Shown here one piece after another: positions 1-64,000 of a stretch of DNA of 64,000 nt. The position numbers and the translations under genes are program-made. Under the pieces are notes generated by a model that was not told the origin of the DNA, did not search any database, and saw only the letters and a program-made list of their open reading frames with translations. This stretch comes from Halobacillus yeomjeoni (lineage in GTDB: Bacteria; Bacillota; Bacilli; Bacillales; Halobacillaceae): the NCBI RefSeq assembly GCF_020171525.1, contig NZ_JAIVAI010000004.1:62001-126000 (forward strand), in the 5' to 3' direction. Position 1 is the stretch's first letter, and the number at the start of each line of letters is the position of its first letter.

Positions 1-1017
1 TAATAATTCATAAATTTTTTCTGGATCTTGGTCACCCACCAATCGGCAGCTGATTTTAGCACTTGCCTCACAGGGAACAATCGTTTTCAGTCCTTCCCCC
101 TGAAACCCTCCTGTAACTCCGTTGATTTCCAGTGTGGGACGCACCCCTACTCGTTCTTGGAACGTAAATCCTTCTTCACCAAATAAAGCATCCAACCCTA
201 ATTCTTGTTTGATCCGCTCTTCATCAAAAGGAACTTCAGCCACTTCTTTCTTTAATTTTTCCGTTGGCTCAGGTACTCCTTCATAAAAACCTTCAACAGC
301 TACTTTACCGCTTGAATCATGCAGTGAATTTAGAATTGTTACTAAGGCGTGTACGGAATTAGGGACAGCCCCCCCATAAGTTCCAGAATGTAAGTCTGTA
401 TTGGCGGTTTTCACTGTGAGCTCCATAGCCAGAGCTCCCCGCAATGACGTGCAAATAGCAGGCTGTCCTTTGTCAATAAAGGAAGTATCACTGACGACCA
501 CTGCATCTGCATGCAACTTCTCTTCATTTTCGTTAATATATGGAGGCAGATGAGGGCTGGCCACCTCTTCTTCTCCTTCAATGCATAACTTCACATTTAT
601 CGGGAGCTCTCCATATTCTTCAAACAACATTTCAAGTGCTTTTATGTGAATAAATAGCTGCCCTTTATCATCTGTAGCTCCTCTGGCATAGATCTTATCG
701 TCTTTAATGACCGGTTCGAAGGGAGGGGTTTCCCATAAGTCAACTGGGTCTTCAGGTTGAACATCGTAATGTCCATAGATCAATACAGTCGGTTTACCTT
801 CTGCATGAAGCCAGTCTCCATATACAATTGGATGCCCATCAGTCTGAATCACTTCTACATGCTCCAAACCGATCCGCTGCAATGATTGTGCCGTCCACCG
901 TGCTGCCTCTTGAACATCCTGTTTGTGCTCTGACTTGGAAGAAATGCTGGGAATGGATAAGAAATCTTTCAACTCTTCTAAAAACCTTTGATTATGTAAA
1001 TCACTGACTCGTTTCAC
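1..1017 (-). CDS. M20 family dipeptidase (C-terminus outside window)
   Basis: Metal-dependent M20 peptidase of the cytosolic dipeptidase type, probably cleaving di- or short peptides. The frame is open for 339 codons from a GTG at 1017 to the window edge, so the end of the protein is missing. The start is set by AAAGGAGG seven bases upstream; there is no ATG nearby. Visible family motifs are GHYDVQPEDP (first metal ligands), YARGATDDKGQ (bridging aspartate region) and EGEEE (general-base glutamate), in the usual order. A strong hairpin lies just upstream and belongs to another gene, so this is probably a separate transcription unit. Substrate is not deducible. Confidence 0.9.
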   Translation of the reverse strand, partial: MKRVSDLHNQRFLEELKDFLSIPSISSKSEHKQDVQEAARWTAQSLQRIGLEHVEVIQTDGHPIVYGDWLHAEGKPTVLIYGHYDVQPEDPVDLWETPPFEPVIKDDKIYARGATDDKGQLFIHIKALEMLFEEYGELPINVKLCIEGEEEVASPHLPPYINENEEKLHADAVVVSDTSFIDKGQPAICTSLRGALAMELTVKTANTDLHSGTYGGAVPNSVHALVTILNSLHDSSGKVAVEGFYEGVPEPTEKLKKEVAEVPFDEERIKQELGLDALFGEEGFTFQERVGVRPTLEINGVTGGFQGEGLKTIVPCEASAKISCRLVGDQDPEKIYELL

Positions 1018-1081
1018 AATTATTCCTCCTTTATTCATATTATAAGCGACCCGCCACATACATAACAGCAGATAAGAAAGT

Positions 1082-1110
1082 AAAAAACTCACCATAGAGG
1101 TGAGTTTTTT
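1082..1110 (-). terminator. Rho-independent terminator
   Basis: Perfect inverted repeat AAAAAACTCACC / GGTGAGTTTTTT with a five-base loop and T-tracts on both strands. It lies just after the stop of the 22-residue ORF at 1117-1185 and could also end leftward transcripts from the catalase. Confidence 0.85.
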
Positions 1111-1116
1111 AAGGGA

Positions 1117-1185
1117 TTATAATAGAGAAATAATAAAACCGATGACGACGACCAAACCAATAATCATTAAAATTGTACGAATCAT
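1117..1185 (-). CDS. 22-residue hydrophobic membrane peptide
   Basis: Very short frame starting MIRTILMIIG and otherwise almost entirely Ile/Leu/Val, with one Arg near the start: a single membrane span with almost no soluble part. The ATG at 1185 is preceded by GAAGGTGG at suitable distance and the stop sits seven bases before a strong terminator, so start, stop and transcript end fit a real small gene. I do not recognise a family. It could act as a small membrane-protein modulator, but nothing in the sequence shows a partner. It may be read through from the catalase gene about 100 bases upstream. Confidence 0.5.
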   Translation of the reverse strand: MIRTILMIIGLVVVIGFIISLL

Positions 1186-1286
1186 TTGACCACCTTCTTT
1201 TCGTTTATTTATTACTCCATTCCTTACAATCTATACAATGAAACAGGTTTTCTTCGTTTTATAACAAAATGCCCAACAAATTAACC

Positions 1287-3332
1287 TTACACCAGGTTGC
1301 GATTCCAGTGTCTATGAGCTTCAACAGCTTTAGTAAAGGTGCTTATAAATGTGTCGGCATCATCTTCGGCAACCACCCCTTCATGGTTTAGTACATCACC
1401 TTTTTCAAGGAAAGATACACCTTGGTGGGTAGCACCTATAGGTTTATAATGTTTAAAAGCTTCATGGATATAATATTCAGTACTCTGAGTGAAAGCTTTA
1501 TCATGGGATTTTCCTCCGATGATATAGACAGCATCGAAAAGGACTGGGTCAGCTGTCGTAAATGTATGGTCTATTTTCAATTCAACCCCATCTGACCCAC
1601 TCAATACACCTTGTTTGTTACTGATAATAGAAGTTTTCAATCCTTTGTCTGCCAGACCATCAAGAACTTTCTCAACTTCCTCGCCATTAAACCCTTCACC
1701 CATAACCACTGCAACTTGTCTTGTTTCTGCTTTGAAGTTCGTATTCGCCTGGCTTAATGCAGGAGAGGCTTTAGAGGTGGTCGACCCTCCACTGACTGGT
1801 GGTTTAACTCCAATATTCTCAGCGAACCCTTGAGCAAGCTCAAGACTTACATTTGAAAACATCTCCACCACCTGCTCTCTTACTGACTCACTTTCAACTT
1901 TACCAAGCTCAAAGCTGAAGGCCTGGATCAAATGGTCTTTCTCATGCGCACTCATACTGTTCCAGAATAAAGCCGCTTGAGAGAAATGGTCTTTGAAGCT
2001 TTCACTACGCGCCCTCACTTTGCGCCCTTCTACTTTTTCATGGTAATGTTCATATCCTCCCTCTTCCGGTGAGGCTGTTTCGGGAGTATTATTTGCAAGA
2101 GAATTGTTATGGTAACTGACCTGCCCCTGATTGATCGTATGGCGGCCATAGCCGTCCCGCTGATTATTGTGAAAAGGACAGACAGGCTTATTTATCGGTA
2201 GCTCGTGAAAATTAGGACCCCCAAGCCGGATCAGCTGTGTATCTGTATAAGAGAATAAGCGTCCTTGTAGAAGCGGATCATTCGAAAAATCAATACCTGG
2301 AACTACATGACCCGGATGAAAAGCGACCTGTTCGTTTTCTGCAAATACGTTATCTACATTCCGGTTCAATGTCATTTTCCCTACAATTTCAACCGGAACA
2401 TCTTCTTCAGGCCAGAGCTTGGTCGGGTCTAAAATATCGAAGTCGAATTTGTCTTCATCCGCTTCAGCAATAACTTGAATACCTAATTCGTACTCAGGAA
2501 AGTCCCCATCTTCTATTGAGTTGTATAAGTCCCCCCGATGGAAATCAGGGTTTTTTCCGGAAATTTTCTGGGCTTCATCCCAAACCAGTGAGTGAGCACC
2601 CAGCACCGGTTTCCAATGAAACTTGACGAAATGAGACTTTCCTTCGGCATTCACAAGTCGGAACGTATGTACACCGAATCCCTCCATCATACGGAAGCTT
2701 CTCGGAATAGCGCGATCTGACATCGTCCACATCACCATATGGGCAGACTCCTGATTGTTCGCTACAAAATCCCAAAACGTGTCATGAGCAGAAGCTCCCT
2801 GTGGCATACCGTTATGCGGCTCAGGTTTGACTGCATGAACTAGATCTGGGAACTTAATCGCATCTTGGATAAAGAATACAGGAATGTTGTTTCCGACTAA
2901 GTCATAATTCCCCTCATCCGTATAAAATTTAGTCGCAAATCCACGGGCATCTCTTACTGTTTCTGCAGAACCTTTGGATCCTGCAACTGTAGAAAACCTT
3001 ACGAAGACAGGCGTAGTCTTCGAGGTATCATTTAAAAAGTCAGCTTTTGTATAGTTCTCCAGTGATTTGTACAACTCAAATTCTCCGTGCGCAGAAAAAC
3101 CACGAGCATGAACGACTCGTTCAGGAATACGTTCATGATCGAAATGTGTCATTTTCTCACGGAAATGAAAATCTTCCATTAGTGTCGGTCCACGTTCACC
3201 GGCTTTAAGAGAAAACTCATCTTCCGACATCTTCAGGCCCTGGTTCGTCGTTAAATGCTTTCCCCGGTCATCGACTCTGCTTTCATCAAGTTGTTCGTTC
3301 TTCTTAGAATTGTTGACGTTATGTTTACTCAA
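1287..3332 (-). CDS. katE: Large-subunit catalase (HPII/KatE type)
   Basis: Haem catalase decomposing hydrogen peroxide in the cytoplasm. At about 680 residues it is the large clade, with a C-terminal DJ-1/glutamine-amidotransferase-like domain (from about residue 540, [14 protein letters not shown]). Catalytic His is in [12 protein letters not shown] (about residue 75), the Asn in [11 protein letters not shown] (about 148) and the proximal haem Tyr in [19 protein letters not shown] (about 362). An in-frame ATG at 3362 lies upstream of the Shine-Dalgarno GGGGAGGA, so the true start is one of two adjacent TTG codons at 3335 or 3332; 3332 has the better spacing. A SigB-like promoter lies at 3381-3406, fitting general-stress control as for KatE in B. 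subtilis. Single-gene unit. Confidence 0.95.
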
Positions 3333-3380
3333 CAAGAGTTCCTCCCCTTCAAAAAATTCCATTTATTTCATCTTTTACGT

Positions 3381-3406
3381 CTTCCCTCACCTGCTTATCG
3401 TTAAAC
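3381..3406 (-). promoter_or_regulatory. SigB-like promoter of katE
   Basis: On the minus strand GTTTAA (3401-3406), 14-base spacer, GGGAAG (3381-3386). The B. subtilis SigB consensus is GTTTAA-N13-15-GGGTAT, so the -35 is perfect and the -10 matches four of six. It lies about 50 bases before the proposed start of the catalase. The assignment is by pattern only. Confidence 0.5.
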
Positions 3407-3552
3407 TATTTGAGACTTTATGATAATAAACCTCTACTTCGTATACTTAAGTAGGACGGCCTGTTGTGGCGGGCAGTTATAGATGGCTTTGGATAGAAGC
3501 ATTCTTTATGAAGTAGTAAGATTGGACTTCAAGTGAATTGAAATTGAACATG

Positions 3553-3584
3553 AAAAAACCCAGAGTAGAGACTCTGAGTTTTTT
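3553..3584 (-). terminator. Terminator after gltD
   Basis: Hairpin of CAGAGT/ACTCTG extended by flanking A and T runs, loop AGAG, with T-tracts on both strands; it follows the glutamate synthase small-subunit stop at 3642. Confidence 0.7.
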
Positions 3585-3641
3585 AAAATCTTTCCATATG
3601 AATATTGTCTTACTTTTCTACTACGATTGAAGATATTTCGA

Positions 3642-5129
3642 TTAAGGCAGTTGAGTGCTTCCCATCATATATCGATCCACTTCACGGGCAGCTTCACGTC
3701 CTTCATTAATCGCCCAAACGATCAAGCTCTGCCCTCTTCTCATATCTCCTGCAGCGAATACTCCGTCGATATTCGTTTTGTACTTTCCATATTGAGCAGC
3801 TACATTTGTTCGTACTGTCGTTTCTACTCCAAGCTTATCAATCAAGTCTTGTTCAGGTCCGCTGAAACCAATAGCCAGTAACACCAAATCCGCAGGCCAT
3901 ACTTTTTCTGTTCCAGGAATTTCTGTTCTCACTTTATTGCCTTCATCATCATAAGAAAGAGCGACATTGATGGTATGAACTTCTTTAATACGTCCATTTT
4001 CATCCCCGACGAACTTTTTAGTCATGACAGCATATGCTCTTGGGTCATCGCCGAATAAAGCTTCTGCTTCTTTTTGTCCATACTCCACACGGTGAATCAT
4101 TGGATACTGCGGCCAAGGGTTTTCTTCATTGTCCCGCACTGATCCTTTTTTATCGTATATATCAAATTGAGTGAGGCTCTTGCACCCATGTCGAAGAGAA
4201 GTTGAAATACAATCGGTACCTGTATCTCCACCACCGATAACGATGACATCTTTTCCTTTTGCACTGATATAGTTTCCATCTGCATGATCGGAATCAAGCA
4301 GACTTTTTGTATTTGCATGCAGGAAATCCATAGCATAATGGATACCCTTCAGATTACGCCCATCAACCTCAAGGTTCCTGGGAGTGGTAGCTCCTCCACA
4401 AAGAACGACGGAGTCGTACTCTTCCCGAAGTCTGGAAACAGGGTAATCTCTCCCTACTTCTGTATTCGTGAAGAAATGAATGCCTTCTTCTTCTAAGATA
4501 TTTACTCTGCGTTCGACTACCGAATAAGGTAATTTCATTTCAGGAATGCCGTATGTCAACAAACCACCAACACGGTCATTTCGCTCATACACAGTCACCC
4601 AATGTCCTGCCTTATTCAGTTGAGCAGCTGCAGCCAAGCCTGCTGGCCCAGATCCGACAACGGCCACTTTTTTACCCGTTCTCTTCTCTGGAGGCTCCGG
4701 TTTCACCCATCCTTCATCGAAGCCTTTTTCTATAATCGAACGTTCTACTGATCGAATAGCTACTGGTGGTTCATTGATCCCCAGCACACATGCACCTTCA
4801 CAAGGTGCCGGGCAGGCAAACCCGGTGAACTCAGGAAAGTTGTTCATTTCATGCTCTTTCTCAAGTGCTTCTTTCCATTGACCACGGTAGACTAAATCGT
4901 TCCATTCTGGAATCAAATGATAAACAGGGCACCCCGTAGTGATTCCATTGATCTCCATTCCGGAGTGACATGTAGGAACGCCACAATCCATGCACCGCGC
5001 CCCTTGTTTCTGCACTTCTTCGTCTGACATAGGTAGTGTATAGTCGTCCCAGTCTTTCGTACGTGTTGCAGGATCACGTTCAGGTATCGATTGGCGTTCG
5101 TATTCCTTGAATCCTGTCGACTTTCCCAT
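3642..5129 (-). CDS. gltD: Glutamate synthase small (beta) subunit
   Basis: FAD/4Fe-4S NADPH-oxidising subunit of glutamate synthase (B. subtilis name GltB), feeding electrons to the large subunit for 2-oxoglutarate plus glutamine to two glutamate. 495 residues is normal. Cysteines for iron-sulphur clusters are in CMDCGVPTCHSG (about residues 47-57) and CPAPCEGACVLG (about 107-118). The FAD-binding GxGxxG is VVGSGPAGLAAA (about 157) and the NADPH-binding one is VIGGGDTGTDC (about 295). It lies 17 bases downstream of the large-subunit gene with GAGGGGGGAG before its ATG, so the two form an operon. It is followed by a terminator. Confidence 0.97.
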   Translation of the reverse strand: MGKSTGFKEYERQSIPERDPATRTKDWDDYTLPMSDEEVQKQGARCMDCGVPTCHSGMEINGITTGCPVYHLIPEWNDLVYRGQWKEALEKEHEMNNFPEFTGFACPAPCEGACVLGINEPPVAIRSVERSIIEKGFDEGWVKPEPPEKRTGKKVAVVGSGPAGLAAAAQLNKAGHWVTVYERNDRVGGLLTYGIPEMKLPYSVVERRVNILEEEGIHFFTNTEVGRDYPVSRLREEYDSVVLCGGATTPRNLEVDGRNLKGIHYAMDFLHANTKSLLDSDHADGNYISAKGKDVIVIGGGDTGTDCISTSLRHGCKSLTQFDIYDKKGSVRDNEENPWPQYPMIHRVEYGQKEAEALFGDDPRAYAVMTKKFVGDENGRIKEVHTINVALSYDDEGNKVRTEIPGTEKVWPADLVLLAIGFSGPEQDLIDKLGVETTVRTNVAAQYGKYKTNIDGVFAAGDMRRGQSLIVWAINEGREAAREVDRYMMGSTQLP

Positions 5130-5146
5130 AAAATCTCCCCCCTCAG

Positions 5147-8100
5147 TTATTTCACGGTCTCTACAGGTTTATTACTTTCTTCAAATGCTGTCATTTCAGC
5201 ATCAAATTTCTCCATTCCACTCTCTTTGAGGTGTTTGATTCGTTCTTGCATTGCCAAGTAATCACGAGGTACAACTCGTACAAATCTATGGACATAATGG
5301 TTCCAATTGTTTAAGATCCGCTGAGCAAGGCCACTGTTCGTGTATTGGACATGCTTTTCTATCATTTCATAAAGTTCCTGAATCTCTTCGGCATTGGACA
5401 ACGATTGTAAATGGACAAGGTCCTTATTACACTTCGTTTCAAATGGTTGTTCAGATTCATCCAACACATATGCAACTCCTCCGGACATCCCGGCTGCAAA
5501 GTTTCGTCCTGTCCCTCCGAGCACAACAACCTTTCCACCTGTCATATATTCACATCCGTGGTCTCCTACACCTTCGACGACTACATGAGCACCACTATTA
5601 CGCACACAAAAACGCTCGCCGGCTAGTCCGTTAATATATGCTTCACCCGAAGAAGCCCCATAAAAAGAAACATTACCGATAATCGTATTTTCTTCAGGTG
5701 CAAATGTAGATCTCGGAGATGGATGTACAATGATTTTTCCGCCGGATAACCCTTTTCCGACATAATCATTTGAATCTCCGACCAGTCGTAGCGTCATGCC
5801 TTTTGGAATGAAGGCTCCGAAGCTTTGGCCGGCTGACCCTTTGAATGTCAATTGAATGGTATCTTCCGGCAAACCTTCCTCTCCGTACTTCCGAGTCACT
5901 TCACTCCCCAGAAGGGTACCTGTAACACGGTGGATGTTCCTGATTGAACCCGTTGCTTGTACAGGCTCACCTGTCTCAATGGCCTGCTTACATAAAGGAA
6001 TCAGTTCTTCTATATCCAAAGTTTTTTCCAATTGGTGATCCTGAGTTTCTGTTGCATAGCGTCCATAGTTGTCTGGAACTTGTGGTTGATAAAGAAGAGC
6101 GGAAAGATCGATCCCCTTCGCTTTCCAATGATCAACAGCTTCATTTGTTTCTAATACATCGGTACGACCGATCATTTCGTTGATGGAACGGAAACCGAGT
6201 TCTGCCATCAATTCTCGTGTCTCTTGAGCAATAAAACGCATGAAGTTTTCCAAATGGTCGGCTTCACCTGTGAACTTCTTCCTCAATTCTGGATCCTGCG
6301 TTGCTACACCCACAGGGCAGGTGTTCAAGTGACAGACACGCATCATGACACAACCTAAGACCACCAAAGGTGCTGTTGAGAATCCATACTCTTCTGCTCC
6401 AAGTAAAGTAGCGACAACAACATCCCTGCCCGTCATCATTTTCCCGTCTGTTTCAACAACTATACGATCTCTCAAACGGTCAAGGACAAGGGTTTGATGT
6501 GTTTCTGCCAATCCGATTTCCCATGGAAGTCCAGTGTGTTTAATACTTGTTCGAGGAGCGGCTCCGGTTCCTCCATCATAACCACTGATCAAAACTAAAT
6601 CTGCACGACCTTTTGCCACACCTGCAGCTATAGTACCTACCCCGACCGCAGATACGAGCTTCACACTGATTCTCGCTTTTGGATTGGCATTCTTAAGGTT
6701 ATAAATAAGTTCAGCCAAATCCTCGATCGAGTAAATATCATGGTGAGGTGGCGGCGAGATCAATTCGACCCCGGGAGTCGACCCACGGACTTCTGCAATC
6801 CAAGGGTATACTTTCTTTCCAGGAAGGTGTCCTCCTTCTCCCGGTTTTGCTCCTTGAGCAATCTTTATTTGAATTTCATCCGCATTCACTAAGTAGTTGC
6901 TCGTGACTCCGAAACGTCCGGATGCTACTTGCTTGATTGAACTTCTACGCAGGTCTCCATTTTCGTCAGGTGTAAAACGGTCAGGGTCTTCTCCTCCTTC
7001 ACCCGTATTACTCCTTCCTCCTACACGGTTCATGGCAACAGCTAAAGCTTCGTGTGCTTCCTTGCTAATGGAACCGTAAGACATGGCACCTGTTTTGAAC
7101 CTCTTACAAATATCCTCAACAGACTCCACTTCATCTATTGGAATGGAAGGACGGTCTTTGAAAGATAACAGGCCTCTCAGAGACTGCAGGTTATTCTTTT
7201 CATCTGTGAGCAATTGTGAGTATTGCTTATATAATTTGTAGTCGTTCTTACGACAAGCGTGCTGAAGAGTAGCAATCGTTTGTGGATTGTATTGATGATC
7301 TTCACCGTTTTTACGGTACTGGAATTCATCCCCCGCTTCTAATGTGCGGTTTCCTCCACGTTTTTCACTGTAGGCGACTTCGTGACGCATCAATACTTCC
7401 TTCTCGATGATATCTAAACCAATTCCACCTAAGCGTGAAGATGTACGAGTAAAGTACTGATCGATGACATCCTTATGAATACCAACCGCTTCAAAAATCT
7501 GCGCTCCACGGTAACTTTGAATCGTAGAGATCCCCATCTTTGATAAAACTTTTATTATTCCGTCTGTAACAGCTTTTACATATGTTTCAACCGCAATGTC
7601 ATGGGATTCAACTTCCAAATCGCCACGATCCTTTAGATGACGCAGTGATTCAAATGCCAGGTATGGATTGATTCCTTCCGCTCCATAACCTAAGAGAGTT
7701 GCAAAATGATGGACTTCGCGAGCTTCCCCAGTCTCAATCAGGATGCTGACTTTCGTTCGTGTTCCTTGTTTGATCAAATGGTGGTGCAGTCCTGATACAG
7801 CAAGCAAAGCAGGGATAGCCGCATACTCTTTACCCATACCTCTGTCTGAAAGCATCAATAATGTCGTTCCATCTTCGATGGCCTGATCCGCTTCTTCGAA
7901 TAGACGGTCGAGCGCTTCTTTCATTTTATTTTCTTTCGCTTCAAATAAAATGGAGAACGTTTTCGGTTTGAAACCATCTATTGTTTGTTGTCGTAATTGT
8001 TCAAACTGAACGTTGGTCAAGATGGGCGTCTCTAACCGAATCTGCCGGCAGCTTTCAGGTTTCGGATCCACAAGGTTACCTTCAGCACCTATAGTCGTTT

Positions 8101-9727
8101 CCACCATTGTAATCAATGATTCTCTGATAGCATCAATAGGAGGATTCGTTACTTGTGCGAATAACTGTTTAAAATAGCTGTACAATAGTTGCGGTTTCTT
8201 AGAGAGCACCGCTAATGGAGAGTCATAGCCCATTGACCCGACTGGATCTTTTTTGCCTGTCACAAGCGGCATAAGAATTTTATTCAATTCTTCATTCGTA
8301 TAGCCGAATGCAAGCTGTTTATCAATCAGTGATTCAACAGGACGATGCTCAACCGTCGGCTGTGGAAGGTCTTCCAAATTGAACTTATGCTCATCGATCC
8401 ATTCTTTATATGGCTGCTCTCTGGAAATTTCAAGCTTGATTTCTTCATCTGGTATGATTTTGCCCTTTTCAAGATCGACAAGCAGCATTTTTCCAGGGTG
8501 GAGGCGGTCTTTGTATAAGATATCGTCTGCAAAGATATCCAAAGCTCCTACTTCAGAACCAAGTACGATCATTCCATCTTTCGTTACGTAATAACGGGCA
8601 GGTCGAAGGCCATTCCTATCGAGACAGGCTCCGATCTGCTTACCGTCTGTGTAAGCAAGTGCAGCCGGTCCATCCCACGGCTCCATCAAGCAGCTGTGAT
8701 ATTCATAGAAATTCTTTTTATCTTCTTGAATCGTTTCATCATTAGACCATGGTTCCGGCACCATCATCATTGCCGTGTGAGCAAGAGAGCGACCAGAGAG
8801 GTATAAAAACTCAAATGCATTATCAAACATAGAGGAGTCACTACCATTGGAGTCGATGACAGGAAGGATTTTCTGAAGATCCTCATCACTGAAATATTTA
8901 GAGGAGCATAACTCTTGGCGAGCCCTCATCCAATTGACGTTTCCTCTTAAGGTATTGAATTCCCCATTGTGGATGGTATAACGGTTTGGGTGTGAACGTT
9001 TCCAACTAGGGAAGGTGTTCGTACTGAAACGAGAGTGCACTAATGCGAGGGCAGTCTTAAAATCAGGGTGGTTCAAATCAATATAAAAAGAATCCAATTG
9101 CTCAGGAATTAACATCCCTTTGTAAACAATTGTATTTGAAGACAAACTGCTGATATAGAAGTCATCAAAACCATCTCTACTCGAGATCTCAATCTCTGCC
9201 CTTTTTCTTATAATGTATAGACGTCTTTCCAAGTCCATTTGATTATTTATGTTATCTGCAGGCGCTACAAAGGCTTGAAGAATATAAGGTTTCGTTTTCT
9301 TCGCATCTTTCCCTACAAAGGAATCATTGATAGGAACTGTTCGCCAGCCTAAAAATTTCTGCCCTTCTTCGTGGACGATCTTTTCAAAGGTACGTCTGCA
9401 TTCCATACGCTTATCACGGTCTTCAGGAAGGAATAACATACCGATCCCATACTTCCCGGCATTCGGTAGTTCAATATCTTCTTTTTCACATTGCTTCTCA
9501 AAAAAATGATGCGGAATTTGTGTTAAGATTCCTGCACCATCACCGGTACTTACATCTGCGGACTGACCTCCGCGGTGTTCAAGGTTACATAAAATTGTGA
9601 CAGCATTTTCAACGATGCTATGAGATTTCGTACCGTCAATGTTGGCAATCATCCCTATTCCACAGGCTTCATGTTCGTTCTCAGGGTGATATAACCCTTG
9701 AGGTACTGGATATCCATGTTTCTGCAT
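5147..9727 (-). CDS. gltB: Glutamate synthase large (alpha) subunit
   Basis: Ferredoxin-type large subunit of NADPH glutamate synthase (B. subtilis GltA), about 1526 residues. The N-terminal class II glutaminase domain needs Cys as first mature residue; it is seen in HEACGIG about 20 residues in, implying a short propeptide. The central and FMN-binding TIM barrel include [10 protein letters not shown] and [12 protein letters not shown] (about residues 900-980), and the 3Fe-4S cysteines are in [15 protein letters not shown] (about 1125-1140). The C-terminal GXGXG beta-helix repeats follow (for example [21 protein letters not shown]). Two ATGs are possible, 9733 and 9727; GGGGGA is seven bases before the second, which I chose. 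First gene of a two-gene operon with gltD. No gltC-like LysR gene is divergent here, unlike B. subtilis. Confidence 0.96.
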
Positions 9728-10179
9728 AATCATTCCCCCTGATCAGCTATTTGATTGATTTTAGTCGATTATAAAAAATTCTGTCTTTTCAGTTTTTTAC
9801 TAGTATAGCACGAAAAAACCTTCGTATCATGCTTGAACAGCGTGTTTAGAGGGAATTTTCATTAAAATTTGACAATTTAAAATGCACCTGAACTCTTATA
9901 TATAGATGATGTAAGCGCAACCATATTTTTCGCTTAAAATTTTTCAAATTTTTTCTGAAATTAACTCAAAATCACTTAATTTCATTCTTGAAAATGTATA
10001 AAACAGTCGCTTATTGTATAAAAATACACCTTTACTGAATGAACTCTTATTGAAATCATTTATAAAACACTAAAAGGGTAGGATGAGGAAAAATTACTCA
10101 TTTCATCCATGAATTGTATGGATTTAAAGGAAACGAAGGTGAAATTGAAGAAAGAAACAAACAGGGAGGTTCACCTACT
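9728..10179. other. 452-bp AT-rich intergenic region
   Basis: Divergent promoter region between gltBD and the P1 peptidase gene. On the minus strand TATACT (rc of 9802-9807) is a good -10 for gltB, with no convincing -35 at 17 bases, which fits activator dependence. On the plus strand TTGACA occurs at about 9869 without a well-spaced -10. A 14-bp palindrome TGTATAAAAATACA (10015-10028) resembles arginine-repressor boxes. I see no gene or hairpin-terminator here. Confidence 0.5.
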
Positions 10180-11238
10180 ATGAATTTAAGAATAAGAGAC
10201 TATGGAGTAAAGATTGGATCACTAGAAACAGGAAAACTGAATAAAATCACAGATGTAGCAGGTGTCAAAGTAGGGCATACGACCTTAAGTGAAGGAAGCT
10301 GTCAAACTGGTGTCACAGCAGTCATCCCCCATGAACGAAACCTTTTCAAAGAAAAATTGATTGCTTCCACTCACGTGATTAATGGTTTCGGAAAAACTAT
10401 GGGGACCATACAAATCAAAGAACTTGGTACCCTTGAAACTCCGATTGTACTAACTAACACATTAAATATAGGTGTGGCAGCCGAAGCAGTCATGGAAAAA
10501 ACTCTTGAAACAAACCCTGACATAGGCCGTTCTACAGGAAGTATCAACCCTGTGGTCGGAGAGTGCAATGATATGTATCTAAACGATTTACGGGCGATGT
10601 TTGTTGAGAAAGAACACGTACATAAAGCTATGACAGAGACCAAGATTGATTTTGAAGAAGGTTGTGTAGGGGCCGGTACAGGAATGCTCTGTTACTCATT
10701 AAAAGGCGGGGTCGGTTCATCTTCCAGAACAATTCCGCTGGAGCATGGAAACTACACGCTTGGAGTTCTTGTGGTCACCAATTTCGGCTACATCAGTGAC
10801 TTGAGAATTGATGGGAAACCTGTCGGAGAGCAATTAAGCAGGTATGTCATTCCTTCTGGAGAAACAAAGGATCGAGGATCGATCATGGTGATCATTGCAA
10901 CTGATCTGCCTGTTTCAGAGCGCCAGCTAAATCGAATCATTAAAAGAAGTGTTACCGGACTGTCCCGGACAGGTTCTGTCATCACTACGGGGAGCGGAGA
11001 GGTCGCCATCGGCTTTTCTACAGCAAATAAAATCCCTCATGAACCCAATGGAGACTTACTCTCGACCTCCACAATTCATGATGATGAAATCGATGAAGCT
11101 TTCAGAGCAGTAGGGGAAGCGACGGAAGAAGCTGTTTTGAACGCGCTGATTATGGCAACTCCTGTTAAGGGGAGAGGTGGAAATGAACGGCCTACCCTTT
11201 CAGAGCTTATTGAAAAATATAACTTATCCCTAAACTAA
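10180..11238 (+). CDS. P1 family peptidase (DmpA-type L-aminopeptidase/D-esterase)
   Basis: Member of the self-cleaving P1 (DmpA/BapA) Ntn-type hydrolases that remove N-terminal residues from peptides or esters. About 352 residues, normal size. The likely autocleavage site is the Gly-Ser in DRGSIMVIIATDLP (about residue 230), where the new N-terminal Ser would be the nucleophile. Other family blocks seen are VTNFGYISDLRIDG and GLSRTGSVITTGSG, and the start region KITDVAGVKVGHTTL. The frame extends upstream to 10114, but AGGGAGG at 10164-10170 with nine-base spacing sets the ATG at 10180. It stands alone on the plus strand and ends at a bidirectional terminator shared with the convergent yihY-like gene. 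Natural substrate unknown. Confidence 0.9.
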   Translation: MNLRIRDYGVKIGSLETGKLNKITDVAGVKVGHTTLSEGSCQTGVTAVIPHERNLFKEKLIASTHVINGFGKTMGTIQIKELGTLETPIVLTNTLNIGVAAEAVMEKTLETNPDIGRSTGSINPVVGECNDMYLNDLRAMFVEKEHVHKAMTETKIDFEEGCVGAGTGMLCYSLKGGVGSSSRTIPLEHGNYTLGVLVVTNFGYISDLRIDGKPVGEQLSRYVIPSGETKDRGSIMVIIATDLPVSERQLNRIIKRSVTGLSRTGSVITTGSGEVAIGFSTANKIPHEPNGDLLSTSTIHDDEIDEAFRAVGEATEEAVLNALIMATPVKGRGGNERPTLSELIEKYNLSLN

Positions 11239-11239
11239 G

Positions 11240-11266
11240 AAAACCCCGGTCAAGGACCGGGGTTTT
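11240..11266. terminator. Bidirectional terminator between convergent genes
   Basis: AAAACCCCGGTC, two-base loop, GACCGGGGTTTT type perfect stem between the stop of the P1 peptidase and the stop of the YihY-like gene; T-runs on both strands. Confidence 0.9.
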
Positions 11267-11269
11267 CAT

Positions 11270-12106
11270 TTAAGCAGCCTTACTTGCTCCGCCACCATGT
11301 TTGCGATGATAAATGACATTGATTTCAGCTCCTACCATCAAAATAATGCCCGTAAGGAAGAACCATAGCATTAAGATGATGACGCCGCCTAAACTGCCGT
11401 ATGTTGCTGTATAGTTACCGAAATTGCTTACGTAAAAGGAGAATGCTAAAGAAATGACCTGCCATAATATTGATGTGATAATAGCTCCAGGTAAGACATG
11501 TTTAAATGGAATGTTTTTGTTAGGAGCAAAATGATATAAAGCCATCAAAATGGCACTCATTACTACAATTCCAATTGCCCATCTTAAAACTTGGAAAAAG
11601 ATTACTGTCTGATCAGGCAGATTCAACGTACGATCGATGGCACCAATAATTACGTCCCCAAAGACAGGCAAAGCCAGGGCTACAACAAATCCAATAATCA
11701 TTCCAAGTGTAAGAATGATAGAAAGCAGCCTTACTTTTATAAAAGAACGCGTCTCTTCGACGTCGTACGCTTCATTTGCTGATTTAATAAAAGCATTAAT
11801 TCCGCTTGAAGCTGACCACAGAGTACCAAGTATACCAACGGTCAATAAGCCGCCGTTAGGTTTATCAACGACATTAATAATATTTTCTCGAAATACTTCT
11901 GCCGTGTCTTCAGGAAGAAAATTGGTAACAGTGTTCATAGCGGCTTCCGCACTAATGTTCAAGTAAGGAAGAATCGACAAGAGTAATATAAGCATAGGCA
12001 CGATTGATAATAGATAATAATAGGCTTGGGCAGCCCCTAATAAGGGAATATTATCCTTTTGAAATTCTTCAATCAAATCTTTTACATAGTTCACAACCTT
12101 CTTCAC
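11270..12106 (-). CDS. YihY/UPF0761 family membrane protein
   Basis: Integral membrane protein of the YihY (formerly BrkB/RNase BN-misnamed) family, like YfkH of B. subtilis; molecular role not established. 278 residues with about six membrane segments, starting near residue 30. The family-typical segments are QAYYYLLSIVPMLILLLSI near the N-terminus, LWSASSGINAFIKSANEAY (about 95-115) and GSLGGVIILMLWFFLTGI with a following GAEIN near the C-terminus. The start is GTG at 12106 behind GGAGGAGG with eight-base spacing. It follows rpoN by 100 bases without an evident terminator, so the two could be co-transcribed. Ends at the shared terminator. Confidence 0.9.
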   Translation of the reverse strand: MKKVVNYVKDLIEEFQKDNIPLLGAAQAYYYLLSIVPMLILLLSILPYLNISAEAAMNTVTNFLPEDTAEVFRENIINVVDKPNGGLLTVGILGTLWSASSGINAFIKSANEAYDVEETRSFIKVRLLSIILTLGMIIGFVVALALPVFGDVIIGAIDRTLNLPDQTVIFFQVLRWAIGIVVMSAILMALYHFAPNKNIPFKHVLPGAIITSILWQVISLAFSFYVSNFGNYTATYGSLGGVIILMLWFFLTGIILMVGAEINVIYHRKHGGGASKAA

Positions 12107-12206
12107 TATTTAAGCCTCCTCCAACATCTTCTAGTAGTCTATCCCCTTTTTGACTACTTATTAACCTATGAATCGTTTGAAAATGTGTTTAAATATGGAA
12201 GCAGGG

Positions 12207-13484
12207 CTATTCTTTCCTTTTCGAAGAGGCTCTTATATTCATGGATTCTCTATATTTTGCCACCGTTCTCCTTGATATGGTAACAGGGTGAATTTCCTTG
12301 ATTTTATTGACGATCTGTTGATCAGAAAGTGGATTGCCCTTATCTTCACCCTCAATCAAACGCTTTATCATTTGTTTCACTTCACTGGAAGAGATGGGAA
12401 CATCCCTCCCATTCTTTAATCCTGGTGTGAAAAATGCTTTCAAATCATAAGTCCCTCTTGGAGTTTGTATAACTTTATGAGCAACTGCCCGACTTACTGT
12501 AGACTCATGTACCCCAATCATTTCGCCCACTTGTTTATAATTCATAGGAACCAGGTGGTTTCCATAAAAGAATGAAGATTGCTTATAGAGTATAGCTTCG
12601 ACCACTTGGATAATTGTTGCTCTCCTTTGTTCGATACTATTCATTAACCAACGAGCTTCCTTGTAACAATCTTCTATGAAACTTTTCGCATCAGAGTTTA
12701 TATCCGTAAGAGATGCAAGCTGTGAATTTAGGTTTATTAGAGGAGTTAAGGAATTTGTGTCTTTCAGAAAAAACTCTCCCCCCTTCTCTTCAACGATGAT
12801 ATCCGGAATCAAATAGTCTACAAATCGGTTTCCTTCATCGACCTTTGGTTGAGGGTTTAAGTTTTTCAAGAGCGAAAAGGCTGCTTTCACTTCTTCCTCA
12901 CTGACATTCAGATTTTGAGCAATAAACTTCCATTTCCGATCAGACGCCTCTTCAAGATAATCGGACACTAGCTTATGTAGTATATAATTGGAAGGATAGT
13001 CATTTTCAATTTGATAGAGTAAGTACTCCCTCATATTAAAACAGCCAAGTCCCATAGATTCATATACTTTAAGTTTGGTTATCTGTTTCTCTATCTCTGA
13101 ACGGGTAGACGACATAGATGCAGCGATTTCTTCAATGGTAAGTGGGAGAAATCCTTTCTCATCCAGATTTAATATTAGATACTCCATGATTTGAAAAGGT
13201 TTTATGTTTTCTTCATTCCACTTGAAATAATCAATTATTTTTTCCCTCCACCCTTGTTCGCTCTCTACAAAGATACCAGCAGGGTTAAACATAGGCCTGG
13301 TTCGCGAAGGTGTCCCGTTGATCCCCCTTGGATTTTCAATGGAAATAAGAGGGTTTTCCAATGACTTTTCTTCTATAAATTCTATAAGTTGAGCTTGAGA
13401 ATACTGCAGAATTGTGACCGCCTGACGCATTTCTGTAGACATATATAGTTTTGTCGTTTGATTTTGAGTTAATTGAAGCTTCAT
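12207..13484 (-). CDS. rpoN: RNA polymerase sigma-54 factor (SigL)
   Basis: Sigma-54 directs RNA polymerase to -24/-12 promoters that need an AAA+ enhancer-binding activator. About 425 residues. Region I, glutamine-rich, is LQLTQNQTTKLYMSTEMRQA at the N-terminus. The core-binding region follows, then a helix-turn-helix (MIGVHESTVSRAVAHKVIQ, about 320-340). The RpoN box near the C-terminus reads ISRRTVAKYRE, close to the classical ARRTVAKYRE. The frame extends to 13520, but GGGAGGAAG eight bases before the ATG at 13484 sets the start. A matching promoter and activator are found in this same window at 47401-49047. Called sigL in B. subtilis. Confidence 0.96.
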   Translation of the reverse strand: MKLQLTQNQTTKLYMSTEMRQAVTILQYSQAQLIEFIEEKSLENPLISIENPRGINGTPSRTRPMFNPAGIFVESEQGWREKIIDYFKWNEENIKPFQIMEYLILNLDEKGFLPLTIEEIAASMSSTRSEIEKQITKLKVYESMGLGCFNMREYLLYQIENDYPSNYILHKLVSDYLEEASDRKWKFIAQNLNVSEEEVKAAFSLLKNLNPQPKVDEGNRFVDYLIPDIIVEEKGGEFFLKDTNSLTPLINLNSQLASLTDINSDAKSFIEDCYKEARWLMNSIEQRRATIIQVVEAILYKQSSFFYGNHLVPMNYKQVGEMIGVHESTVSRAVAHKVIQTPRGTYDLKAFFTPGLKNGRDVPISSSEVKQMIKRLIEGEDKGNPLSDQQIVNKIKEIHPVTISRRTVAKYRESMNIRASSKRKE

Positions 13485-13599
13485 GTTGAACTTCCTCCCA
13501 CTCGTTGTCAGCGCTTTCAATGTAATTTAATTCTATTATAACAAAGTAGGAGGACCGGAATGAACGCTGCTGAGGGATATAATTTTCATCTCTATTCTC

Positions 13600-13627
13600 A
13601 CAAAAAAACCGACACCTGAAGGCATCG
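13600..13627 (-). terminator. Terminator of the PH-domain gene / glycogen operon
   Basis: On the minus strand CCGATGCC-TTCA-GGTGTCGG (two G-U pairs) followed by eight T. It follows the PH-domain gene and is the likely end of the long glg transcript. Confidence 0.85.
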
Positions 13628-13635
13628 GCATTAAT

Positions 13636-13651
13636 TGTTTCACGTGAAACA
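13636..13651. other. parS centromere site
   Basis: Perfect 16-bp palindrome TGTTTCACGTGAAACA, matching the ParB/Spo0J binding consensus TGTTNCACGTGAAACA at every position. It lies between the stop codon of the PH-domain gene and its terminator. In Bacillus, parS sites cluster around the replication origin, where ParB loads SMC. Confidence 0.9.
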
Positions 13652-13656
13652 ATAGA

Positions 13657-14031
13657 TTATAAAACATATTTGGCTAAAGTCTTTTGAACTTCCTGGATAG
13701 GACTGTCTTTTTTGAATAGCTTTCCAATCGGTTCATTGGTGCCGGATAACCAGATTTTCAATTCAGAATCCAAATCGAAGCCACCCGCTGTTTCTACACT
13801 GAAATGGGTTATGCTTTTGTAGGGAATGGAGTGATATTCTACTTTTTTACCTGTCATTCCTTGTTTATCTATCAATAATAAACGTTTATTCGTAAATATA
13901 AATGAATCTCTCAATACTTTATATCCACTTTGAACTTCTTCTTGATCGACTAAAATATCTTTGATTTCTCTCTCCAATTTATCTTTATCCACTTCGCTGG
14001 CGTTACCCATCAGTCCGTCTAAAAAGCCCAT
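13657..14031 (-). CDS. PH-domain (YvbH-like) protein at end of the glycogen operon
   Basis: Small soluble protein of 124 residues with a bacterial pleckstrin-homology fold (PF08000-like). Alternating strands are seen as DSFIFTNKRLLLIDKQG, EYHSIPYKSITHFSVET and DLDSELKIWLSG, and a terminal helix as QEVQKTLAKYVL. Such proteins are common in Bacilli and their function is unknown. The start ATG at 14031 follows AAGGGAGGAG by a normal distance, and the stop of the glycosidase gene is only 15 bases upstream, so it is the last gene of the glg operon. Nothing in the sequence ties it to glycogen chemistry apart from position. Confidence 0.85.
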   Translation of the reverse strand: MGFLDGLMGNASEVDKDKLEREIKDILVDQEEVQSGYKVLRDSFIFTNKRLLLIDKQGMTGKKVEYHSIPYKSITHFSVETAGGFDLDSELKIWLSGTNEPIGKLFKKDSPIQEVQKTLAKYVL

Positions 14032-14045
14032 TCAGCTCTCCTCCC

Positions 14046-15965
14046 TTAATGGAGATGTCTTAACAGCATACATTCACAAGGGGCTAAATCAATCGTTAAT
14101 TTACCCTTCTTCGCCTTGAAAATCCTTTTCTTATTCTCAAGCTCCTGCCACTTCCCTCTTTCAACATTGAGACTGACTTTCTTTTGTTCATGATAGCTGC
14201 GGTTCATAATATAGATGAACTGCTCATTGTTTGCTTGTTCACCAAATACATCTTTTTCATTCGAAATCCATCGTTCAAACCCGTACACATCACTATTCAC
14301 AGCAAATGAGTTCCAATTACCGGTTCTCAACGCTGCGTGTTCTTTACGCCACTTTCCGATATCCTTATACCACTCGATTAACGTCGGGTCTTCTCTACCC
14401 CAAGGATAAGGCTTTCGATTATCAGGATCAGCACCACCAGTAAGACCCGCTTCATCCCCGTAGTATAGTGACGGAATTCCAGGGAATGTATACATCCATA
14501 AGCTTAATGCTTTGATCTGCTTTTTCACGATGTTTTCCTTTTCTTCTTCTCCAAAATGATCAGGCAGATAACCATCCAGCATCGTTTTGATTCTTTCGAC
14601 GTCATGACTGGATAACATGTTCATCAACGCATAGAAGTATTGCAAAGGATAGTGTTCGGAAAGAGTCTTCAAACGTCGGTCCACGTAAAGAGCATCAATA
14701 TCACCTTTCATAAAGTCCAGCATCAATTTACGCATCGGATAATTCATCACTGAATCAAGAACTCCACCTAAAAAGTAATCCCTTCTGTTCCCACCGGAAA
14801 TTTTATTGGATGCATCTTCCCAGACTTCTCCGAGAAGTACACTGGATGGATCATGAGATTTCAACTGACTGTTGATCTGCTTGATCAAGTCATCCGTCAG
14901 TTCATCTGCAACATCCAGTCTCCAATGCTTCATCCCTGAATTCTGCCATGTTTTTATGACACTATCCGGGTTATGGATCAAGAAGTCCTGATAATCCTTA
15001 TTCTCTTTATTCAGTGTAGGAAGCGTCCCCACACCCCACCACGCTTCATAATCATTCGGGTAGTTATAAAACTGGTACCAAGGGTAATAAGGAGAATCCT
15101 TAGATTGATAAGCTCCTAAAGAGTCATATTCCCCTTCTCGGTTGAAATAGATACTATTGCTGCCAGTATGGCTGAACACTCCATCCAGCATTATCTCTAT
15201 ACCGTGTTGACCAGCTTTTTCAATGAGTTCTTCAAAATCTTCTTTGCTCCCTAAAAGAGGGTCAATGGTATGGTAATCCCCGGTGTCGTATCGATGATTA
15301 CTTTCTGCTTCGAAGATAGGGTTCAAATAGATGACAGTTACCCCTAATGACTGAATATAGTCCAGCTTTTCAGTAATACCTTTGAGGTTTCCTCCGAAGA
15401 AGTCCCAGCGTATGACTTCTCCTCTCTCATTTCTGATGTATATCGGATCGTTTTCCCAATGTGCATGAACCAAGCTTGATTTAGGGGCCTTGCTCCTATC
15501 TATTTCTCCCGCTGCATAAAATCGATCAGGAAAAATTTGATACATCGTTGCATGTTTCCACCAATCCGGAGTCTCATAATCCGGATCATAAACAGTGATC
15601 TGCCAGGAAGGAGGGATATGGTCATAAACTTTGCCCTCTCCACTTTCAAAAATGTTCTCCCTGCCATAAAAAATCTTTCCATCTTCCAGTACTATTTCGA
15701 AGAAGTACCAAATCAATTGGGGCTTCTTCGGCATTTCTACAGTCGTTTCATAGGAGTTGTAGTGGTGTTCTTCACTATAAAGATCCATCATCTTCGTCCG
15801 TTCATGATCTGTCCTATCCAGGATGTAATGTAAAATGACACGTGTTACCCGGAAATGTTCATGTACATCAATGGTCAAAGAAACATTCGAACCCTTCGGT
15901 GCTGCACCGAAAGGCTCTCTGTATTTCAAGTCAAAACTATTGTGATACACATCATAATGTCTCAC
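14046..15965 (-). CDS. GH13 alpha-glycosidase (neopullulanase/cyclomaltodextrinase-like)
   Basis: Cytoplasmic alpha-amylase-family enzyme (no signal peptide) hydrolysing alpha-glucans or maltodextrins. About 639 residues. An N-terminal beta-sandwich (about 1-125) precedes the (beta/alpha)8 barrel that starts at WWKHATMYQIFPDRF. Catalytic residues are the Asp nucleophile in WRLDVADE (about 351), the Glu acid/base in LLGEVWED (about 380) and the transition-state Asp in LSSHDVER (about 455). The upstream extension to 15980 starts with TTG inside the ribosome-binding site; GGAGGGA before GTG at 15965 sets the start. It lies 19 bases after glgP in the glycogen operon, so trimming of glycogen or phosphorylase limit dextrins is a fair guess. 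Exact subfamily uncertain. Confidence 0.9.
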   Translation of the reverse strand: MRHYDVYHNSFDLKYREPFGAAPKGSNVSLTIDVHEHFRVTRVILHYILDRTDHERTKMMDLYSEEHHYNSYETTVEMPKKPQLIWYFFEIVLEDGKIFYGRENIFESGEGKVYDHIPPSWQITVYDPDYETPDWWKHATMYQIFPDRFYAAGEIDRSKAPKSSLVHAHWENDPIYIRNERGEVIRWDFFGGNLKGITEKLDYIQSLGVTVIYLNPIFEAESNHRYDTGDYHTIDPLLGSKEDFEELIEKAGQHGIEIMLDGVFSHTGSNSIYFNREGEYDSLGAYQSKDSPYYPWYQFYNYPNDYEAWWGVGTLPTLNKENKDYQDFLIHNPDSVIKTWQNSGMKHWRLDVADELTDDLIKQINSQLKSHDPSSVLLGEVWEDASNKISGGNRRDYFLGGVLDSVMNYPMRKLMLDFMKGDIDALYVDRRLKTLSEHYPLQYFYALMNMLSSHDVERIKTMLDGYLPDHFGEEEKENIVKKQIKALSLWMYTFPGIPSLYYGDEAGLTGGADPDNRKPYPWGREDPTLIEWYKDIGKWRKEHAALRTGNWNSFAVNSDVYGFERWISNEKDVFGEQANNEQFIYIMNRSYHEQKKVSLNVERGKWQELENKKRIFKAKKGKLTIDLAPCECMLLRHLH

Positions 15966-15984
15966 GATTGGTCCCTCCAAAACA

Positions 15985-18423
15985 TCATTTCAGCATTTGA
16001 ACACGTTCAATATTCCAAATTTGAGAGGCGTATTCTTGTATCGTACGATCACTGGAGAAGTGGCCGGATTGGGCGATGTTAACCAGGCTCTTTGCGTTCC
16101 AGAGTCTCTTATTTTGGTAATCCTGACTCACTTTTCTTTGAGCCATTACATAATCCGCGAAATCTTTCAAAACGAAGTACTCATCGTTATGGTGGATAAG
16201 AGCTTCGTAAATCGGCTGAAAATCCATCTCTCCCTTAGAAAAAGGACTATAGTGAATGAGTTGTTCTAATGTATGCCGCAAACGTTCATCTTGGTCAGAA
16301 ACCTGTTTGGAGGAATACCCTCCAGTTCGGTAATACTCAAGGACCTCTTCTGAACTCAGACCAAATGTATAAATATTTTCATCACCTACAAGATCATGGA
16401 TTTCTACATTCGCTCCATCCATCGTTCCGATCGTTAGTGCTCCATTCATCATGAACTTCATATTCCCCGTCCCGGATGCTTCTTTACTTGCAGTGGAAAT
16501 TTGTTCACTGACGTTGCTTGCAGGAATGATTTTTTCAGCTGTTGAGACCGAATAGTTCGGTAAGAATACAACTTTGATTTTGTCATTGACCTCATCATCT
16601 TTGTTGATTACTGCTGCGATTCTATTAATGAGCTGGATGACCTTCTTGGCAAAATAATATCCTGAGGCTGCTTTTGCCCCGAAAAAGAAGGTTCTAGGTA
16701 CCATATCCAGGGTAGGATCCGCCTTTAACTCGTTGTATAAGTGCATAATATGAAGAGCATTAAGCAATTGACGTTTGTACCCATGTAATCTTTTAATATG
16801 GACATCGAAGATAGATTGCGGGTCTACGGTAATCCCTTGAGTTTCTTTAACCCAATCAGCAAGTGCGATCTTATTGTTCTGTTTAACGTCATCAAGACGG
16901 TCTAAAAATGACAAGTCTTCTTTCTTCTTCAAGAGGTCCTTCAAACGATCCGGTTCATTCATCCACTGATCGCCGATAGCTTCTGTAATTAAATTGCTCA
17001 ATGGTTTATTTGCATGCATCAGCCAGCGACGGTGGGTAATGCCATTCGTTTTATTATTGAATTTACTAGGAAATGTTTCATAAAAACTCTTCATTTCACG
17101 TTTCTTAAGTATCTCTGTGTGCAATTTTGCGACACCGTTAATACTGTGACTGCCTACAATGGATAAATGGGCCATTTTCACCTGCCCATCTGCTACAATC
17201 GCTAAATTAGCGATGCGGTCAAAGTCACCGGGATATGTTTTCCATAACGCCTGGCAGAACCGTTCATTTATTTCTTCTATAATCATGAATAGTCGTGGAA
17301 GCAGAGTTCGAACTGTATTGACCGGCCACGATTCTAAAGCCTCACTTAGTGTCGTGTGATTCGTGTAGGAGACGACAGATTGAGTAATCTCCCAGGCTTG
17401 GTCCCAGCCGAGACCTTTTTCATCGACTAATATCCTCATAAGTTCGGGAATCACTAGGGCAGGGTGTGTATCGTTGATGTGGATAGCTGTTTTGTCAGAG
17501 AATGCAGACCAAGGGAGGCCTGTTTTTTCAAATGATTGTATGATGGATTGAACGCCTGCAGAAACAAGGAAATATTCTTGTTTCAACCTCAATCTACGTC
17601 CTTCTTCTGTGGAATCATCCGGATACAAGAACTCTGATACCGACTCTAAAGCCCGTCTGTGATTCAAGAAGTAACCCATTTCGTTTTTTCTCTTCGCTCT
17701 GACCATAATGTCTTCTGTCGTGGCTTCTGCAGACCACAACCGAAGCGTATTCACAGTTTCATTATTATAGCCTACAATCGGTACATCGTATGGAACTGCA
17801 CGGATTTTCTCATAATCAACATACTCAAATTTCCAATTTCCAGAAGAATCTTCTTTGAAATCGACATAGCCTTCGTATTTCACTTCGATCGCTTCTTCAG
17901 GTCTCCGCACTTCCCATATGAAGTCTTTGGAAAGCCATTCATCCGGCAGCTCTACCTGCTTGCCGTCGATGATATGTTGATCGAACATACCATATCGATA
18001 GCGCATTCCATATCCATGTCCAGCTAAATTCAGAGAAGCTAATGAGTCCAGAAAACAAGCAGCCAGTCGTCCGAGACCACCGTTACCAAGCCCTGCGTCA
18101 TTTTCGTTTTCTTCAAGGCTGTCGAGGGACAATCCCAAATCTTCCAATCCATCCTGTACAAGCTTTAAAAGATTCATATTCAGTAAATTGTTCCCCAGTA
18201 ATCTCCCCATCAAAAACTCCATGGAAAAATAATAAACCTGCTTCGTTTGGTCTTTTTGATACCGCTCTTCCGTCTCCATCCATTTCTTGGTTATTTCATC
18301 TTTCACCAAAGCACCGAGCGCTCGGTATGTGTCGTACTCTGAAGCTGTCTCTACTTTTTTCCCGAAGTTCGTTTTCAACTTCTCAACCAGTGCCTGTTTG
18401 AACATCTCTTTATTGCTGAACAT
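15985..18423 (-). CDS. glgP: Glycogen phosphorylase
   Basis: PLP-dependent GT35 enzyme releasing glucose 1-phosphate from glycogen. About 812 residues, normal length. The signature with the PLP-binding lysine is EASGTGNMKFMMNGALTIG (about residue 655), and the N-terminal EENENDAGLGNGGLGRLAAC block is intact. Two starts are possible. ATG at 18423 gives the family-like N-terminus MFSNKEMF but is 12 bases from GGGGGAG; TTG at 18429 has a six-base spacing. The first codons overlap or nearly touch the glgA stop at 18455-18457, so the genes are translationally coupled. Fifth gene of the glg operon. Confidence 0.95.
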   Translation of the reverse strand: MFSNKEMFKQALVEKLKTNFGKKVETASEYDTYRALGALVKDEITKKWMETEERYQKDQTKQVYYFSMEFLMGRLLGNNLLNMNLLKLVQDGLEDLGLSLDSLEENENDAGLGNGGLGRLAACFLDSLASLNLAGHGYGMRYRYGMFDQHIIDGKQVELPDEWLSKDFIWEVRRPEEAIEVKYEGYVDFKEDSSGNWKFEYVDYEKIRAVPYDVPIVGYNNETVNTLRLWSAEATTEDIMVRAKRKNEMGYFLNHRRALESVSEFLYPDDSTEEGRRLRLKQEYFLVSAGVQSIIQSFEKTGLPWSAFSDKTAIHINDTHPALVIPELMRILVDEKGLGWDQAWEITQSVVSYTNHTTLSEALESWPVNTVRTLLPRLFMIIEEINERFCQALWKTYPGDFDRIANLAIVADGQVKMAHLSIVGSHSINGVAKLHTEILKKREMKSFYETFPSKFNNKTNGITHRRWLMHANKPLSNLITEAIGDQWMNEPDRLKDLLKKKEDLSFLDRLDDVKQNNKIALADWVKETQGITVDPQSIFDVHIKRLHGYKRQLLNALHIMHLYNELKADPTLDMVPRTFFFGAKAASGYYFAKKVIQLINRIAAVINKDDEVNDKIKVVFLPNYSVSTAEKIIPASNVSEQISTASKEASGTGNMKFMMNGALTIGTMDGANVEIHDLVGDENIYTFGLSSEEVLEYYRTGGYSSKQVSDQDERLRHTLEQLIHYSPFSKGEMDFQPIYEALIHHNDEYFVLKDFADYVMAQRKVSQDYQNKRLWNAKSLVNIAQSGHFSSDRTIQEYASQIWNIERVQMLK

Positions 18424-18454
18424 TACCAATAAGTTCTCCCCCTCTAATGAAAAG

Positions 18455-19885
18455 CTATTCAAGCATCGTTTGATACAAATCCATATATTGGTTTGCGGAA
18501 TCTTTCCATGTAAACTTGCTCTTACAAATATTCTTGACTAACTTCTGCCATTCAGACTGGTCCTGATAGAATTCAAGTGCGCGACGAATCGTATACAACA
18601 TATCGTGCGCATTATAATTAGCAAATGTGAATCCATTCCCCTCTCCGGTCGACTTGTCGTACGATTGAACTGTATCTGCAAGTCCTCCTGTTTCACGAAC
18701 AATCGGTGCAGATAAGTATCTTAATGCTATCAATTGACCAATTCCACATGGTTCAAAGCGGGAAGGCATCAGGAACATATCGCTTGCAGCATATATTTGT
18801 CTTGAGAGTGCTTCTGAGAAGGTAATATTCGTTGACATTTTTTCTGGGTGTCGGTCTTGGACCCACTGGAGCATCTGCTCGTATTGATATTCCCCTGTAC
18901 CCAATAAGACGATTTGCAAATCATCGTGATACAATAATTCATCAATTACACGCCCGATAAGGTCGAATCCTTTTTGTTCAACCAGCCTGGAAACGATGCC
19001 AATCATAGGAACATCTTTTCTTACAGGAAGACCCAGCTTCTCTTGCAGCCACATTTTATTCTGAGCTTTCTTGATCAACGAACTTCGGTAGGGAAACTCG
19101 AGCGCTTCATCTTTTAACGGATTGTAATCTTGGTCATCAATTCCGTTTACTATACCAACCAACTCATCGGTGCGCTTTCTCAACACTCCATCAAGGTTCT
19201 CCCCGAAATAAGGCGTCTGGATCTCTTCAGCGTACGTTTCACTGACCGTCGTAATGAAGTCAGAAAAGTTCAAAGCAGCTTTCATAAAATTAATGTTTCC
19301 ATAAAATTCTAACGTGTCGTCTCGCAGCATGCTTTCATCGAAATCCATTAAATCATGCAAAACTGACGGCGCGAACACACCTTGATACTTCAAGTTGTGA
19401 ATGGTAAATGCCGTTTTCATACCCTGGAACTTCTCTACATCTTTGTAATGGGTGTGCAGATAAAGAGGGATTAAACCTGTGTGCCAATCATGGCAGTGCA
19501 GAACGTCAGGCGTCCAATCCAAATCGATTAACATTTCCATGACTGCACGGTTGAAAAATACGAATCGCTCTGCTTCATCATCAAATCCGTATAAATTGGA
19601 TCGCTTGAAGTAATACTCGTTATCTATGAAATAGACAGGGATTCCGTCATATTCGATATATTCAATGCCTGCATATTGATTGCGCCAGCCTAACTGCACA
19701 TTCAGTTCCCCCAGGTGGGTCAGTTGCATCTTCCATTCATCAGACATATTTTCATACTTAGGAAGAACAACGCGGGCATCCACCCCTTCTTTTTTCAACG
19801 CCTGAGGAAGAGATCCCAGCACATCTGCCAATCCTCCTGTTTTTATAAAAGGCGTACATTCTGATCCGATCATCAATACATTCAC
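18455..19885 (-). CDS. glgA: Glycogen synthase (ADP-glucose)
   Basis: GT5 enzyme extending alpha-1,4-glucan from ADP-glucose. About 476 residues. The ADP-glucose-binding KTGGLADV is at residues 15-22 of the chosen start, and the C-terminal PSRFEPCGIGQLIALRYL block with the catalytic Glu is present. A frame starting at ATG 19903 includes the Shine-Dalgarno AAGGAG, so the real start is GTG at 19885, giving MNVLMIGSECTPF as in the family. It follows glgD after a 110-base gap holding two hairpins that cannot form together. Ends coupled to glgP. Confidence 0.96.
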   Translation of the reverse strand: MNVLMIGSECTPFIKTGGLADVLGSLPQALKKEGVDARVVLPKYENMSDEWKMQLTHLGELNVQLGWRNQYAGIEYIEYDGIPVYFIDNEYYFKRSNLYGFDDEAERFVFFNRAVMEMLIDLDWTPDVLHCHDWHTGLIPLYLHTHYKDVEKFQGMKTAFTIHNLKYQGVFAPSVLHDLMDFDESMLRDDTLEFYGNINFMKAALNFSDFITTVSETYAEEIQTPYFGENLDGVLRKRTDELVGIVNGIDDQDYNPLKDEALEFPYRSSLIKKAQNKMWLQEKLGLPVRKDVPMIGIVSRLVEQKGFDLIGRVIDELLYHDDLQIVLLGTGEYQYEQMLQWVQDRHPEKMSTNITFSEALSRQIYAASDMFLMPSRFEPCGIGQLIALRYLSAPIVRETGGLADTVQSYDKSTGEGNGFTFANYNAHDMLYTIRRALEFYQDQSEWQKLVKNICKSKFTWKDSANQYMDLYQTMLE

Positions 19886-19938
19886 ACTGATACACTCCTT
19901 CATATTGTGAAATCGCTCACTTATATATCTATGATTTT

Positions 19939-19984
19939 CCCTTTCACTGTTTAAGTGAAAGGGACTGCCTCTAGACAGCCCCTT
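19939..19984 (-). other. Two overlapping hairpins in the glgD-glgA gap
   Basis: Perfect 10-bp stem CCCTTTCACT/AGTGAAAGGG with a five-base loop (19939-19963). It is preceded in the transcript by a second weaker stem (19961-19984, GGGCTG/CAG-CCC). The GGG at 19961-19963 (CCC in the RNA) belongs to both, so they are mutually exclusive. No T-tract follows, so this is not an ordinary terminator; an RNA-processing or stability element is more likely. Confidence 0.5.
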
Positions 19985-19995
19985 ACCCCATTTAT

Positions 19996-21102
19996 TTACA
20001 TACTTTTTCTTTTCGGTACCACGTAAGGCTTCTCAGGGGCACCAATAAGTGTACGGCCCTTCGAAATCGTACAATCTTTATCCAGAATGACATTTTCAAG
20101 CACTGCATCACTTTCAATCTCGCATCTCTGCATGATGATGGAGTTTTTAATTACAGCCCCTTCTGCAACTTTCACACCTCTGAACAAAATGCTGTCTTCC
20201 ACATGACCTTCAATTTCACAACCGTTCGCTACTAAAGTATTTGTTACGTTGGAAGAAGACAAATACTTGGAAGGTGCTTCGTTTTTCACCTTCGTGTAGA
20301 TCGGGTTATCGTCATTAAATAAACGATCATGTTCTGTCTCGTTCAACAGATTAAAGCTGTTGCGGTGATAGCTTTCTACGGAATTAATCAACGCATGAGC
20401 TCCGACATATTCATGTGCATTCACTTTCAAACGGTCCAGCTGCGCTTTGATTCCATCTTGGAAAAAGTGTGAACAACCATGTGCAATACACTGTTCTATC
20501 AATTCATGAAGAAGGTTCTTGTCTATTAGATACATATCCATATAGACGTTTTTGTTTTTCAAATCATTATTTATAGAAGTGACGCGATGATTTTCATCGA
20601 TTTCAAGCTTATGGGCACTCTGATGTTCAGGGTAGAGTTCATCCACTTTTGTATAAACCACGGTGACGTCTGCCCCGGACTCTTTATGGTCTGCAAGAAC
20701 ATTTTGATAATCGATATTGCAGATATTTTGCGAACCGGATACGACAATATAGTCTGCCAGCGTACGATTAATAAAGTCGATGTTGTTATGGAAATGCTGC
20801 AAATCTCCTTGAGAGATATCAGTAGGGTCATTCCAATCTGGAGGAAGGATGAATAAACCTCCACGTTTACGGTCTAAATCCCACGCCTTTCCCTGCTCGA
20901 GATGATCCATCAATGAGCGGTATTTGCGACGGGCAAAAACCGCTACGGAATCAAAACGGGAGTTTGTCATATTCGAGATAGCAAAGTCGATCATCCGGTA
21001 ACGTCCTGCAAATGGGACAGCTGCTCCACACCGGAAGTAAGTCAGTTCATCCAACATATCTTGTTCATGATCCAAATTTATAATTCCAGCTACACGATCC
21101 AT
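19996..21102 (-). CDS. glgD: GlgD, regulatory ADP-glucose pyrophosphorylase-like subunit
   Basis: Paralogue of GlgC found in Firmicute glycogen operons, where it forms a hetero-oligomer with GlgC and modulates ADP-glucose formation. 368 residues. The nucleotidyltransferase start, normally GGxGxRL in GlgC, is replaced here by GIINLDHEQDML, the usual GlgD sign of a degenerate catalytic loop. FAGRYRMIDFAISNMTNS and the C-terminal left-handed beta-helix (VAEGAVIKNSIIMQRCEIE) remain. ATG at 21102 follows AGGAGG with good spacing. It lies 19 bases downstream of glgC. Confidence 0.95.
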   Translation of the reverse strand: MDRVAGIINLDHEQDMLDELTYFRCGAAVPFAGRYRMIDFAISNMTNSRFDSVAVFARRKYRSLMDHLEQGKAWDLDRKRGGLFILPPDWNDPTDISQGDLQHFHNNIDFINRTLADYIVVSGSQNICNIDYQNVLADHKESGADVTVVYTKVDELYPEHQSAHKLEIDENHRVTSINNDLKNKNVYMDMYLIDKNLLHELIEQCIAHGCSHFFQDGIKAQLDRLKVNAHEYVGAHALINSVESYHRNSFNLLNETEHDRLFNDDNPIYTKVKNEAPSKYLSSSNVTNTLVANGCEIEGHVEDSILFRGVKVAEGAVIKNSIIMQRCEIESDAVLENVILDKDCTISKGRTLIGAPEKPYVVPKRKSM

Positions 21103-21121
21103 AAAATATAGAAGCCTCCTC

Positions 21122-22282
21122 TTAGCAATTGGTTACATAACTTGAAGCAAGGACACTGCCTTCTTCAGCTACAAGTGTGATTTCACTATCAGGTGCCGGG
21201 TCTCCAATAACAGCCCCATCTTCGATGACTGCACCCTTGGAAATGATCGCACGATGGATTTTTACATTTTTGCCGATTTTCACATCAGGCATAATGACTG
21301 AATCTTTAATTATTGAATCTTCATCAACGTGTACACCATAGAAAACGATAGATGTGTCCACAGTGCCTTTGATACGGCACCCTTCATTGATTAATGCATT
21401 ATTGACCTTCGCCTGAGGAGCAATATACTGCGGAGGCTGATTCGGGTTTTTAGAATAAATTCTCCATCGTTGATCGCTTAGATCCAGCTCAGGCTCCTTT
21501 TTCAATAAATCCATATTGGCCTGCCATAAGCTTTCTACCGTTCCTACATCTTTCCAATATCCTTCAAATGTATAAGCCATAAGTTTTTTATAATCATGAA
21601 GCAAAGCAGGGATGATATCTTTTCCGAAGTCATGAGAAGAGTTTTCGTTTTCTGCATCATCCACTAAGTACTGCTTCAGTACATCCCAGCGGAAAATATA
21701 AACGCCCATAGAAGCTAAATTGCTTTTAGGTTCAGCCGGCTTTTCATCAAACTCGGTAATACGACCGTTTTCGTCTGTGTTCATGATTCCGAATCGACTT
21801 GCATCTTCCCAAGGGACTTCTATGACAGAAATCGTAGCGTCCGCTCCTGAAGCTTTATGATGATCCAGCATGGCGCTGTAATCCATTCGGTAAATATGAT
21901 CACCCGATAAAACCAATACGTGCTCGGGATCATGTTGGTTCAAGAACTTGATATTCCGATAAATCGCATTTGCAGTTCCTGTATACCAACCGCCACCTTC
22001 TGCCTGCATGAATGGCGGAAGGACAGAGACTCCTCCGAATTTCCGGTCAAGGTCCCACGTATCTCCAATTCCGATGTAGTCATTCAAAATCAAAGGTTCG
22101 TATTGGGTCAATACGCCTACTGTGTCGATTCCAGAGTTTGTACAATTACTCAGTGGAAAATCGATAATCCGATATTTACCTCCGAAATAAACAGCAGGTT
22201 TAGCAATTTGTTTCGTCAAGGATTTAAGTCTCGTTCCCTGCCCACCAGCTAAAAGCATTGCTACGCATTCTTTGTTTTTCAT
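21122..22282 (-). CDS. glgC: Glucose-1-phosphate adenylyltransferase
   Basis: Makes ADP-glucose from ATP and glucose 1-phosphate, the committed step of glycogen synthesis. About 386 residues. The N-terminal catalytic loop [12 protein letters not shown] and the substrate motif [19 protein letters not shown] are intact, as is the C-terminal hexapeptide beta-helix. The frame runs on to 22375, but AAGGAGG before the ATG at 22282 and an ATGA overlap with the glgB stop set the start and show translational coupling. The intact loop here against the degenerate one in GlgD assigns catalysis to this subunit. Confidence 0.96.
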
Positions 22283-24192
22283 GATTTTTCCTCCTTGGAT
22301 ACTGAAGTTCTTTTTAAGAAGCTCACGCCGAGTGGGGGAATCGTCATGGATATATGTTGGTCTTGTCCTTGCCAAGGTTCAGAAATAGTTTGCAGTGCTA
22401 AACCATTTGTTTGACCAGAACCTCCGAAGTGTTCCGCATCACTCGAGAATATTTCTTTGTATGAGCCATGTTTCGGTACGCCTACTTTATAATCGTGATA
22501 AACTTCAGGAGTGAAATTACAGACCACGATCAATTCTTCGTTTGAACTACGGCCATTACGCGCGAATGACACAATGCTCTGCTCATAATTATTTGGATCG
22601 ATCCAACTGAACCCTTCCTCTTTATGATCCAGCTCCCATAATGAAGGATTGTCGTTATATAATTGATGCAATTGCTTCATGTATTCCTTAATCGCAGAAT
22701 GTGAGTCGTAACCCAGAAGCTCCCAATCCAAGTCCTCTAAATCTTTCCACTCATCGAACTGACCGAATTCACTACCCATGAATAATAACTTCTTGCCTGG
22801 GTGTGCATACATATAGCCAAGGAAAGCACGAAGGTTTGCGAATTTCTGCCAGTAATCCCCCGGCATTTTATTTAATAACGATTTCTTTCCATGAACGACT
22901 TCATCATGAGAGATCGGGAGTACAAAATTCTCAGAGAAGGCATAAAAAAGTGAGAATGTAATCAGGTTGTGGTGGTACTTGCGGTGGATTGGATCAAGCT
23001 CCATATACTTGAGCATGTCATTCATCCATCCCATGTTCCACTTGTAGTTGAATCCAAGCCCTCCTATATAAGTCGGAGCACTGACAAGCGGCCACGAAGT
23101 TGACTCTTCAGCCATCATCAGAGTATCGGGTATTTCTTCAAACACAGCTTCATTCATTTTCTTAATGAAAGATACAGCTTCTAAATTTTCACGACCGCCG
23201 TATTCATTCAATTCCCACTGCCCATCTTCTTTACCGAAATCCAAGTAAAGCATGCTTGCTACTGCATCTACCCGGAGCCCGTCCAAGTGATATTCCTTCA
23301 ACCAGTAAATGGCGTTGGAGATTAAAAAGCTTTGAACTTCATTTCGAGCAAAGTCGAAGGTTAACGTGCCCCATTGTGTCTTTTCTGCCTTACCAGGGTT
23401 TTCATATTCATAAAGATGCTCTCCATCAAACCTTCTTAATCCGTGCTCATCTTTACAGAAATGGCCTGGAACCCAATCCAGGATCACTCCGATTCCATGC
23501 TGGTGGCACTGGTCGACGAAGTATTTGAAATCATCAGGAGAACCATAACGCGAAGTTACTGCAAAGTAGCCTGTGATTTGATAACCCCAGGATCTGTCGA
23601 AGGGGTGTTCCATAATGGGGAGTAACTCAATATGGGTATAGCCAAGCTCTTTCACATAAGGAATGACCATATCAGCATATTCACGGAAGTTATAGAAGAC
23701 CTCCGGTTCTATGTATCTCCACGATCCCAGATGAATTTCATATATCGACATTGGGGATTCATAAGGATTTTTGGCTTTTCGTTCCTTCATCCAATCTTCA
23801 TCGTTCCAAGTATAGTTATCCAATGAATGAACAACTGAAGCTGTATCCGGACGAAGTTCACTTGAAAAAGCATAAGGATCCGCTTTCAACCTCAAGTGAC
23901 CATGTGGTGTCAATATTTCGTATTTATAGATGACACCTGCTTCCAACCCAGGAATGAATGTCATCCAAATTCCATTACCATTCACTTTTTCCATAGGATG
24001 CTCTCTGCCATCCCAGTCATTGAAGGTACCTACTACACTTACTTGTTGAGCGTTCGGAGCCCACACAGCAAAACGTATGCCCTTTTCACCATTTCTGGTT
24101 TCAACATGAGCACCAAGAAGCTGGTAGCTGTACCTCAGATTCCCCTGATGAAATAAATATATGTCGTGTTCTAAAGCTGTGTCATTAACCAC
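22279..24192 (-). CDS. glgB: 1,4-alpha-glucan branching enzyme
   Basis: GH13 enzyme that makes alpha-1,6 branches in glycogen. About 637 residues: N-terminal CBM48 ([20 protein letters not shown]), the catalytic barrel, and a C-terminal beta domain. Catalytic Asp is in [16 protein letters not shown], Glu in [10 protein letters not shown] and the third acid in [12 protein letters not shown]. The frame opens to 24273 but the AGAGGAG seven bases before GTG at 24192 sets the start; the extra N-terminus would be a non-conserved KFYMFFKYFKHKF stretch. First gene of the glg operon; promoter at 24269-24297. Confidence 0.95.
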
Positions 24193-24268
24193 GCCACCAC
24201 TCCTCTTACAAAGAAATTTATGTTTAAAATATTTGAAAAACATGTAGAATTTTTTAATCTCTATATTA

Positions 24269-24297
24269 ATCATAAAATTCCAACTGTGCTTTTACAA
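24269..24297 (-). promoter_or_regulatory. SigA-type promoter of the glycogen operon
   Basis: On the minus strand TTGTAA (24292-24297), exactly 17-base spacer, TATGAT (24269-24274). It lies about 75 bases before the glgB start. Two cre-like sites lie further upstream. Confidence 0.6.
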
Positions 24298-24347
24298 TTA
24301 AAATTAGGAAAAAATTCTGAAAAGTTTTGTCGATAAATAGGGCTTTT

Positions 24348-24361
24348 TGTAAACGTTTTAT
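24348..24361. promoter_or_regulatory. cre-like site upstream of glgB
   Basis: TGTAAACGTTTTAT matches the catabolite-responsive element TGWAANCGNTNWCA at all but the last positions, including the central CG. It is about 86-99 bases upstream of the predicted glg transcription start, a position from which CcpA can activate. Confidence 0.4.
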
Positions 24362-24384
24362 TAAGCTTCTTAATATATCTACAA

Positions 24385-24398
24385 AGATAGCGCTTACA
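24385..24398. promoter_or_regulatory. Second cre-like site upstream of glgB
   Basis: AGATAGCGCTTACA keeps the central GCGCTTACA half of a cre site but lacks the left TG. About 24 bases from the first site. Weak on its own. Confidence 0.3.
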
Positions 24399-24662
24399 AC
24401 ATTTTGGAGGGTCTTAGAGAAAAAAAAGAAAAAAAGTAGTATTATAGTGAGGAAAATAATTACAAAAACATTTATCTTTCTAATGTCACCTTTGGATGGA
24501 CATGTGATATCAAAACCTATAAACTACACTACCTTCTATTACGCTTATTCAAACCCAATATTTTCTAGGTGGCAGATTTCACCTGATGCTCCGGCCACGC
24601 AACTTCCATATACAGGAAGACTCAAGGTGGGAATTCAAGGAAATTATTCCATGAGTAAATGT

Positions 24663-24688
24663 GTTTCATTGGTTAATGTTAGTGGTAT
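24663..24688 (+). promoter_or_regulatory. SigB-like promoter of the DUF948/YtxH cluster
   Basis: GTTTCA (24663-24668), 14-base spacer, TGGTAT (24683-24688), each one mismatch from the SigB consensus GTTTAA and GGGTAT. It is 35 bases before the first gene. B. subtilis ytxGHJ, whose products resemble these, is SigB-controlled, which supports the call. Confidence 0.5.
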
Positions 24689-24722
24689 AGCAAACTAAAC
24701 ATGTAGAAGAGGTGATAGAGAA

Positions 24723-25151
24723 ATGACATTAGCAGGCATCAGTTTACTTATTATTGCATTATCTTTTGCATTCATAGCTGTTTTTGTTGTAAAAACATTA
24801 AAAGCTGCCTCCTCCACCATGACGAGCGTGTCAAACACCTTAGAAAAAGTAGAAGGTCAAATGCAGGGAATCACATCCGAGTCTGAAAATTTATTGAAAA
24901 AAACCAATAACATCGCATCAGACTTAGAGAAGAAAACCCAGTCCATCAACGGATTTGTAGATTCTTTACAAAATGTCGGGTCCACTATGGGAAATGTTAA
25001 CCACACCTTGAATGGTATGGCCGAAAGTGTAGCCCACGCTTCTGATCGATCCAGCGATCAAGTAGCAAAAGCGATGCGATGGGGAGATGCAGCGATAGAA
25101 TTATACTTAAGATGGAAAACCAAAAAGAATAATACAGGAAAGAGAGGGTAA
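24723..25151 (+). CDS. DUF948 (YtxG-like) membrane-anchored protein
   Basis: 142 residues: one N-terminal membrane segment (LAGISLLIIALSFAFIAVFV) followed by a polar, heptad-like helical region of about 100 residues with Ser/Thr/Asn-rich repeats, and a basic tail. The architecture matches DUF948, represented by the general-stress protein YtxG of B. subtilis; biochemical function unknown. RBS AGAGGTGAT precedes the ATG. First of four tightly packed plus-strand genes, all small and membrane- or coiled-coil-like, under a SigB-like promoter. Confidence 0.85.
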   Translation: MTLAGISLLIIALSFAFIAVFVVKTLKAASSTMTSVSNTLEKVEGQMQGITSESENLLKKTNNIASDLEKKTQSINGFVDSLQNVGSTMGNVNHTLNGMAESVAHASDRSSDQVAKAMRWGDAAIELYLRWKTKKNNTGKRG

Positions 25152-25154
25152 AAG

Positions 25155-25604
25155 ATGGACTTTTTAGGAATTGGAGTACTAATTATAGGAATTGCTTTCG
25201 CCGTTGTATCTATTTTTATAATAAAAGCGTTGAATAACTTGGCAAAAGTTCTTGGCGGAGTGAATAAAACCGTAGAACAACTTCCGGAACAGCTTGATTC
25301 TGTAATGAAGGAAACATCGAATGTCATCCACAATAGTAATGATACGTTAGCCGACGTCAATGAAAAAATCCGAGCTTTAAGTCCATTGTTTTACATTGTC
25401 GGGGACATTGGAGAATCCTCCAGGAAATTAACGTCGTCCCTGGTTGATATAACTTATTCAATGAAAAATAGTACGCACGAAGGGGAGCAGAAAGTAAATG
25501 AGGAAGGCTGGCGCGGAATCTATGGCGCTCTAGCATTATCCTACTACCTGATTCAAAGAAGAAAGGCTTTAAAATCTGTCCAACTGGATAGTCAAAACCT
25601 ATGA
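25155..25604 (+). CDS. Second DUF948-like membrane-anchored protein
   Basis: 149 residues with the same plan as the gene before it: N-terminal membrane segment (GIGVLIIGIAFAVVSIFIIKAL), then an amphipathic helical region (LGGVNKTVEQLPEQLDSVM and NDTLADVNEKIRALSPLFY) and a basic C-terminal part. The two are divergent paralogues, probably from tandem duplication. It starts three bases after the preceding stop and its end overlaps the next gene by four bases (ATGA), so translation is coupled. Function unknown; a general-stress role is inferred from family and promoter. Confidence 0.8.
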   Translation: MDFLGIGVLIIGIAFAVVSIFIIKALNNLAKVLGGVNKTVEQLPEQLDSVMKETSNVIHNSNDTLADVNEKIRALSPLFYIVGDIGESSRKLTSSLVDITYSMKNSTHEGEQKVNEEGWRGIYGALALSYYLIQRRKALKSVQLDSQNL

Positions 25605-25846
25605 AACGTCTCGAATGGTTGGTAGGTGCTTCATTAGGAGTGATCAGCGGCGTTTGGATCCAGGCTGTGACAAAAGAGCTTCCCATATATAAAATGAAAG
25701 TCGAGCGCAAGAAAGAAGAGTTTTATGAAGTAGGTAAAATACATCATCACATTTTGGAAGCTTCTAAGGAAAAATTGAGAAATGAAGCACAACAAAACAT
25801 ACTTGGAGAGGAGAATGAAATTGGCACAACAAACACAAGAAACTAA
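25601..25846 (+). CDS. Small helical protein in the stress cluster
   Basis: 81 residues. A weakly hydrophobic start (WLVGASLGVISGVWIQAV) resembles the short membrane anchor of YtxH proteins, followed by a highly charged helix (VERKKEEFYEVGKIHHHILEA in part). Its ATG overlaps the stop of the preceding gene and its 3' end overlaps the next gene by about 30 bases. No family recognised with certainty; it may be a reduced YtxH relative. Coupling on both sides argues that it is translated. Confidence 0.65.
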   Translation: MKRLEWLVGASLGVISGVWIQAVTKELPIYKMKVERKKEEFYEVGKIHHHILEASKEKLRNEAQQNILGEENEIGTTNTRN

Positions 25847-26297
25847 AGGAAATAAAAAGCTGCCACTGGCTATTCTAGCAGGTGCAGTAGTCGGAGGAGC
25901 ATTGGTCTTAATTAAAGATTCTAACGAAAGAAAGCGTCTTAAAGAGGGAACCTCATCAACCAAAGAGGCCCTTACAAATTATGCATCAGAAGTAAAGGAA
26001 GATCCTTCAGCGAAAAAAGATGATTTAGTCTCTAAAGTGAGAAATATCGTATCTATTACGAATGAAGCGGTAGCTACAGTACAAGAAGTTTTCAACAACC
26101 AAGGTAAGGAAATCACTGAGAAAGCAAAGGATATTAAAGAAGAATCAGAAGAAATCATTTCTACAGCTAAAGATGCTGGAGAAGACCTGCAGGAAGTCAC
26201 AGAAAAAGCGCAGGAAGTAAAAGAGGAGATTACTGATTCTGAAGAAGAAACGCTGACAGCAGAACAAAAAGAAGTGGAAGTTAACCCTAACCGATAA
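25815..26297 (+). CDS. YtxH-like stress protein
   Basis: 160 residues: a glycine-rich short membrane segment (LPLAILAGAVVGGALVLIK, about residues 16-34) followed by a long Lys/Glu-rich helical tail, the YtxH/Gvp-like layout of a B. subtilis general-stress family. The frame opens at 25782 but the RBS GGAGAGGAG points to ATG 25815, or to TTG 25821 whose spacing is equally good. The acidic C-terminus (EEETLTAEQKEVEV) is notable. Last gene of the four-gene unit; a strong terminator follows. Confidence 0.8.
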   Translation: MKLAQQTQETKGNKKLPLAILAGAVVGGALVLIKDSNERKRLKEGTSSTKEALTNYASEVKEDPSAKKDDLVSKVRNIVSITNEAVATVQEVFNNQGKEITEKAKDIKEESEEIISTAKDAGEDLQEVTEKAQEVKEEITDSEEETLTAEQKEVEVNPNR

Positions 26298-26316
26298 AAT
26301 TCAATATTTTAACCTT

Positions 26317-26344
26317 AAAAAGCTGGGCTTATGCCCAGCTTTTT
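26317..26344. terminator. Bidirectional terminator
   Basis: AAAAAGCTGGGC-TTAT-GCCCAGCTTTTT, perfect stem between the convergent YtxH-like gene and the 49-residue minus-strand gene. Confidence 0.9.
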
Positions 26345-26345
26345 C

Positions 26346-26495
26346 TTAATGATTCTTTTTATCCAAGTACTCGTTCGGCTCTGCACCAAATTCAGTACTA
26401 TGGTTTTTAAACTGAGCCAGACGGCCGTTTCTGTGTTCGCCATTGTTTTTATTTTCTTTAAATTGACGATTGGGCTTCTTGTCTTTCTTACTCAA
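26346..26495 (-). CDS. 49-residue basic, hydrophilic protein
   Basis: Short frame starting with TTG at 26495 behind AAAGGTGA and ending one base from the shared terminator. The protein is Lys/Asn-rich at the N-terminus (MSKKDKKPNRQFKENKNNG) and has a more mixed end (FGAEPNEYLDKKNH). There is no hydrophobic segment. The size, charge and absence of Cys or Trp recall small spore or stress proteins, but I cannot assign a family. No ATG is available in frame. Confidence 0.55.
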   Translation of the reverse strand: MSKKDKKPNRQFKENKNNGEHRNGRLAQFKNHSTEFGAEPNEYLDKKNH

Positions 26496-26559
26496 AGTTC
26501 ATCTCACCTTTACTTTTTGTAGTGGAGGGGTATTATTATTGTCTATCGTCCCGGTGAGG

Positions 26560-28008
26560 TTATGCATTTTTAATGGAAGCCACTTTACTGCCGACCTCTT
26601 TTTCACTTGAATAGTTCATCATTTTTTCTAAATGCTTTCTGAATAAAGCCATAATGATCAAATGAGCTTTTGCTTGTGTGTACTTATAAAAGAACCAAGG
26701 CAGGGATGGCATATAATCATGGATAGCAACTATGGCCTGGTTTTTATGTGGAATTTTTCTAAACTCAAGCCTCCCTCTTACATTTTTTTCTGTGTCCGTA
26801 AGCCACCCACCAGTTATATAATAAAGCGATCGATCTGTGTTGCTTCGTTCGTATGAATAAGTAAGCTCCAGTAAAGGGGTATTTGAATATACGAATCCGA
26901 TTTGACAGCTCAGTTTTTGATCCACCGTCGTTTTAATCCACGGATTCAACACATCCTCCAACCATTTCACATAATGTTTCGCCACCCAATCCACGTTCTT
27001 CCCTTCAGGAATAGGAACGCGTTGGACAGACCTCACATCCTCCTGAATATCAGTCAGAATGGAAGGTTTACCCCCTTCTTTTTCTCTACTCTGTTCTTCT
27101 TGAATTAAAGCATTCTTCGCAGCTTCTTCAAAACGGACAGAACCAAAACTGATGGGCTTGACTGTATTTTCTTTCTGCACAACCATGGGGTGAACAAGGC
27201 TTTCGATTAATGGATAAACCATTTCTTTGGGAGCTCCTGATACGAGACGGACCCATAACCTTGATAAATGAATGGTCAAAAAAGGAAAATGAATCATCTT
27301 TGGTTTGTTTCCCATGACATCCGCCAACTTAGTCATCATCGTTTGATAGGTCATGACTTCAGGTCCTCCGATATCAACCGCCCGGTTTTCAAGCTCTTTA
27401 TTCCCAACACTTTGACTAAGAGCACCTAAGACATCCTCCAGCGCAACAGGCTGCGTTTTCGTGCGGGTCCATTTAGGAAGCAGCATAAACGGAAGACGCT
27501 TGACGAGTTTTGCCAATATAGGAAATGAAGAACCTTTAGGTCCCACAATCAACCCAGCACGAATTGTGGTAACAGGGACTTGATAGGATTTTAAAATCCT
27601 TTCTACTTCCAATCGACTTTTAAGGTGCCTCGACAGTTGGGGAGAATGTTTCGGGATTATACCGCTCAAATAAATGATTTGTTTCACACCTTGTTTCTTG
27701 GCAGCTTTTGCGAAATTATCAGCAAGGATAACATCCATGTCTTCAAAAGATCCTTGAGTCAACTTCGCTGACGGCATCATGGAATGAACCAGATAAACCG
27801 CAATATCCGCACCTTGCAATCCCTTTTCAGCATCTGACAATGAATATAAATCACAGGAACGCCAAGTTACATGCTTCTTATTGTCTCTACGTTCTCCATT
27901 TCTCGATAGGGCTATTACTTCGGCATAACCCTCCATTTTTTTCATCAAATTGCCCCCTATGTACCCACTAGCACCTGTAAGGGCTACTACTGGTCTTTGA
28001 CCAGACAT
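26560..28008 (-). CDS. SDR / NAD(P)H-binding epimerase-like protein with DUF2867-type C-terminus
   Basis: About 482 residues. The N-terminal Rossmann domain begins VVALTGASGYIGGNLMKK with the TGxxGxxG nucleotide motif, and an NmrA/atypical-SDR layout follows (IIYLSGIIPKHS, TTIRAGLIVGP). The C-terminal part (about 340-480, DWVAKHYVKWLEDVLNPWI) resembles the DUF2867 region fused to such domains in YjeF-unrelated oxidoreductases of Bacilli. Reaction unknown. The frame begins at 28032, but AAAGGAGGGAG before the ATG at 28008 sets the start. Single-gene unit. Confidence 0.8.
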   Translation of the reverse strand: MSGQRPVVALTGASGYIGGNLMKKMEGYAEVIALSRNGERRDNKKHVTWRSCDLYSLSDAEKGLQGADIAVYLVHSMMPSAKLTQGSFEDMDVILADNFAKAAKKQGVKQIIYLSGIIPKHSPQLSRHLKSRLEVERILKSYQVPVTTIRAGLIVGPKGSSFPILAKLVKRLPFMLLPKWTRTKTQPVALEDVLGALSQSVGNKELENRAVDIGGPEVMTYQTMMTKLADVMGNKPKMIHFPFLTIHLSRLWVRLVSGAPKEMVYPLIESLVHPMVVQKENTVKPISFGSVRFEEAAKNALIQEEQSREKEGGKPSILTDIQEDVRSVQRVPIPEGKNVDWVAKHYVKWLEDVLNPWIKTTVDQKLSCQIGFVYSNTPLLELTYSYERSNTDRSLYYITGGWLTDTEKNVRGRLEFRKIPHKNQAIVAIHDYMPSLPWFFYKYTQAKAHLIIMALFRKHLEKMMNYSSEKEVGSKVASIKNA

Positions 28009-28150
28009 AACACTCCCTCCTTTTTGATTCATTTATTAAGAAATACCCTAAATCCAAACCTTATAACATAAACTTCATCTGTAATATTTCCAACAAAATT
28101 TTAAATTACTGACAATAACATAAGCTCATGTAATTGCCTGATATAAACAA

Positions 28151-28183
28151 AAAATAACTCCCCTACTGAAGGTGAGTTATTTT
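28151..28183 (-). terminator. Terminator after putR
   Basis: AAAATAACTC...GAGTTATTTT stem with one mismatch and a loop of about ten bases, just downstream of the PutR stop. Confidence 0.75.
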
Positions 28184-28211
28184 CTACGGATAAGCCCACT
28201 TATAAATGAGG

Positions 28212-29477
28212 TTATCGAATAGCGTCCTTATATCTTTGATAATAAGAAGAAATGTTATTTAAGAGCAATAATTCTGTATATAAGTAGGCTTTCATATTAA
28301 AATCATTAAAGTCTATTGAAGTTAATTCCTGTATTTGTTTAATGCGGTAATTCAAAGTGTTTGGGTGAATAAAAAGATTTTGAGCTGTCTGTTTTCCTTT
28401 TCCGTTATTAGCTAAATACACTTCTAAGGTTCTAAGTAATTCCGTTTGTTTTTCAGAATCGTTCTGAATTAACCGTAAAAGATCTTCACTGTAGTAATCA
28501 TCTGAACTATTCTTCTCATACAGAGTTGCTAAATGCCTATAGATTCCCAGCTCAGCAAATTCACGAGGCATGGTTTCAGGTCTTGGATTAAGAAAGTTTG
28601 CTGTTTCAATGACCTCCAGAGCTTCTAAGAAGCTTTTTCTCATATAATATAATTCCGTATACTCTTTACCAATTCCAATTAAAAAATGATAAAATTGTTC
28701 ATCTCCAAGATCTTTCTTCACTTCATCGACTAGGCGGCGCGCTACATTTGTAGAAGAAAATTTCTCTCTTGAACTACCCTCCACGACTAAAATTAATTGA
28801 AATTCAGACTTCAAATATTGGTATTGGCGGTGAAATTTAAAGCGGTCGACAGTTCCTTCTAAATAATCAAGCAAATACTTGTGCTGCGGAGCACTGACAG
28901 AAAAAACGATGACAGAAAAACGATTCGGGATTTGAAGTTTTGCTTGAGAAGCTTCATTACGGAATTGGCTCTCATTCCCGTATTCATGATGCAGCAATTG
29001 CCAAAGCAGCTCTTCTTTTCTTCCTTCTTTGACATTTGCTTTCGTATACATATCATAGATTAACTTGCCCAGGTGGGGGGCGACTTCTCCTAAAAAATCA
29101 AGCTCCGTTTGGTTCAGGTTCCGATCCGCTTCCTGCACCCAGATGAACCCCATCGTGTGGCCTAAATGCTTGACTGCGACAACTATTCTTTGCTGGAAAC
29201 CAAATTCTTCTATTGGCTCAATTCTGATAGGATCTGATTTCTTTTCTAACCGCTGAACAATCCCTTCTTTTTTTAACCGTTCAATGATAAAGCTTGGACA
29301 CTTTTTTGATAAAATCGTCTTCTGTTGCGTTAAATCAAATTCATAAGATGAAGAACTGTAGGAAACCAATTCAAAGTTTTTGTTCTCAATTATAATAGGT
29401 TCCCCTATTTTAGAACTGATCAGTTCCGTCGCCTTATGAATATCTTCTACTTGAAGAATCAAATCTTTGACTTCCAT
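28212..29477 (-). CDS. putR: PucR-family regulator, PutR-like activator of proline use
   Basis: 421-residue transcription factor with the CdaR/PucR plan: an N-terminal sensory region with a GAF-like domain (about 30-150), a GGDEF-like middle and a C-terminal helix-turn-helix (KGKQTAQNLFIHPNTLNYRIKQIQELT, shown here only in part: TAQNLFIHPNTLNYR, about 365-380). B. subtilis PutR activates putBCP in response to proline. Here the gene sits directly downstream of putC and putB on the same strand, separated by 344 bases holding a terminator and a relict repeat, so it has its own promoter. Placement next to putBC makes PutR the best name. Confidence 0.85.
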   Translation of the reverse strand: MEVKDLILQVEDIHKATELISSKIGEPIIIENKNFELVSYSSSSYEFDLTQQKTILSKKCPSFIIERLKKEGIVQRLEKKSDPIRIEPIEEFGFQQRIVVAVKHLGHTMGFIWVQEADRNLNQTELDFLGEVAPHLGKLIYDMYTKANVKEGRKEELLWQLLHHEYGNESQFRNEASQAKLQIPNRFSVIVFSVSAPQHKYLLDYLEGTVDRFKFHRQYQYLKSEFQLILVVEGSSREKFSSTNVARRLVDEVKKDLGDEQFYHFLIGIGKEYTELYYMRKSFLEALEVIETANFLNPRPETMPREFAELGIYRHLATLYEKNSSDDYYSEDLLRLIQNDSEKQTELLRTLEVYLANNGKGKQTAQNLFIHPNTLNYRIKQIQELTSIDFNDFNMKAYLYTELLLLNNISSYYQRYKDAIR

Positions 29478-29588
29478 ATGAAATCATACCTTTCCGTTAC
29501 CACTGATCCTGTTTCCGCATCTCTTGTTTGTCACCATTATAGCGGCTTCATATGGAAATAAAAAGCAATATCCCGGAAAGGATTCTAA

Positions 29589-29759
29589 GGCTCTATTAAA
29601 GTTTACCTGTTCATTTATTCACTTCGAGAGGTTGTTGAGTGTGTGAGTGCCTTAGAAAGCGGACCCTTATCCGCACTCGTCACGAGATGCAATTAGAATC
29701 GATCCCAATACTTGCCTAGGGTTGGATAAATAAAAACGACACTAGATATTAACAGAGCT
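29589..29759. repeat. Degenerate MITE-like repeat
   Basis: The left end GGCTCTATTAAAG (29589-29601) and about 20 further bases resemble the left end of the intact element at 58500. The right end (TTAACAGAGCT, to about 29759) is the inverted counterpart with mismatches. About 170 bp, no clear target duplication, no coding capacity. A short GCGGA/TCCGC hairpin lies inside. Reads as a shortened, decayed relative of the 58500-58894 element, in the gap between putC and putR. Confidence 0.45.
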
Positions 29760-29771
29760 TTAAATAAAGAA

Positions 29772-29802
29772 AACACCCCGAACTCATTAGGCTCGGGGTG
29801 TT
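29772..29802 (-). terminator. Terminator of the putBC operon
   Basis: AACACCCCGA...TCGGGGTGTT stem just after the P5C dehydrogenase stop, T-run on the minus strand. Confidence 0.85.
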
Positions 29803-29821
29803 AAGATTCTATTGAATAGTA

Positions 29822-31369
29822 TTAATATCTTTCAGAAATGGTCTTCGCCTGCATATGCAGCGCTAGATAGTCCGGTCCGCCAGCTTTGGAGTCTGTACCT
29901 GACATCTTGAAGCCTCCGAATGGCTGATAACCGACGATGGCACCTGTGCAGTTACGGTTGAAATACAAGTTTCCGACGTGGAAGTCGTATTTCGCTTTTT
30001 CCAAGTGGTCTCGATTGTCTGAGATCACTGCGCCGGTAAGGCCGTACTCCGTGTTGTTGGCAATTTTAATGGCTTCATCAAAGTCCTTCGCTTTTGTGAA
30101 GCAGACGACAGGACCGAAGATTTCTTCCTGCTGCATACGGGAATTAGGGTCAAGGTCTGCGAAAATCGTCGGTTCAATGAAGTAACCTTTGGAGTCGTCC
30201 CCTTTTCCTCCAGTTACAAGACGTCCTTCTTGTTTACCGATTTCAATATAGCTCATGATTTTATCATAAGCGCTTTGATCTACGACAGGACCCATATAAA
30301 CATTTTCTTCAGAAGCGTTCCCGACCGTAAGTTTTTCCGCGCGCTCTTTCACCATTTCCAACACTTCATCATAAACATCTTCATGAATGACGGCTCTGGA
30401 ACCGGAAGAGCATTTTTGTCCTGAGAAGCCGAATGCTGATATGATGATCGCTTCTGCGGCTGTTTCAAGGTCCGCTTCCTTATCAACGACGACAGTATCT
30501 TTACCACCCATTTCAGCAATTACTTGTTTAATGTGATTCTGTCCTTCCTGGATGACAGAAGCACGTTCCATGATCCGTGTTCCTACGTCACGGGATCCAG
30601 TAAAGGAAATAAGGGCAGTTTTCGGATGGTCGACAAGGTAATCGCCTACTTCTTTACCGCTGCCTGGAACAAAATTCAGCACACCTTTCGGAAGACCTGC
30701 TTCTTCAAGCACTTCTACGAATTTCGCAGCTATGACCGGGCTGTTACTAGCCGGTTTCATGACTACGGTGCTTCCAGTGACTAGAGGAGCTACTGTCGTT
30801 CCTGCCATGATTGCAAGTGCCAAGTTCCATGGTGGAATGACAACGGCTACACCTGTAGATGTGTAAATATAGCGGTTTTCTTCACCAGGGCGGCTTTCTA
30901 CTGCTTTTCCTTCTTTCAACTCAATCATTTGGCGTCCGTAATATTCAAGGAAGTCAATCGCTTCTGCCGTATCGGCATCGGCTTCTTTCCATGGCTTTCC
31001 TACTTCATGAACAAGATATGCAGAAAACTCATGCTTGCGGCGTCGAATGATATTTGCAGCACGGAATAAAATTTCCGCTCTTGCTCTTGGATCCCATTTT
31101 CTCCAGCTTTCAAACGACTCGGACGCTGACTGCATCGCCTTTTCTGCTAGATCTTCATTCGCTTTTGATACCGTTCCGACCACTTGTTTCGTATTTGCCG
31201 GGTTGGTAGAGGTGATAACATCATCCGTACGAATTCTTTCGCCATCAATCAACAAATCGTAATGTTGACCTAATTCCCCTTTCACTTTCTTCAACGCTTC
31301 CTCGAAAGCTTTTTTATTTTCCTCTACTGAAAAATCTGTGAATGGCTCATGTTTATAAGCGGTGACCAT
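29822..31369 (-). CDS. putC: 1-pyrroline-5-carboxylate dehydrogenase
   Basis: NAD-dependent aldehyde dehydrogenase converting P5C/glutamate semialdehyde to glutamate in proline (and arginine) catabolism. 515 residues, the exact size of RocA/PutC in B. subtilis. Catalytic Cys320 is in [12 protein letters not shown], general-base Glu286 in [14 protein letters not shown], and the cofactor loop in [12 protein letters not shown] (about 255-266). A good RBS precedes the ATG. It is 30 bases downstream of putB, and PutR follows, so I call it PutC rather than RocA; the two names cannot be separated on sequence alone. Confidence 0.93.
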
Positions 31370-31399
31370 GTTGACATACTCCTTTCCATAATCAATGAT

Positions 31400-32317
31400 T
31401 TATTTGCAAAATATTCCTTTGATCGCAAAGGCAATATTCGCCGGCCTTTCTGCTAAACGCCGCATGAAATACCCATACCAATCTTCTCCGTAAGGCATAT
31501 ACACACGGACGTTATACCCTTCATTCAATAAATCTTTCTGCATCTGATTACGCATTCCGTAAAGCATTTGAAATTCAAAACGCTCATTCGGAATATCATG
31601 TTCTTCAACCAGTTTTTTCGTGTAATCGACGATCGCATCATCGTGACTGGCAATGGCTGTGTAGTGACCATTCAGAAGGTTCTTCTTGATTAAGTGCTTC
31701 AAATTCTTATCGACACTTTCTTTATCAGGAAAAGCTACTTTCCCTGATTCCTTATACGCCCCCTTCACAAGACGCAGGTAAGGTTTGCAGGCATCCAACT
31801 CATCCAAATCTTTATCTGAACGATATAAATAAGATTGGACGACTGTACCCAGATTTTCATACTTGTCTTTCAACTCTTTATAAATTTCAAGTGTAGCTTC
31901 ACAACGCGAAGAGTCCTCCATATCAATCGTTACCGTTACCCCTCGTTTCTCAGCTTCCTCGAGGATCGTCTCCATATTTTCAATCACAAGTTCTCGGTTG
32001 ATATCCAGTCCAAGTGACGTCAATTTTAAGGAGACTTCTGAATTCAATTGATGATTGGCAATTGATTGTATGCAGCGGGTGCACTCCTGTGCTCGGTCGC
32101 GTGCTTCTGCTTCACAATTTACAAATTCACCTAAATGGTCGACAGTGACCTGTAACCCTTCATGATTCAATTGCTGAATTAACGGAATTGCTTGAGAGAA
32201 TGTTTCCCCTCCGACTATCTTGTCAGCCCCAAATCTCTTTCCAAAACGCTTCGCAAAGCGGTCTAATAATTTGTTGTTGGATAGGTATAAGAAAAAATTC
32301 TTGCTGATGGCTTCCAA
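31400..32317 (-). CDS. putB: Proline dehydrogenase
   Basis: FAD enzyme oxidising proline to P5C, first step of proline catabolism, passing electrons to the respiratory chain. About 305 residues, the monofunctional Gram-positive type. Barrel motifs include RLVKGAYKESGKVAF (substrate/FAD region), FQMLYGMRN and RVYMPYGEDWYGYFMRRLAERP, the last being the C-terminal signature with the paired arginines binding proline. The start is uncertain: GTG at 32326 and 32323 overlap the RBS AAAGGAG too closely, so TTG 32317 is preferred. Operon with putC. Confidence 0.93.
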   Translation of the reverse strand: MEAISKNFFLYLSNNKLLDRFAKRFGKRFGADKIVGGETFSQAIPLIQQLNHEGLQVTVDHLGEFVNCEAEARDRAQECTRCIQSIANHQLNSEVSLKLTSLGLDINRELVIENMETILEEAEKRGVTVTIDMEDSSRCEATLEIYKELKDKYENLGTVVQSYLYRSDKDLDELDACKPYLRLVKGAYKESGKVAFPDKESVDKNLKHLIKKNLLNGHYTAIASHDDAIVDYTKKLVEEHDIPNERFEFQMLYGMRNQMQKDLLNEGYNVRVYMPYGEDWYGYFMRRLAERPANIAFAIKGIFCK

Positions 32318-32415
32318 GATCACCACACTCCTTTCGTCTTTCTCCTATCAGGAACCATGTGGTTACTTCAGGTGAAATGGCTGAATTATTTAACTGTTGT
32401 GAAAATTATAACGTT

Positions 32416-32442
32416 ATTGTAAGTGCTTCCACAACGTGTCAA
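32416..32442 (-). promoter_or_regulatory. Promoter of putBC with embedded cre-like site
   Basis: Minus strand TTGACA (32437-32442), 15-base spacer, TACAAT (32416-32421). The short spacer is typical of activator-dependent promoters, fitting PutR. A cre-like sequence TGTAAGTGCTTCCA (32418-32431) overlaps it but lacks the central CG. Confidence 0.5.
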
Positions 32443-32484
32443 GACCACAAACATCCGACCATAGTTTTATAGTTTAAGCACAAT

Positions 32485-32519
32485 CAAAAAAGACCCTGGA
32501 CGAATTCACCCAGGGTCTT
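32485..32519 (-). terminator. Terminator after the NUDIX gene
   Basis: GACCCTGG...CCAGGGTC stem, T-run on the minus strand; about 135 bases downstream of the NUDIX stop. No gene with a start codon is visible in the gap. Confidence 0.8.
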
Positions 32520-32653
32520 CCTATATTTTCTAGTTCATATTTTTTATAAAACATCATGTACGACTTGGACAGCTGCAAATGCATTTTTTCCACACCATTT
32601 GATCAGCCTTTTCGGAACACAGATTACAAATCCTCTGGTTAAATTAGATCCTC

Positions 32654-33271
32654 TTAACGAATCATGTCTATGAAGTGATTCAACACTTTAGCAGTCAGCC
32701 CCCAGATCACCTTGTCTTCATAAAAATAAAAAAGTTCCTCGACAGGCCGTGTCTGCCACTTATAATTTTCCCCTCCCGGTATTAAGTGATAAGGAAAATC
32801 TTCATCCGGCTTCACTTCGAAATGAACGTGGTGGACTTTTGGCTCGTTCTCTAGAAAAAAGGCAAGGGGAACTGTAAACACCTCTTCTACTTCATCAGGG
32901 TTAGGATTCATATCTGTCACTTCACAATTCATAAAGCCTACATAAGTGTGAACCATCATCCTGAATGGAGAAACTAAGTAATCGAATGGATACACATGAG
33001 TGATATGTTCAGCTCCTACCCCTAATTCCTCTGTCGCTTCACGGACGGCGGCATCTTGTTCCATATCATCTTCGGCATCCACTTTTCCTCCTGGGAAACA
33101 GATTTCACCAGGCTGACGACGCATTTTATGAGACCGTACTTCAAACACAAGATGCAGTTCTCCTTCTTTTTGAATCAGCGGGAGGAGAATCGAATACTCA
33201 GAAACGGAATTTTTCCCCAGCACAGAAGGGCTGTGCTGTTTCATCTTCTCTAAAATGGACTCGAAATTCAT
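32654..33271 (-). CDS. CoA-pyrophosphatase-type NUDIX hydrolase
   Basis: NUDIX hydrolase of about 205 residues. The region VRSHKMRRQPGEICFPGG carries the SX3RX3GX3FPGG signature that marks coenzyme A diphosphatases (NudL/YeaB type), and the NUDIX box follows as GGKVDAED...VREATEELGV with a slightly longer spacer than the canonical GX5EX7REUXEEXGU. It would cleave CoA or its oxidised forms to 3',5'-ADP and phosphopantetheine. The frame extends to 33352 but GAGGTGAAAGGA before the ATG at 33271 sets the start. Confidence 0.88.
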   Translation of the reverse strand: MNFESILEKMKQHSPSVLGKNSVSEYSILLPLIQKEGELHLVFEVRSHKMRRQPGEICFPGGKVDAEDDMEQDAAVREATEELGVGAEHITHVYPFDYLVSPFRMMVHTYVGFMNCEVTDMNPNPDEVEEVFTVPLAFFLENEPKVHHVHFEVKPDEDFPYHLIPGGENYKWQTRPVEELFYFYEDKVIWGLTAKVLNHFIDMIR

Positions 33272-33350
33272 TCCTTTCACCTCGTCATCTCTTTTTCTCA
33301 TACTATAACAGACAATATCAATTTCAGAATAAAAAGATGGGCGGCAAAGC

Positions 33351-33380
33351 AAAGACCTTACTCTTTACCGTAAGGTCTTT
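33351..33380 (-). terminator. Terminator after the lipoprotein gene
   Basis: AAAGACCTTAC...GTAAGGTCTTT perfect stem directly after the stop at 33387. The better T-run is on the plus strand, so efficiency on the minus strand is uncertain. Confidence 0.6.
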
Positions 33381-33386
33381 TTCATT

Positions 33387-34181
33387 TTATTGTGCACTCA
33401 GAGCTGTGAGGGCATCTATTTCATTAAATTGAGTTTCATCCTGAAATGCTGCCATATCCCAACCACGAGCGAAAGACCAGTGATGTATGTCCGAAACCAT
33501 ATAGGAACGTGTCACGTCAGTACTTTCGTCTTCATACTTTTCCATTGCCAACACAGAACTTTCTCCAAGGACAAAAACCAATAACTCCAGGCTTCCTGTC
33601 AAACTTTTCTGTTCTTCCGTAGCTTGATAAATCGTTCCAGGGAAATCATTGATAAAGGAATCGGATAATAATTTACCATCTTCCATACTTGAGTCCGCTT
33701 GAAGATAGTTGACTCCGAGATCATCGAAGACAACCATAAGCTTCTCACTATACCAGGCATCAATAAAGGTATAATCGTACCGTTCATTGTCCATCTTCTC
33801 TATAGGTTCGCCCAACGTTTGGATCACTTGATTATTGGAATCACCCGTGAAGACCCCATTCATACCAAAGGTGTTCGTAGAAAGATCTATTCCAATATCA
33901 ATGGAGGGCATAGGTTCTCCCATCTGTTCTGAAAACTCATCAGATGAACCTTTTTCTGAAGTTTTACTTTCGCTCTTTGGTTCACCAGAAGCTGGTGTAG
34001 TCTCACTTCCCTCTTCTTCAGGTTGGTCTTGAGAACTCTCCTCCCCAGGTTTTGAAGTCTCTTCTTTATTTTCTCCTGATTCAGTTACATCCATCGAAGT
34101 CACTGCTTCGGGTGTCGATGTGTTGCAGGCCACTAATGTCATGAGAATAATAGTCATAAGCATCAATAAAAATCTTTTCAT
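33387..34181 (-). CDS. Acidic lipoprotein (DUF4309/YjgB-like)
   Basis: 264 residues, exported and lipid-anchored: signal peptide MKRFLLMLMTIILMTLVAC with the lipobox ending in Cys19. An unstructured Glu/Ser-rich linker (about 25-90) precedes a folded part with DSNNQVIQTLGEPIEK (about 118-133), YVFDDLGV-like strands (VVFDDLGVNYLQ) and an FPGTIYQATEE segment, which resembles the DUF4309 domain of YjgB-type Bacillus proteins. Function unknown. AAGGAGC precedes the ATG. Single-gene unit on the outer face of the membrane. Confidence 0.75.
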   Translation of the reverse strand: MKRFLLMLMTIILMTLVACNTSTPEAVTSMDVTESGENKEETSKPGEESSQDQPEEEGSETTPASGEPKSESKTSEKGSSDEFSEQMGEPMPSIDIGIDLSTNTFGMNGVFTGDSNNQVIQTLGEPIEKMDNERYDYTFIDAWYSEKLMVVFDDLGVNYLQADSSMEDGKLLSDSFINDFPGTIYQATEEQKSLTGSLELLVFVLGESSVLAMEKYEDESTDVTRSYMVSDIHHWSFARGWDMAAFQDETQFNEIDALTALSAQ

Positions 34182-34340
34182 GTTTTTAGCTCCTTAAAAA
34201 TACTCTATGAATAAATCTATTTTACTTTGAATCGAGAAATATAAAACTAGGGTATAGGACCTGTTTTTTTATTTGCTTTGCAAGTTTTTTTCTGGTAACT
34301 TTATGTTAACTGAATATTTCTTATTCTAAGACAATTAGGG

Positions 34341-34515
34341 TAAGGATAGAGGTGCAAATACATGAGTACACAAGAGGAGGAGAATGGGCTCCAGAGATTC
34401 TTGTGGAAAGGGGAATTTGCCGAAGCGGATGAAATCTCATTTTTCTGAAGCTGGTTCTGAAGCTGAATAAGTTCAGGACTGTCATATAGGAAACTATATG
34501 GAGGGCTATCGTACG
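34341..34515 (+). promoter_or_regulatory. Lysine riboswitch (L-box) aptamer
   Basis: Conserved L-box elements occur in order and spacing: GATAGAGGTGC (from 34345), an AGTA segment (AGTACACAAG), GGGGAATTTGCCGAAGC (34410-34426), GCTGG (about 34450), GACTGTC, and GGAGGGCTATC (34500-34510). GATAG (34345-34349) pairs with CTATC (34506-34510) as P1. It matches the lysC leader of B. subtilis in these blocks. The terminator at 34540-34572 is its expression platform, so lysine should switch off dapA. Confidence 0.93.
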
Positions 34516-34539
34516 CAGAAGCGGTAAACATGTTTCTAC

Positions 34540-34572
34540 GGCAGCAACGAAGCCTTCGTTGCTGCCTTTTTG
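34540..34572 (+). terminator. Riboswitch-controlled terminator
   Basis: GGCAGCAACGAA-GCC-TTCGTTGCTGCC followed by TTTTTG on the plus strand. It lies between the lysine aptamer and dapA. Confidence 0.9.
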
Positions 34573-34635
34573 TTTTCCTGCATCCAGCCCTCACGACCTC
34601 GAAAGTATTTCAAATCTTACAAAGGGTGTGAGGTA

Positions 34636-35529
34636 ATGAATTTCGGAGAAGTAATTACAGCCATGGTCACCCCGTTCGACCAACAGGGAGACATTGATTT
34701 TGAAGCAACCAGGAATCTGATCGACCACTTACTAGCCAATGGTTCGGATGCTCTTGTGATCGCAGGTACCACAGGGGAATCTCCAACGCTTACAACTGAG
34801 GAAAAAGTACGTTTATTTAAGTTTGTCGTTGAATATGTCAACAAACGAGTACCTGTCATTGCAGGCACGGGATCGAATAATACTCAAGCATCCGTTGAAC
34901 TGACAAAACAGGCAGAGAACGCAGGGGTGGACGCCGTCATGCTCGTGACCCCATATTACAACAAGCCATCCCAGGAAGGAATGTACCAGCATTTCCGTAC
35001 CATTGCAGCAGCAACCTCTCTTCCAGTGATGCTGTACAATATACCAGGTCGAAGTATTGTGAACTTACTTCCTGAAACGATTGTCCGTTTAGCTGAAATT
35101 GAAAATATCGTTTCTGTGAAAGAAGCAAGCGGTGACTTGGATATGGCTACAGAAATCATCAGCCAGGTACCAGAGGATTTTTCTGTATACAGTGGTGAAG
35201 ACTCGAACACTCTTCCATTCATCGCCATAGGAGGAACCGGCATCGTTTCAGTTTCTGCTCACGTCATCGGTAATGAAATGCAGAAAATGATCCAAAGCTA
35301 TCGTAATGGAGATGTTCTTTATGCCGCGAGTCTTCATCGAAAGATCGTACCCGTCATGAATGCGGTTTTCTCAGCGCCAAGTCCCTCTCCAGTCAAGGCG
35401 CTTTTGAATAGAACAGGTATCGAAGTCGGATCTGTCCGTCTTCCTATGCTGCCTTTGAATGACGAAGAAACGGATGCTTTAGTGAAAATCCTTGATACGG
35501 TACAGGAAAAAGAAATCAGTGTTGTGTAA
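34636..35529 (+). CDS. dapA: 4-hydroxy-tetrahydrodipicolinate synthase
   Basis: Condenses pyruvate with aspartate semialdehyde, first branch step of lysine and diaminopimelate (and dipicolinate) synthesis. 297 residues. The Schiff-base lysine is Lys162 in VSVKEASGDL; Tyr134 in LYNIPGRS and Thr45-46 in AGTTGESPTL complete the active-site set. Upstream frame to 34570 runs through the riboswitch terminator and is not real; GGGTGTGAGG before ATG 34636 sets the start. Control by the lysine riboswitch confirms a biosynthetic role rather than a sialate or KDG aldolase of the same fold. Confidence 0.95.
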   Translation: MNFGEVITAMVTPFDQQGDIDFEATRNLIDHLLANGSDALVIAGTTGESPTLTTEEKVRLFKFVVEYVNKRVPVIAGTGSNNTQASVELTKQAENAGVDAVMLVTPYYNKPSQEGMYQHFRTIAAATSLPVMLYNIPGRSIVNLLPETIVRLAEIENIVSVKEASGDLDMATEIISQVPEDFSVYSGEDSNTLPFIAIGGTGIVSVSAHVIGNEMQKMIQSYRNGDVLYAASLHRKIVPVMNAVFSAPSPSPVKALLNRTGIEVGSVRLPMLPLNDEETDALVKILDTVQEKEISVV

Positions 35530-35533
35530 ATAA

Positions 35534-35568
35534 AAAAACAGCCTTCAATTACTTTGAAGGCTGTTTTT
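35534..35568. terminator. Bidirectional terminator
   Basis: AAAAACAGCCTTCAA-TTAC-TTTGAAGGCTGTTTTT between convergent dapA and the acidic-tailed protein gene. Confidence 0.9.
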
Positions 35569-35572
35569 CATA

Positions 35573-36598
35573 TCAATCATCATCTTCGTCTTCGTCTTCA
35601 TCTTCTTCATTCTCTTCTTCGTCTTCATCTTCTTCATAATGATCCTCATCATCATATTGGCTGGAAGAATTAGAAACTAATAATTCGGCGTAATTATCTT
35701 GGATGAAACCGACTAAAATACCAAGCGTCTGCCCTTTGAAGCGATCCGGCACTGACTTCCCACCTGGATCAGAAAAATATAGTGTATCTTTATCTTCACT
35801 ATAGTAATAACCTATGTCTTGTAACGCATGTTGAAGATCCACAGGCAGTTCTGTCATCCCTGTTTGATTCATAAAGTATGTTGTCGGGTAAATCCACACA
35901 TCAACATCATCAATGCCTGTCTCTACTACAAACAAATCGTAGTCATATTGAGTGATCCACTGATTTTTTGAGAATATGGAGACACCTGTACCTTCAAGAG
36001 CGGAGATCCCCGTCAGATTGGTTCCGAAGATTTCGTTAATGATGTTCCTGATTGTTCCCCCATCCATTTCCCCGTTATACGATTCGAAATACAAGTCCAT
36101 AATTTCAACTTTGGATAAAGATAAAATGTATTCATCTAAAGGTTCGTCTATCTCATCTTCATCCAAAGAAGCTTTGACCCCTTCAATGATGAAGTCTTCG
36201 AACGTACTAACCTGCTTTCCGGCATCCAATTGAGAGATTTCCTCTAGATCAATGCCATAAATTTGTTCGACGGTTTCACGGATTTTCTTAGGTTCTACTT
36301 TCTTTTCATAGGATTCGAGATAATGGTCCATCGCTTCCGCTTTGGACATCTGGTTTACTAAGACCAATGCTTCCTCGAACTCAAGCTCTTCTTCACGATT
36401 CTTTTCTAAAACTTCAATAATTCCTTTAGTGATCTCTTTTGTATATTTAAGATCTTCTTTATCAGCTTCTTCTACTTCTTCCTGCCAGTCATCAGCATAG
36501 ATATGTACCGGCGCCACCGTTCCAAATGTTCCTAGAGCTAATACTAAAGTCATGATGATGAACCATTTCGATCGTTCATTGTTCCATAATTCCATCAT
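35573..36598 (-). CDS. Exported repeat protein with polyacidic C-terminal tail
   Basis: 341 residues, function unknown. A signal peptide (WFIIMTLVLALGTFGTVAP, about 12-30) ends near YADD. Two copies of a repeat of about 45 residues follow: KAEAMDHYLESYEKK... (about 90-138) and KVEIMDLYFESYNGE... (about 162-210), each continuing IRxxxxxIxGxxLxxIS. A third part (215-310) is hydrophobic-polar and probably folded. The last 27 residues are almost only Asp and Glu. Two tandem ATGs at 36598 and 36595 follow AAGGAGG; 36595 has the better spacing. Neighbouring gene 37337-38146 also has an acidic tail. Confidence 0.8.
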   Translation of the reverse strand: MMELWNNERSKWFIIMTLVLALGTFGTVAPVHIYADDWQEEVEEADKEDLKYTKEITKGIIEVLEKNREEELEFEEALVLVNQMSKAEAMDHYLESYEKKVEPKKIRETVEQIYGIDLEEISQLDAGKQVSTFEDFIIEGVKASLDEDEIDEPLDEYILSLSKVEIMDLYFESYNGEMDGGTIRNIINEIFGTNLTGISALEGTGVSIFSKNQWITQYDYDLFVVETGIDDVDVWIYPTTYFMNQTGMTELPVDLQHALQDIGYYYSEDKDTLYFSDPGGKSVPDRFKGQTLGILVGFIQDNYAELLVSNSSSQYDDEDHYEEDEDEEENEEDEDEDEDDD

Positions 36599-36808
36599 TT
36601 CATCCTCCTTGGTAAAAATTAAAACTAAAGTAACCCCCTAAAACACCTATAACCTATATTGTAGATATCGGTCGAACTTCCACTTTTTTTAGAAAATTTT
36701 TCAATAATATAAGGATATATTTTCATTTTATTCAGCTTGTATTATATTGCACACTGCGTTTGAATATAATTAACCTCTATACTCCACCTTGGGTGAGGAG
36801 ATGATGGA

Positions 36809-37279
36809 TTGGATCACACCTATTTCATGAAAAAAGCTATCCAAATGGCCAGTGATAATGTGTCAGACAACAGTGGTGGACCTTTCGGCGCCATCGTTGT
36901 TAAAGATGGAAAAATCATCGGCCGAGGAAAGAATGAAGTGACCAAAACAAACGACCCTACCGCTCATGCCGAAGTGCAGGCAATAAGGGAAGCATGTGAT
37001 ACATTAAAAGATTTTCAATTGACCGAGTGCATCATCTACACCAGCTGCGAACCTTGCCCGATGTGTATCGGGGCGATTTACTGGGCGAGACCGAAAGCCG
37101 TTTACTATGCGTGCACGAAAGAGGAAGCTAAAGAGATCGGATTTGATGATCAGTTTATTTATGAAGAAATCGAGCTTCCCGTAGGAAAGCGGAGAATAAA
37201 GATGGAGCAGATCATAACCGACAATTACAATGAGCCGTTCAGGTTATGGGATGGTTCTACTACTAAGAGAGAGTACTAA
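36809..37279 (+). CDS. guaD: Guanine deaminase
   Basis: Zinc-dependent deaminase of the CDA fold converting guanine to xanthine in purine salvage. 156 residues, same length as B. subtilis GuaD and very similar in motif order: zinc ligands His53 in TAHAEVQAIR with catalytic Glu55, then Cys83 and Cys86 in SCEPCPMCIGAIYWARP, and the C-terminal REY that reaches the neighbouring subunit. Start is TTG at 36809, eight bases after GGTGAGGAG; two nearer ATGs (36801, 36804) are out of frame and open only a nine- or ten-codon frame. Single-gene unit. Confidence 0.94.
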   Translation: MDHTYFMKKAIQMASDNVSDNSGGPFGAIVVKDGKIIGRGKNEVTKTNDPTAHAEVQAIREACDTLKDFQLTECIIYTSCEPCPMCIGAIYWARPKAVYYACTKEEAKEIGFDDQFIYEEIELPVGKRRIKMEQIITDNYNEPFRLWDGSTTKREY

Positions 37280-37296
37280 TAGATGAGAACAGTAAA

Positions 37297-37329
37297 GAAG
37301 CCTACGGTGCAGTCAACACCGTAGGCTTC
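37297..37329. terminator. Bidirectional terminator
   Basis: GAAGCCTACGGTG, seven-base loop, CACCGTAGGCTTC between convergent guaD and the SGNH hydrolase gene. Confidence 0.88.
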
Positions 37330-37336
37330 TTTATAT

Positions 37337-38146
37337 TTAGTCTTCATCTTCTTCATTATCATCATCGTTTTCATCTTCAAAATGACCTTCGAAGAAGTCT
37401 TTTTGTTGAATGGACTTCCAGAATTCATCTGCTATTACCTCGTATCCTTCTTTACTTAGGTGGATATCAGCAGGGTTAGGAAGGTACTTTACGTAATTTT
37501 GAGCAATAACTTCTTCAGCAGGTATAAAAGTATAACCGTAAAAATCTGTATATATTTCTATTATACTATTTAAATTATTTAGCAGAGGAATTATTTGCGT
37601 TTGTTCTTCTATACTCTTATAAGGAAAAGCATTATAGTAGCCCATAACATAAACATTTGCATTTGGATTAGTTCTTTTTATTTTATCTAGTGCTTCAGGG
37701 AGATTATTAGATACATTATTTAGAGCACTAGTAAAGGCTGGTGGATCACATGTTTTAAAGTCAATCTCATTTTCTGTTATATCACATGTTTTAAGAGCGT
37801 TTATAAAATCATTCGCACCGATCGTAATGGTTATAAGCTCTGCTTCTTCAATCTCTTCTATCACGTCTTCATTTTTAAGTACTGATAGTAAATGTGAAGT
37901 TGTATGACCTGCGACACCAAAGTTTTCATAATCTACATCGTAACCCGAACTTTCCATTTTGGCAGCCAGATAATCCACATAGCCTAAATCATAACCGCCG
38001 TAATATGTCATTCCTGCAGTCACAGAATCTCCCAAAGCTACGTAATCGACTTCCCGCTCGTCCCCATCAGCATAAACGGCAGGCGCCAAAGAACCGAACA
38101 TAATAAAAACGACCATGAGAACAGACAACTTTTTCAACCAATTCAT
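37337..38146 (-). CDS. Secreted SGNH/GDSL hydrolase with acidic tail
   Basis: 269 residues with an N-terminal signal peptide (LSVLMVVFIMFGSLAPAVYA). SGNH blocks are in order: VALGDSVTAG with the Ser nucleophile (about residue 40), the Gly in VAGHTTSH, GANDF with Asn, and NPADIHLSKEGY with the catalytic His near residue 232. Probably an extracellular esterase or lipase; substrate unknown. The last 16 residues are nearly all Asp/Glu/Asn. The middle of the gene is more AT-rich than its neighbours. GGGAGGG precedes the ATG. Single-gene unit. Confidence 0.88.
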   Translation of the reverse strand: MNWLKKLSVLMVVFIMFGSLAPAVYADGDEREVDYVALGDSVTAGMTYYGGYDLGYVDYLAAKMESSGYDVDYENFGVAGHTTSHLLSVLKNEDVIEEIEEAELITITIGANDFINALKTCDITENEIDFKTCDPPAFTSALNNVSNNLPEALDKIKRTNPNANVYVMGYYNAFPYKSIEEQTQIIPLLNNLNSIIEIYTDFYGYTFIPAEEVIAQNYVKYLPNPADIHLSKEGYEVIADEFWKSIQQKDFFEGHFEDENDDDNEEDED

Positions 38147-38500
38147 TAATAAAAGCCCTCCCCATCAATTCGTTATATAGAATAAATTAATAATACCATT
38201 ATATTCCATAAACAGAACAGGACCTTTGACCAGTTTTCTATTGTGTCTATATTATAGAGTCCCCTGCTCAATTCCACACTTGCTCATGCACTATTGGCTG
38301 CGTTCCTTTTTAATCCCTCATTTAATAGGACTCCATTCATACCTTTTGAAGTAATTGCTATCTACCCTTACAATAAAGATAAGGGTCATTTTCAGAGTCC
38401 CCATTTATACTTTGTAAGATAGAATGGAATCGTTACCAACGAAACTCCACTCTATCTAAAATGAGGAAGATCGTGAGAATATTCGTCAAACGGTTATTTG
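38147..38500. other. Intergenic region between SGNH gene and ahpC promoter
   Basis: About 350 bases upstream of two divergent genes. A TATAAT (minus strand, near 38200) is a possible -10 for the SGNH gene with no clear -35. I see no open frame with a ribosome-binding site, no strong hairpin and no repeat. Confidence 0.4.
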
Positions 38501-38529
38501 TTGACAAATATCTCTTTGCATTTAATAAT
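38501..38529 (+). promoter_or_regulatory. SigA promoter of ahpCF
   Basis: TTGACA (38501-38506), 17-base spacer, AATAAT (38524-38529). About 80 bases before the ahpC start. Confidence 0.75.
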
Positions 38530-38539
38530 AGTTATTGAA

Positions 38540-38554
38540 TTAAAATTATTATAG
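38540..38554 (+). promoter_or_regulatory. PerR-type box at the ahpC start site
   Basis: TTAAAATTATTATAG matches 13 of 15 positions of the Per box TTATAATNATTATAA. It covers the predicted transcription start just after the -10, where a bound repressor would block transcription. Confidence 0.65.
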
Positions 38555-38609
38555 ATAAGCACTTCATGTGCTGTCTCTATAAAAAACACTTTTCAGGAGG
38601 AATTCTTTT

Positions 38610-39173
38610 ATGTCTCTAATCGGTAAAGAAGTACAACCATTCCAAGCTAAAGCATTCAAAAACGGTGATTTCATCGATGTAAGCGAAGAAAGTTTCAAAG
38701 GTCAATGGAGCGTTGTATGCTTCTACCCTGCAGACTTCTCTTTCGTATGCCCTACAGAACTAGAAGACTTGCAGAACAACTATGAAACATTGAAAGAAAT
38801 GGGAGTAGAAGTATTCTCCGTATCAACAGATACACACTTTGTACACAAAGGCTGGCACGACAGCTCTGAAAAAATCAACAAAATCGAATACGCGATGATC
38901 GGTGACCCATCTCAAACTCTATCCCGCAACTTCGACGTATTGAACGAAGAAGAAGGTCTCGCAGATCGCGGTACATTCATCATCGATCCAGATGGCGTTA
39001 TTCAAGCAGTAGAAATCAACGCTGGCGGCATCGGCCGTGACGCAGATACACTTGTAAACAAAATCAAAGCTGCTCAATATGTACGAAACAATCCTGGTGA
39101 AGTTTGCCCGGCTAAATGGGAAGAAGGCACTGAGACCCTTACCCCAAGCCTTGATCTTGTAGGTAAAATTTAA
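38610..39173 (+). CDS. ahpC: Alkyl hydroperoxide reductase subunit C (peroxiredoxin)
   Basis: Typical 2-Cys peroxiredoxin reducing peroxides in the cytoplasm, recycled by AhpF. 187 residues. Peroxidatic Cys47 is in DFSFVCPTE, resolving Cys166 in [11 protein letters not shown]; the [12 protein letters not shown] segment is also typical. AGGAGG precedes the ATG. The codon choice looks highly biased, as for a well-expressed gene. First of two genes; ahpF starts 12 bases after its stop. PerR-type box and a strong promoter lie upstream. Confidence 0.97.
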
Positions 39174-39185
39174 GGAGTGGAATAA

Positions 39186-40715
39186 ATGGTTCTTGATGCA
39201 CAAATTAAGGCACAATTAGACCAATACCTTCAGTTGATGGAAGGTGAAGTCGTCCTGAAAGTCAGCGCCGCAGAGGATGACGTTTCCAAAGAGATGCAAG
39301 CTCTCACAGACGAGCTTGCATCCATGTCATCTCAAATTACGGTTGAAAAAGCAGAGCTCAAACGAACACCGAGCTTCAGCGTCAACCGGCCTGGCGAAGA
39401 TACCGGTATTACATTTGCCGGTGTCCCTTTAGGTCACGAATTCACTTCCTTGGTTCTAGCGCTCTTACAAACCAGTGGACGTGCCCCTAAAGTGGATCAA
39501 AGCATGATCGATCAAATTAAGAATATTTCTGGTGAATACCATTTCGAAACCTACGTCAGCTTAAGCTGTCATAACTGCCCGGATGTTGTCCAGGCACTTA
39601 ACGTGATGAGCGTTCTCAACCCGAATATCACCCACACCATGATCGACGGGGCTGCTTATAAAGAAGAAGCAGAAAGTAAGAACGTCATGGCGGTACCGTC
39701 CGTACATTTGAATGGTGAATTTTTCAAAGGTGGACGTATGACACTTGAAGAAATCGTTGCTGACTTAGGTGACGGACCAGACCCGGAAGAATTCAACAAT
39801 AAAGATCCTTATGAAGTTCTTGTAGTAGGTGGTGGACCTGCAGGAGCAAGTGCGGCAATTTATACCGCACGTAAAGGGATCCGCACAGGCATCGTAGCTG
39901 AACGCTTCGGCGGTCAGGTGCTGGATACAATGAGTATCGAAAACTTCATCAGTGTGAAACAGACGGAAGGTCCTAAAATGGTTGCTAGTCTGGAAGAGCA
40001 CGTGAAGGATTATGAAATTGATGTCATGAATCTTCAACGCGCCAATCGTTTAGATAAAAACGAAATGTTCGAACTGGAACTTGAAAATGGCGGCGTTCTG
40101 AAGAGTAAAAGTGTCATCATTTCTACTGGTGCTCGTTGGCGTCAACTCGGTGTCCCTGGAGAAGAAGAATTCAAAAACAAAGGTGTCGCGTACTGTCCAC
40201 ACTGTGATGGACCATTGTTTGAAGGTAAACACGTGGCAGTCGTCGGCGGAGGTAACTCCGGTGTCGAAGCGGCCATTGATCTTGCAGGCATCGTGAAACA
40301 TGTCACGGTTCTGGAATTCGGTGCTGAACTTAAAGCCGATGAAGTGCTGCAAAATCGCTTGAACAGCCTTCCAAACGTGACGGTTCACACTAATGCTCAA
40401 ACAACGGAAATCACCGGTGACGACAATGTCAATGGACTGACCTACGTCGATCGAGAAAGCGGACAAGAAAACCACATCGAACTTGAAGGTGTATTCGTCC
40501 AAATCGGACTGATTCCGAACACTGAATGGTTAGGTGATTTCGTTGAACGTTCGAAGACTGGTGAAGTTGTAGTCGATAAATACGGCTCAACCAACGTCCC
40601 AGGGCTGTTCGCAGCCGGTGACTGTACTGACAGTCCGCACAACCAGATCATCATTTCCATGGGTGATGGAGCGAATGCTGCCTTAGGTGCGTTCGATCAT
40701 TTAATCCGTAACTAA
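39186..40715 (+). CDS. ahpF: Alkyl hydroperoxide reductase subunit F
   Basis: Flavoprotein disulphide reductase that passes electrons from NADH to AhpC. 509 residues. An N-terminal double thioredoxin-like domain has Cys128-Cys131 in SCHNCPDV; the FAD motif is [12 protein letters not shown] (about 215); the active-site pair is Cys337-Cys340 in [10 protein letters not shown]; the NADH motif is [12 protein letters not shown]; the C-terminal FAD motif is [18 protein letters not shown] precedes the ATG. Followed by a strong terminator. Confidence 0.97.
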
Positions 40716-40734
40716 TAGAACATTTTATAATATT

Positions 40735-40760
40735 AAACCTCCCCGTTCCCGGGGAGGTTT
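40735..40760 (+). terminator. Terminator of ahpCF
   Basis: AAACCTCCCC-GTTC-type loop-GGGGAGGTTT followed by a T-rich tract. Confidence 0.9.
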
Positions 40761-40945
40761 TGCTTTTTTGTAAGAATAAAGGTGTCACGGCAATACAAAA
40801 CGCCTCGTCACTTGCACTTTTCGCTTGATACCATTAAAGTATATATTGGTTGAAATCTGTCCTATTTGGGGATAGATATGACAAAACCATTTTCACTTTT
40901 AATTTTGGGAACACGTTTCCCTTAAGGAAAGGGTTCAGATATACT

Positions 40946-41944
40946 ATGAAACAAAATTTTTGGCATGAGTTGCCTCGACCGTTTTTTGTTCTGGCACCGA
41001 TGGAAGCTGTGACGGATGTTGTTTTCCGTCACGTAGTAAGTGAAGCAGCGAGACCTGACGTGTTCTTTACAGAGTTTACGAATACGGAAAGCTACTGCCA
41101 CCCGAAAGGAAAAGACAGCGTAAGAGGGCGTCTGACGTTCACGGAAGATGAACAGCCGATCGTTGCGCACATTTGGGGAGATAAACCTGAATACTTCCGT
41201 GAAATGAGTATCGGTATGGCGGAAATGGGGTTCCGTGGAATCGATATCAATATGGGATGTCCTGCACCTAACGTTGCACCTAAAGGGAAAGGATGCGGAC
41301 TGATTCGCCGCCCGGATGTTGCAGCGGAAATTATCCAGGCTGCCAAAGCTGGAGGACTGCCCGTTAGCGTGAAGACCCGCCTAGGATATACTGAAGTCGA
41401 TGAATGGAAACACTGGTTGAAGCACCTTCTTGAACAGGACATCGTCAACCTTTCCATCCATCTACGGACGAAGAAGGAAATGAGTAATGTCGATGCTCAC
41501 TGGGAACTGATTCCTGAGATCAAGAAGCTTCGTGATGAAGTGGCTCCAGAGACGCTTCTTACTATAAACGGTGATATTCCTGATCGTCAAAAAGGACTTG
41601 AGCTTGTCGAAAAATATGGTGTCGATGGAGTGATGATCGGAAGAGGAGTCTTCCATAACCCATTCTGCTTCGAAACTGAGAAGAAAGAACATACGAGTGA
41701 AGAACTACTCGATCTTCTGCGTCTACAGCTCGATCTTCACGATAAGTATTCCGAAGAATTGGAGCCGCGACTCTTCAAACCGCTGCGCCGCTTCTTTAAG
41801 ATTTATGTACGTGGCTTCCGAGGTGCAAGTGAGCTCAGAAACCAGCTGATGAGCACAGAATCTACAGATGAAGTGCGAGCTCTGCTTGATGAGTTTGAAG
41901 AAAAAGGTGGAGTGAAGGAAGAGGAAAGCTTTTCTATTTCTTGA
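40946..41944 (+). CDS. dus: tRNA-dihydrouridine synthase
   Basis: FMN enzyme reducing uridine to dihydrouridine in tRNA D-loops. 332 residues. The N-terminal [15 protein letters not shown] is the flavin-binding start of the barrel; the catalytic Cys is in [19 protein letters not shown] (about residue 98); the phosphate-binding [15 protein letters not shown] is present. The closest named type by these motifs is the single-Dus form of Bacilli and DusC-like proteins; position modified is not deducible. An upstream extension to 40850 lacks an RBS; the ATG at 40946 has only a distant AAAGGG. Ends at a long terminator. Confidence 0.9.
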
Positions 41945-41978
41945 AGAACTTCTTTTTCATTTGCCCCATAAAACGTTT

Positions 41979-42018
41979 AAAAGAGAGAAGAGCCTAAATG
42001 GCTCTTCTCTCTTTTTTT
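41979..42018 (+). terminator. Terminator after dus
   Basis: AAAGAGAGAAGAGCC-TAAATG-GGCTCTTCTCTCTTT type stem followed by seven T. Confidence 0.9.
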
Positions 42019-42106
42019 ACCGAACTTATATAAAAATCAGTCTGCATAAGTTGGAGAGTCACTTTAGCAGGACAACCACCTTAGCTTTTAATTATCATGC
42101 TCTTTC

Positions 42107-42586
42107 TTATTTATGGTAAGGTTCATTCCTCATTATCTTAAACGCACGATACACCTGCTCCACCAGCATCAAACGCATCAGCTGATGCGGGAAAGTCATT
42201 TTGGAAAAAGATAAGCCGTAATCGCTTCTCTTCAGTACTTCATCACTCAACCCAAGTGAACCACCTATAACAAAAGCAATTTTACTCTTACCGTAAGTCG
42301 CCAGCTCATCCACCTTTTTGGCAAGCTTTTCTGAAGTCAGCTGCATCCCTTCAATTTCTAATGTGATCACGTACGTGTCTGGTGAAATTTTAGAAAGGAT
42401 GCGCTCCCCTTCTTTTTCTTTCACCTCAAGCATTTGTGCTTCACTTAAGTTTTCAGGTGCTTTTTCATCAGGGACTTCTATGACATCTACTTTTGCATAA
42501 GGACCGAGACGTTTCACATACTCGGCAATCCCCTGCTTCAAATATTTTTCTTTCAGTTTTCCAACCGTCACTATTGATATTTTCAT
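42107..42586 (-). CDS. rlmH: 23S rRNA (pseudouridine1915-N3)-methyltransferase
   Basis: SPOUT-class methyltransferase acting on 70S ribosomes. 159 residues, the standard RlmH length, starting [16 protein letters not shown]. The knot region [20 protein letters not shown] and the C-terminal [26 protein letters not shown] signature (the family ends in YHK) are intact. The frame begins at 42607, but GTGGAGG before ATG 42586 sets the start. In B. subtilis this gene lies near the replication origin, in line with the parS site in this window. Confidence 0.97.
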
Positions 42587-42634
42587 AACTCGATGTCCTC
42601 CACTCATTGTTCCTACCCATAGTTTAACATGAAA

Positions 42635-42676
42635 AATAAAAGCACCTCAGCCCTTTAGTAACAAGGGTGAGGTGCT
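42635..42676 (-). terminator. Terminator of the ketone-body operon
   Basis: AGCACCTCACCCTT...AAGGGCTGAGGTGCT long stem with one bulge, followed by TTTATTTTT on the minus strand, right after the GntP-family stop. Confidence 0.88.
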
Positions 42677-42683
42677 ATCTTAA

Positions 42684-43967
42684 TTAAAGAATTCCGATGG
42701 TGTTCAGTAAAATGACGACAGCAACAGAGATGACTGGAATCAATACAGCAACGACGAAAATTTCTTTATAACTGTCTTTATGAGTCATCCCGGTGATTGC
42801 AAACAGGGTTAAAACCGCCCCGTTGTGCGGAAGTGCATCAAGTCCACCCGATGATAGAGAAGCGATACGGTGGAAAGCCTCTGGACTGATTCCTGTATTC
42901 ATTGCGATCTCATAATACTTCGATCCCAGCGCTTCAAGGGCGATCCCCATCCCTCCTGATGCTGATCCTGTGGCTCCTGCCAGGACGTTGACGGCTATTG
43001 CTTCTGAAATGAGCGGGTTTCCTTTTACACCCATCAACAGTTCGGTTAGGCGTTCAAAACCTGGGACTTCACGGACGACGGTACCGAAACCGACGGCAGC
43101 ACTCGTATTGATGATAGCAATTACGGATCCACTGGCCCCTTTATTCATAGACGGGATGAATTTTTTAAACAAGTGGACATTCAAAAGCATGATCAATACG
43201 ATACCTGAAATTAAAGAAGTGACAATATCCCAATCAAACACGTTCAATGTCACCAAAACCGTTAACAGCGGCAAAACGGATAGGAAAAAATTCGGCATGT
43301 GTTCTGCTTCTTCAACGACTTTTCCCCCTTTTGGCTCGACGAAAGTATCTCCTTGTTCCGTTAGTTTCTTCTCACGATACCTAAGATAAAGATAACCTCC
43401 GACAGCCATAACGATAGCTGCGATCACTCCCATTACAGGGGCTGCAGTTGCAGAGGTTTGAAAATACTCCATTGGAATCAGGTTCTGTATTTGTGGAGAC
43501 CCTGGTAAAGCGGTCATCGTAAACGTAAACGCTCCGAGGGCTACAGTTGCTGGTATTAGTTTTCTGCTGATATCAGCTTCCCTGAATAAGGATAAAGCTA
43601 AAGGGTAAACGGCGAATACAACGACGAAAAGACTGACGCCTCCATATGTAAGTACAGCTGAAGAAACAAGCACACCGAGAATAGCGCGTTTTGTCCCGAT
43701 CACCTTTGTCAGTGCGAGCGCGACGGAACGAGCCATGCCTGTGTTCTCCATCAACTTACCAAAAATCGCACCCAGCATGAAAACAGGGAACCAGGCTTTT
43801 GCAAAGTCTACAAACCCTCCCATGTAGGTATCTTTATATGCCTCAAGCAAATCGAGGCCGCCCGTTAAGGCGACGACTCCGGCAGCAATCGGTGCCACCC
43901 ATATGATGGACCACCCGAGGTATGCCAGAGCCATCAAAACGACAAGACCGAGTAATATTCCGAACAT
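42684..43967 (-). CDS. GntP-family permease, probable 3-hydroxybutyrate/acetoacetate importer
   Basis: 427 residues with about 12 membrane segments, from LLGLVVLMALAYLGWSIIW to the C-terminal VLIPVISVAVVILLNTIGIL. It is a gluconate-permease (GntP) superfamily member like YxjC of B. subtilis, which also sits with scoAB. Family motifs include GGVSLFVVVFAVYPLALSL, ALPGSPQIQN and LSSGGLDALPHNGAVLTL. Position as last gene of the scoA-scoB-bdh-thiolase operon points to uptake of 3-hydroxybutyrate or acetoacetate rather than gluconate. RBS AGGAGG; 28 bases after the thiolase stop. Confidence 0.85.
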   Translation of the reverse strand: MFGILLGLVVLMALAYLGWSIIWVAPIAAGVVALTGGLDLLEAYKDTYMGGFVDFAKAWFPVFMLGAIFGKLMENTGMARSVALALTKVIGTKRAILGVLVSSAVLTYGGVSLFVVVFAVYPLALSLFREADISRKLIPATVALGAFTFTMTALPGSPQIQNLIPMEYFQTSATAAPVMGVIAAIVMAVGGYLYLRYREKKLTEQGDTFVEPKGGKVVEEAEHMPNFFLSVLPLLTVLVTLNVFDWDIVTSLISGIVLIMLLNVHLFKKFIPSMNKGASGSVIAIINTSAAVGFGTVVREVPGFERLTELLMGVKGNPLISEAIAVNVLAGATGSASGGMGIALEALGSKYYEIAMNTGISPEAFHRIASLSSGGLDALPHNGAVLTLFAITGMTHKDSYKEIFVVAVLIPVISVAVVILLNTIGIL

Positions 43968-43995
43968 AGTTTTTTCCTCCTAATTGATGAATGTT

Positions 43996-45174
43996 CTAAG
44001 CAGCTTTAACGACCATGGCAATTCCTTGACCGCCGCCAATGCAAAGTGAAACGACGCCGTATTTCTTATTTCTCCGCTTCAGTTCTTTCACCAGTGTATA
44101 CAGCACTCTTGTTCCGCTTGCTCCTATCGGATGACCAAGTGCGATGGCTCCACCATTGACATTGGTTTTTTCCCTCGGAAGATCAAGCTCTTTTTCTACA
44201 GCCAGATACTGTGAAGCAAATGCTTCGTTCACTTCAATCAGGTCCATATCATCAAGGGTAAGTTCCGCTTTCTTTAAAGCTTCACGAATCGCATCGGCAG
44301 GACCTATACCCATATAATTAGGGTCGACTCCTACGACAGACCAGGAAACGACCTCCGCTAAAGGATCAGATTCATTTTCCTTAACAAACTGTTCACTGGC
44401 AAGAACGACTGCTCCAGCGCCGTCATTGATCCCACTGGCATTTCCTCCTGTAACGGTTCCATCTTTCCGGAAGGCCGGTTTTAAATTGGCCAGCTTTTCA
44501 GTTGTCGTGTCTTTACGAATGTGTTCATCGCGATCGATGCTGATTGACCCTTTACGAGACTTCACTTCTACAGGAACGATCTCTTCGCTCATGATCCCGT
44601 CTCGAACCGCCTTCGCTGCACGTTGGTGGCTCAACGATGCATATTCATCCTGTTCTTCTCTAGTAATCTCATATTTCTCAGCCAGGTTTTCCCCTGTCGC
44701 TCCCATCCCTTCACCGATGTACTCATCAGTCAGAGCAGCCCAAAGCATATCTTCCACTTTAGGAGAAGATAACTTCGTGCCGAAACGACTGCCTCTCATG
44801 GCATGAGGGGCCATGCTCATACTCTCTGTACCTCCAGCCAATGCCACATGTCCTTCCCCCAAGAGAATAGACTGGGCAGAAGAAACTACAGATTGGAGTC
44901 CTGAACCACAGAGACGGTTCAAAGTTAAAGATGGACTGCTTGTCGGAATTCCTGATTTCAATGCGATATGTCTTGCAATATAAGGAGCATTGGAAGAAGA
45001 GTGAATCACATTGCCCATAACGCTGAAATCAATTTGTTCAGGTGTAAGACCACTTCGTTTTACTGCTTCCTTACTTGCGGTCACGCCAAGTGTAGTCGGG
45101 TCTACATCTTTCAGAGAACCTCCAAATGTACCGAAAGGGGTACGTGCCCCTTCTAATATGTAAACAGAATTCAT
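43996..45174 (-). CDS. Acetyl-CoA C-acetyltransferase (thiolase)
   Basis: Cleaves acetoacetyl-CoA with CoA to two acetyl-CoA. 392 residues, typical. Cysteine nucleophile (about residue 87) in LNRLCGSGLQSV, His in ALGHPIGASGTR (about 349), second Cys in SLCIGGGQGIA (about 380). The frame runs to 45222, overlapping the stop of the dehydrogenase gene; AAAGGA with nine-base spacing favours ATG 45174. In the operon it completes the path 3-hydroxybutyrate, acetoacetate, acetoacetyl-CoA, acetyl-CoA. Confidence 0.94.
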   Translation of the reverse strand: MNSVYILEGARTPFGTFGGSLKDVDPTTLGVTASKEAVKRSGLTPEQIDFSVMGNVIHSSSNAPYIARHIALKSGIPTSSPSLTLNRLCGSGLQSVVSSAQSILLGEGHVALAGGTESMSMAPHAMRGSRFGTKLSSPKVEDMLWAALTDEYIGEGMGATGENLAEKYEITREEQDEYASLSHQRAAKAVRDGIMSEEIVPVEVKSRKGSISIDRDEHIRKDTTTEKLANLKPAFRKDGTVTGGNASGINDGAGAVVLASEQFVKENESDPLAEVVSWSVVGVDPNYMGIGPADAIREALKKAELTLDDMDLIEVNEAFASQYLAVEKELDLPREKTNVNGGAIALGHPIGASGTRVLYTLVKELKRRNKKYGVVSLCIGGGQGIAMVVKAA

Positions 45175-45196
45175 TATCATCTTTCCTTTCGTAAAG

Positions 45197-45973
45197 TTAT
45201 TGTGTTGTGTAGCCTCCATCAATCACGACCGCCTGCCCTGTGATTCCTTTAGCTTGATCACTCGCTAAAAACAATGTGTAGTCAGCGATTTCCTGAACAG
45301 ATAGCAGACGTTTTTGAGGTACCAGTGGGTAAATGACTTCTTCCAATGCTTTTTCTAAAGAAACTCCTCTGTTTTGTGCAAGGTCTTCCAATTGATTCCT
45401 GACCAATGGCGTATCGACATAACCAGGGCAGACCGCGTTGACTGTAATCCCATCTTCCGCCCCTTCCAGCGCAGAAACTTTCGTCAAACCAATGACACCA
45501 TGTTTAGCGCTGTTATAAGCAGATTTACCTGCGAATCCAATCAAACCATTAATGGATGCCATATTGATGATTCTTCCAAAACCCTGCTTTTTCATAATCG
45601 GGAAAGCATGCTTTGTAGCCATGAAAGGAGCGATGAGCATTACTTTTGTCATAAGCTCGAATTTTTCAGTCGGGAATTCTTCAAGGGAGGCGACATGTTG
45701 CAGCCCCGCATTGTTGACCAATACGTCCAGTCTGCCGTACTTTTCCACCGTTTGATCGATCGCTTCCTGCAGCTGACTTTCATCCGTCACATCACATGTC
45801 AAACCAATACATTTATAACCTTCATCTTTCAACATCTCTGCTGCTTCGTTCACTTTGTCTTCATTGATATCACTCAAAGCGACTTTCGCTCCTTGACGAG
45901 CGAACTCCAACCCGATTTCAAATCCAATTCCGCTCGCTGCTCCTGTAATGAATACAACTTTGTTTTCTACCAT
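45197..45973 (-). CDS. 3-hydroxybutyrate dehydrogenase
   Basis: Short-chain dehydrogenase interconverting (R)-3-hydroxybutyrate and acetoacetate with NAD. 258 residues. TGAASGIGFEIG nucleotide motif at the N-terminus, NNAGLQHVASLEEFP, catalytic Ser in NMASINGLIG and Tyr-Lys in SAYNSAKHGVIG; the segment VCPGYVDTPLVRNQLEDLA is characteristic of bacterial 3-hydroxybutyrate dehydrogenases and of YxjF. RBS AGGAGG. Lies 11 bases after scoB. Confidence 0.92.
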   Translation of the reverse strand: MVENKVVFITGAASGIGFEIGLEFARQGAKVALSDINEDKVNEAAEMLKDEGYKCIGLTCDVTDESQLQEAIDQTVEKYGRLDVLVNNAGLQHVASLEEFPTEKFELMTKVMLIAPFMATKHAFPIMKKQGFGRIINMASINGLIGFAGKSAYNSAKHGVIGLTKVSALEGAEDGITVNAVCPGYVDTPLVRNQLEDLAQNRGVSLEKALEEVIYPLVPQKRLLSVQEIADYTLFLASDQAKGITGQAVVIDGGYTTQ

Positions 45974-45984
45974 TTTTCTGCCTC

Positions 45985-46659
45985 CTAGTTTGATTGTTGT
46001 AATAAACGATCACTCACGACCAATTCCGCTTCTGTCGATTCGACCACTTCTTCAACTGTCCACCCTTCTAACACATCAACTAACACTAGTCCTTTCGGTT
46101 CTACGTCAATAACTGCGCGGTCTGTAATGATGCGGTCAACGACACCTTGTCCCGTTAAAGGTAGGCGGCACTCTTTCAATATCTTCGGATCTCCATGCTT
46201 ATTCACATGATCCATGATGATCACGACCTTTTTTGCTCCATGGACAATATCCATGGCTCCGCCCATACCTTTGATCATTTTTCCGGGGATCATCCAATTC
46301 GCTAAATCACCATTTTGTGCGCCTTCCATCCCACCTAAAATAGCAAGGTCCAAATGTTCCCCCCGCACCATCGCAAATGATTCAGCACTGCTGCAGTAAG
46401 CCGCACCTTTTGAGGCAGTTACGGTTTCTTTCCCGGCATTGATCAAATCTGGGTCCACTTCAGATTCATAAGGGGAACGCCCAATTCCTAAAAGACCATT
46501 TTCTGATTGTAAAACCACTTGTTTATCATCCTGAATATAATTGGCGACCATCGTCGGCATTCCGATTCCAAGGTTTACGTAGTAACCGCTTTCAATTTCC
46601 TGTTCAGCTCTTTTTGCAATTTTTTCTCTTACTGTCGCTTTGTCTAAGTTTGCTGCCAT
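45985..46659 (-). CDS. scoB: 3-oxoacid (succinyl-CoA:acetoacetate) CoA-transferase subunit B
   Basis: Catalytic subunit of the CoA-transferase that activates acetoacetate. 224 residues. The covalent-intermediate Glu53 lies in the family motif QSENGLLGIG; the oxyanion region GIGMPTMVANYI precedes it. Downstream family blocks are LGGMEGAQNGDLANWMIPG and HGDPKILKECRLPLTG. AGGAGG precedes the ATG; 16 bases after scoA. Heterodimer with the ScoA product. Confidence 0.95.
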   Translation of the reverse strand: MAANLDKATVREKIAKRAEQEIESGYYVNLGIGMPTMVANYIQDDKQVVLQSENGLLGIGRSPYESEVDPDLINAGKETVTASKGAAYCSSAESFAMVRGEHLDLAILGGMEGAQNGDLANWMIPGKMIKGMGGAMDIVHGAKKVVIIMDHVNKHGDPKILKECRLPLTGQGVVDRIITDRAVIDVEPKGLVLVDVLEGWTVEEVVESTEAELVVSDRLLQQSN

Positions 46660-46675
46660 TTTTATCTGCCTCCTA

Positions 46676-47371
46676 TTATGCTTGTTTTTTTATCGTCAGC
46701 CGTTCGATTCGCTTTTCCTGATTCCCTTCAACCAGCCCCTGCACGTAAATTCCAGGAGTATGGATACGATCCGGGTCCATCTCTCCAATGTCTACAAGAT
46801 TTTCTACTTCTGCAATCGTCACTTCACCTGCCGTGGCGATTTCCGGGTTGAAGTTTCTTGCTGTCTTATTGTAGATGAGATTTCCAGCATGATCTCCGTA
46901 CTCAGCTCTTACAAGACTGAAGTCAGCTTTCAGACCCGTCTGTAACAAGTAATCTTTTCCGTTAAAAGTCCTTACTTCTTTTCCCTCAGCTATCGGAGTT
47001 CCGACACCAGCCGGCGAATAAAAGGCAGGTATACCAGCACCACCGGCACGGATGCGTTCCGCCAGTGTACCTTGAGGAGTGAGCTCTACTTCCAATTCCC
47101 CAGCCAGCACCTGGCGCTCAAACTCTTTGTTTTCACCGACATACGAACCTATCATTTTATCAATCTGCTTGTTTTTCAAAAGTAACCCGAGTCCCCAGTC
47201 ATCAACCCCGCAGTTGTTGGAAATGACCGTCAGATGCTTCACTTCGGATTCTACTAATGCCAAAATCAAATTCTCGGGGATTCCGACCAAACCGAATCCA
47301 CCCACCATAATCGTTGAATGATCTTTAATATCTTTCACAGCTTCCTGAAAAGTGGAATATATTGTTTTCAT
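46676..47371 (-). CDS. scoA: 3-oxoacid CoA-transferase subunit A
   Basis: Alpha subunit of succinyl-CoA:3-ketoacid CoA-transferase. 231 residues. Family motifs: [14 protein letters not shown] near the N-terminus (the GGFG signature), [15 protein letters not shown], and [16 protein letters not shown] (about 120-135). The frame can be extended to a GTG at 47389 but GGAAGGAG lies inside that extension, so ATG 47371 is the start. First gene of the operon, about 19 bases from the transcription start predicted from the sigma-54 promoter. Confidence 0.95.
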
Positions 47372-47400
47372 TGTCCACACTCCTTCCACTTATCTATATA

Positions 47401-47417
47401 CGCAAGAAGTGTGCCAA
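47401..47417 (-). promoter_or_regulatory. Sigma-54 (-24/-12) promoter of the sco operon
   Basis: Minus strand TTGGCACACTTCTTGCG. It carries the invariant GG and GC elements with the correct ten bases between them and matches YTGGCACGNNNNTTGCW at nearly all positions. Predicted start about 47390, just before the scoA ribosome-binding site. Confidence 0.93.
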
Positions 47418-47456
47418 CTTGAAAAGTGCATGGAATCAAGAGATTAATATTCGCTT

Positions 47457-47472
47457 TTTCAGAAATCTGGAA
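47457..47472 (-). promoter_or_regulatory. Candidate enhancer site UAS3
   Basis: TTCCAGATTTCTGAAA (minus strand), a 16-bp palindrome with one end mismatch, related to the two sites further upstream. Centre about 75 bases before the predicted start. Confidence 0.55.
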
Positions 47473-47525
47473 TAAAGAATCCAACCCTTATTGAGAACCC
47501 TTTCATTTAAAGTAAAAAAGAACCA

Positions 47526-47541
47526 TTCCAGAAATCCGGAA
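47526..47541 (-). promoter_or_regulatory. Candidate enhancer site UAS2
   Basis: TTCCGGATTTCTGGAA (minus strand), a 16-bp palindrome with one mismatched pair. Centre about 144 bases before the predicted start, 20 bases (two helical turns) from UAS1. Confidence 0.7.
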
Positions 47542-47545
47542 TGGT

Positions 47546-47561
47546 TTCCGAATTTCTGGAA
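47546..47561 (-). promoter_or_regulatory. Candidate enhancer site UAS1
   Basis: TTCCAGAAATTCGGAA (minus strand), the outermost of three related palindromes, ending four bases from the stop codon of the activator gene. Together UAS1 and UAS2 also form a larger inverted repeat, which could serve as a terminator-like hairpin for the activator mRNA. Confidence 0.7.
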
Positions 47562-47565
47562 TGGT

Positions 47566-49047
47566 TTATAGACCATACTTTTTAACTTTATCGTATATAC
47601 TGGATTTTCCAATTCCCAGCCGTTCTGCGGCCAGGGATTTGTCTCCTTCCGTCATTTCTAAAACTTCCTCTATGAAATTTTTCTCTGTATTTTCCATCAT
47701 TTCTTTTAAACTGAAAGCTTTATTGTTATCTCTCGTTCTTGGTTTGAAGTGCTGCGGTAAATCATCAAGGGTGATTTTTTGGCCGTCAGATAAATGGACC
47801 GCTGATTCAATAACGTTTTCAAGCTCTCGAATATTTCCCGGCCATGAGTAATTTTCTAATACATCCTGAACTTCAGCGCTAACCTTTCCTATACGTTTCC
47901 CTATTCGCTGACTCGTTTTTTCCAAGAAATATATCGTAAGAACCCTTATGTCTTCAATTCTTTCACGTAAAGGTGGAACCTCTACTTGTAGAACGTTGAT
48001 GCGATAATATAAATCCTCTCGAAATAGATTTTTTTCAATCAATTTTTCTAAAGGTTGGTTGGTAGCTGCAATGATTCGTACATCCACTTTCTGTGATTGG
48101 ACGGACCCAAGAGCCTCTACTTCTCCCTCCTGAATTGTCCGTAGTATTTTCACCTGTGCGTGCATGGGCATATCGCCTATTTCGTCTAAAAAAAGCGTTC
48201 CCCCATCAGCCAGCTGAAATTTACCAGGCTTACCGCCTTTCTTCGCTCCAGTAAAGGCCCCATCAAGGTAACCAAAAAGTTCGGATTCAATCAGGTGCTC
48301 TGGGATCGCTGCACAGTTCACTTTTACAAATGGCTGGTCACTACGATCACTCAATTGGTGAATACTGTGAGCGAAAAGTTCTTTCCCTGTTCCACTTTCG
48401 CCTCTGATTAAGACAGGGATATCGGCATGGGCGATTTTTTTAATTTTATCTTTCACATCATGTATTTCTTCTGAACTACTGACAATATCATGGAGGGAAT
48501 AACGGGCACCCGTTCGGCTGCTTGACCGATTACGGTAGGTTTCAAGTTCAAACAGCAGATCCTTGATGTGTGTATTCATGATTTCCCATTCTTCTGTATC
48601 ACGAAATAACACCATCCCAAGAGCACCTACAACTTGTCCATCTGAACGTAAGGGAATACGGTTCGCAATCATATACTGACCTCTAATATGCTGCAAGTCT
48701 GCCATTTCTTCCTTACCAGACTCTACTACAAGATGCATCCTGGTATTCTCTATAACTTCCGTCACATGCCTTCCGATGATTTCTTCTTTACCCACATCTA
48801 AAAACTGAATATAGCTCTCGTTCATATAAGAGATGTTTCCTTGATGATCGACAATGACAATACAGTGATCGACATTTCCAAAAAACGTTTCAAAAATACT
48901 ATCACGGTAATTCTCCAGTACAGTTATCAAACTATTCACCCCTGCAACCCATGGTAACGTTTTCATTGAATTAATTAGAATTCTATCACTGTAAATGGAA
49001 TGAAACCACCTCAGGTCGACATCCCCCTTTAATTCCTGCATGCTCAT
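47566..49047 (-). CDS. Sigma-54-dependent activator of the ketone-body operon
   Basis: Enhancer-binding protein of 493 residues in the RocR/AcoR/BkdR mould. PAS sensory domain (about 50-150), AAA+ domain with Walker A GESGTGKE (216-223), the sigma-54-contacting GAFTGA (263-268), Walker B GGTLFLDEIGD (282-292) and arginine-finger region, then a Fis-type helix-turn-helix (MTEGDKSLAAERLGIGKSSI, about 465-484). Start uncertain: ATG 49047 and an internal ATG at residue 28 both lack a clear ribosome-binding site. It lies just upstream of the sco operon on the same strand, with three palindromes and a -24/-12 promoter between. Activators of 3-hydroxybutyrate clusters have been reported in Bacillus (HbcR, from memory). 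Confidence 0.92.
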   Translation of the reverse strand: MSMQELKGDVDLRWFHSIYSDRILINSMKTLPWVAGVNSLITVLENYRDSIFETFFGNVDHCIVIVDHQGNISYMNESYIQFLDVGKEEIIGRHVTEVIENTRMHLVVESGKEEMADLQHIRGQYMIANRIPLRSDGQVVGALGMVLFRDTEEWEIMNTHIKDLLFELETYRNRSSSRTGARYSLHDIVSSSEEIHDVKDKIKKIAHADIPVLIRGESGTGKELFAHSIHQLSDRSDQPFVKVNCAAIPEHLIESELFGYLDGAFTGAKKGGKPGKFQLADGGTLFLDEIGDMPMHAQVKILRTIQEGEVEALGSVQSQKVDVRIIAATNQPLEKLIEKNLFREDLYYRINVLQVEVPPLRERIEDIRVLTIYFLEKTSQRIGKRIGKVSAEVQDVLENYSWPGNIRELENVIESAVHLSDGQKITLDDLPQHFKPRTRDNNKAFSLKEMMENTEKNFIEEVLEMTEGDKSLAAERLGIGKSSIYDKVKKYGL

Positions 49048-49096
49048 GAAAAATTATACAACTTTGGTACTACACTGATTTATATCCTTTGGTGAA

Positions 49097-49124
49097 TTGG
49101 TGATTCAGACAAAATTTGTAATAA
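49097..49124 (+). promoter_or_regulatory. Possible promoter of the small RNA
   Basis: TTGGTG (49097-49102), 16-base spacer, TAATAA (49119-49124); predicted start about 49132. Confidence 0.4.
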
Positions 49125-49131
49125 TGGTAAA

Positions 49132-49241
49132 GACAAACCCCATTTCGGTTTGGCCCCACAATTGGTCAGTGGTTTTCCATTCGACTAGTTATGGGGTTAT
49201 TTAATTTGATTTAAAGCCTTCCTTTTCGGGAAGGCTTTTTT
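49132..49241 (+). ncRNA. Candidate small RNA or structured leader
   Basis: About 110 nt between divergent genes with no coding frame. AACCCCAT (about 49136-49143) pairs with ATGGGGTT (49190-49198), closing a domain. Inside it are an alternative CAAACC/GGTTTG hairpin and CCAC/GTGG. Two unpaired CCCC stretches recall C-rich seed regions of Firmicute sRNAs. It ends in a strong terminator and starts from a plausible promoter. It is either an independent sRNA or an attenuated leader of the histidine-kinase mRNA 98 bases further on. I do not recognise it as a known family. Confidence 0.45.
49214..49241 (+). terminator. Terminator upstream of the histidine kinase
   Basis: AAGCCTTCC-TTTTCG-GGAAGGCTT followed by TTTTT on the plus strand; the minus strand has only three T. 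No protein-coding gene precedes it on the plus strand. Confidence 0.85.
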
Positions 49242-49338
49242 GTTCTATTAGAGCTGCTATTTATCTTCTTTATTTAGTTACTGGATTAAGGTAAAATTAT
49301 AAATATAGAAAATTCAGACACTACACCAGGAGGTTGCA

Positions 49339-51189
49339 ATGGGACAAACATCAAAGCTCCAAAATAAAGATAAGCAGGCGAAGTGGTTCATATTGATTGT
49401 TTCCCTTGTCGGTTGGAGTACCATCGGTGGATTGGCTTTCCAAATAGACCGACCGGATAACATAGCTGTCTTCTTACTGCTCGTTTTATTTATGGGAATT
49501 ACGGAATACTATCCGATCGCCATTTGGAAAGGTTACACTTCTCTCAGTTTTCCACTTCTCTATACCATGTACATCGTGGATGGGCTGCCTTTGGCGGTCA
49601 CCGCTTACGCTTTGATCATGGTGATTGTGAACATCGTTCAACGACGTCCTTTACGAATCATTCTTTTCAATCCATCCCAACTGACTTTGAGTTTGATTGC
49701 AGCTGTATTTGTCGCTGATTGGTTTCAATCCACGTTCAACTTATTAGAAACAGGTTCCTTCCTTTTCATCATTTTCGTAACCTTGCTTTATTATTTCTTC
49801 AATAACCTCTTTGTCGATTTAGTTCTTTTGATTCGTCCTCAGCCATACACGTTTACCATATGGAAGACGAAAGTAATGACAGAAGTGGTCAGTGCTTTGA
49901 TATCCATTACATACATAGGGATTATGTTTTATATGGGCAGTCAAAACCGCGGGGTCATTGATGTATTCACCTATTTCTTCTTCTTCTCGCCATTGGTCGG
50001 TTTCGCACTTTTGAGTTCAATTATTGTACGCCTCCATATGGAAAGAAACCGAATTAAAGCTTTGTTTGCCATTTCTACAGAATTGAACAGACGGATTCCC
50101 ACGAAAGACTGGGTTCAATCCATAGAAGAGAACTTGAATGATATTGTGGATGTCGATGCCAGCATCTTATGGGTGAAAGAAGAAGGAAAATGGAAAGCGC
50201 GTTTCCACTATGGACAAGTGGATCCAAATAAAAAGCTCACTCCTGATTCTGTTGCAGCCTTCGAGAAAATTGAAGATGTCGTAAGTTTCCAGAATGGAAG
50301 ACGGAGCGATGTGCCTGTTCCGAAGAGCTTTCACAAAGCTTTGAAAGCTTTCATATTTGCTCCGATCATATTAGAAGGTAAATCTCTCGGCATGTTCGTT
50401 GTGGCAAGAAGCCGGACTCATAGCTTCAGAGAAGATGATGTCCAGTCTGTAGCAACTTTAGCCAACCAATTGGCGATTGCTATTAAGACGAGAATGCTGA
50501 TCTCCGAGCAGGAAAAGCGAACGGTCTTGGAAGAACGCAATAGAATTGCGAGAGAAATCCATGACGGAGTAGCGCAATCACTAGCTGGTGCTGTATTGAA
50601 GCTTGAAACAGCCAATCGTAAATTTCATCAAAAGCCGCAAGAATCCCAGAACATCATAATGGATAGTCTGGATAAACTGCGTTTCAGTTTAAAAGAAATC
50701 CGGGAGTCCATATATGCCTTACGCCCCTATGAAACTGAAAGGGTAGGTTTGAAGCAGGCCATCGTCAAAAGGATTGAGGTCATTCAAAAAGAAACAGAAT
50801 TGGAACTTACTTTTGAAGAGCGTGGAAAACCGATTGCGCTAAGCCCAATGGTAGAAAAAGTCATGTTTGATATTTTTCAGGAAAGTGTCCAAAACACAAT
50901 CAAACATGCAGGCGCGTCTCAAATTCACGTACTTCTCAGTTATCAAAAAGAACATGTGTTACTGAAAATCACGGATAATGGAGTAGGTTTTTCATTACTG
51001 GGGGCTATGGTGAAAGCGAAGAAAGATCCACACTTCGGGATATTGAGCATGAATGAACAAGCAGAGAAAATAGAGGCATCGCTTCAAATCAATAGTGAGG
51101 AAAACGAAGGCACTGAAATTGTCCTTACTATACCGAAGCTCGGCTTTGAAGGAGGTATGGAACATGATCAACGTCATGCTAGTGGATGA
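49339..51189 (+). CDS. NarL-type sensor histidine kinase with polytopic membrane domain
   Basis: 616 residues. The first 230 or so hold about seven hydrophobic segments (WFILIVSLVGWSTIGGLAF to FFFFSPLVGFALLSSIIV), a membrane sensor of unknown ligand. A GAF-like domain follows (about 240-395), then HisKA_3 with phospho-acceptor His408 in REIHDGVAQSLAG, and an HATPase with QESVQNTIKHAG (N box) and ITDNGVGFSL (G1). This is the DegS/LiaS/NarX class. AGGAGG precedes the ATG. The response-regulator gene overlaps its 3' end by 26 bases. The stimulus cannot be read from sequence. Confidence 0.92.
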   Translation: MGQTSKLQNKDKQAKWFILIVSLVGWSTIGGLAFQIDRPDNIAVFLLLVLFMGITEYYPIAIWKGYTSLSFPLLYTMYIVDGLPLAVTAYALIMVIVNIVQRRPLRIILFNPSQLTLSLIAAVFVADWFQSTFNLLETGSFLFIIFVTLLYYFFNNLFVDLVLLIRPQPYTFTIWKTKVMTEVVSALISITYIGIMFYMGSQNRGVIDVFTYFFFFSPLVGFALLSSIIVRLHMERNRIKALFAISTELNRRIPTKDWVQSIEENLNDIVDVDASILWVKEEGKWKARFHYGQVDPNKKLTPDSVAAFEKIEDVVSFQNGRRSDVPVPKSFHKALKAFIFAPIILEGKSLGMFVVARSRTHSFREDDVQSVATLANQLAIAIKTRMLISEQEKRTVLEERNRIAREIHDGVAQSLAGAVLKLETANRKFHQKPQESQNIIMDSLDKLRFSLKEIRESIYALRPYETERVGLKQAIVKRIEVIQKETELELTFEERGKPIALSPMVEKVMFDIFQESVQNTIKHAGASQIHVLLSYQKEHVLLKITDNGVGFSLLGAMVKAKKDPHFGILSMNEQAEKIEASLQINSEENEGTEIVLTIPKLGFEGGMEHDQRHASG

Positions 51190-51802
51190 TCATGCTGTAT
51201 TAAGAGATGGATTGAAAAACATCATTGAAACAGAAGAAGATATCCATGTTGTTGGAGAAGCGGTAAATGGACAACAATTCATGGAACTTCTCCCTGAATG
51301 TGAGCCTGATGTCGTTTTGATGGATATTAATATTCCGGACAAAAACGGGATTGAGCTGACAGGTATGCTGAAGAAAAATCATCCAGATATCAAAGTTCTG
51401 GTTTTGACGATGCACAGCCATGATGAGTACTTTATGGCTGCAATTCGTGAAGGGGCGGATGGCTACCTACTTAAAGACCTCCCCTCCGACCAGGTCGTAG
51501 AAGCGATTCGGACGGTAGCTAAAGGAGAATCGATCATCGACCCTTCGATGACTAAAAAGCTTCTCGGTTTTTATAACCAGAAAGAAGAATCCTCTCAGCA
51601 GTCCGAACTGACAGAAAGAGAAAAGGAAGTTTTAATCTGCCTTGTCAGTGGAATGAGTAATAAGGAAATCGGTGAAAAGTTGTATATCAGCGATAAAACC
51701 GTAAAGATCCATGTCAGTAAAATATACAAGAAGTTGAATGTTAAAAGCCGCTCGCAGGCAATCATTCACGCAGTACAAAACCAGCTGGTGCCACTTCCAT
51801 AA
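51164..51802 (+). CDS. NarL/FixJ response regulator
   Basis: 213 residues: receiver domain with phospho-acceptor Asp54 in VVLMDINIPDKNG and conserved Asp residues in MLVDDHAV, then a LuxR-type helix-turn-helix (LTEREKEVLICLVSGMSNKE...ISDKTVKIHVSKIYKKL, about 150-205). The frame opens at 51095 inside the kinase gene, but GAAGGAGG before ATG 51164 sets the start. Translationally coupled partner of the kinase. Target genes unknown; a strong terminator separates it from the subtilase gene downstream. Confidence 0.94.
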   Translation: MINVMLVDDHAVLRDGLKNIIETEEDIHVVGEAVNGQQFMELLPECEPDVVLMDINIPDKNGIELTGMLKKNHPDIKVLVLTMHSHDEYFMAAIREGADGYLLKDLPSDQVVEAIRTVAKGESIIDPSMTKKLLGFYNQKEESSQQSELTEREKEVLICLVSGMSNKEIGEKLYISDKTVKIHVSKIYKKLNVKSRSQAIIHAVQNQLVPLP

Positions 51803-51807
51803 AAGAC

Positions 51808-51839
51808 AAGCTCCTCATTACGAATGAGGAGCTTTTTTT
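51808..51839 (+). terminator. Terminator of the two-component operon
   Basis: AAGCTCCTCATT-ACG-AATGAGGAGCTT followed by a run of T. Confidence 0.92.
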
Positions 51840-51971
51840 GTATACACCTTTCGTACTATACACCGTAGGACCCTTGGACAACAATTTACTCCTTTCGAGC
51901 AATAGCTAAACAGATAAAAAATAAGGATAATAAATACAATACTAAAAATTCTGAATTCAGGAGGAAATCGT

Positions 51972-54413
51972 ATGAAACTTAAAGCTATATTGCTGGCAGT
52001 CCTTTTGGTCGTTTCCACCTTCTCCCCCAGTGCTTTTGCTCAAAGTACAAGTGGTGAGGCAACCATAGGTCCTAAACTGAAAAACTTGATGCAGCAAACT
52101 ACAGAAAGTCTTGAAGTCGTTGTCGCATTTCATGGGGATGGCGGTCCTACAGAAACACAAATGCAGCTTCTTCAAGACGTAGGAGTTACAAAAGGTATTT
52201 CATTCCAAAGCTTACCGATTGCTGGAGTTTTAGCAACTAGTGAACAAATCACTCAGTTAGCTCAAAATTCTGATGTCCGTTCCATTTACTTCAATAGCGA
52301 GCTTGAATATGAGAATGCTGATGCAACAGCTTTGACAGGTGTTGATAAAGTACGTACTGACGACGATATGAGAAAAGAAAATGGCGGACTACCTGTTTCA
52401 GGTAAAGATGTAGGTGTTGTAGTCAATGACAGTGGTGTAGACGGTACGCATAGTGATATCAAATTCGGCGACCACTTAGTACAGAACGTCCTTGGATCTA
52501 CAAACTTGCATGCGTTAAGTGATTTGCTTCCAGTTACATACGTGGAAGACGTCCCGAACACAGACAACAATTCCGGCCATGGTACTCACGTAGCTGGAAC
52601 AGTTGGAGGAAATGGTTCTAAATCCGGCGGAAAACACGAAGGTGTAGCCCCTGGTGCCAACCTGATCGGTTATGGTTCTGGAGCAGGCTTAGCGATTCTT
52701 GATACAATCGGAGGTTTCGACTACGCGTTGACGCACCAGAAAGATTACAACATCCGTGTCATTACAAACTCCTGGGGTGCGACAAGTGATGCGGGTACAG
52801 CATTCGATCCTGAAGATCCAATCAATATCGCAACGAAAAAGTTATATGATCGCGGCATCGTAACGGTTTTCTCAGCTGGTAACTCTGGTCCAGGAGAATC
52901 AACAATCTCTGGTAATTACAAAAAAGCTCCATGGGTCATTACTGTTGCAGCAGGAGACAAACAAGGTAAACTTACAGACTTCTCTTCCCGCGGTTTGAAA
53001 GGTAAAGGCGGTACAGTGACTGTAGATGGTGAAACATTTGAATGGGTCGACGCACCAACGATTACGACTCCAGGAAAAGACATCATTTCCACTCGTGTCG
53101 TGTCCCCGACTACAGGGCTTTCTGCTGATAAGGATGTTGAAATGATCGAACCTGCTTATCTGCCTTATTACACAACGATGAGCGGAACTTCCATGGCAGC
53201 TCCTCACATGGCTGGGATCGTCGCTTTGATTTTAGAAGCGAACCCTGAACTTTCACCGATGGAAGTGAAACAAATCGTCCAAGAAACAGCTACAAACATG
53301 CCGGGATATGAGGCATGGGAAGTCGGTGCTGGATACGCAAACGCTTATGCTGCTGTCGATAAAGCGTTCCATATGAACAAAGAATACGGAAAAACATTGA
53401 ATGCAACGAATACGCACAATGCCAATGTAGAAATGAAAATCGAACGTGAACCATTTACAATCGACTATTCTACTGCCAACGACAATACAAAAACGTTTGA
53501 AGTACAAGAAGGCCTTAGTGAAATCGTAGCTAAAGTGAATGCCAGAGGTTTAGCTGGTGAAACAGGCAATACGATCAACTTGGTGTTAATCGCTCCTGAT
53601 GGTACCGAATATACTTCAGGGATTTACCTTGCTTTCACCCTTTACCAGGATCGCACAGTCCAAGTCACTTCTCCTATGCCTGGAACATGGACAGTTGAGC
53701 TAAGAGGTTTGGACGGAGCAGCTCTTCCTGAATCCGTAGACGGGGAATGGACCACAAAAGTAGCAAGTGGATTCAGTGGTCTGGATGATATCGCAGGCCA
53801 CCCGGCGGAAGATGCAATCAAAACTGGAGTATCTGAACGTCTGTTAGATAGTAAAGCTAATGGCAGCTTCAACCCTGATGAGAAATTGAAGCGTAAACAC
53901 CTTGCCCAATATTTGACGATGGGAGCAGGTGTGGTCCAGTCTGGTGAGAACACATTGTCAGATGTCAAAGACAGCTACCTTCCTTTTGTAGAAGCAGTTA
54001 CAGCGAAAGGGGCTGCATTGAAAGACCTTCAACAAAATCATGATGGTGTAATGAAAACAACCGATGGTAAATTCGATCCTAAAGGAACGGTCACACGTTC
54101 AGATTTGGCTTACTCCTTGGTTCAAAGTCTTGGACTTCAAGAAGAAGCTCAAAGCCATGAGGGTCCTCTTACTGTCCAATATAAGGATGAGCGTATCGCT
54201 CTAGCTGATGCAGAAAGCGTACCGGCTGAATACAAAGGTTATGTACAGCTTGCTCTGGATCTGAACATCTTGAATGCTTACTTTGATGTGACACAAGGTC
54301 CATACGATCATGAGCCAACAGTCACAGCGAGCTTTGAACCTACTAAAGAAATTACTCGTGGTGATTTCGCGGTAGCGATTTCCCGCTACTATGCCACATA
54401 TTTAATGCCTTAA
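51972..54413 (+). CDS. Secreted S8 subtilisin-like protease with SLH repeats
   Basis: 813 residues, exported and probably cell-wall-bound. Signal peptide ends near AFAQS (about residue 23). A propeptide (about 25-115) precedes the S8 domain with Asp153 in VNDSGVDGTHSD, His203 in NSGHGTHVAGT and Ser407 in MSGTSMAAPHMAG. After a P-like beta domain (about 490-590) come three S-layer-homology-type repeats: AEDAIKTGVSERLLDSKANG...FNPDEKLKRKHLAQYL, a middle one with FDPKGTVTRSDLAYSLVQ and a last one with FEPTKEITRGDFAVAISRYY. These would hold the enzyme on the wall polymer. RBS AGGAGG; followed by a terminator. High acidic content suits a salty medium. Confidence 0.92.
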   Translation: MKLKAILLAVLLVVSTFSPSAFAQSTSGEATIGPKLKNLMQQTTESLEVVVAFHGDGGPTETQMQLLQDVGVTKGISFQSLPIAGVLATSEQITQLAQNSDVRSIYFNSELEYENADATALTGVDKVRTDDDMRKENGGLPVSGKDVGVVVNDSGVDGTHSDIKFGDHLVQNVLGSTNLHALSDLLPVTYVEDVPNTDNNSGHGTHVAGTVGGNGSKSGGKHEGVAPGANLIGYGSGAGLAILDTIGGFDYALTHQKDYNIRVITNSWGATSDAGTAFDPEDPINIATKKLYDRGIVTVFSAGNSGPGESTISGNYKKAPWVITVAAGDKQGKLTDFSSRGLKGKGGTVTVDGETFEWVDAPTITTPGKDIISTRVVSPTTGLSADKDVEMIEPAYLPYYTTMSGTSMAAPHMAGIVALILEANPELSPMEVKQIVQETATNMPGYEAWEVGAGYANAYAAVDKAFHMNKEYGKTLNATNTHNANVEMKIEREPFTIDYSTANDNTKTFEVQEGLSEIVAKVNARGLAGETGNTINLVLIAPDGTEYTSGIYLAFTLYQDRTVQVTSPMPGTWTVELRGLDGAALPESVDGEWTTKVASGFSGLDDIAGHPAEDAIKTGVSERLLDSKANGSFNPDEKLKRKHLAQYLTMGAGVVQSGENTLSDVKDSYLPFVEAVTAKGAALKDLQQNHDGVMKTTDGKFDPKGTVTRSDLAYSLVQSLGLQEEAQSHEGPLTVQYKDERIALADAESVPAEYKGYVQLALDLNILNAYFDVTQGPYDHEPTVTASFEPTKEITRGDFAVAISRYYATYLMP

Positions 54414-54425
54414 ATAGAACGAAAG

Positions 54426-54461
54426 AACCCCGGTTTGAGATAAAACTCAGACCGGGGTTTT
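54426..54461 (+). terminator. Terminator of the subtilase gene
   Basis: ACCCCGGTTTGAG-ATAAAA-CTCAGACCGGGGT stem with one mismatch and a T-run. Confidence 0.9.
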
Positions 54462-54463
54462 AT

Positions 54464-55066
54464 TATGCATTTCTATCAATCTAGGATGATCGCATTTAGA
54501 GAGAAGCAGTTATAACAAACCTACAACAATTAATTAATACCTATTCTACATCTAACCTGGTAGAGGAAGAATTGGGCCACGGTATATCCTATCTTCACCC
54601 TTAAAAGCGGTCTGAAGTCTGGTAAATAACTTGCTCATCAAGGCATGCGCCACCGCTCCTAAGATTCCATATTAAGTGACACACATGAACTTACGCTACC
54701 CAAATATCCCCCTCATATTGAAAATTATTGATAAACAAATTCCTTACATTACTCTCTCTAAATCACCTATGACATTAAAGATAGTAATATTCGTGGTAGA
54801 ATGTATTATTTATAACTTACCAACATCCTTAGAAAAAGTTCCATACGTAACCCTTTTGTTAGCCGGAAACAGGGAGACACCAGGGAAGAAAGACTTGGCC
54901 AAGGTGTTAAACATGAAGAAGCATGCAGGGGCCCCAAGCCCACCTCTAACTTATTAACACAAACAGTCCAAGCACACCGAAATATTATCTTAAACATCAG
55001 AAGGATTTGCATAAATGTAATTGAATTAAAAGAGTCGTACACTTTTTCAGGGTGAATTTCATAAAG
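54464..55066. other. 600-bp gap without a recognisable gene
   Basis: Between the terminators of two convergent protease genes. Most is AT-rich, but about 54840-54960 is clearly richer in G and C and contains purine-rich plus-strand sequence (GGAAACAGGGAGACACCAGG and following). It looks like a remnant of another sequence. Frames here lack ribosome-binding sites. A short frame on the minus strand near 54540-54670 also lacks a proper start. Nothing can be named. Confidence 0.4.
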
Positions 55067-55099
55067 AAAGAGCGAGCTTGATGGACAAGCTCGCTCTTT
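55067..55099 (-). terminator. Terminator of the M36 protease gene
   Basis: AAAGAGCGAGCTTG...CAAGCTCGCTCTTT perfect 14-bp stem with a five-base loop directly after the stop. Confidence 0.9.
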
Positions 55100-55106
55100 T
55101 TAGAAC

Positions 55107-58100
55107 TTAATATGGGCTGGTGGCTGTAAATGTGAATGGAACGTCTGCTCCAGAATAGAGACCGACATATACATATTTCGTTCCACCAGGGATGACACCT
55201 GCTTCATTCGCACCCGCAGTGGCTACACCACCGATTTGTTGGAAATTCTTATCGTAGAAATATACATCATAATCGTATTCAGTATTGCTGGAACCTTCCA
55301 GCTTAAAGTTATGAATACCATCACCGTAAGGCTTCGGTAAAGTGATGACATACCCGTCAGCTCCCTGTGAAGCCGGCTCTGGATTCTGGGTAGTCACAAA
55401 TTCGTTTTCCGTTACAGCCAAAGATGCTTCAGCACCAGCAAGGCTCCCTACACCCGTTCCTGCGTTACCGGCAGTTACCGTACCTTCTGCCACAAACGGC
55501 TCTTCCGGGGTGATTTCAATCGGCTCGACCTCAGACTTTTTAGAGAAAGCTTGAACTTCTGCGATTTGCACATACCCTTTGCTGTTATCTTGAGTGTCGT
55601 GGGCAATGAGTTTAAGATACTTCGCATCTACAGGTTGATCTAAGTCGAAACCTTGGTAATGCAAGTCTGCGATTGTAGGGCGTGGTTTTAGAGCTGTGAA
55701 TTTATCCCTTACAACAGTAGTCCAGTTCTTACCATCCATAGATGTTTGAACAGTGAAGTTTTTCAGTGTAGCAAATCGGGATTTAGATATATCTTTCAAA
55801 GCACTCACTTGAACGTGGGAGATTTTCACTGCTTCATCGCCTGCCAGGTCAACGACAAACTCAGAACCTTTGAAACCATTTTCCTGCGTATCAGAAGCAT
55901 AGACACTTGCTTCTGTATCATCAATGGCGAATTTCACGGGATTGCTGTCTGCTTCTCCTGATACTTCATCGATCTTCGCACCATTGAATGAGGAAGCGAC
56001 GTTCGGAGATAGCTTGAATGACATTTTATTTGCTTTTCCAGGTTTGATTGCCACATCACGGATTGTTCTAGAACCATATCCTCTTGCCTGGATCGTAATA
56101 TCATACGTCCCCTCAACGATATAATCAGCAAAGCTGCCTTCATCGCTGGATACGGACAATGGAGTGGTTCTTGCTTCGAATTCACCGATCATGATTCGTG
56201 CATCTTTGATAGGCTCACCTGTAGCAGCGTTCAAGACTTTTCCGACCAGCTGTCCGTTATGTTTTCCATCAGGGTGATTGAACGCAGGTGTCGGATCGGT
56301 ATCGTCGCCACCTTCAGAATAAGCATCTGACCCTAGACCACGCTGGGCGAAAGCTTTCCAAAGAGTATCATAATGCGCTCCATCATATCGTTCGAAATCA
56401 GCAGCAATGATGGCAGTTCTCATCGCTTCCATGGACGGATCAGGTACAGAAATCGGCATTGCATCAATGACTAAATGCTCAGCAATTGATTCACCTTCAG
56501 CTTTTCCATATTCCGCAATCAATTGTTCGCGTACATGCCATAAGATCGCCGCCCAAATATCGCCGTCAGAGTGAACCTCAGGGCCACCGACATCATAGCC
56601 GATATCTCCATAGTTATAAGGTGCTTCATCAAGCGAGTAGCTTCGAATACCCGCTTCTTCATTTCCTGTAACATAAGCTCCTACTACAGGTTTATCTTGG
56701 AACCCTTCTTTGATCAAGTAGTGCATGCCGTACCAGTCGCCCCAGCCTTCGCCCATAGACCCGGACTGGTGGCTTCCTAATGCTTCACCACCGGCTACTA
56801 GACGATTGGATAAAGCATGGGAGTATTCGTGGTAAATGATTCCTGCATCAAAGTCACCATCTGCATACTCTCCTTCAAATGCACCTTCGATCGGCTCCCA
56901 TAAGAACATTCCACTCCAGGAAGGAACACCATCAGGTAACGTCAGCATGTAAGCATTGTCACGACCTGTGTAGGTAGGAGCACCGCCGGAAGCTGCGCCA
57001 GCCTGCACAAGACCGAGAATCGCGTCGCCGCCAAGGCCGCCTTTGCCGTAGTTATTGTATTGCAGGTTGCCTGCTTCTTCTGTCCATCCAAGATTATAAA
57101 AATAATCATGGAACAAGTTGTGATGATAGAATAAGTTCGTTGCTGCACTATTCAGGTCATCAGCATAGGAAGGAGGGGTCGTCTGCCCTTTAGTTTCCTG
57201 CCAGGAGTTTTTGAATGTGAAACTGAACTCTCCCATAGGTGCCACTGGACGCACAGCTTGATCAGCAGGTGCCAGGAAGTTACTCCAGTTGGCATAGGAA
57301 TTGGCGTTGTTCCCGAATGTGGTTACGCCGAGTGGAGATCCTGGTATCAACCATCCGTCTGGAGAAGCATCGGGGTCTCCATTGAATGATTTAAGCACTT
57401 GTGTACCACCTTTAGGAGCACCCGGATAGTTTTCAAAAATCAACCCTTCCGGATCTGCCAGGTGTTGGACAAGGGAACGTTTGTAGAGCTGTTTCCCATT
57501 CACAGCATCAATGACGATTTCATAGCCTTCATTCAACTCTTCAATGTATAAGACTCGATAAGCCGGTCGTACACCTTCTTCAGTGATGAATGCAGCTTTC
57601 TTCACACGCTGTTTCGTGGGCAGCACATCCGCTCCATCAAAGACGTCCCATCCATTTTCTGTTCCTAACGATTCTGGTGTATATGAAAGAGATGCGTTTT
57701 CCAAGCTGATTGCTTTATTTAGTGCATCAGAAGCCGTCAATTGGAAGTCATCAGCCATCTGTTTTGCTGGGCTCGCGTTTCCTGTCACAGATAGGATTCT
57801 TCCTTCTTCATTGACTGCCACAATCACACGACCGCCATAGACAGATTCTACTCCTCCAAACGTTTGCTGGAATGTTACAGGATGAAGTCCTGTTCCCTTC
57901 ATCGCGTAATCACGGATGACATTCATGTTGTCGATATCTGCAGGACTCAGACCAAATATAGAAGCATGTTCTTTCAACCACTCCCGCGCTACAGTTTGCG
58001 CGTTTTTATTGGACGATTCCGTCAAATAACCTTGATCTCTCATGATTACAGACGGTGTACCGAATAAGGAATTCCATTTGACTCTTACTCCAGCCCCCAC

Positions 58101-58313
58101 CTGCTCGATCAATTGATCAGCAGCTTTAAGTTGGTCTTTCGTTGGCAAAACACCGGATGTGACATCGCGTACATCAATGTTCAAATGATCATGCTGCTCA
58201 TGAACATCACTCACCATAGGACTTGAAGTCAGAGCTTGGCTTCCCGTAGGATTGAGAAGCTGACTCGCTAAAATACCCGCCCCTAAAACGGACAACAGTT
58301 TGCGTTTTTTCAT
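55107..58313 (-). CDS. Secreted M36 (fungalysin-type) metalloprotease, multidomain
   Basis: 1068 residues, exported (signal peptide MKKRKLLSVLGAGILASQLL). FTP-type propeptide (about 60-250) precedes the M36 domain with zinc motif HEYSH (His495, Glu496, His499) and the third ligand in MGEGWGDWYG about 30 residues later. After it come a carboxypeptidase-regulatory-like beta domain (VGKVLNAATGEPIKDARI, about 690-770), a discoidin (F5/8 C) domain (about 775-920, ending AKYLKLIAHDTQD...VQIAEVQAF) and a C-terminal beta domain rich in Gly. M36 enzymes are known mainly in fungi and some bacteria. The added modules suggest binding to a polymer or surface. RBS upstream of ATG 58313. Confidence 0.9.
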   Translation of the reverse strand: MKKRKLLSVLGAGILASQLLNPTGSQALTSSPMVSDVHEQHDHLNIDVRDVTSGVLPTKDQLKAADQLIEQVGAGVRVKWNSLFGTPSVIMRDQGYLTESSNKNAQTVAREWLKEHASIFGLSPADIDNMNVIRDYAMKGTGLHPVTFQQTFGGVESVYGGRVIVAVNEEGRILSVTGNASPAKQMADDFQLTASDALNKAISLENASLSYTPESLGTENGWDVFDGADVLPTKQRVKKAAFITEEGVRPAYRVLYIEELNEGYEIVIDAVNGKQLYKRSLVQHLADPEGLIFENYPGAPKGGTQVLKSFNGDPDASPDGWLIPGSPLGVTTFGNNANSYANWSNFLAPADQAVRPVAPMGEFSFTFKNSWQETKGQTTPPSYADDLNSAATNLFYHHNLFHDYFYNLGWTEEAGNLQYNNYGKGGLGGDAILGLVQAGAASGGAPTYTGRDNAYMLTLPDGVPSWSGMFLWEPIEGAFEGEYADGDFDAGIIYHEYSHALSNRLVAGGEALGSHQSGSMGEGWGDWYGMHYLIKEGFQDKPVVGAYVTGNEEAGIRSYSLDEAPYNYGDIGYDVGGPEVHSDGDIWAAILWHVREQLIAEYGKAEGESIAEHLVIDAMPISVPDPSMEAMRTAIIAADFERYDGAHYDTLWKAFAQRGLGSDAYSEGGDDTDPTPAFNHPDGKHNGQLVGKVLNAATGEPIKDARIMIGEFEARTTPLSVSSDEGSFADYIVEGTYDITIQARGYGSRTIRDVAIKPGKANKMSFKLSPNVASSFNGAKIDEVSGEADSNPVKFAIDDTEASVYASDTQENGFKGSEFVVDLAGDEAVKISHVQVSALKDISKSRFATLKNFTVQTSMDGKNWTTVVRDKFTALKPRPTIADLHYQGFDLDQPVDAKYLKLIAHDTQDNSKGYVQIAEVQAFSKKSEVEPIEITPEEPFVAEGTVTAGNAGTGVGSLAGAEASLAVTENEFVTTQNPEPASQGADGYVITLPKPYGDGIHNFKLEGSSNTEYDYDVYFYDKNFQQIGGVATAGANEAGVIPGGTKYVYVGLYSGADVPFTFTATSPY

Positions 58314-58499
58314 ATGGTCGATAGCCTCCTAAGATTTAGCATTATGACAATTTTCTTCATCGATTGTTAAACTCCTATGTAAAAAACTCCATTTACTGAC
58401 ATGTGCCTACCAAGTTCATGTCTTAGGACTATACATGGGTACACCAAAAGGCGTAGAGGCATATAGGTATTACCCGGGAAATTAGAACTATTTAATAAT

Positions 58500-58894
58500 G
58501 GCTCTGTTAAAGATTAATGTTGATTTATTCTTTTTGATCCTTTGTGAGTGGAAAGGCACTTTAGCCAACTTAACTTCCATTTAAAAGGTTTAATTTACAA
58601 ATGAGAACCACTTATATAGGATGTCGTATCCTTTTTGGTTTTCACTCTTTTAACGAAATAGATGATTTCAATAAATAATCATGAAAAGGGTCGTCGGGGA
58701 AGGGGGAGACTCCCGCGGGAGAAGGAAACAGGCTCTGGTCCCACAGGGCTTTTGCCCGAGGAAGCTTGCCGGTTCCCCCTCTAGGTGCGCGGACCCTTCC
58801 CCGACGACCCTTCACTTCATATGTGGTTTGAATTCATTTCTGTCCAAACAGTTTTTTAAAACAGAGAATATCAACACCAGCCTTTAACAGAGCC
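58500..58894. mobile_element. MITE-like element with 13-bp perfect inverted ends and 8-bp target duplication
   Basis: Ends are GGCTCTGTTAAAG (58500-58512) and its exact complement CTTTAACAGAGCC (58882-58894); similarity continues inward (TGTTGAT on both sides). It is flanked by the direct repeat TTAATAAT (58492-58499 and 58895-58902), an 8-bp target duplication. 395 bp, no transposase. The interior holds a long GC-rich hairpin (58688-58810). End sequence and 8-bp duplication resemble IS6- or IS1595-type elements, so a transposase in trans is likely. Inserted in the T-tract of the terminator of the M48 gene. Confidence 0.85.
58688..58810. repeat. GC-rich structured core of the MITE
   Basis: Perfect 17-bp inverted repeat GGGTCGTCGGGGAAGGG (58688-58704) / CCCTTCCCCGACGACCC (58794-58810) enclosing about 90 bases with smaller stems, such as CTCCCGCGGGAG and GGGC-TTTT-GCCC. 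The motif ACTCCCGCGGGAG is reminiscent of dispersed repeats in Bacillaceae genomes. As RNA it would form a long branched hairpin. Confidence 0.7.
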
Positions 58895-58902
58895 TTAATA
58901 AT

Positions 58903-58960
58903 AAAAATCCCCCGCTTCTCAGTTCATCTAAAGGTTAGATGGCCTGAAAAACGAGGGAAT
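58903..58960 (-). terminator. Terminator of the M48 protease gene
   Basis: Imperfect long hairpin around CATCT-AACCTTT-AGATG with outer CCCTCG/CGGGGG pairs, followed by TTTTTATT on the minus strand; the MITE begins immediately beyond. Confidence 0.75.
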
Positions 58961-58970
58961 TTTATTAAGG

Positions 58971-60236
58971 TCATTTTTTCTTGTGGTCGTATTGCTCGAG
59001 CATATAAATCCGCTCCATCATCGTCGGATGACCATATCTCAAATATTTGACCAGAGCAGGAGGGTTCACCTCACTCAGCCCATTTACGGTTAACTCTTGA
59101 AATGAGCCGACTGCAGCTTCTTTATCTTGTGTCATCTGGATGGCGTATTCATCAGCCGCTTTCTCTGCTTGACGGGAAACGGCCAGTTCGATCGGACTTG
59201 CTGCAAATGACAGCAGCGAAAGTATCAAAAATAAAACTGGAAGTCCTGCAATATCAGATACTTTGTGGAAGTTCCATTTCCTTCCACATTTGCTCACGGC
59301 GAAGTTCATCAAATAATAAGCAAATAACAATCCGAAGAAAGCGGCGACAATAGCTCCGATTAAATTCCAATAAAGATGATTCATCACATAGTGGCCGATT
59401 TCATGTGCCATGATGAATAACACTTCATCCTCTTGCAGACGATTCAAAGTCGTATCCCAAAGCACGATACGCAAATTGGATCCGATCCCGTTTACATAAG
59501 CATTCATACTGTTTGTTTTCTCAGACATATTTACTTCGTATACGCGATCCGCGGGTATATCCGCCTGATCAGCCAGAGTGAGAATCTTATCTTCCAGCTG
59601 TTTATCTTGAAGAGTTGTGAAGTCATTATATAAAGGATCGATGACCACCGGCTGAAGATACATCATGAATACAAAAAACGGGATCATCAGCAGCCAAGCA
59701 TACAACCACCACCGTTTTTGGGACCATTTCATTAACTTATAAAGTACAGTGATCAATAACGCCATGATGGCAAATCCAATCCAGAAGCTTATAATCTCAT
59801 CCCGCATCCAACTGGAAAAACTTTGTGTTGAAATCCCATAATGTAGTGATAACTTTCGCTTAATATAGTCCAAGGGGAACATTATAAACCATGAGATTGT
59901 GGAAAGGAGCAGCACATAAATCGGGATTTGGATGGCTGAAAAACGAGAAACACCTTCACTGAAACGCTTAAAGACTACAGAAGCACCCATGAGCATGATA
60001 CCTAGATATAACAACCATTCCAGTGGCTGACCAAGAAAAGAAAGAAAATACCTATATCTTGAATATTCCTCAGTAAGTTCAAGTTCTCTTGGAGTCATAA
60101 ATGTTTCCGGGTCTGCAGCAGTGCCTTTGTATGCTTCGGGCACGCCGAATTCGCTCCATTGGAATAGGTAAAGCCCCAAGAGCAAAGCATAAATGCCGAA
60201 TCCTAACAACGACCATAAAACAAAACGTTTTTTCAC
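58971..60236 (-). CDS. Membrane M48 zinc metalloprotease (CAAX-protease/HtpX superfamily)
   Basis: About 421 residues. Several N-terminal membrane segments (first FVLWSLLGFGIYALLLGLYL), then the catalytic zinc motif HEIGH (His278, Glu279, His282) in FIMAHEIGHYVMNH and two further membrane spans. The third ligand is probably the Glu in KAADEYAIQ near residue 360. This layout is the STE24/YhfN type of intramembrane-associated protease, with membrane protein quality control as the likely role. The frame runs to 60302; GGAGGTGGG before GTG 60236 sets the start. Single-gene unit. Confidence 0.88.
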   Translation of the reverse strand: MKKRFVLWSLLGFGIYALLLGLYLFQWSEFGVPEAYKGTAADPETFMTPRELELTEEYSRYRYFLSFLGQPLEWLLYLGIMLMGASVVFKRFSEGVSRFSAIQIPIYVLLLSTISWFIMFPLDYIKRKLSLHYGISTQSFSSWMRDEIISFWIGFAIMALLITVLYKLMKWSQKRWWLYAWLLMIPFFVFMMYLQPVVIDPLYNDFTTLQDKQLEDKILTLADQADIPADRVYEVNMSEKTNSMNAYVNGIGSNLRIVLWDTTLNRLQEDEVLFIMAHEIGHYVMNHLYWNLIGAIVAAFFGLLFAYYLMNFAVSKCGRKWNFHKVSDIAGLPVLFLILSLLSFAASPIELAVSRQAEKAADEYAIQMTQDKEAAVGSFQELTVNGLSEVNPPALVKYLRYGHPTMMERIYMLEQYDHKKK

Positions 60237-60356
60237 TTTCCCACCTCCGCTGCGTACGCTTCCCCTACATTGTACGAGCCTGTCCTGCCGTTTTAGAACC
60301 AATAGTATGATTATACCTCTTCTGCCCTGGATCTATAATCTCTTTTTCAAAAGTAT

Positions 60357-60394
60357 AAAGCCTACCGCCTCCATTGAAGGGGACGATAGGCTTT
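60357..60394 (-). terminator. Terminator of the M20 amidohydrolase gene
   Basis: AAAGCCTA...TAGGCTTT stem with extra inner pairs, then a T-rich tract on the minus strand. Confidence 0.8.
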
Positions 60395-60399
60395 GTTGA

Positions 60400-61563
60400 T
60401 TACAATTGTTGATGAGCCCAGGCAGCTAAAATAGCGGAACCATTCGGCAACGCTTCCTCATCTAAATCGAACATCGGGTGATGTAGTGGATATACCGCAT
60501 CCTTTTCTTCATTTCTTACTCCTATACGGAAGAAAATCGCCGGGATTTCATTCGCATAAAAAGAAAAATCTTCACCTCCCATGGAAGGCTTTACGATGGA
60601 AAAACGATTTTTTCCTAAGACTTCATTGACTGTTTGTTCAAGACCTGGGATCAAGGAGGAGTCGTTGAAAAGCGCTGGGTAGAAGTATTTATAATCGAAT
60701 TTATAATTCATATCGAATCCTGACGTCACACCACCAATGACACGCTCCATCTTTACTTCCATTTGACTGCGGACTTCCGGATCAAGCGTGCGGACCGTTC
60801 CACCGATACGAACCCGGGGAGCAATGGCATTATCCGCACTTCCCCCGTGAATTTGTCCGATCGTCAATACCGTTGGAGCTAGAGGATCGGTCTGACGGCT
60901 TACCACTTGTTGCAATGAACTGATAACTTCAGCACTGACAGTTATGGAATCTGCAGCTTTATGAGGATGAGCCGCATGTCCGCCTGAACCAATAATCTCT
61001 AAATCAAAAAAATCAGCTGCAGCACATGTTTCTTTTTCAGTGCACGTTACGTATCCCGTTTCCACATCCGGATTCACATGCAATCCTGCGATAGCTTTTA
61101 CGTCTGGATTTTTTAAAACTCCTTCATCAATCATTGCCCGGGCACCGAACAACCCTTCTTCGGCTGGTTGAAAAATCAGTTTCACATTACCCTTTTCAGG
61201 AGGATGATCCTTCAATAGCTTGGCAGCTCCAAGCAGCATTGTCGTGTGACCATCATGTCCGCATAAATGAGCTTTCCCTTCAATTACAGAAGCATACGGG
61301 GTATCTTTTTCATCTTGAATAGGAAGAGCATCCATATCGGCGCGTAGTGCTACAGTCTCTCCTTTTTCTTTACCTTCAGCTAAAGCTACAACTCCTGTTT
61401 TCGCAAAGACTTTTGGCTCATAGCCAAATTCTTTTAATTTATCTTGAACAAATTGAGAAGTTTTATATTCTTCAAAACCAGTTTCGGGATTTTGGTGCAG
61501 GGTTCTGCGCCATTCTGTCATCTGGTACTGTAAATTTTTCGCTTGTTGTAAAAATTCACTCAT
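60400..61563 (-). CDS. M20D amidohydrolase (N-acyl-amino-acid type)
   Basis: 387 residues of the HipO/AmhX/YhaA type, hydrolysing N-acylated amino acids or small amides. Metal-ligand motifs: LCGHDGHTTMLLGAA with Cys and His (about 98-110), PAEEGLFGARAMIDEG with the catalytic Glu, GLHVNPD, and the C-terminal SMGGEDFSFYANEIPA. The dimerisation domain starts near GSGGHAAHPHKAADS. The frame opens at 61593 but AAGGAGTGAGG before ATG 61563 sets the start. A second, different M20 enzyme lies at the window start. Confidence 0.9.
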   Translation of the reverse strand: MSEFLQQAKNLQYQMTEWRRTLHQNPETGFEEYKTSQFVQDKLKEFGYEPKVFAKTGVVALAEGKEKGETVALRADMDALPIQDEKDTPYASVIEGKAHLCGHDGHTTMLLGAAKLLKDHPPEKGNVKLIFQPAEEGLFGARAMIDEGVLKNPDVKAIAGLHVNPDVETGYVTCTEKETCAAADFFDLEIIGSGGHAAHPHKAADSITVSAEVISSLQQVVSRQTDPLAPTVLTIGQIHGGSADNAIAPRVRIGGTVRTLDPEVRSQMEVKMERVIGGVTSGFDMNYKFDYKYFYPALFNDSSLIPGLEQTVNEVLGKNRFSIVKPSMGGEDFSFYANEIPAIFFRIGVRNEEKDAVYPLHHPMFDLDEEALPNGSAILAAWAHQQL

Positions 61564-61775
61564 CTGCCTCACTCCTTGGTGACGAAAAATCATAAATCCC
61601 AGTATTTCACAACGATCTTCATGTTTTCAATTATTTTTTATATTTTTCTCAATACTGGGTTTTTTTCGTTTTTTTCCCTTTAATACAAAAATATAGTCTC
61701 TTATAATTCAAAACTGTATTCTTTTCAAACAATTTCAAATTTTAAAATGGTTAAAATAAAGGAAGGAGAAACACC

Positions 61776-63272
61776 ATGGAACACTTCGGAATCTTATCAT
61801 TACTCCCTTCCGTACTCGCTTTAATACTAGCGATATGGTCTAAAAGGGTCGTCCCATCGCTTCTATTAGGTATCTTGGTTGGAACGATCATGATTGACAT
61901 ACAGAATAACGGGGTCATTCATGCATTTCTTTTCTCGATTGTGAATTTGTTCGGAGCAATTGCCGGACATCCTGCTGACGCTGATGCAGGAATCAGGGGA
62001 ATGGGGCTGGTAAAAGGGCCGGGAAGAGCTGAATTAGTCATCATCGTCTTATTACTCGGTGCATTTATCGGCGTATTGAATAAATCAGGGGGAGCTTACG
62101 CTTTCGGTCACTGGCTTGCAAATAAAGTACGTGGCAAAAAAGGGGCTCAGCTTTCTACAGCTGCAATGGGAAGTTCATTATTTACGAGTGCTTACTTCAG
62201 CTCTCTTGCAACAGGTACAGTTTTCCGCCCCATCTATGATCGAATGAACATATCAAGAGCTAAGCTGGCATTTTTCCTGGACTCTACTTCCTCTCCAATC
62301 AACGTTCTAGTCCCTATTTCAGGCTGGGTAGCATTTATGGGAGCGTTGATGGTGGACAACATCCAGAGTGTAGAAGACCCGATTGTAGGTATAGCAAAAA
62401 CCGTGCCTTACAATTTCTATAATATTGTCATTTTGCTTGTCGTATTTTTAGTAGCTGCAGGAAAGATCAAAGATTTCGGCCCGATGAAACAAGCGGAAGA
62501 AAAAGCAAGATTCGAAAATAGAGCGTTCCAGGAAGTTGCAGCTTCCAAAGAGAAAAATGAGGAAGAAGAAACAAAACACAATGGGACTGTATCTGATATG
62601 GTCTTACCTTTAGGCATTTCCATTGCTCTTCTTGTCGTTTTAGGTCTCTGGAATTATACACTGACCTACTTTGCAGATATCCCTACATTGCCGTTGGATG
62701 GAAACAAGATGCTTCTCATCAGTTTTTCTGTCGGCATTGTCATAGCATTCATCAAATACATCGCCAAAGGATTGATGAGTGCCAAAGAGTTTTTGAATGA
62801 ACTATACGATGGAAGCAAGTCCGTCATCCTGGGTGGTGTCATCATCATACTAGCCGTGACTTTAGGAGACATCATGCGTGCGACCGCCCCAGAAGGGGTG
62901 GGTGCAGCGGCCTATATTTCCGAAGTAGCTGAGGGGGTCATTCCAAGCAGCATCATTCCCGTAGCCATCTTCTTGATTTCAGGTTTCGTAGCTTTCTCTA
63001 TGGGAACTTCTTTCGGTACATGGGCCATAATGATGCCGATCGGCGTGTCCTTGATGTATGCGACCGGCGGGGATCCCATCCTTGCAGCAGCTGCAGTATT
63101 ATCCGGGGGCGCATTTGGTGATCATACGTCACCAATCTCCGATACAAGTGTCATGTCTTCCATCGGTGCAGACGTAGAACACATGGAACACATCAACACC
63201 CAGCTTCCTTATGCATTGATGGCAGCTGGAGTCGCTTCCGTACTCTTTTTGATAGCAGGTTTTATCATTTGA
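61776..63272 (+). CDS. NhaC-family Na+/H+ antiporter-like transporter
   Basis: 498 residues with about 12 membrane segments, family PF03553 (NhaC). Segment examples: LLPSVLALILAIWSKRVVPS at the N-terminus, ELVIIVLLLGAFIGVLNKSGG and the conserved SPISDTSVMSSIGADVEH near the C-terminus (about 450-467). A charged cytoplasmic loop (KQAEEKARFENRAFQEV) splits the two halves. Some members exchange malate/lactate or amino acids rather than only Na+; the substrate is not fixed by sequence. GGAAGGAG precedes the ATG. In a salt-adapted cell sodium export is a natural role. Confidence 0.88.
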   Translation: MEHFGILSLLPSVLALILAIWSKRVVPSLLLGILVGTIMIDIQNNGVIHAFLFSIVNLFGAIAGHPADADAGIRGMGLVKGPGRAELVIIVLLLGAFIGVLNKSGGAYAFGHWLANKVRGKKGAQLSTAAMGSSLFTSAYFSSLATGTVFRPIYDRMNISRAKLAFFLDSTSSPINVLVPISGWVAFMGALMVDNIQSVEDPIVGIAKTVPYNFYNIVILLVVFLVAAGKIKDFGPMKQAEEKARFENRAFQEVAASKEKNEEEETKHNGTVSDMVLPLGISIALLVVLGLWNYTLTYFADIPTLPLDGNKMLLISFSVGIVIAFIKYIAKGLMSAKEFLNELYDGSKSVILGGVIIILAVTLGDIMRATAPEGVGAAAYISEVAEGVIPSSIIPVAIFLISGFVAFSMGTSFGTWAIMMPIGVSLMYATGGDPILAAAAVLSGGAFGDHTSPISDTSVMSSIGADVEHMEHINTQLPYALMAAGVASVLFLIAGFII

Positions 63273-63282
63273 ACAAACCATT

Positions 63283-63321
63283 ACCTCACTCCATCGCATT
63301 CTCTGGTTGGAGTGAGGTTTT
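63283..63321 (+). terminator. Terminator of the NhaC gene
   Basis: ACCTCACTCCA...TGGAGTGAGGT stem with 14-base loop followed by TTTT. Confidence 0.88.
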
Positions 63322-63335
63322 AATTTCATATCTTC

Positions 63336-63353
63336 TTGTGAAATATTGAACAA
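63336..63353 (+). promoter_or_regulatory. Rex-type operator 1
   Basis: TTGTGAAATATTGAACAA: intact left half of the Rex box TTGTGAA-N4-TTCACAA, right half with one change per trinucleotide. Confidence 0.5.
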
Positions 63354-63403
63354 ATAGGTTGCATTTCACCGATCCCCCTATTATAATAAAGTCATAATCA
63401 ACA

Positions 63404-63421
63404 TTGTGAAATAATTCACAT
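63404..63421 (+). promoter_or_regulatory. Rex-type operator 2
   Basis: TTGTGAAATAATTCACAT, matching TTGTGAA-N4-TTCACAA at all but the last base. Confidence 0.85.
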
Positions 63422-63470
63422 GTGTTTTCAGTATCAATAACCCGACAAACAAAACACATTTTATTTACTC

Positions 63471-63488
63471 TTGTGAAATAGTGAGCAA
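63471..63488 (+). promoter_or_regulatory. Rex-type operator 3, overlapping the -35
   Basis: TTGTGAAATAGTGAGCAA: left half intact, right half degenerate. Its TTGTGA is also the proposed -35 of the promoter. Confidence 0.6.
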
Positions 63489-63499
63489 TAAAGTATATT
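63471..63499 (+). promoter_or_regulatory. SigA promoter of the NADH oxidase gene
   Basis: TTGTGA (63471-63476), exactly 17 bases, TATATT (63494-63499). About 65 bases before the ATG; embraced by operators 3 and 4. Confidence 0.65.
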
Positions 63500-63525
63500 T
63501 CAAACTCTTCTTTTTTTATTTTTAT

Positions 63526-63543
63526 ATGTGAAATTTTTCACAA
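63526..63543 (+). promoter_or_regulatory. Rex-type operator 4
   Basis: ATGTGAAATTTTTCACAA, one mismatch from the Rex consensus, located between the transcription start and the ribosome-binding site. Confidence 0.85.
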
Positions 63544-63565
63544 TATACTATGGAGGTAATCATTT

Positions 63566-64000
63566 ATGAAAATTGCAGTCATTGGAAGTACTCACGCAGG
63601 TACAGCTGCAGTCACAAATATGGCAAATATGTACCCCGAGGCTCAAATCACAGTCTACGAACGTAACGATAATGTCTCCTTCCTGTCCTGTGGTCTTGCT
63701 TTATATGTTGGTGGGGTCGTGGACAATGCAGAAGAATTGTTTTACTCTTCACCCCAAAAATTACAAGAGCTTGGGGTAACGATGAAGCTGAAGCATGATG
63801 TAAAAGATATTGATACTGACCACCAAACCATTAAAGCCCAAAATTTGATCACAGGAAAAACGGTTACTGATTCTTATGACAAACTTGTGATGACTACGGG
63901 GTCCTGGCCGATCGTCCCTCCTATTGAGGGAATACAATTTGAGAATATTTTATTAGCTAAAAACTACGACCAAGCCAATACCATCATTGAAAAATCCAAA
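63566..64000 (+). CDS. nox: FAD-dependent NADH oxidase (C-terminus outside window)
   Basis: N-terminal 145 residues of a flavoprotein of the NADH oxidase/CoA-disulphide reductase family. GSTHAGTAA is the FAD-binding GxxxxG form typical of these enzymes, and Cys42 in FLSCGLALYVGG is the redox-active single cysteine in the water-forming NADH oxidase setting (CoA reductases have a different context). The TTGSWPIVPPI segment is the second FAD block. GGAGG precedes the ATG. Four Rex-type operators upstream fit control by the NADH/NAD ratio, supporting NADH oxidase over CoA-disulphide reductase. Confidence 0.88.
   Translation, partial: MKIAVIGSTHAGTAAVTNMANMYPEAQITVYERNDNVSFLSCGLALYVGGVVDNAEELFYSSPQKLQELGVTMKLKHDVKDIDTDHQTIKAQNLITGKTVTDSYDKLVMTTGSWPIVPPIEGIQFENILLAKNYDQANTIIEKSK

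Follow-up and report, generated by a model that had tools for sequence, protein, structure and literature searches.

We propose that the locus described here is a catabolic operon for 3-hydroxybutyrate and acetoacetate, inducible by its substrate and run by a PAS-AAA+-Fis activator together with SigL (sigma-54), and that the distal operators of this system double as a terminator. Judged from sequence comparisons, we regard this composite reading as quite probable.

The ketone-body genes and the adjacent activator gene

All five genes named in the preliminary description of this DNA (scoA, scoB, hbd, a thiolase gene and a GntP permease gene) are present at 42684-47389 on the minus strand of the window, the whole 64,000-nt stretch analyzed here, and family models concur with their identities. 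The subunits of 3-oxoacid CoA-transferase, A (scoA, 46676..47389) and B (scoB, 45985..46659), score above the cut-offs of TIGR02429 and TIGR02428, respectively; the start of scoA is probably better placed at the ATG at 47371, which is preceded by GGAAGGAG. The product of hbd (45197..45973), a 3-hydroxybutyrate dehydrogenase of the SDR family, reaches 408 bits with PRK12429 (cut-off 258) and 369 bits with TIGR01963 (cut-off 307), and its top-scoring solved structures carry the same enzyme name. The thiolase (acetyl-CoA C-acyltransferase; 43996..45222; TIGR01930, 479 bits, cut-off 241) likely has its true start at an ATG near 45174. The remaining gene (42684..43967) encodes a GntP-family permease that scores above the cut-off of PF02447 and, as its linkage to hbd in relatives suggests, is probably a 3-hydroxybutyrate/acetoacetate carrier. 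Because it falls far below the cut-off of the gluconate model TIGR00791, this GntP-like protein is probably no gluconate symporter. The permease would take up the substrate, Hbd would oxidize 3-hydroxybutyrate to acetoacetate, and ScoAB would form acetoacetyl-CoA, from which the thiolase would yield acetyl-CoA.

The operon was also said to have its activator beside it, and the adjacent gene (47566..49047, minus strand) does encode a protein with PAS, Sigma54_activat and HTH_8 (Fis-type) domains. Its matches to PF00158 and PF02954 exceed the cut-offs and the GAFTGA motif is present in the sequence, which identifies it as an enhancer-binding protein. Matches to orthologs mostly begin at query residues 27-52, and its start is therefore probably better placed at the TTG at 48930. 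An identity as PrdR was rejected (439 bits with the curated equivalog NF041552, cut-off 795). AtoC-like two-component control was also set aside: AtoC is a two-component response regulator, whereas the protein here has a PAS domain in place of the receiver domain and reaches 323 bits with NF008469 (cut-off 714). The sigma-54 gene, sigL, lies where it had been placed, at 12207..13484 on the minus strand, with a Sigma54_DBD match at the same position. SigL is encoded in all genomes with an ortholog of the activator, and the 6 of 101 genomes without SigL have no ortholog.

Promoter and operators across relatives

Activator, promoter and gene order recur together across genomes. Our set of 56 loci comprises the window and 55 activator orthologs from relatives (54-73% identity, separated from paralogs by a gap of 535 vs 446 bits). 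On the ortholog stretches fetched, hbd is linked to the activator in 49 of 55, scoA, scoB and hbd together in 37 of 55, and all five genes in order in 31 of 55, while the promoter, at no more than one mismatch, is found in 53 of the 56 loci; most loci are closely related, so these counts are not independent.

The -24/-12 promoter itself, TTGGCACACTTCTTGCG (GG-N10-GC; 47401..47417, minus strand), is borne out in the sequence and position first given for it, and a transcription start is predicted near 47390. As evidence by itself, however, the motif stays at chance level in both window and genome, with 7 matches in the 64,000 nt at up to two mismatches (9.9 expected) and 60 genome-wide at up to one mismatch, compared with 52 for a reversed-pattern control. 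The significance of the promoter comes from its position and conservation; the motif alone is insufficient.

The activator would bind three TTCC-N8-GGAA palindromes on the same strand. UAS1, TTCCAGAAATTCGGAA (47546..47561), and UAS2, TTCCGGATTTCTGGAA (47526..47541), are 20 bp apart and stand directly behind the activator stop codon, and UAS3, TTCCAGATTTCTGAAA (47457..47472), is ~40 bp upstream of the -24/-12 box. A -24/-12 promoter with palindromic operators upstream is what defines the target of a sigma-54 enhancer-binding protein, and the operator-bound activator would drive open-complex formation by SigL-RNA polymerase at 47401-47417. Across the loci we counted 153 such palindromes, against about 2.5 expected in shuffles, with at least three per locus in 47 of 53; a fuller operator pattern has just two perfect matches in the genome, both at the operon. 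The distances from UAS3 to the promoter fall into helical classes, clustering at 54-57, 65-68, 77-80 and 97-99, at intervals close to the helical repeat (p about 0.0008 for 14 distinct values, under a uniform null from which shared ancestry is not removed). Loci of the different classes in this quantized spacing could serve as naturally occurring variants in tests of how helical phasing affects a close operator at a sigma-54 promoter. Between UAS2 and UAS3 lies a cre-like element, TGAAAGGGTTCTCA (47492..47505, minus strand). In 46 of 53 loci, against 1.05 expected, a cre-like site lies within 150 bp of the promoter, which suggests that CcpA would bind there and repress the operon on good carbon sources. 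The operators, the cre-like site and the enhancer-terminator overlap discussed below go beyond the preliminary description.

The sites stay with the operon even where the activator does not. Two genomes (G037 and G041) have the activator gene at another place, yet both hbd-gntP operons retain operators and promoter, and in a third (G043) operators and promoter precede scoA, 5.5 kb away from the activator. Among 32 hbd copies without an activator match on their stretch, neither the promoter before the operon nor the promoter with palindromes was found once (0/32 for each). Where hbd operons stand beside a more distant activator (43-49% identity), the promoter is present in 6 of 6, and 5 of 6 have two or more palindromes matching at no fewer than 7 of 8 bases, with perfect palindromes in 4 of 6; one of these loci, L239, has the promoter and no palindrome. 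This pattern makes it very likely that the operon is under sigma-54 control through the adjacent activator, as originally claimed.

Overlap of the distal operators with a hairpin

New here is that, where the activator gene ends, operators 1 and 2 form a terminator-like 21-bp hairpin with a T-run (47514..47566, minus strand; 21 pairs, stem 47566-47521). Its first base is also the last one of the activator's stop codon, and it has a dG of -32.4 (z -10.9 against mononucleotide shuffles). We lean, by a little, toward the view that one 50-bp element acts as both distal enhancer and intrinsic terminator: the palindromes, each of which would keep TTCC-N8-GGAA for protein binding, also stay complementary to each other across their variable cores and their flanks and are followed by the T-run, so that the element would recruit the activator and insulate the operon. 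As an intrinsic terminator, the hairpin would stop upstream transcription, normally that of the activator gene, before it enters the operon, which would then depend on sigma-54 alone. Transcription of the activator ending on its own enhancer could couple activator synthesis to enhancer occupancy. We found no report in the open-access literature of an enhancer doubling as a terminator. If real, the overlap is a compact dual-function element and a clean system in which to study how the same DNA can serve both a polymerase that is terminating and an AAA+ activator bound to its enhancer.

A T-run follows the hairpin in 45 of 48 loci with the operator pair, whereas 8% of the remaining positions in these regions have one; L208 and L209 are without one. 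Compensatory changes are found at 13 of the 21 stem pairs (1 of 500 shuffles as high), and the whole hairpin has 51 compensatory cells versus 16.7 (0 of 500 shuffles), although by the tool's own warning related sequences can exceed shuffles without structure. Scored as separate palindromes, the operators have no compensatory excess (7 cells vs 6.4). Two inner stem pairs form in just 16 of 30 sequences, and the flanks outside the operators also pair and covary.

The hairpin is not simply the terminator of the activator gene, because it persists with the operon at three loci that lack an activator directly upstream (L237, L238 and L184) and none was seen when looked for behind the activators of L212 and L213; an insulator of the operon fits better. 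At each of those three relocated loci a same-strand open frame lies upstream (a stop-to-stop frame whose status as a gene is unproven). The idea that a T-run is missing at L240, L241 and L243, whose activator lies behind the operon, was dropped, as one turns up in 3/3 under the same loose T test. Nor is the overlap a general habit of the activators in this genome, since inspection by eye shows none at the other two pairs of activator and target.

When a palindromic operator is present twice, its copies pair with each other automatically, and repair of quasi-palindromes can mimic compensatory change. Instead of a terminator, the hairpin may thus be either an inverted repeat homogenized by mutation (through quasi-palindrome correction) or a cruciform in the DNA that serves the activator, and its persistence where the activator is not directly upstream would suit either. 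We nevertheless consider this unlikely, given that pairing and covariation reach into the flanks, that the T-run is so much commoner here than at other positions, and that the open frames upstream at the three relocated loci would need terminating too. A far more doubtful proposal is that a SigE promoter drives the operon during sporulation, as in B. subtilis, and that the -24/-12 motif is there by chance. The B. subtilis genes yxjC-scoAB-yxjF are of the same types as those of the present operon (permease, scoA, scoB and a hydroxybutyrate-type dehydrogenase), and no sigma-54 activator is known for them. According to the gene groups given in PMC3097244, yxjC, yxjF, scoA and scoB belong to the SigE group, and scoA and yxjC to the CcpA group, in agreement with the sporulation control given in the preliminary description and in contrast to the sigma-54 promoter and activator here. 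Both these namesakes and the chance-level motif speak for a SigE promoter, but we judge it highly improbable in light of the promoter and operators at the same place in nearly all loci, their retention where the activator is elsewhere, their absence upstream of all 32 hbd copies that have no activator in the vicinity, and a terminator-like hairpin that would restrict read-through from upstream.

Inducer and relation to known systems

Under sigma-54 control, the PAS domain of the activator would sense 3-hydroxybutyrate or a close metabolite, and 3-hydroxybutyrate appears the likeliest signal because hbd is the commonest linked gene. However, 6 of the 55 ortholog stretches are without hbd near the activator, and at L216, L219 and L228 the genes that follow the ortholog encode an acyl-CoA synthetase and a symporter, two of these loci having an enoyl-CoA hydratase gene in between, so that 3-hydroxybutyrate may not be the inducer in a strict sense. 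It is possible, if rather doubtful, that the activator responds to a wider range of signals (butyrate, crotonate, acyl-CoA or the nitrogen/energy state), with the sigma-54 mechanism unchanged; clostridial sigma-54 activators assigned to butyrate synthesis (PMC6615313 Table 1) point the same way. Against this breadth stand the prevalence of hbd, three loci (L207-L209) that contain, of the gene set, the activator, hbd and permease only, and the response of Pseudomonas HbcR to (R)-3-hydroxybutyrate (PMC10482368). Moreover, G069 has one activator copy with hbd and a second with the acyl-CoA synthetase set, and copies in these two contexts may have diverged.

HbcR (PA2005 / PFLU2630) is a sigma-54 activator with a PAS domain (PMC8694187) that is activated by (R)-3-hydroxybutyrate and works with RpoN (PMC10482368, PMC8694187). 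In both systems hbd and a gene for a GntP-type carrier follow a sigma-54 promoter and are linked to an activator of the PAS type. Two Pseudomonas loci, L015 and L020, which were found by similarity, called HbcR-like from context and stand in for PA2005 in our comparisons, carry activator, gntP and hbd as consecutive genes, with scoA, scoB and thiolase present as well in L015, and show a GG-N10-GC motif before gntP with 2 and 3 mismatches. Among the three activators of the present genome, that of the window is the best match of theirs, in one direction only. However, identity is 38-40%, gene order is unlike, and placement in the activator tree has weak support (0.38). TTCC-N8-GGAA, at 7 of 8 bases, does not occur within 300 bases of their activator stop codons, where by eye there are GTCTCT-N4-AGAGAC-like repeats instead. 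The present system appears to work like HbcR/RpoN, but because the spacers of L015 and L020 are without this operator we do not file it as a member of HbcR.

Other systems share parts of this logic. AtoSC-atoDAEB of E. coli places acetoacetate catabolism under sigma-54 (PMC4428206, PMC3162934). Clostridial AhcR (atoE-hbd-cotX) is likewise a predicted sigma-54 activator of a C4-acid operon in Firmicutes (PMC6615313 Table 1), but is set apart by its description, being assigned there to butyrate/butanol synthesis in Clostridium. The sigma-54 regulon of Bt HD73 (GabR, RocR, PrdR, KamR, SoxR, AcoR, BkdR and LevR) has the same promoter class, activators adjoining their targets and PAS domains in six of eight, whereas no 3-hydroxybutyrate or scoAB operon was found in the account of it, the main text holding no words beginning scoA, oxoacid or butyrate (PMC4428206). 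CoA-transferase COGs 'essential for ketone body utilization' are listed among predicted sigma-54 targets in Clostridia and Bacilli (PMC12316311), and we found no paper on the activator in Bacillus relatives in the open-access literature. Thus the claim that the wiring differs holds with respect to B. subtilis, but wiring of this kind is nothing unusual in itself: it turns up repeatedly across the order, and its logic is already known from Pseudomonas. HbcR-like control of ketone-body genes thereby extends to many families in one order of Bacillus relatives, and the operator, the regulon boundary and the likely inducer are now directly testable. As a separate lead, the recognition helix of the activator may correspond to the outer base of the operator, as seen in few lineages.

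A conserved ketone-body locus

The preliminary description had recognised a ketone-body operon behind a -24/-12 promoter, with its activator adjacent and SigL encoded in the same window; this observation is confirmed, and its coordinates are right. In transcription order on the minus strand lie the PAS-AAA+-Fis activator (47566-49047), ~180 bp of spacer that contains the promoter (47401-47417) and ends at the scoA reading frame, and scoA, scoB, hbd (3-hydroxybutyrate dehydrogenase), thiolase and the gene of a GntP-family permease, from scoA down to 42684; SigL (12207-13484) is also on the minus strand. The sequence and the extent of the ortholog matches suggest that scoA and the activator start later, at ATG 47371 and TTG 48930. 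By analogy with known families, the activator would drive SigL-dependent opening at the promoter, and the enzymes would take 3-hydroxybutyrate through acetoacetate and acetoacetyl-CoA to acetyl-CoA. Next to the activator lies a divergent pair of sensor kinase and response regulator (49339-51802), probably unrelated to it, since none of the stretches fetched for 55 activator orthologs showed the kinase.

The promoter motif alone is not beyond chance, with seven matches in the window at up to two mismatches versus 9.9 in shuffles, and 60 in the genome at up to one mismatch versus 52 for the reversed control; the case for it depends on context. A search of 101 genomes (its own and 100 relatives) gave 55 activator matches of at least 535 bits and 54-73% identity, the window's own excluded, and the next reached at most 446 bits. 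Stretches were fetched for all 55 and for five paralog loci. SigL is present in 95 of the 101 genomes, and none of the six without it carries an activator ortholog. Compared across these relatives, as had been proposed, activator, promoter and gene order are jointly conserved: 53 of 56 loci (the window and the 55; the exceptions are L184, L212 and L213) have a promoter, allowing one mismatch at most, no further than 500 bases from the activator stop, and all five genes stand in the window's order on 31 of the 55 ortholog stretches. hbd occurs on 49, and scoA, scoB and hbd together on 37, counting one stretch (L175) that ends early at a contig end. A further ortholog, in G008 (L245), is split between two frames and was left out of the 55; its operon, palindromes and promoter are still present, and its thiolase is likewise in two pieces. 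The genome's two other sigma-54 activators, L234 (G000:C1:391734-393198) and L235 (G000:C1:954286-955652), are each followed closely by a -24/-12 motif, which in L235 begins ~6 bp past the stop codon.

Operators upstream of the operon

Between the activator stop and the promoter are three TTCC-N8-GGAA palindromes, operators 1 (47546-47561), 2 (47526-47541) and 3 (47457-47472), the last with one half-site base off. A fuller operator pattern has exactly two perfect matches genome-wide, both at this locus. The 53 promoter-bearing loci hold 153 sites that match 7 or all 8 of the half-site bases, versus 2.5 in mononucleotide shuffles, and 47 have three or more. Promoter and palindromes combined in this way were found at none of the five paralog loci, two of which (L230, L231) have the promoter. 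A separate third operator, distinguishable in 51 of the 53 loci, lies 54-57, 65-68, 77-80 or 97-99 bp from the promoter, start to start; at a 10.5-bp period this spacing gives a vector length of 0.71 (p ~0.0008 versus uniform integers, for 14 distinct values with shared ancestry still in). Orthologs L216, L219 and L224 have GIGNS or GLGIS for GIGKS in the recognition helix and some operators beginning ATCC, not TTCC, and some orthologs with ISKS have operators starting GTCC, a possible specificity code.

In G037 and G041 (L237, L238) the activator is elsewhere in the genome and hbd-gntP still has the palindromes and promoter; in G043 (L184) both precede scoA, 5.5 kb from the activator. As a control we took hbd copies at E up to 1e-60 from the same 101 genomes. 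For 32 of them the fetched stretch shows no activator match. The 450 bp before the operon contain the promoter in none of these 32, and the combination of promoter and palindromes is likewise missing from all of them; in L250 a motif with one mismatch falls within the gntP gene that precedes hbd, and single 7-of-8 palindromes occur in several copies. Where hbd operons lie beside a more distant activator (43-49%), the promoter is present in six of six and at least two palindromes in five (L239 has none), even with the activator gene behind the operon. Six genomes of the window's family have no activator ortholog; hbd is also missing from five of them, and G003, the remaining one, carries a 67% hbd with none of the sites (listings read by hand). 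Second hbd copies (65-66%) in L253, L267, L268, L271-L274 and L276 lack a sigma-54 motif; each is preceded, at ~54 bp, by a single 7-of-8 palindrome that another regulator may use.

In 46 of 53 loci, versus 1.05 expected, a cre-like site (one mismatch or none to the cre consensus) is no more than 150 bp away from the promoter, and in 30 this site is between operators 2 and 3. Binding of CcpA is uncertain, since the window and most loci of its family have GG, not CG, at the centre of the site. Loci of other families often have a better cre, 25-70 bp downstream of the promoter motif start.

A covarying hairpin from two operators

A single hairpin of 21 pairs (47566-47521) is made up of operators 1 and 2 and their flanks; it starts at the last base of the activator stop codon and is followed by CTTTTTT. 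It is the sole terminator-like site in 47300-47700 (two overlapping versions listed; 0.2 expected), with dG -32.4 and z -10.9. The operator pair is present in 48 of 53 loci, with median dG -24 and median z -7 (mononucleotide shuffles), and in 45 of the 48 at least six of the seven bases just behind it are T; elsewhere in these regions such a run stands at 291 of 3589 positions. Covariation was scored in the 31 loci whose two operators are spaced by 20 bp (30 distinct); in the remaining 17 of the 48 the spacing differs. Of the 21 pairs, 13 show compensatory changes (8.3 in shuffles, 1/500 as high), the number of such cells is 51 (16.7, 0/500), the covariation score is 0.257 versus 0.105 (0/500), and shifting the partner reduces every measure. 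The hairpin is weakest at its inner core, where two pairs form in 16 of 30. Scored as separate palindromes, operators 1 and 2 show no covariation excess (7 cells versus 6.4). Their cores pair better within a genome than across genomes (5.54 versus 4.77 of 8), as do their flanks (4.90 versus 4.08 of 6), and pairings with operator 3 differ less (4.70 versus 4.46; 5.21 versus 4.96). The two operators therefore seem to be kept complementary to a greater extent than protein binding at each would demand.

We propose that transcription may terminate at this hairpin. L237, L238 and L184, where the hairpin stays with the operon, speak against a simple terminator of the activator gene, as does the finding that no such hairpin is seen behind the L212 and L213 activators. 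An insulator of the operon fits, since the operons of L237, L238 and L184 have a same-strand open frame (a putative gene) upstream.

Known systems and the inducer

The closest known system is Pseudomonas HbcR (PA2005) with RpoN. In two Pseudomonas loci fetched by similarity, L015 and L020, the activator, gntP and hbd are consecutive genes, and L015 also has scoA, scoB and thiolase. Their GG-N10-GC motifs are 2 and 3 mismatches from consensus and, unlike the window, they contain no TTCC-N8-GGAA. Among this genome's three activators, the best match of the Pseudomonas proteins is the window's. In a tree, 23 sampled orthologs (of 56) form a clade with support 0.997, and the Pseudomonas proteins are placed with weak support (0.38). 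Because of this placement and the operator difference, we claim that the activator works like HbcR, not that it belongs to the HbcR group. The receiver domain of E. coli AtoC sets that protein apart from the window activator. More distant activators in L007, L008, L230 and L231 have a thiolase gene on one side and CoA-transferase-like and gntP genes on the other; this related set, in clostridia and other families, is organised differently.

HbcR is activated by R-3-hydroxybutyrate according to a passage in PMC10482368, which, like PMC8694187 and PMC13390443, cites the primary 2015 HbcR paper. Excerpts of other papers place B. subtilis scoAB in a SigE group and a CcpA group (PMC3097244), predict in bulk that CoA-transferase genes of Bacilli are under sigma-54 control (PMC12316311) and reconstruct clostridial AhcR (PMC6615313). 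The open-access papers searched yielded nothing on this activator or on an enhancer doubling as a terminator. The earlier reading of a sigma-54 wiring unlike that of B. subtilis stands in part: comparative conservation of promoter and operators supports the wiring, but it resembles that of HbcR, and both pathway and wiring are widespread in the order. The novelty is the cis-architecture, chiefly the covarying enhancer and presumed terminator.

The inducer would be 3-hydroxybutyrate, to which hbd points as the most frequent partner gene of the activator orthologs, together with L207-L209, where hbd and the permease are all that occurs of the operon set. This is not a strict assignment, because the genes that follow orthologs L216, L219 and L228 are those of an acyl-CoA synthetase and a sodium-solute-type symporter, separated in L216 and L219 by an enoyl-CoA hydratase (all named by eye from sequence). 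G069 has two activator copies, L219 before the acyl-CoA synthetase, enoyl-CoA hydratase and symporter genes and L221 before gntP-hbd, likely a duplication followed by retargeting.
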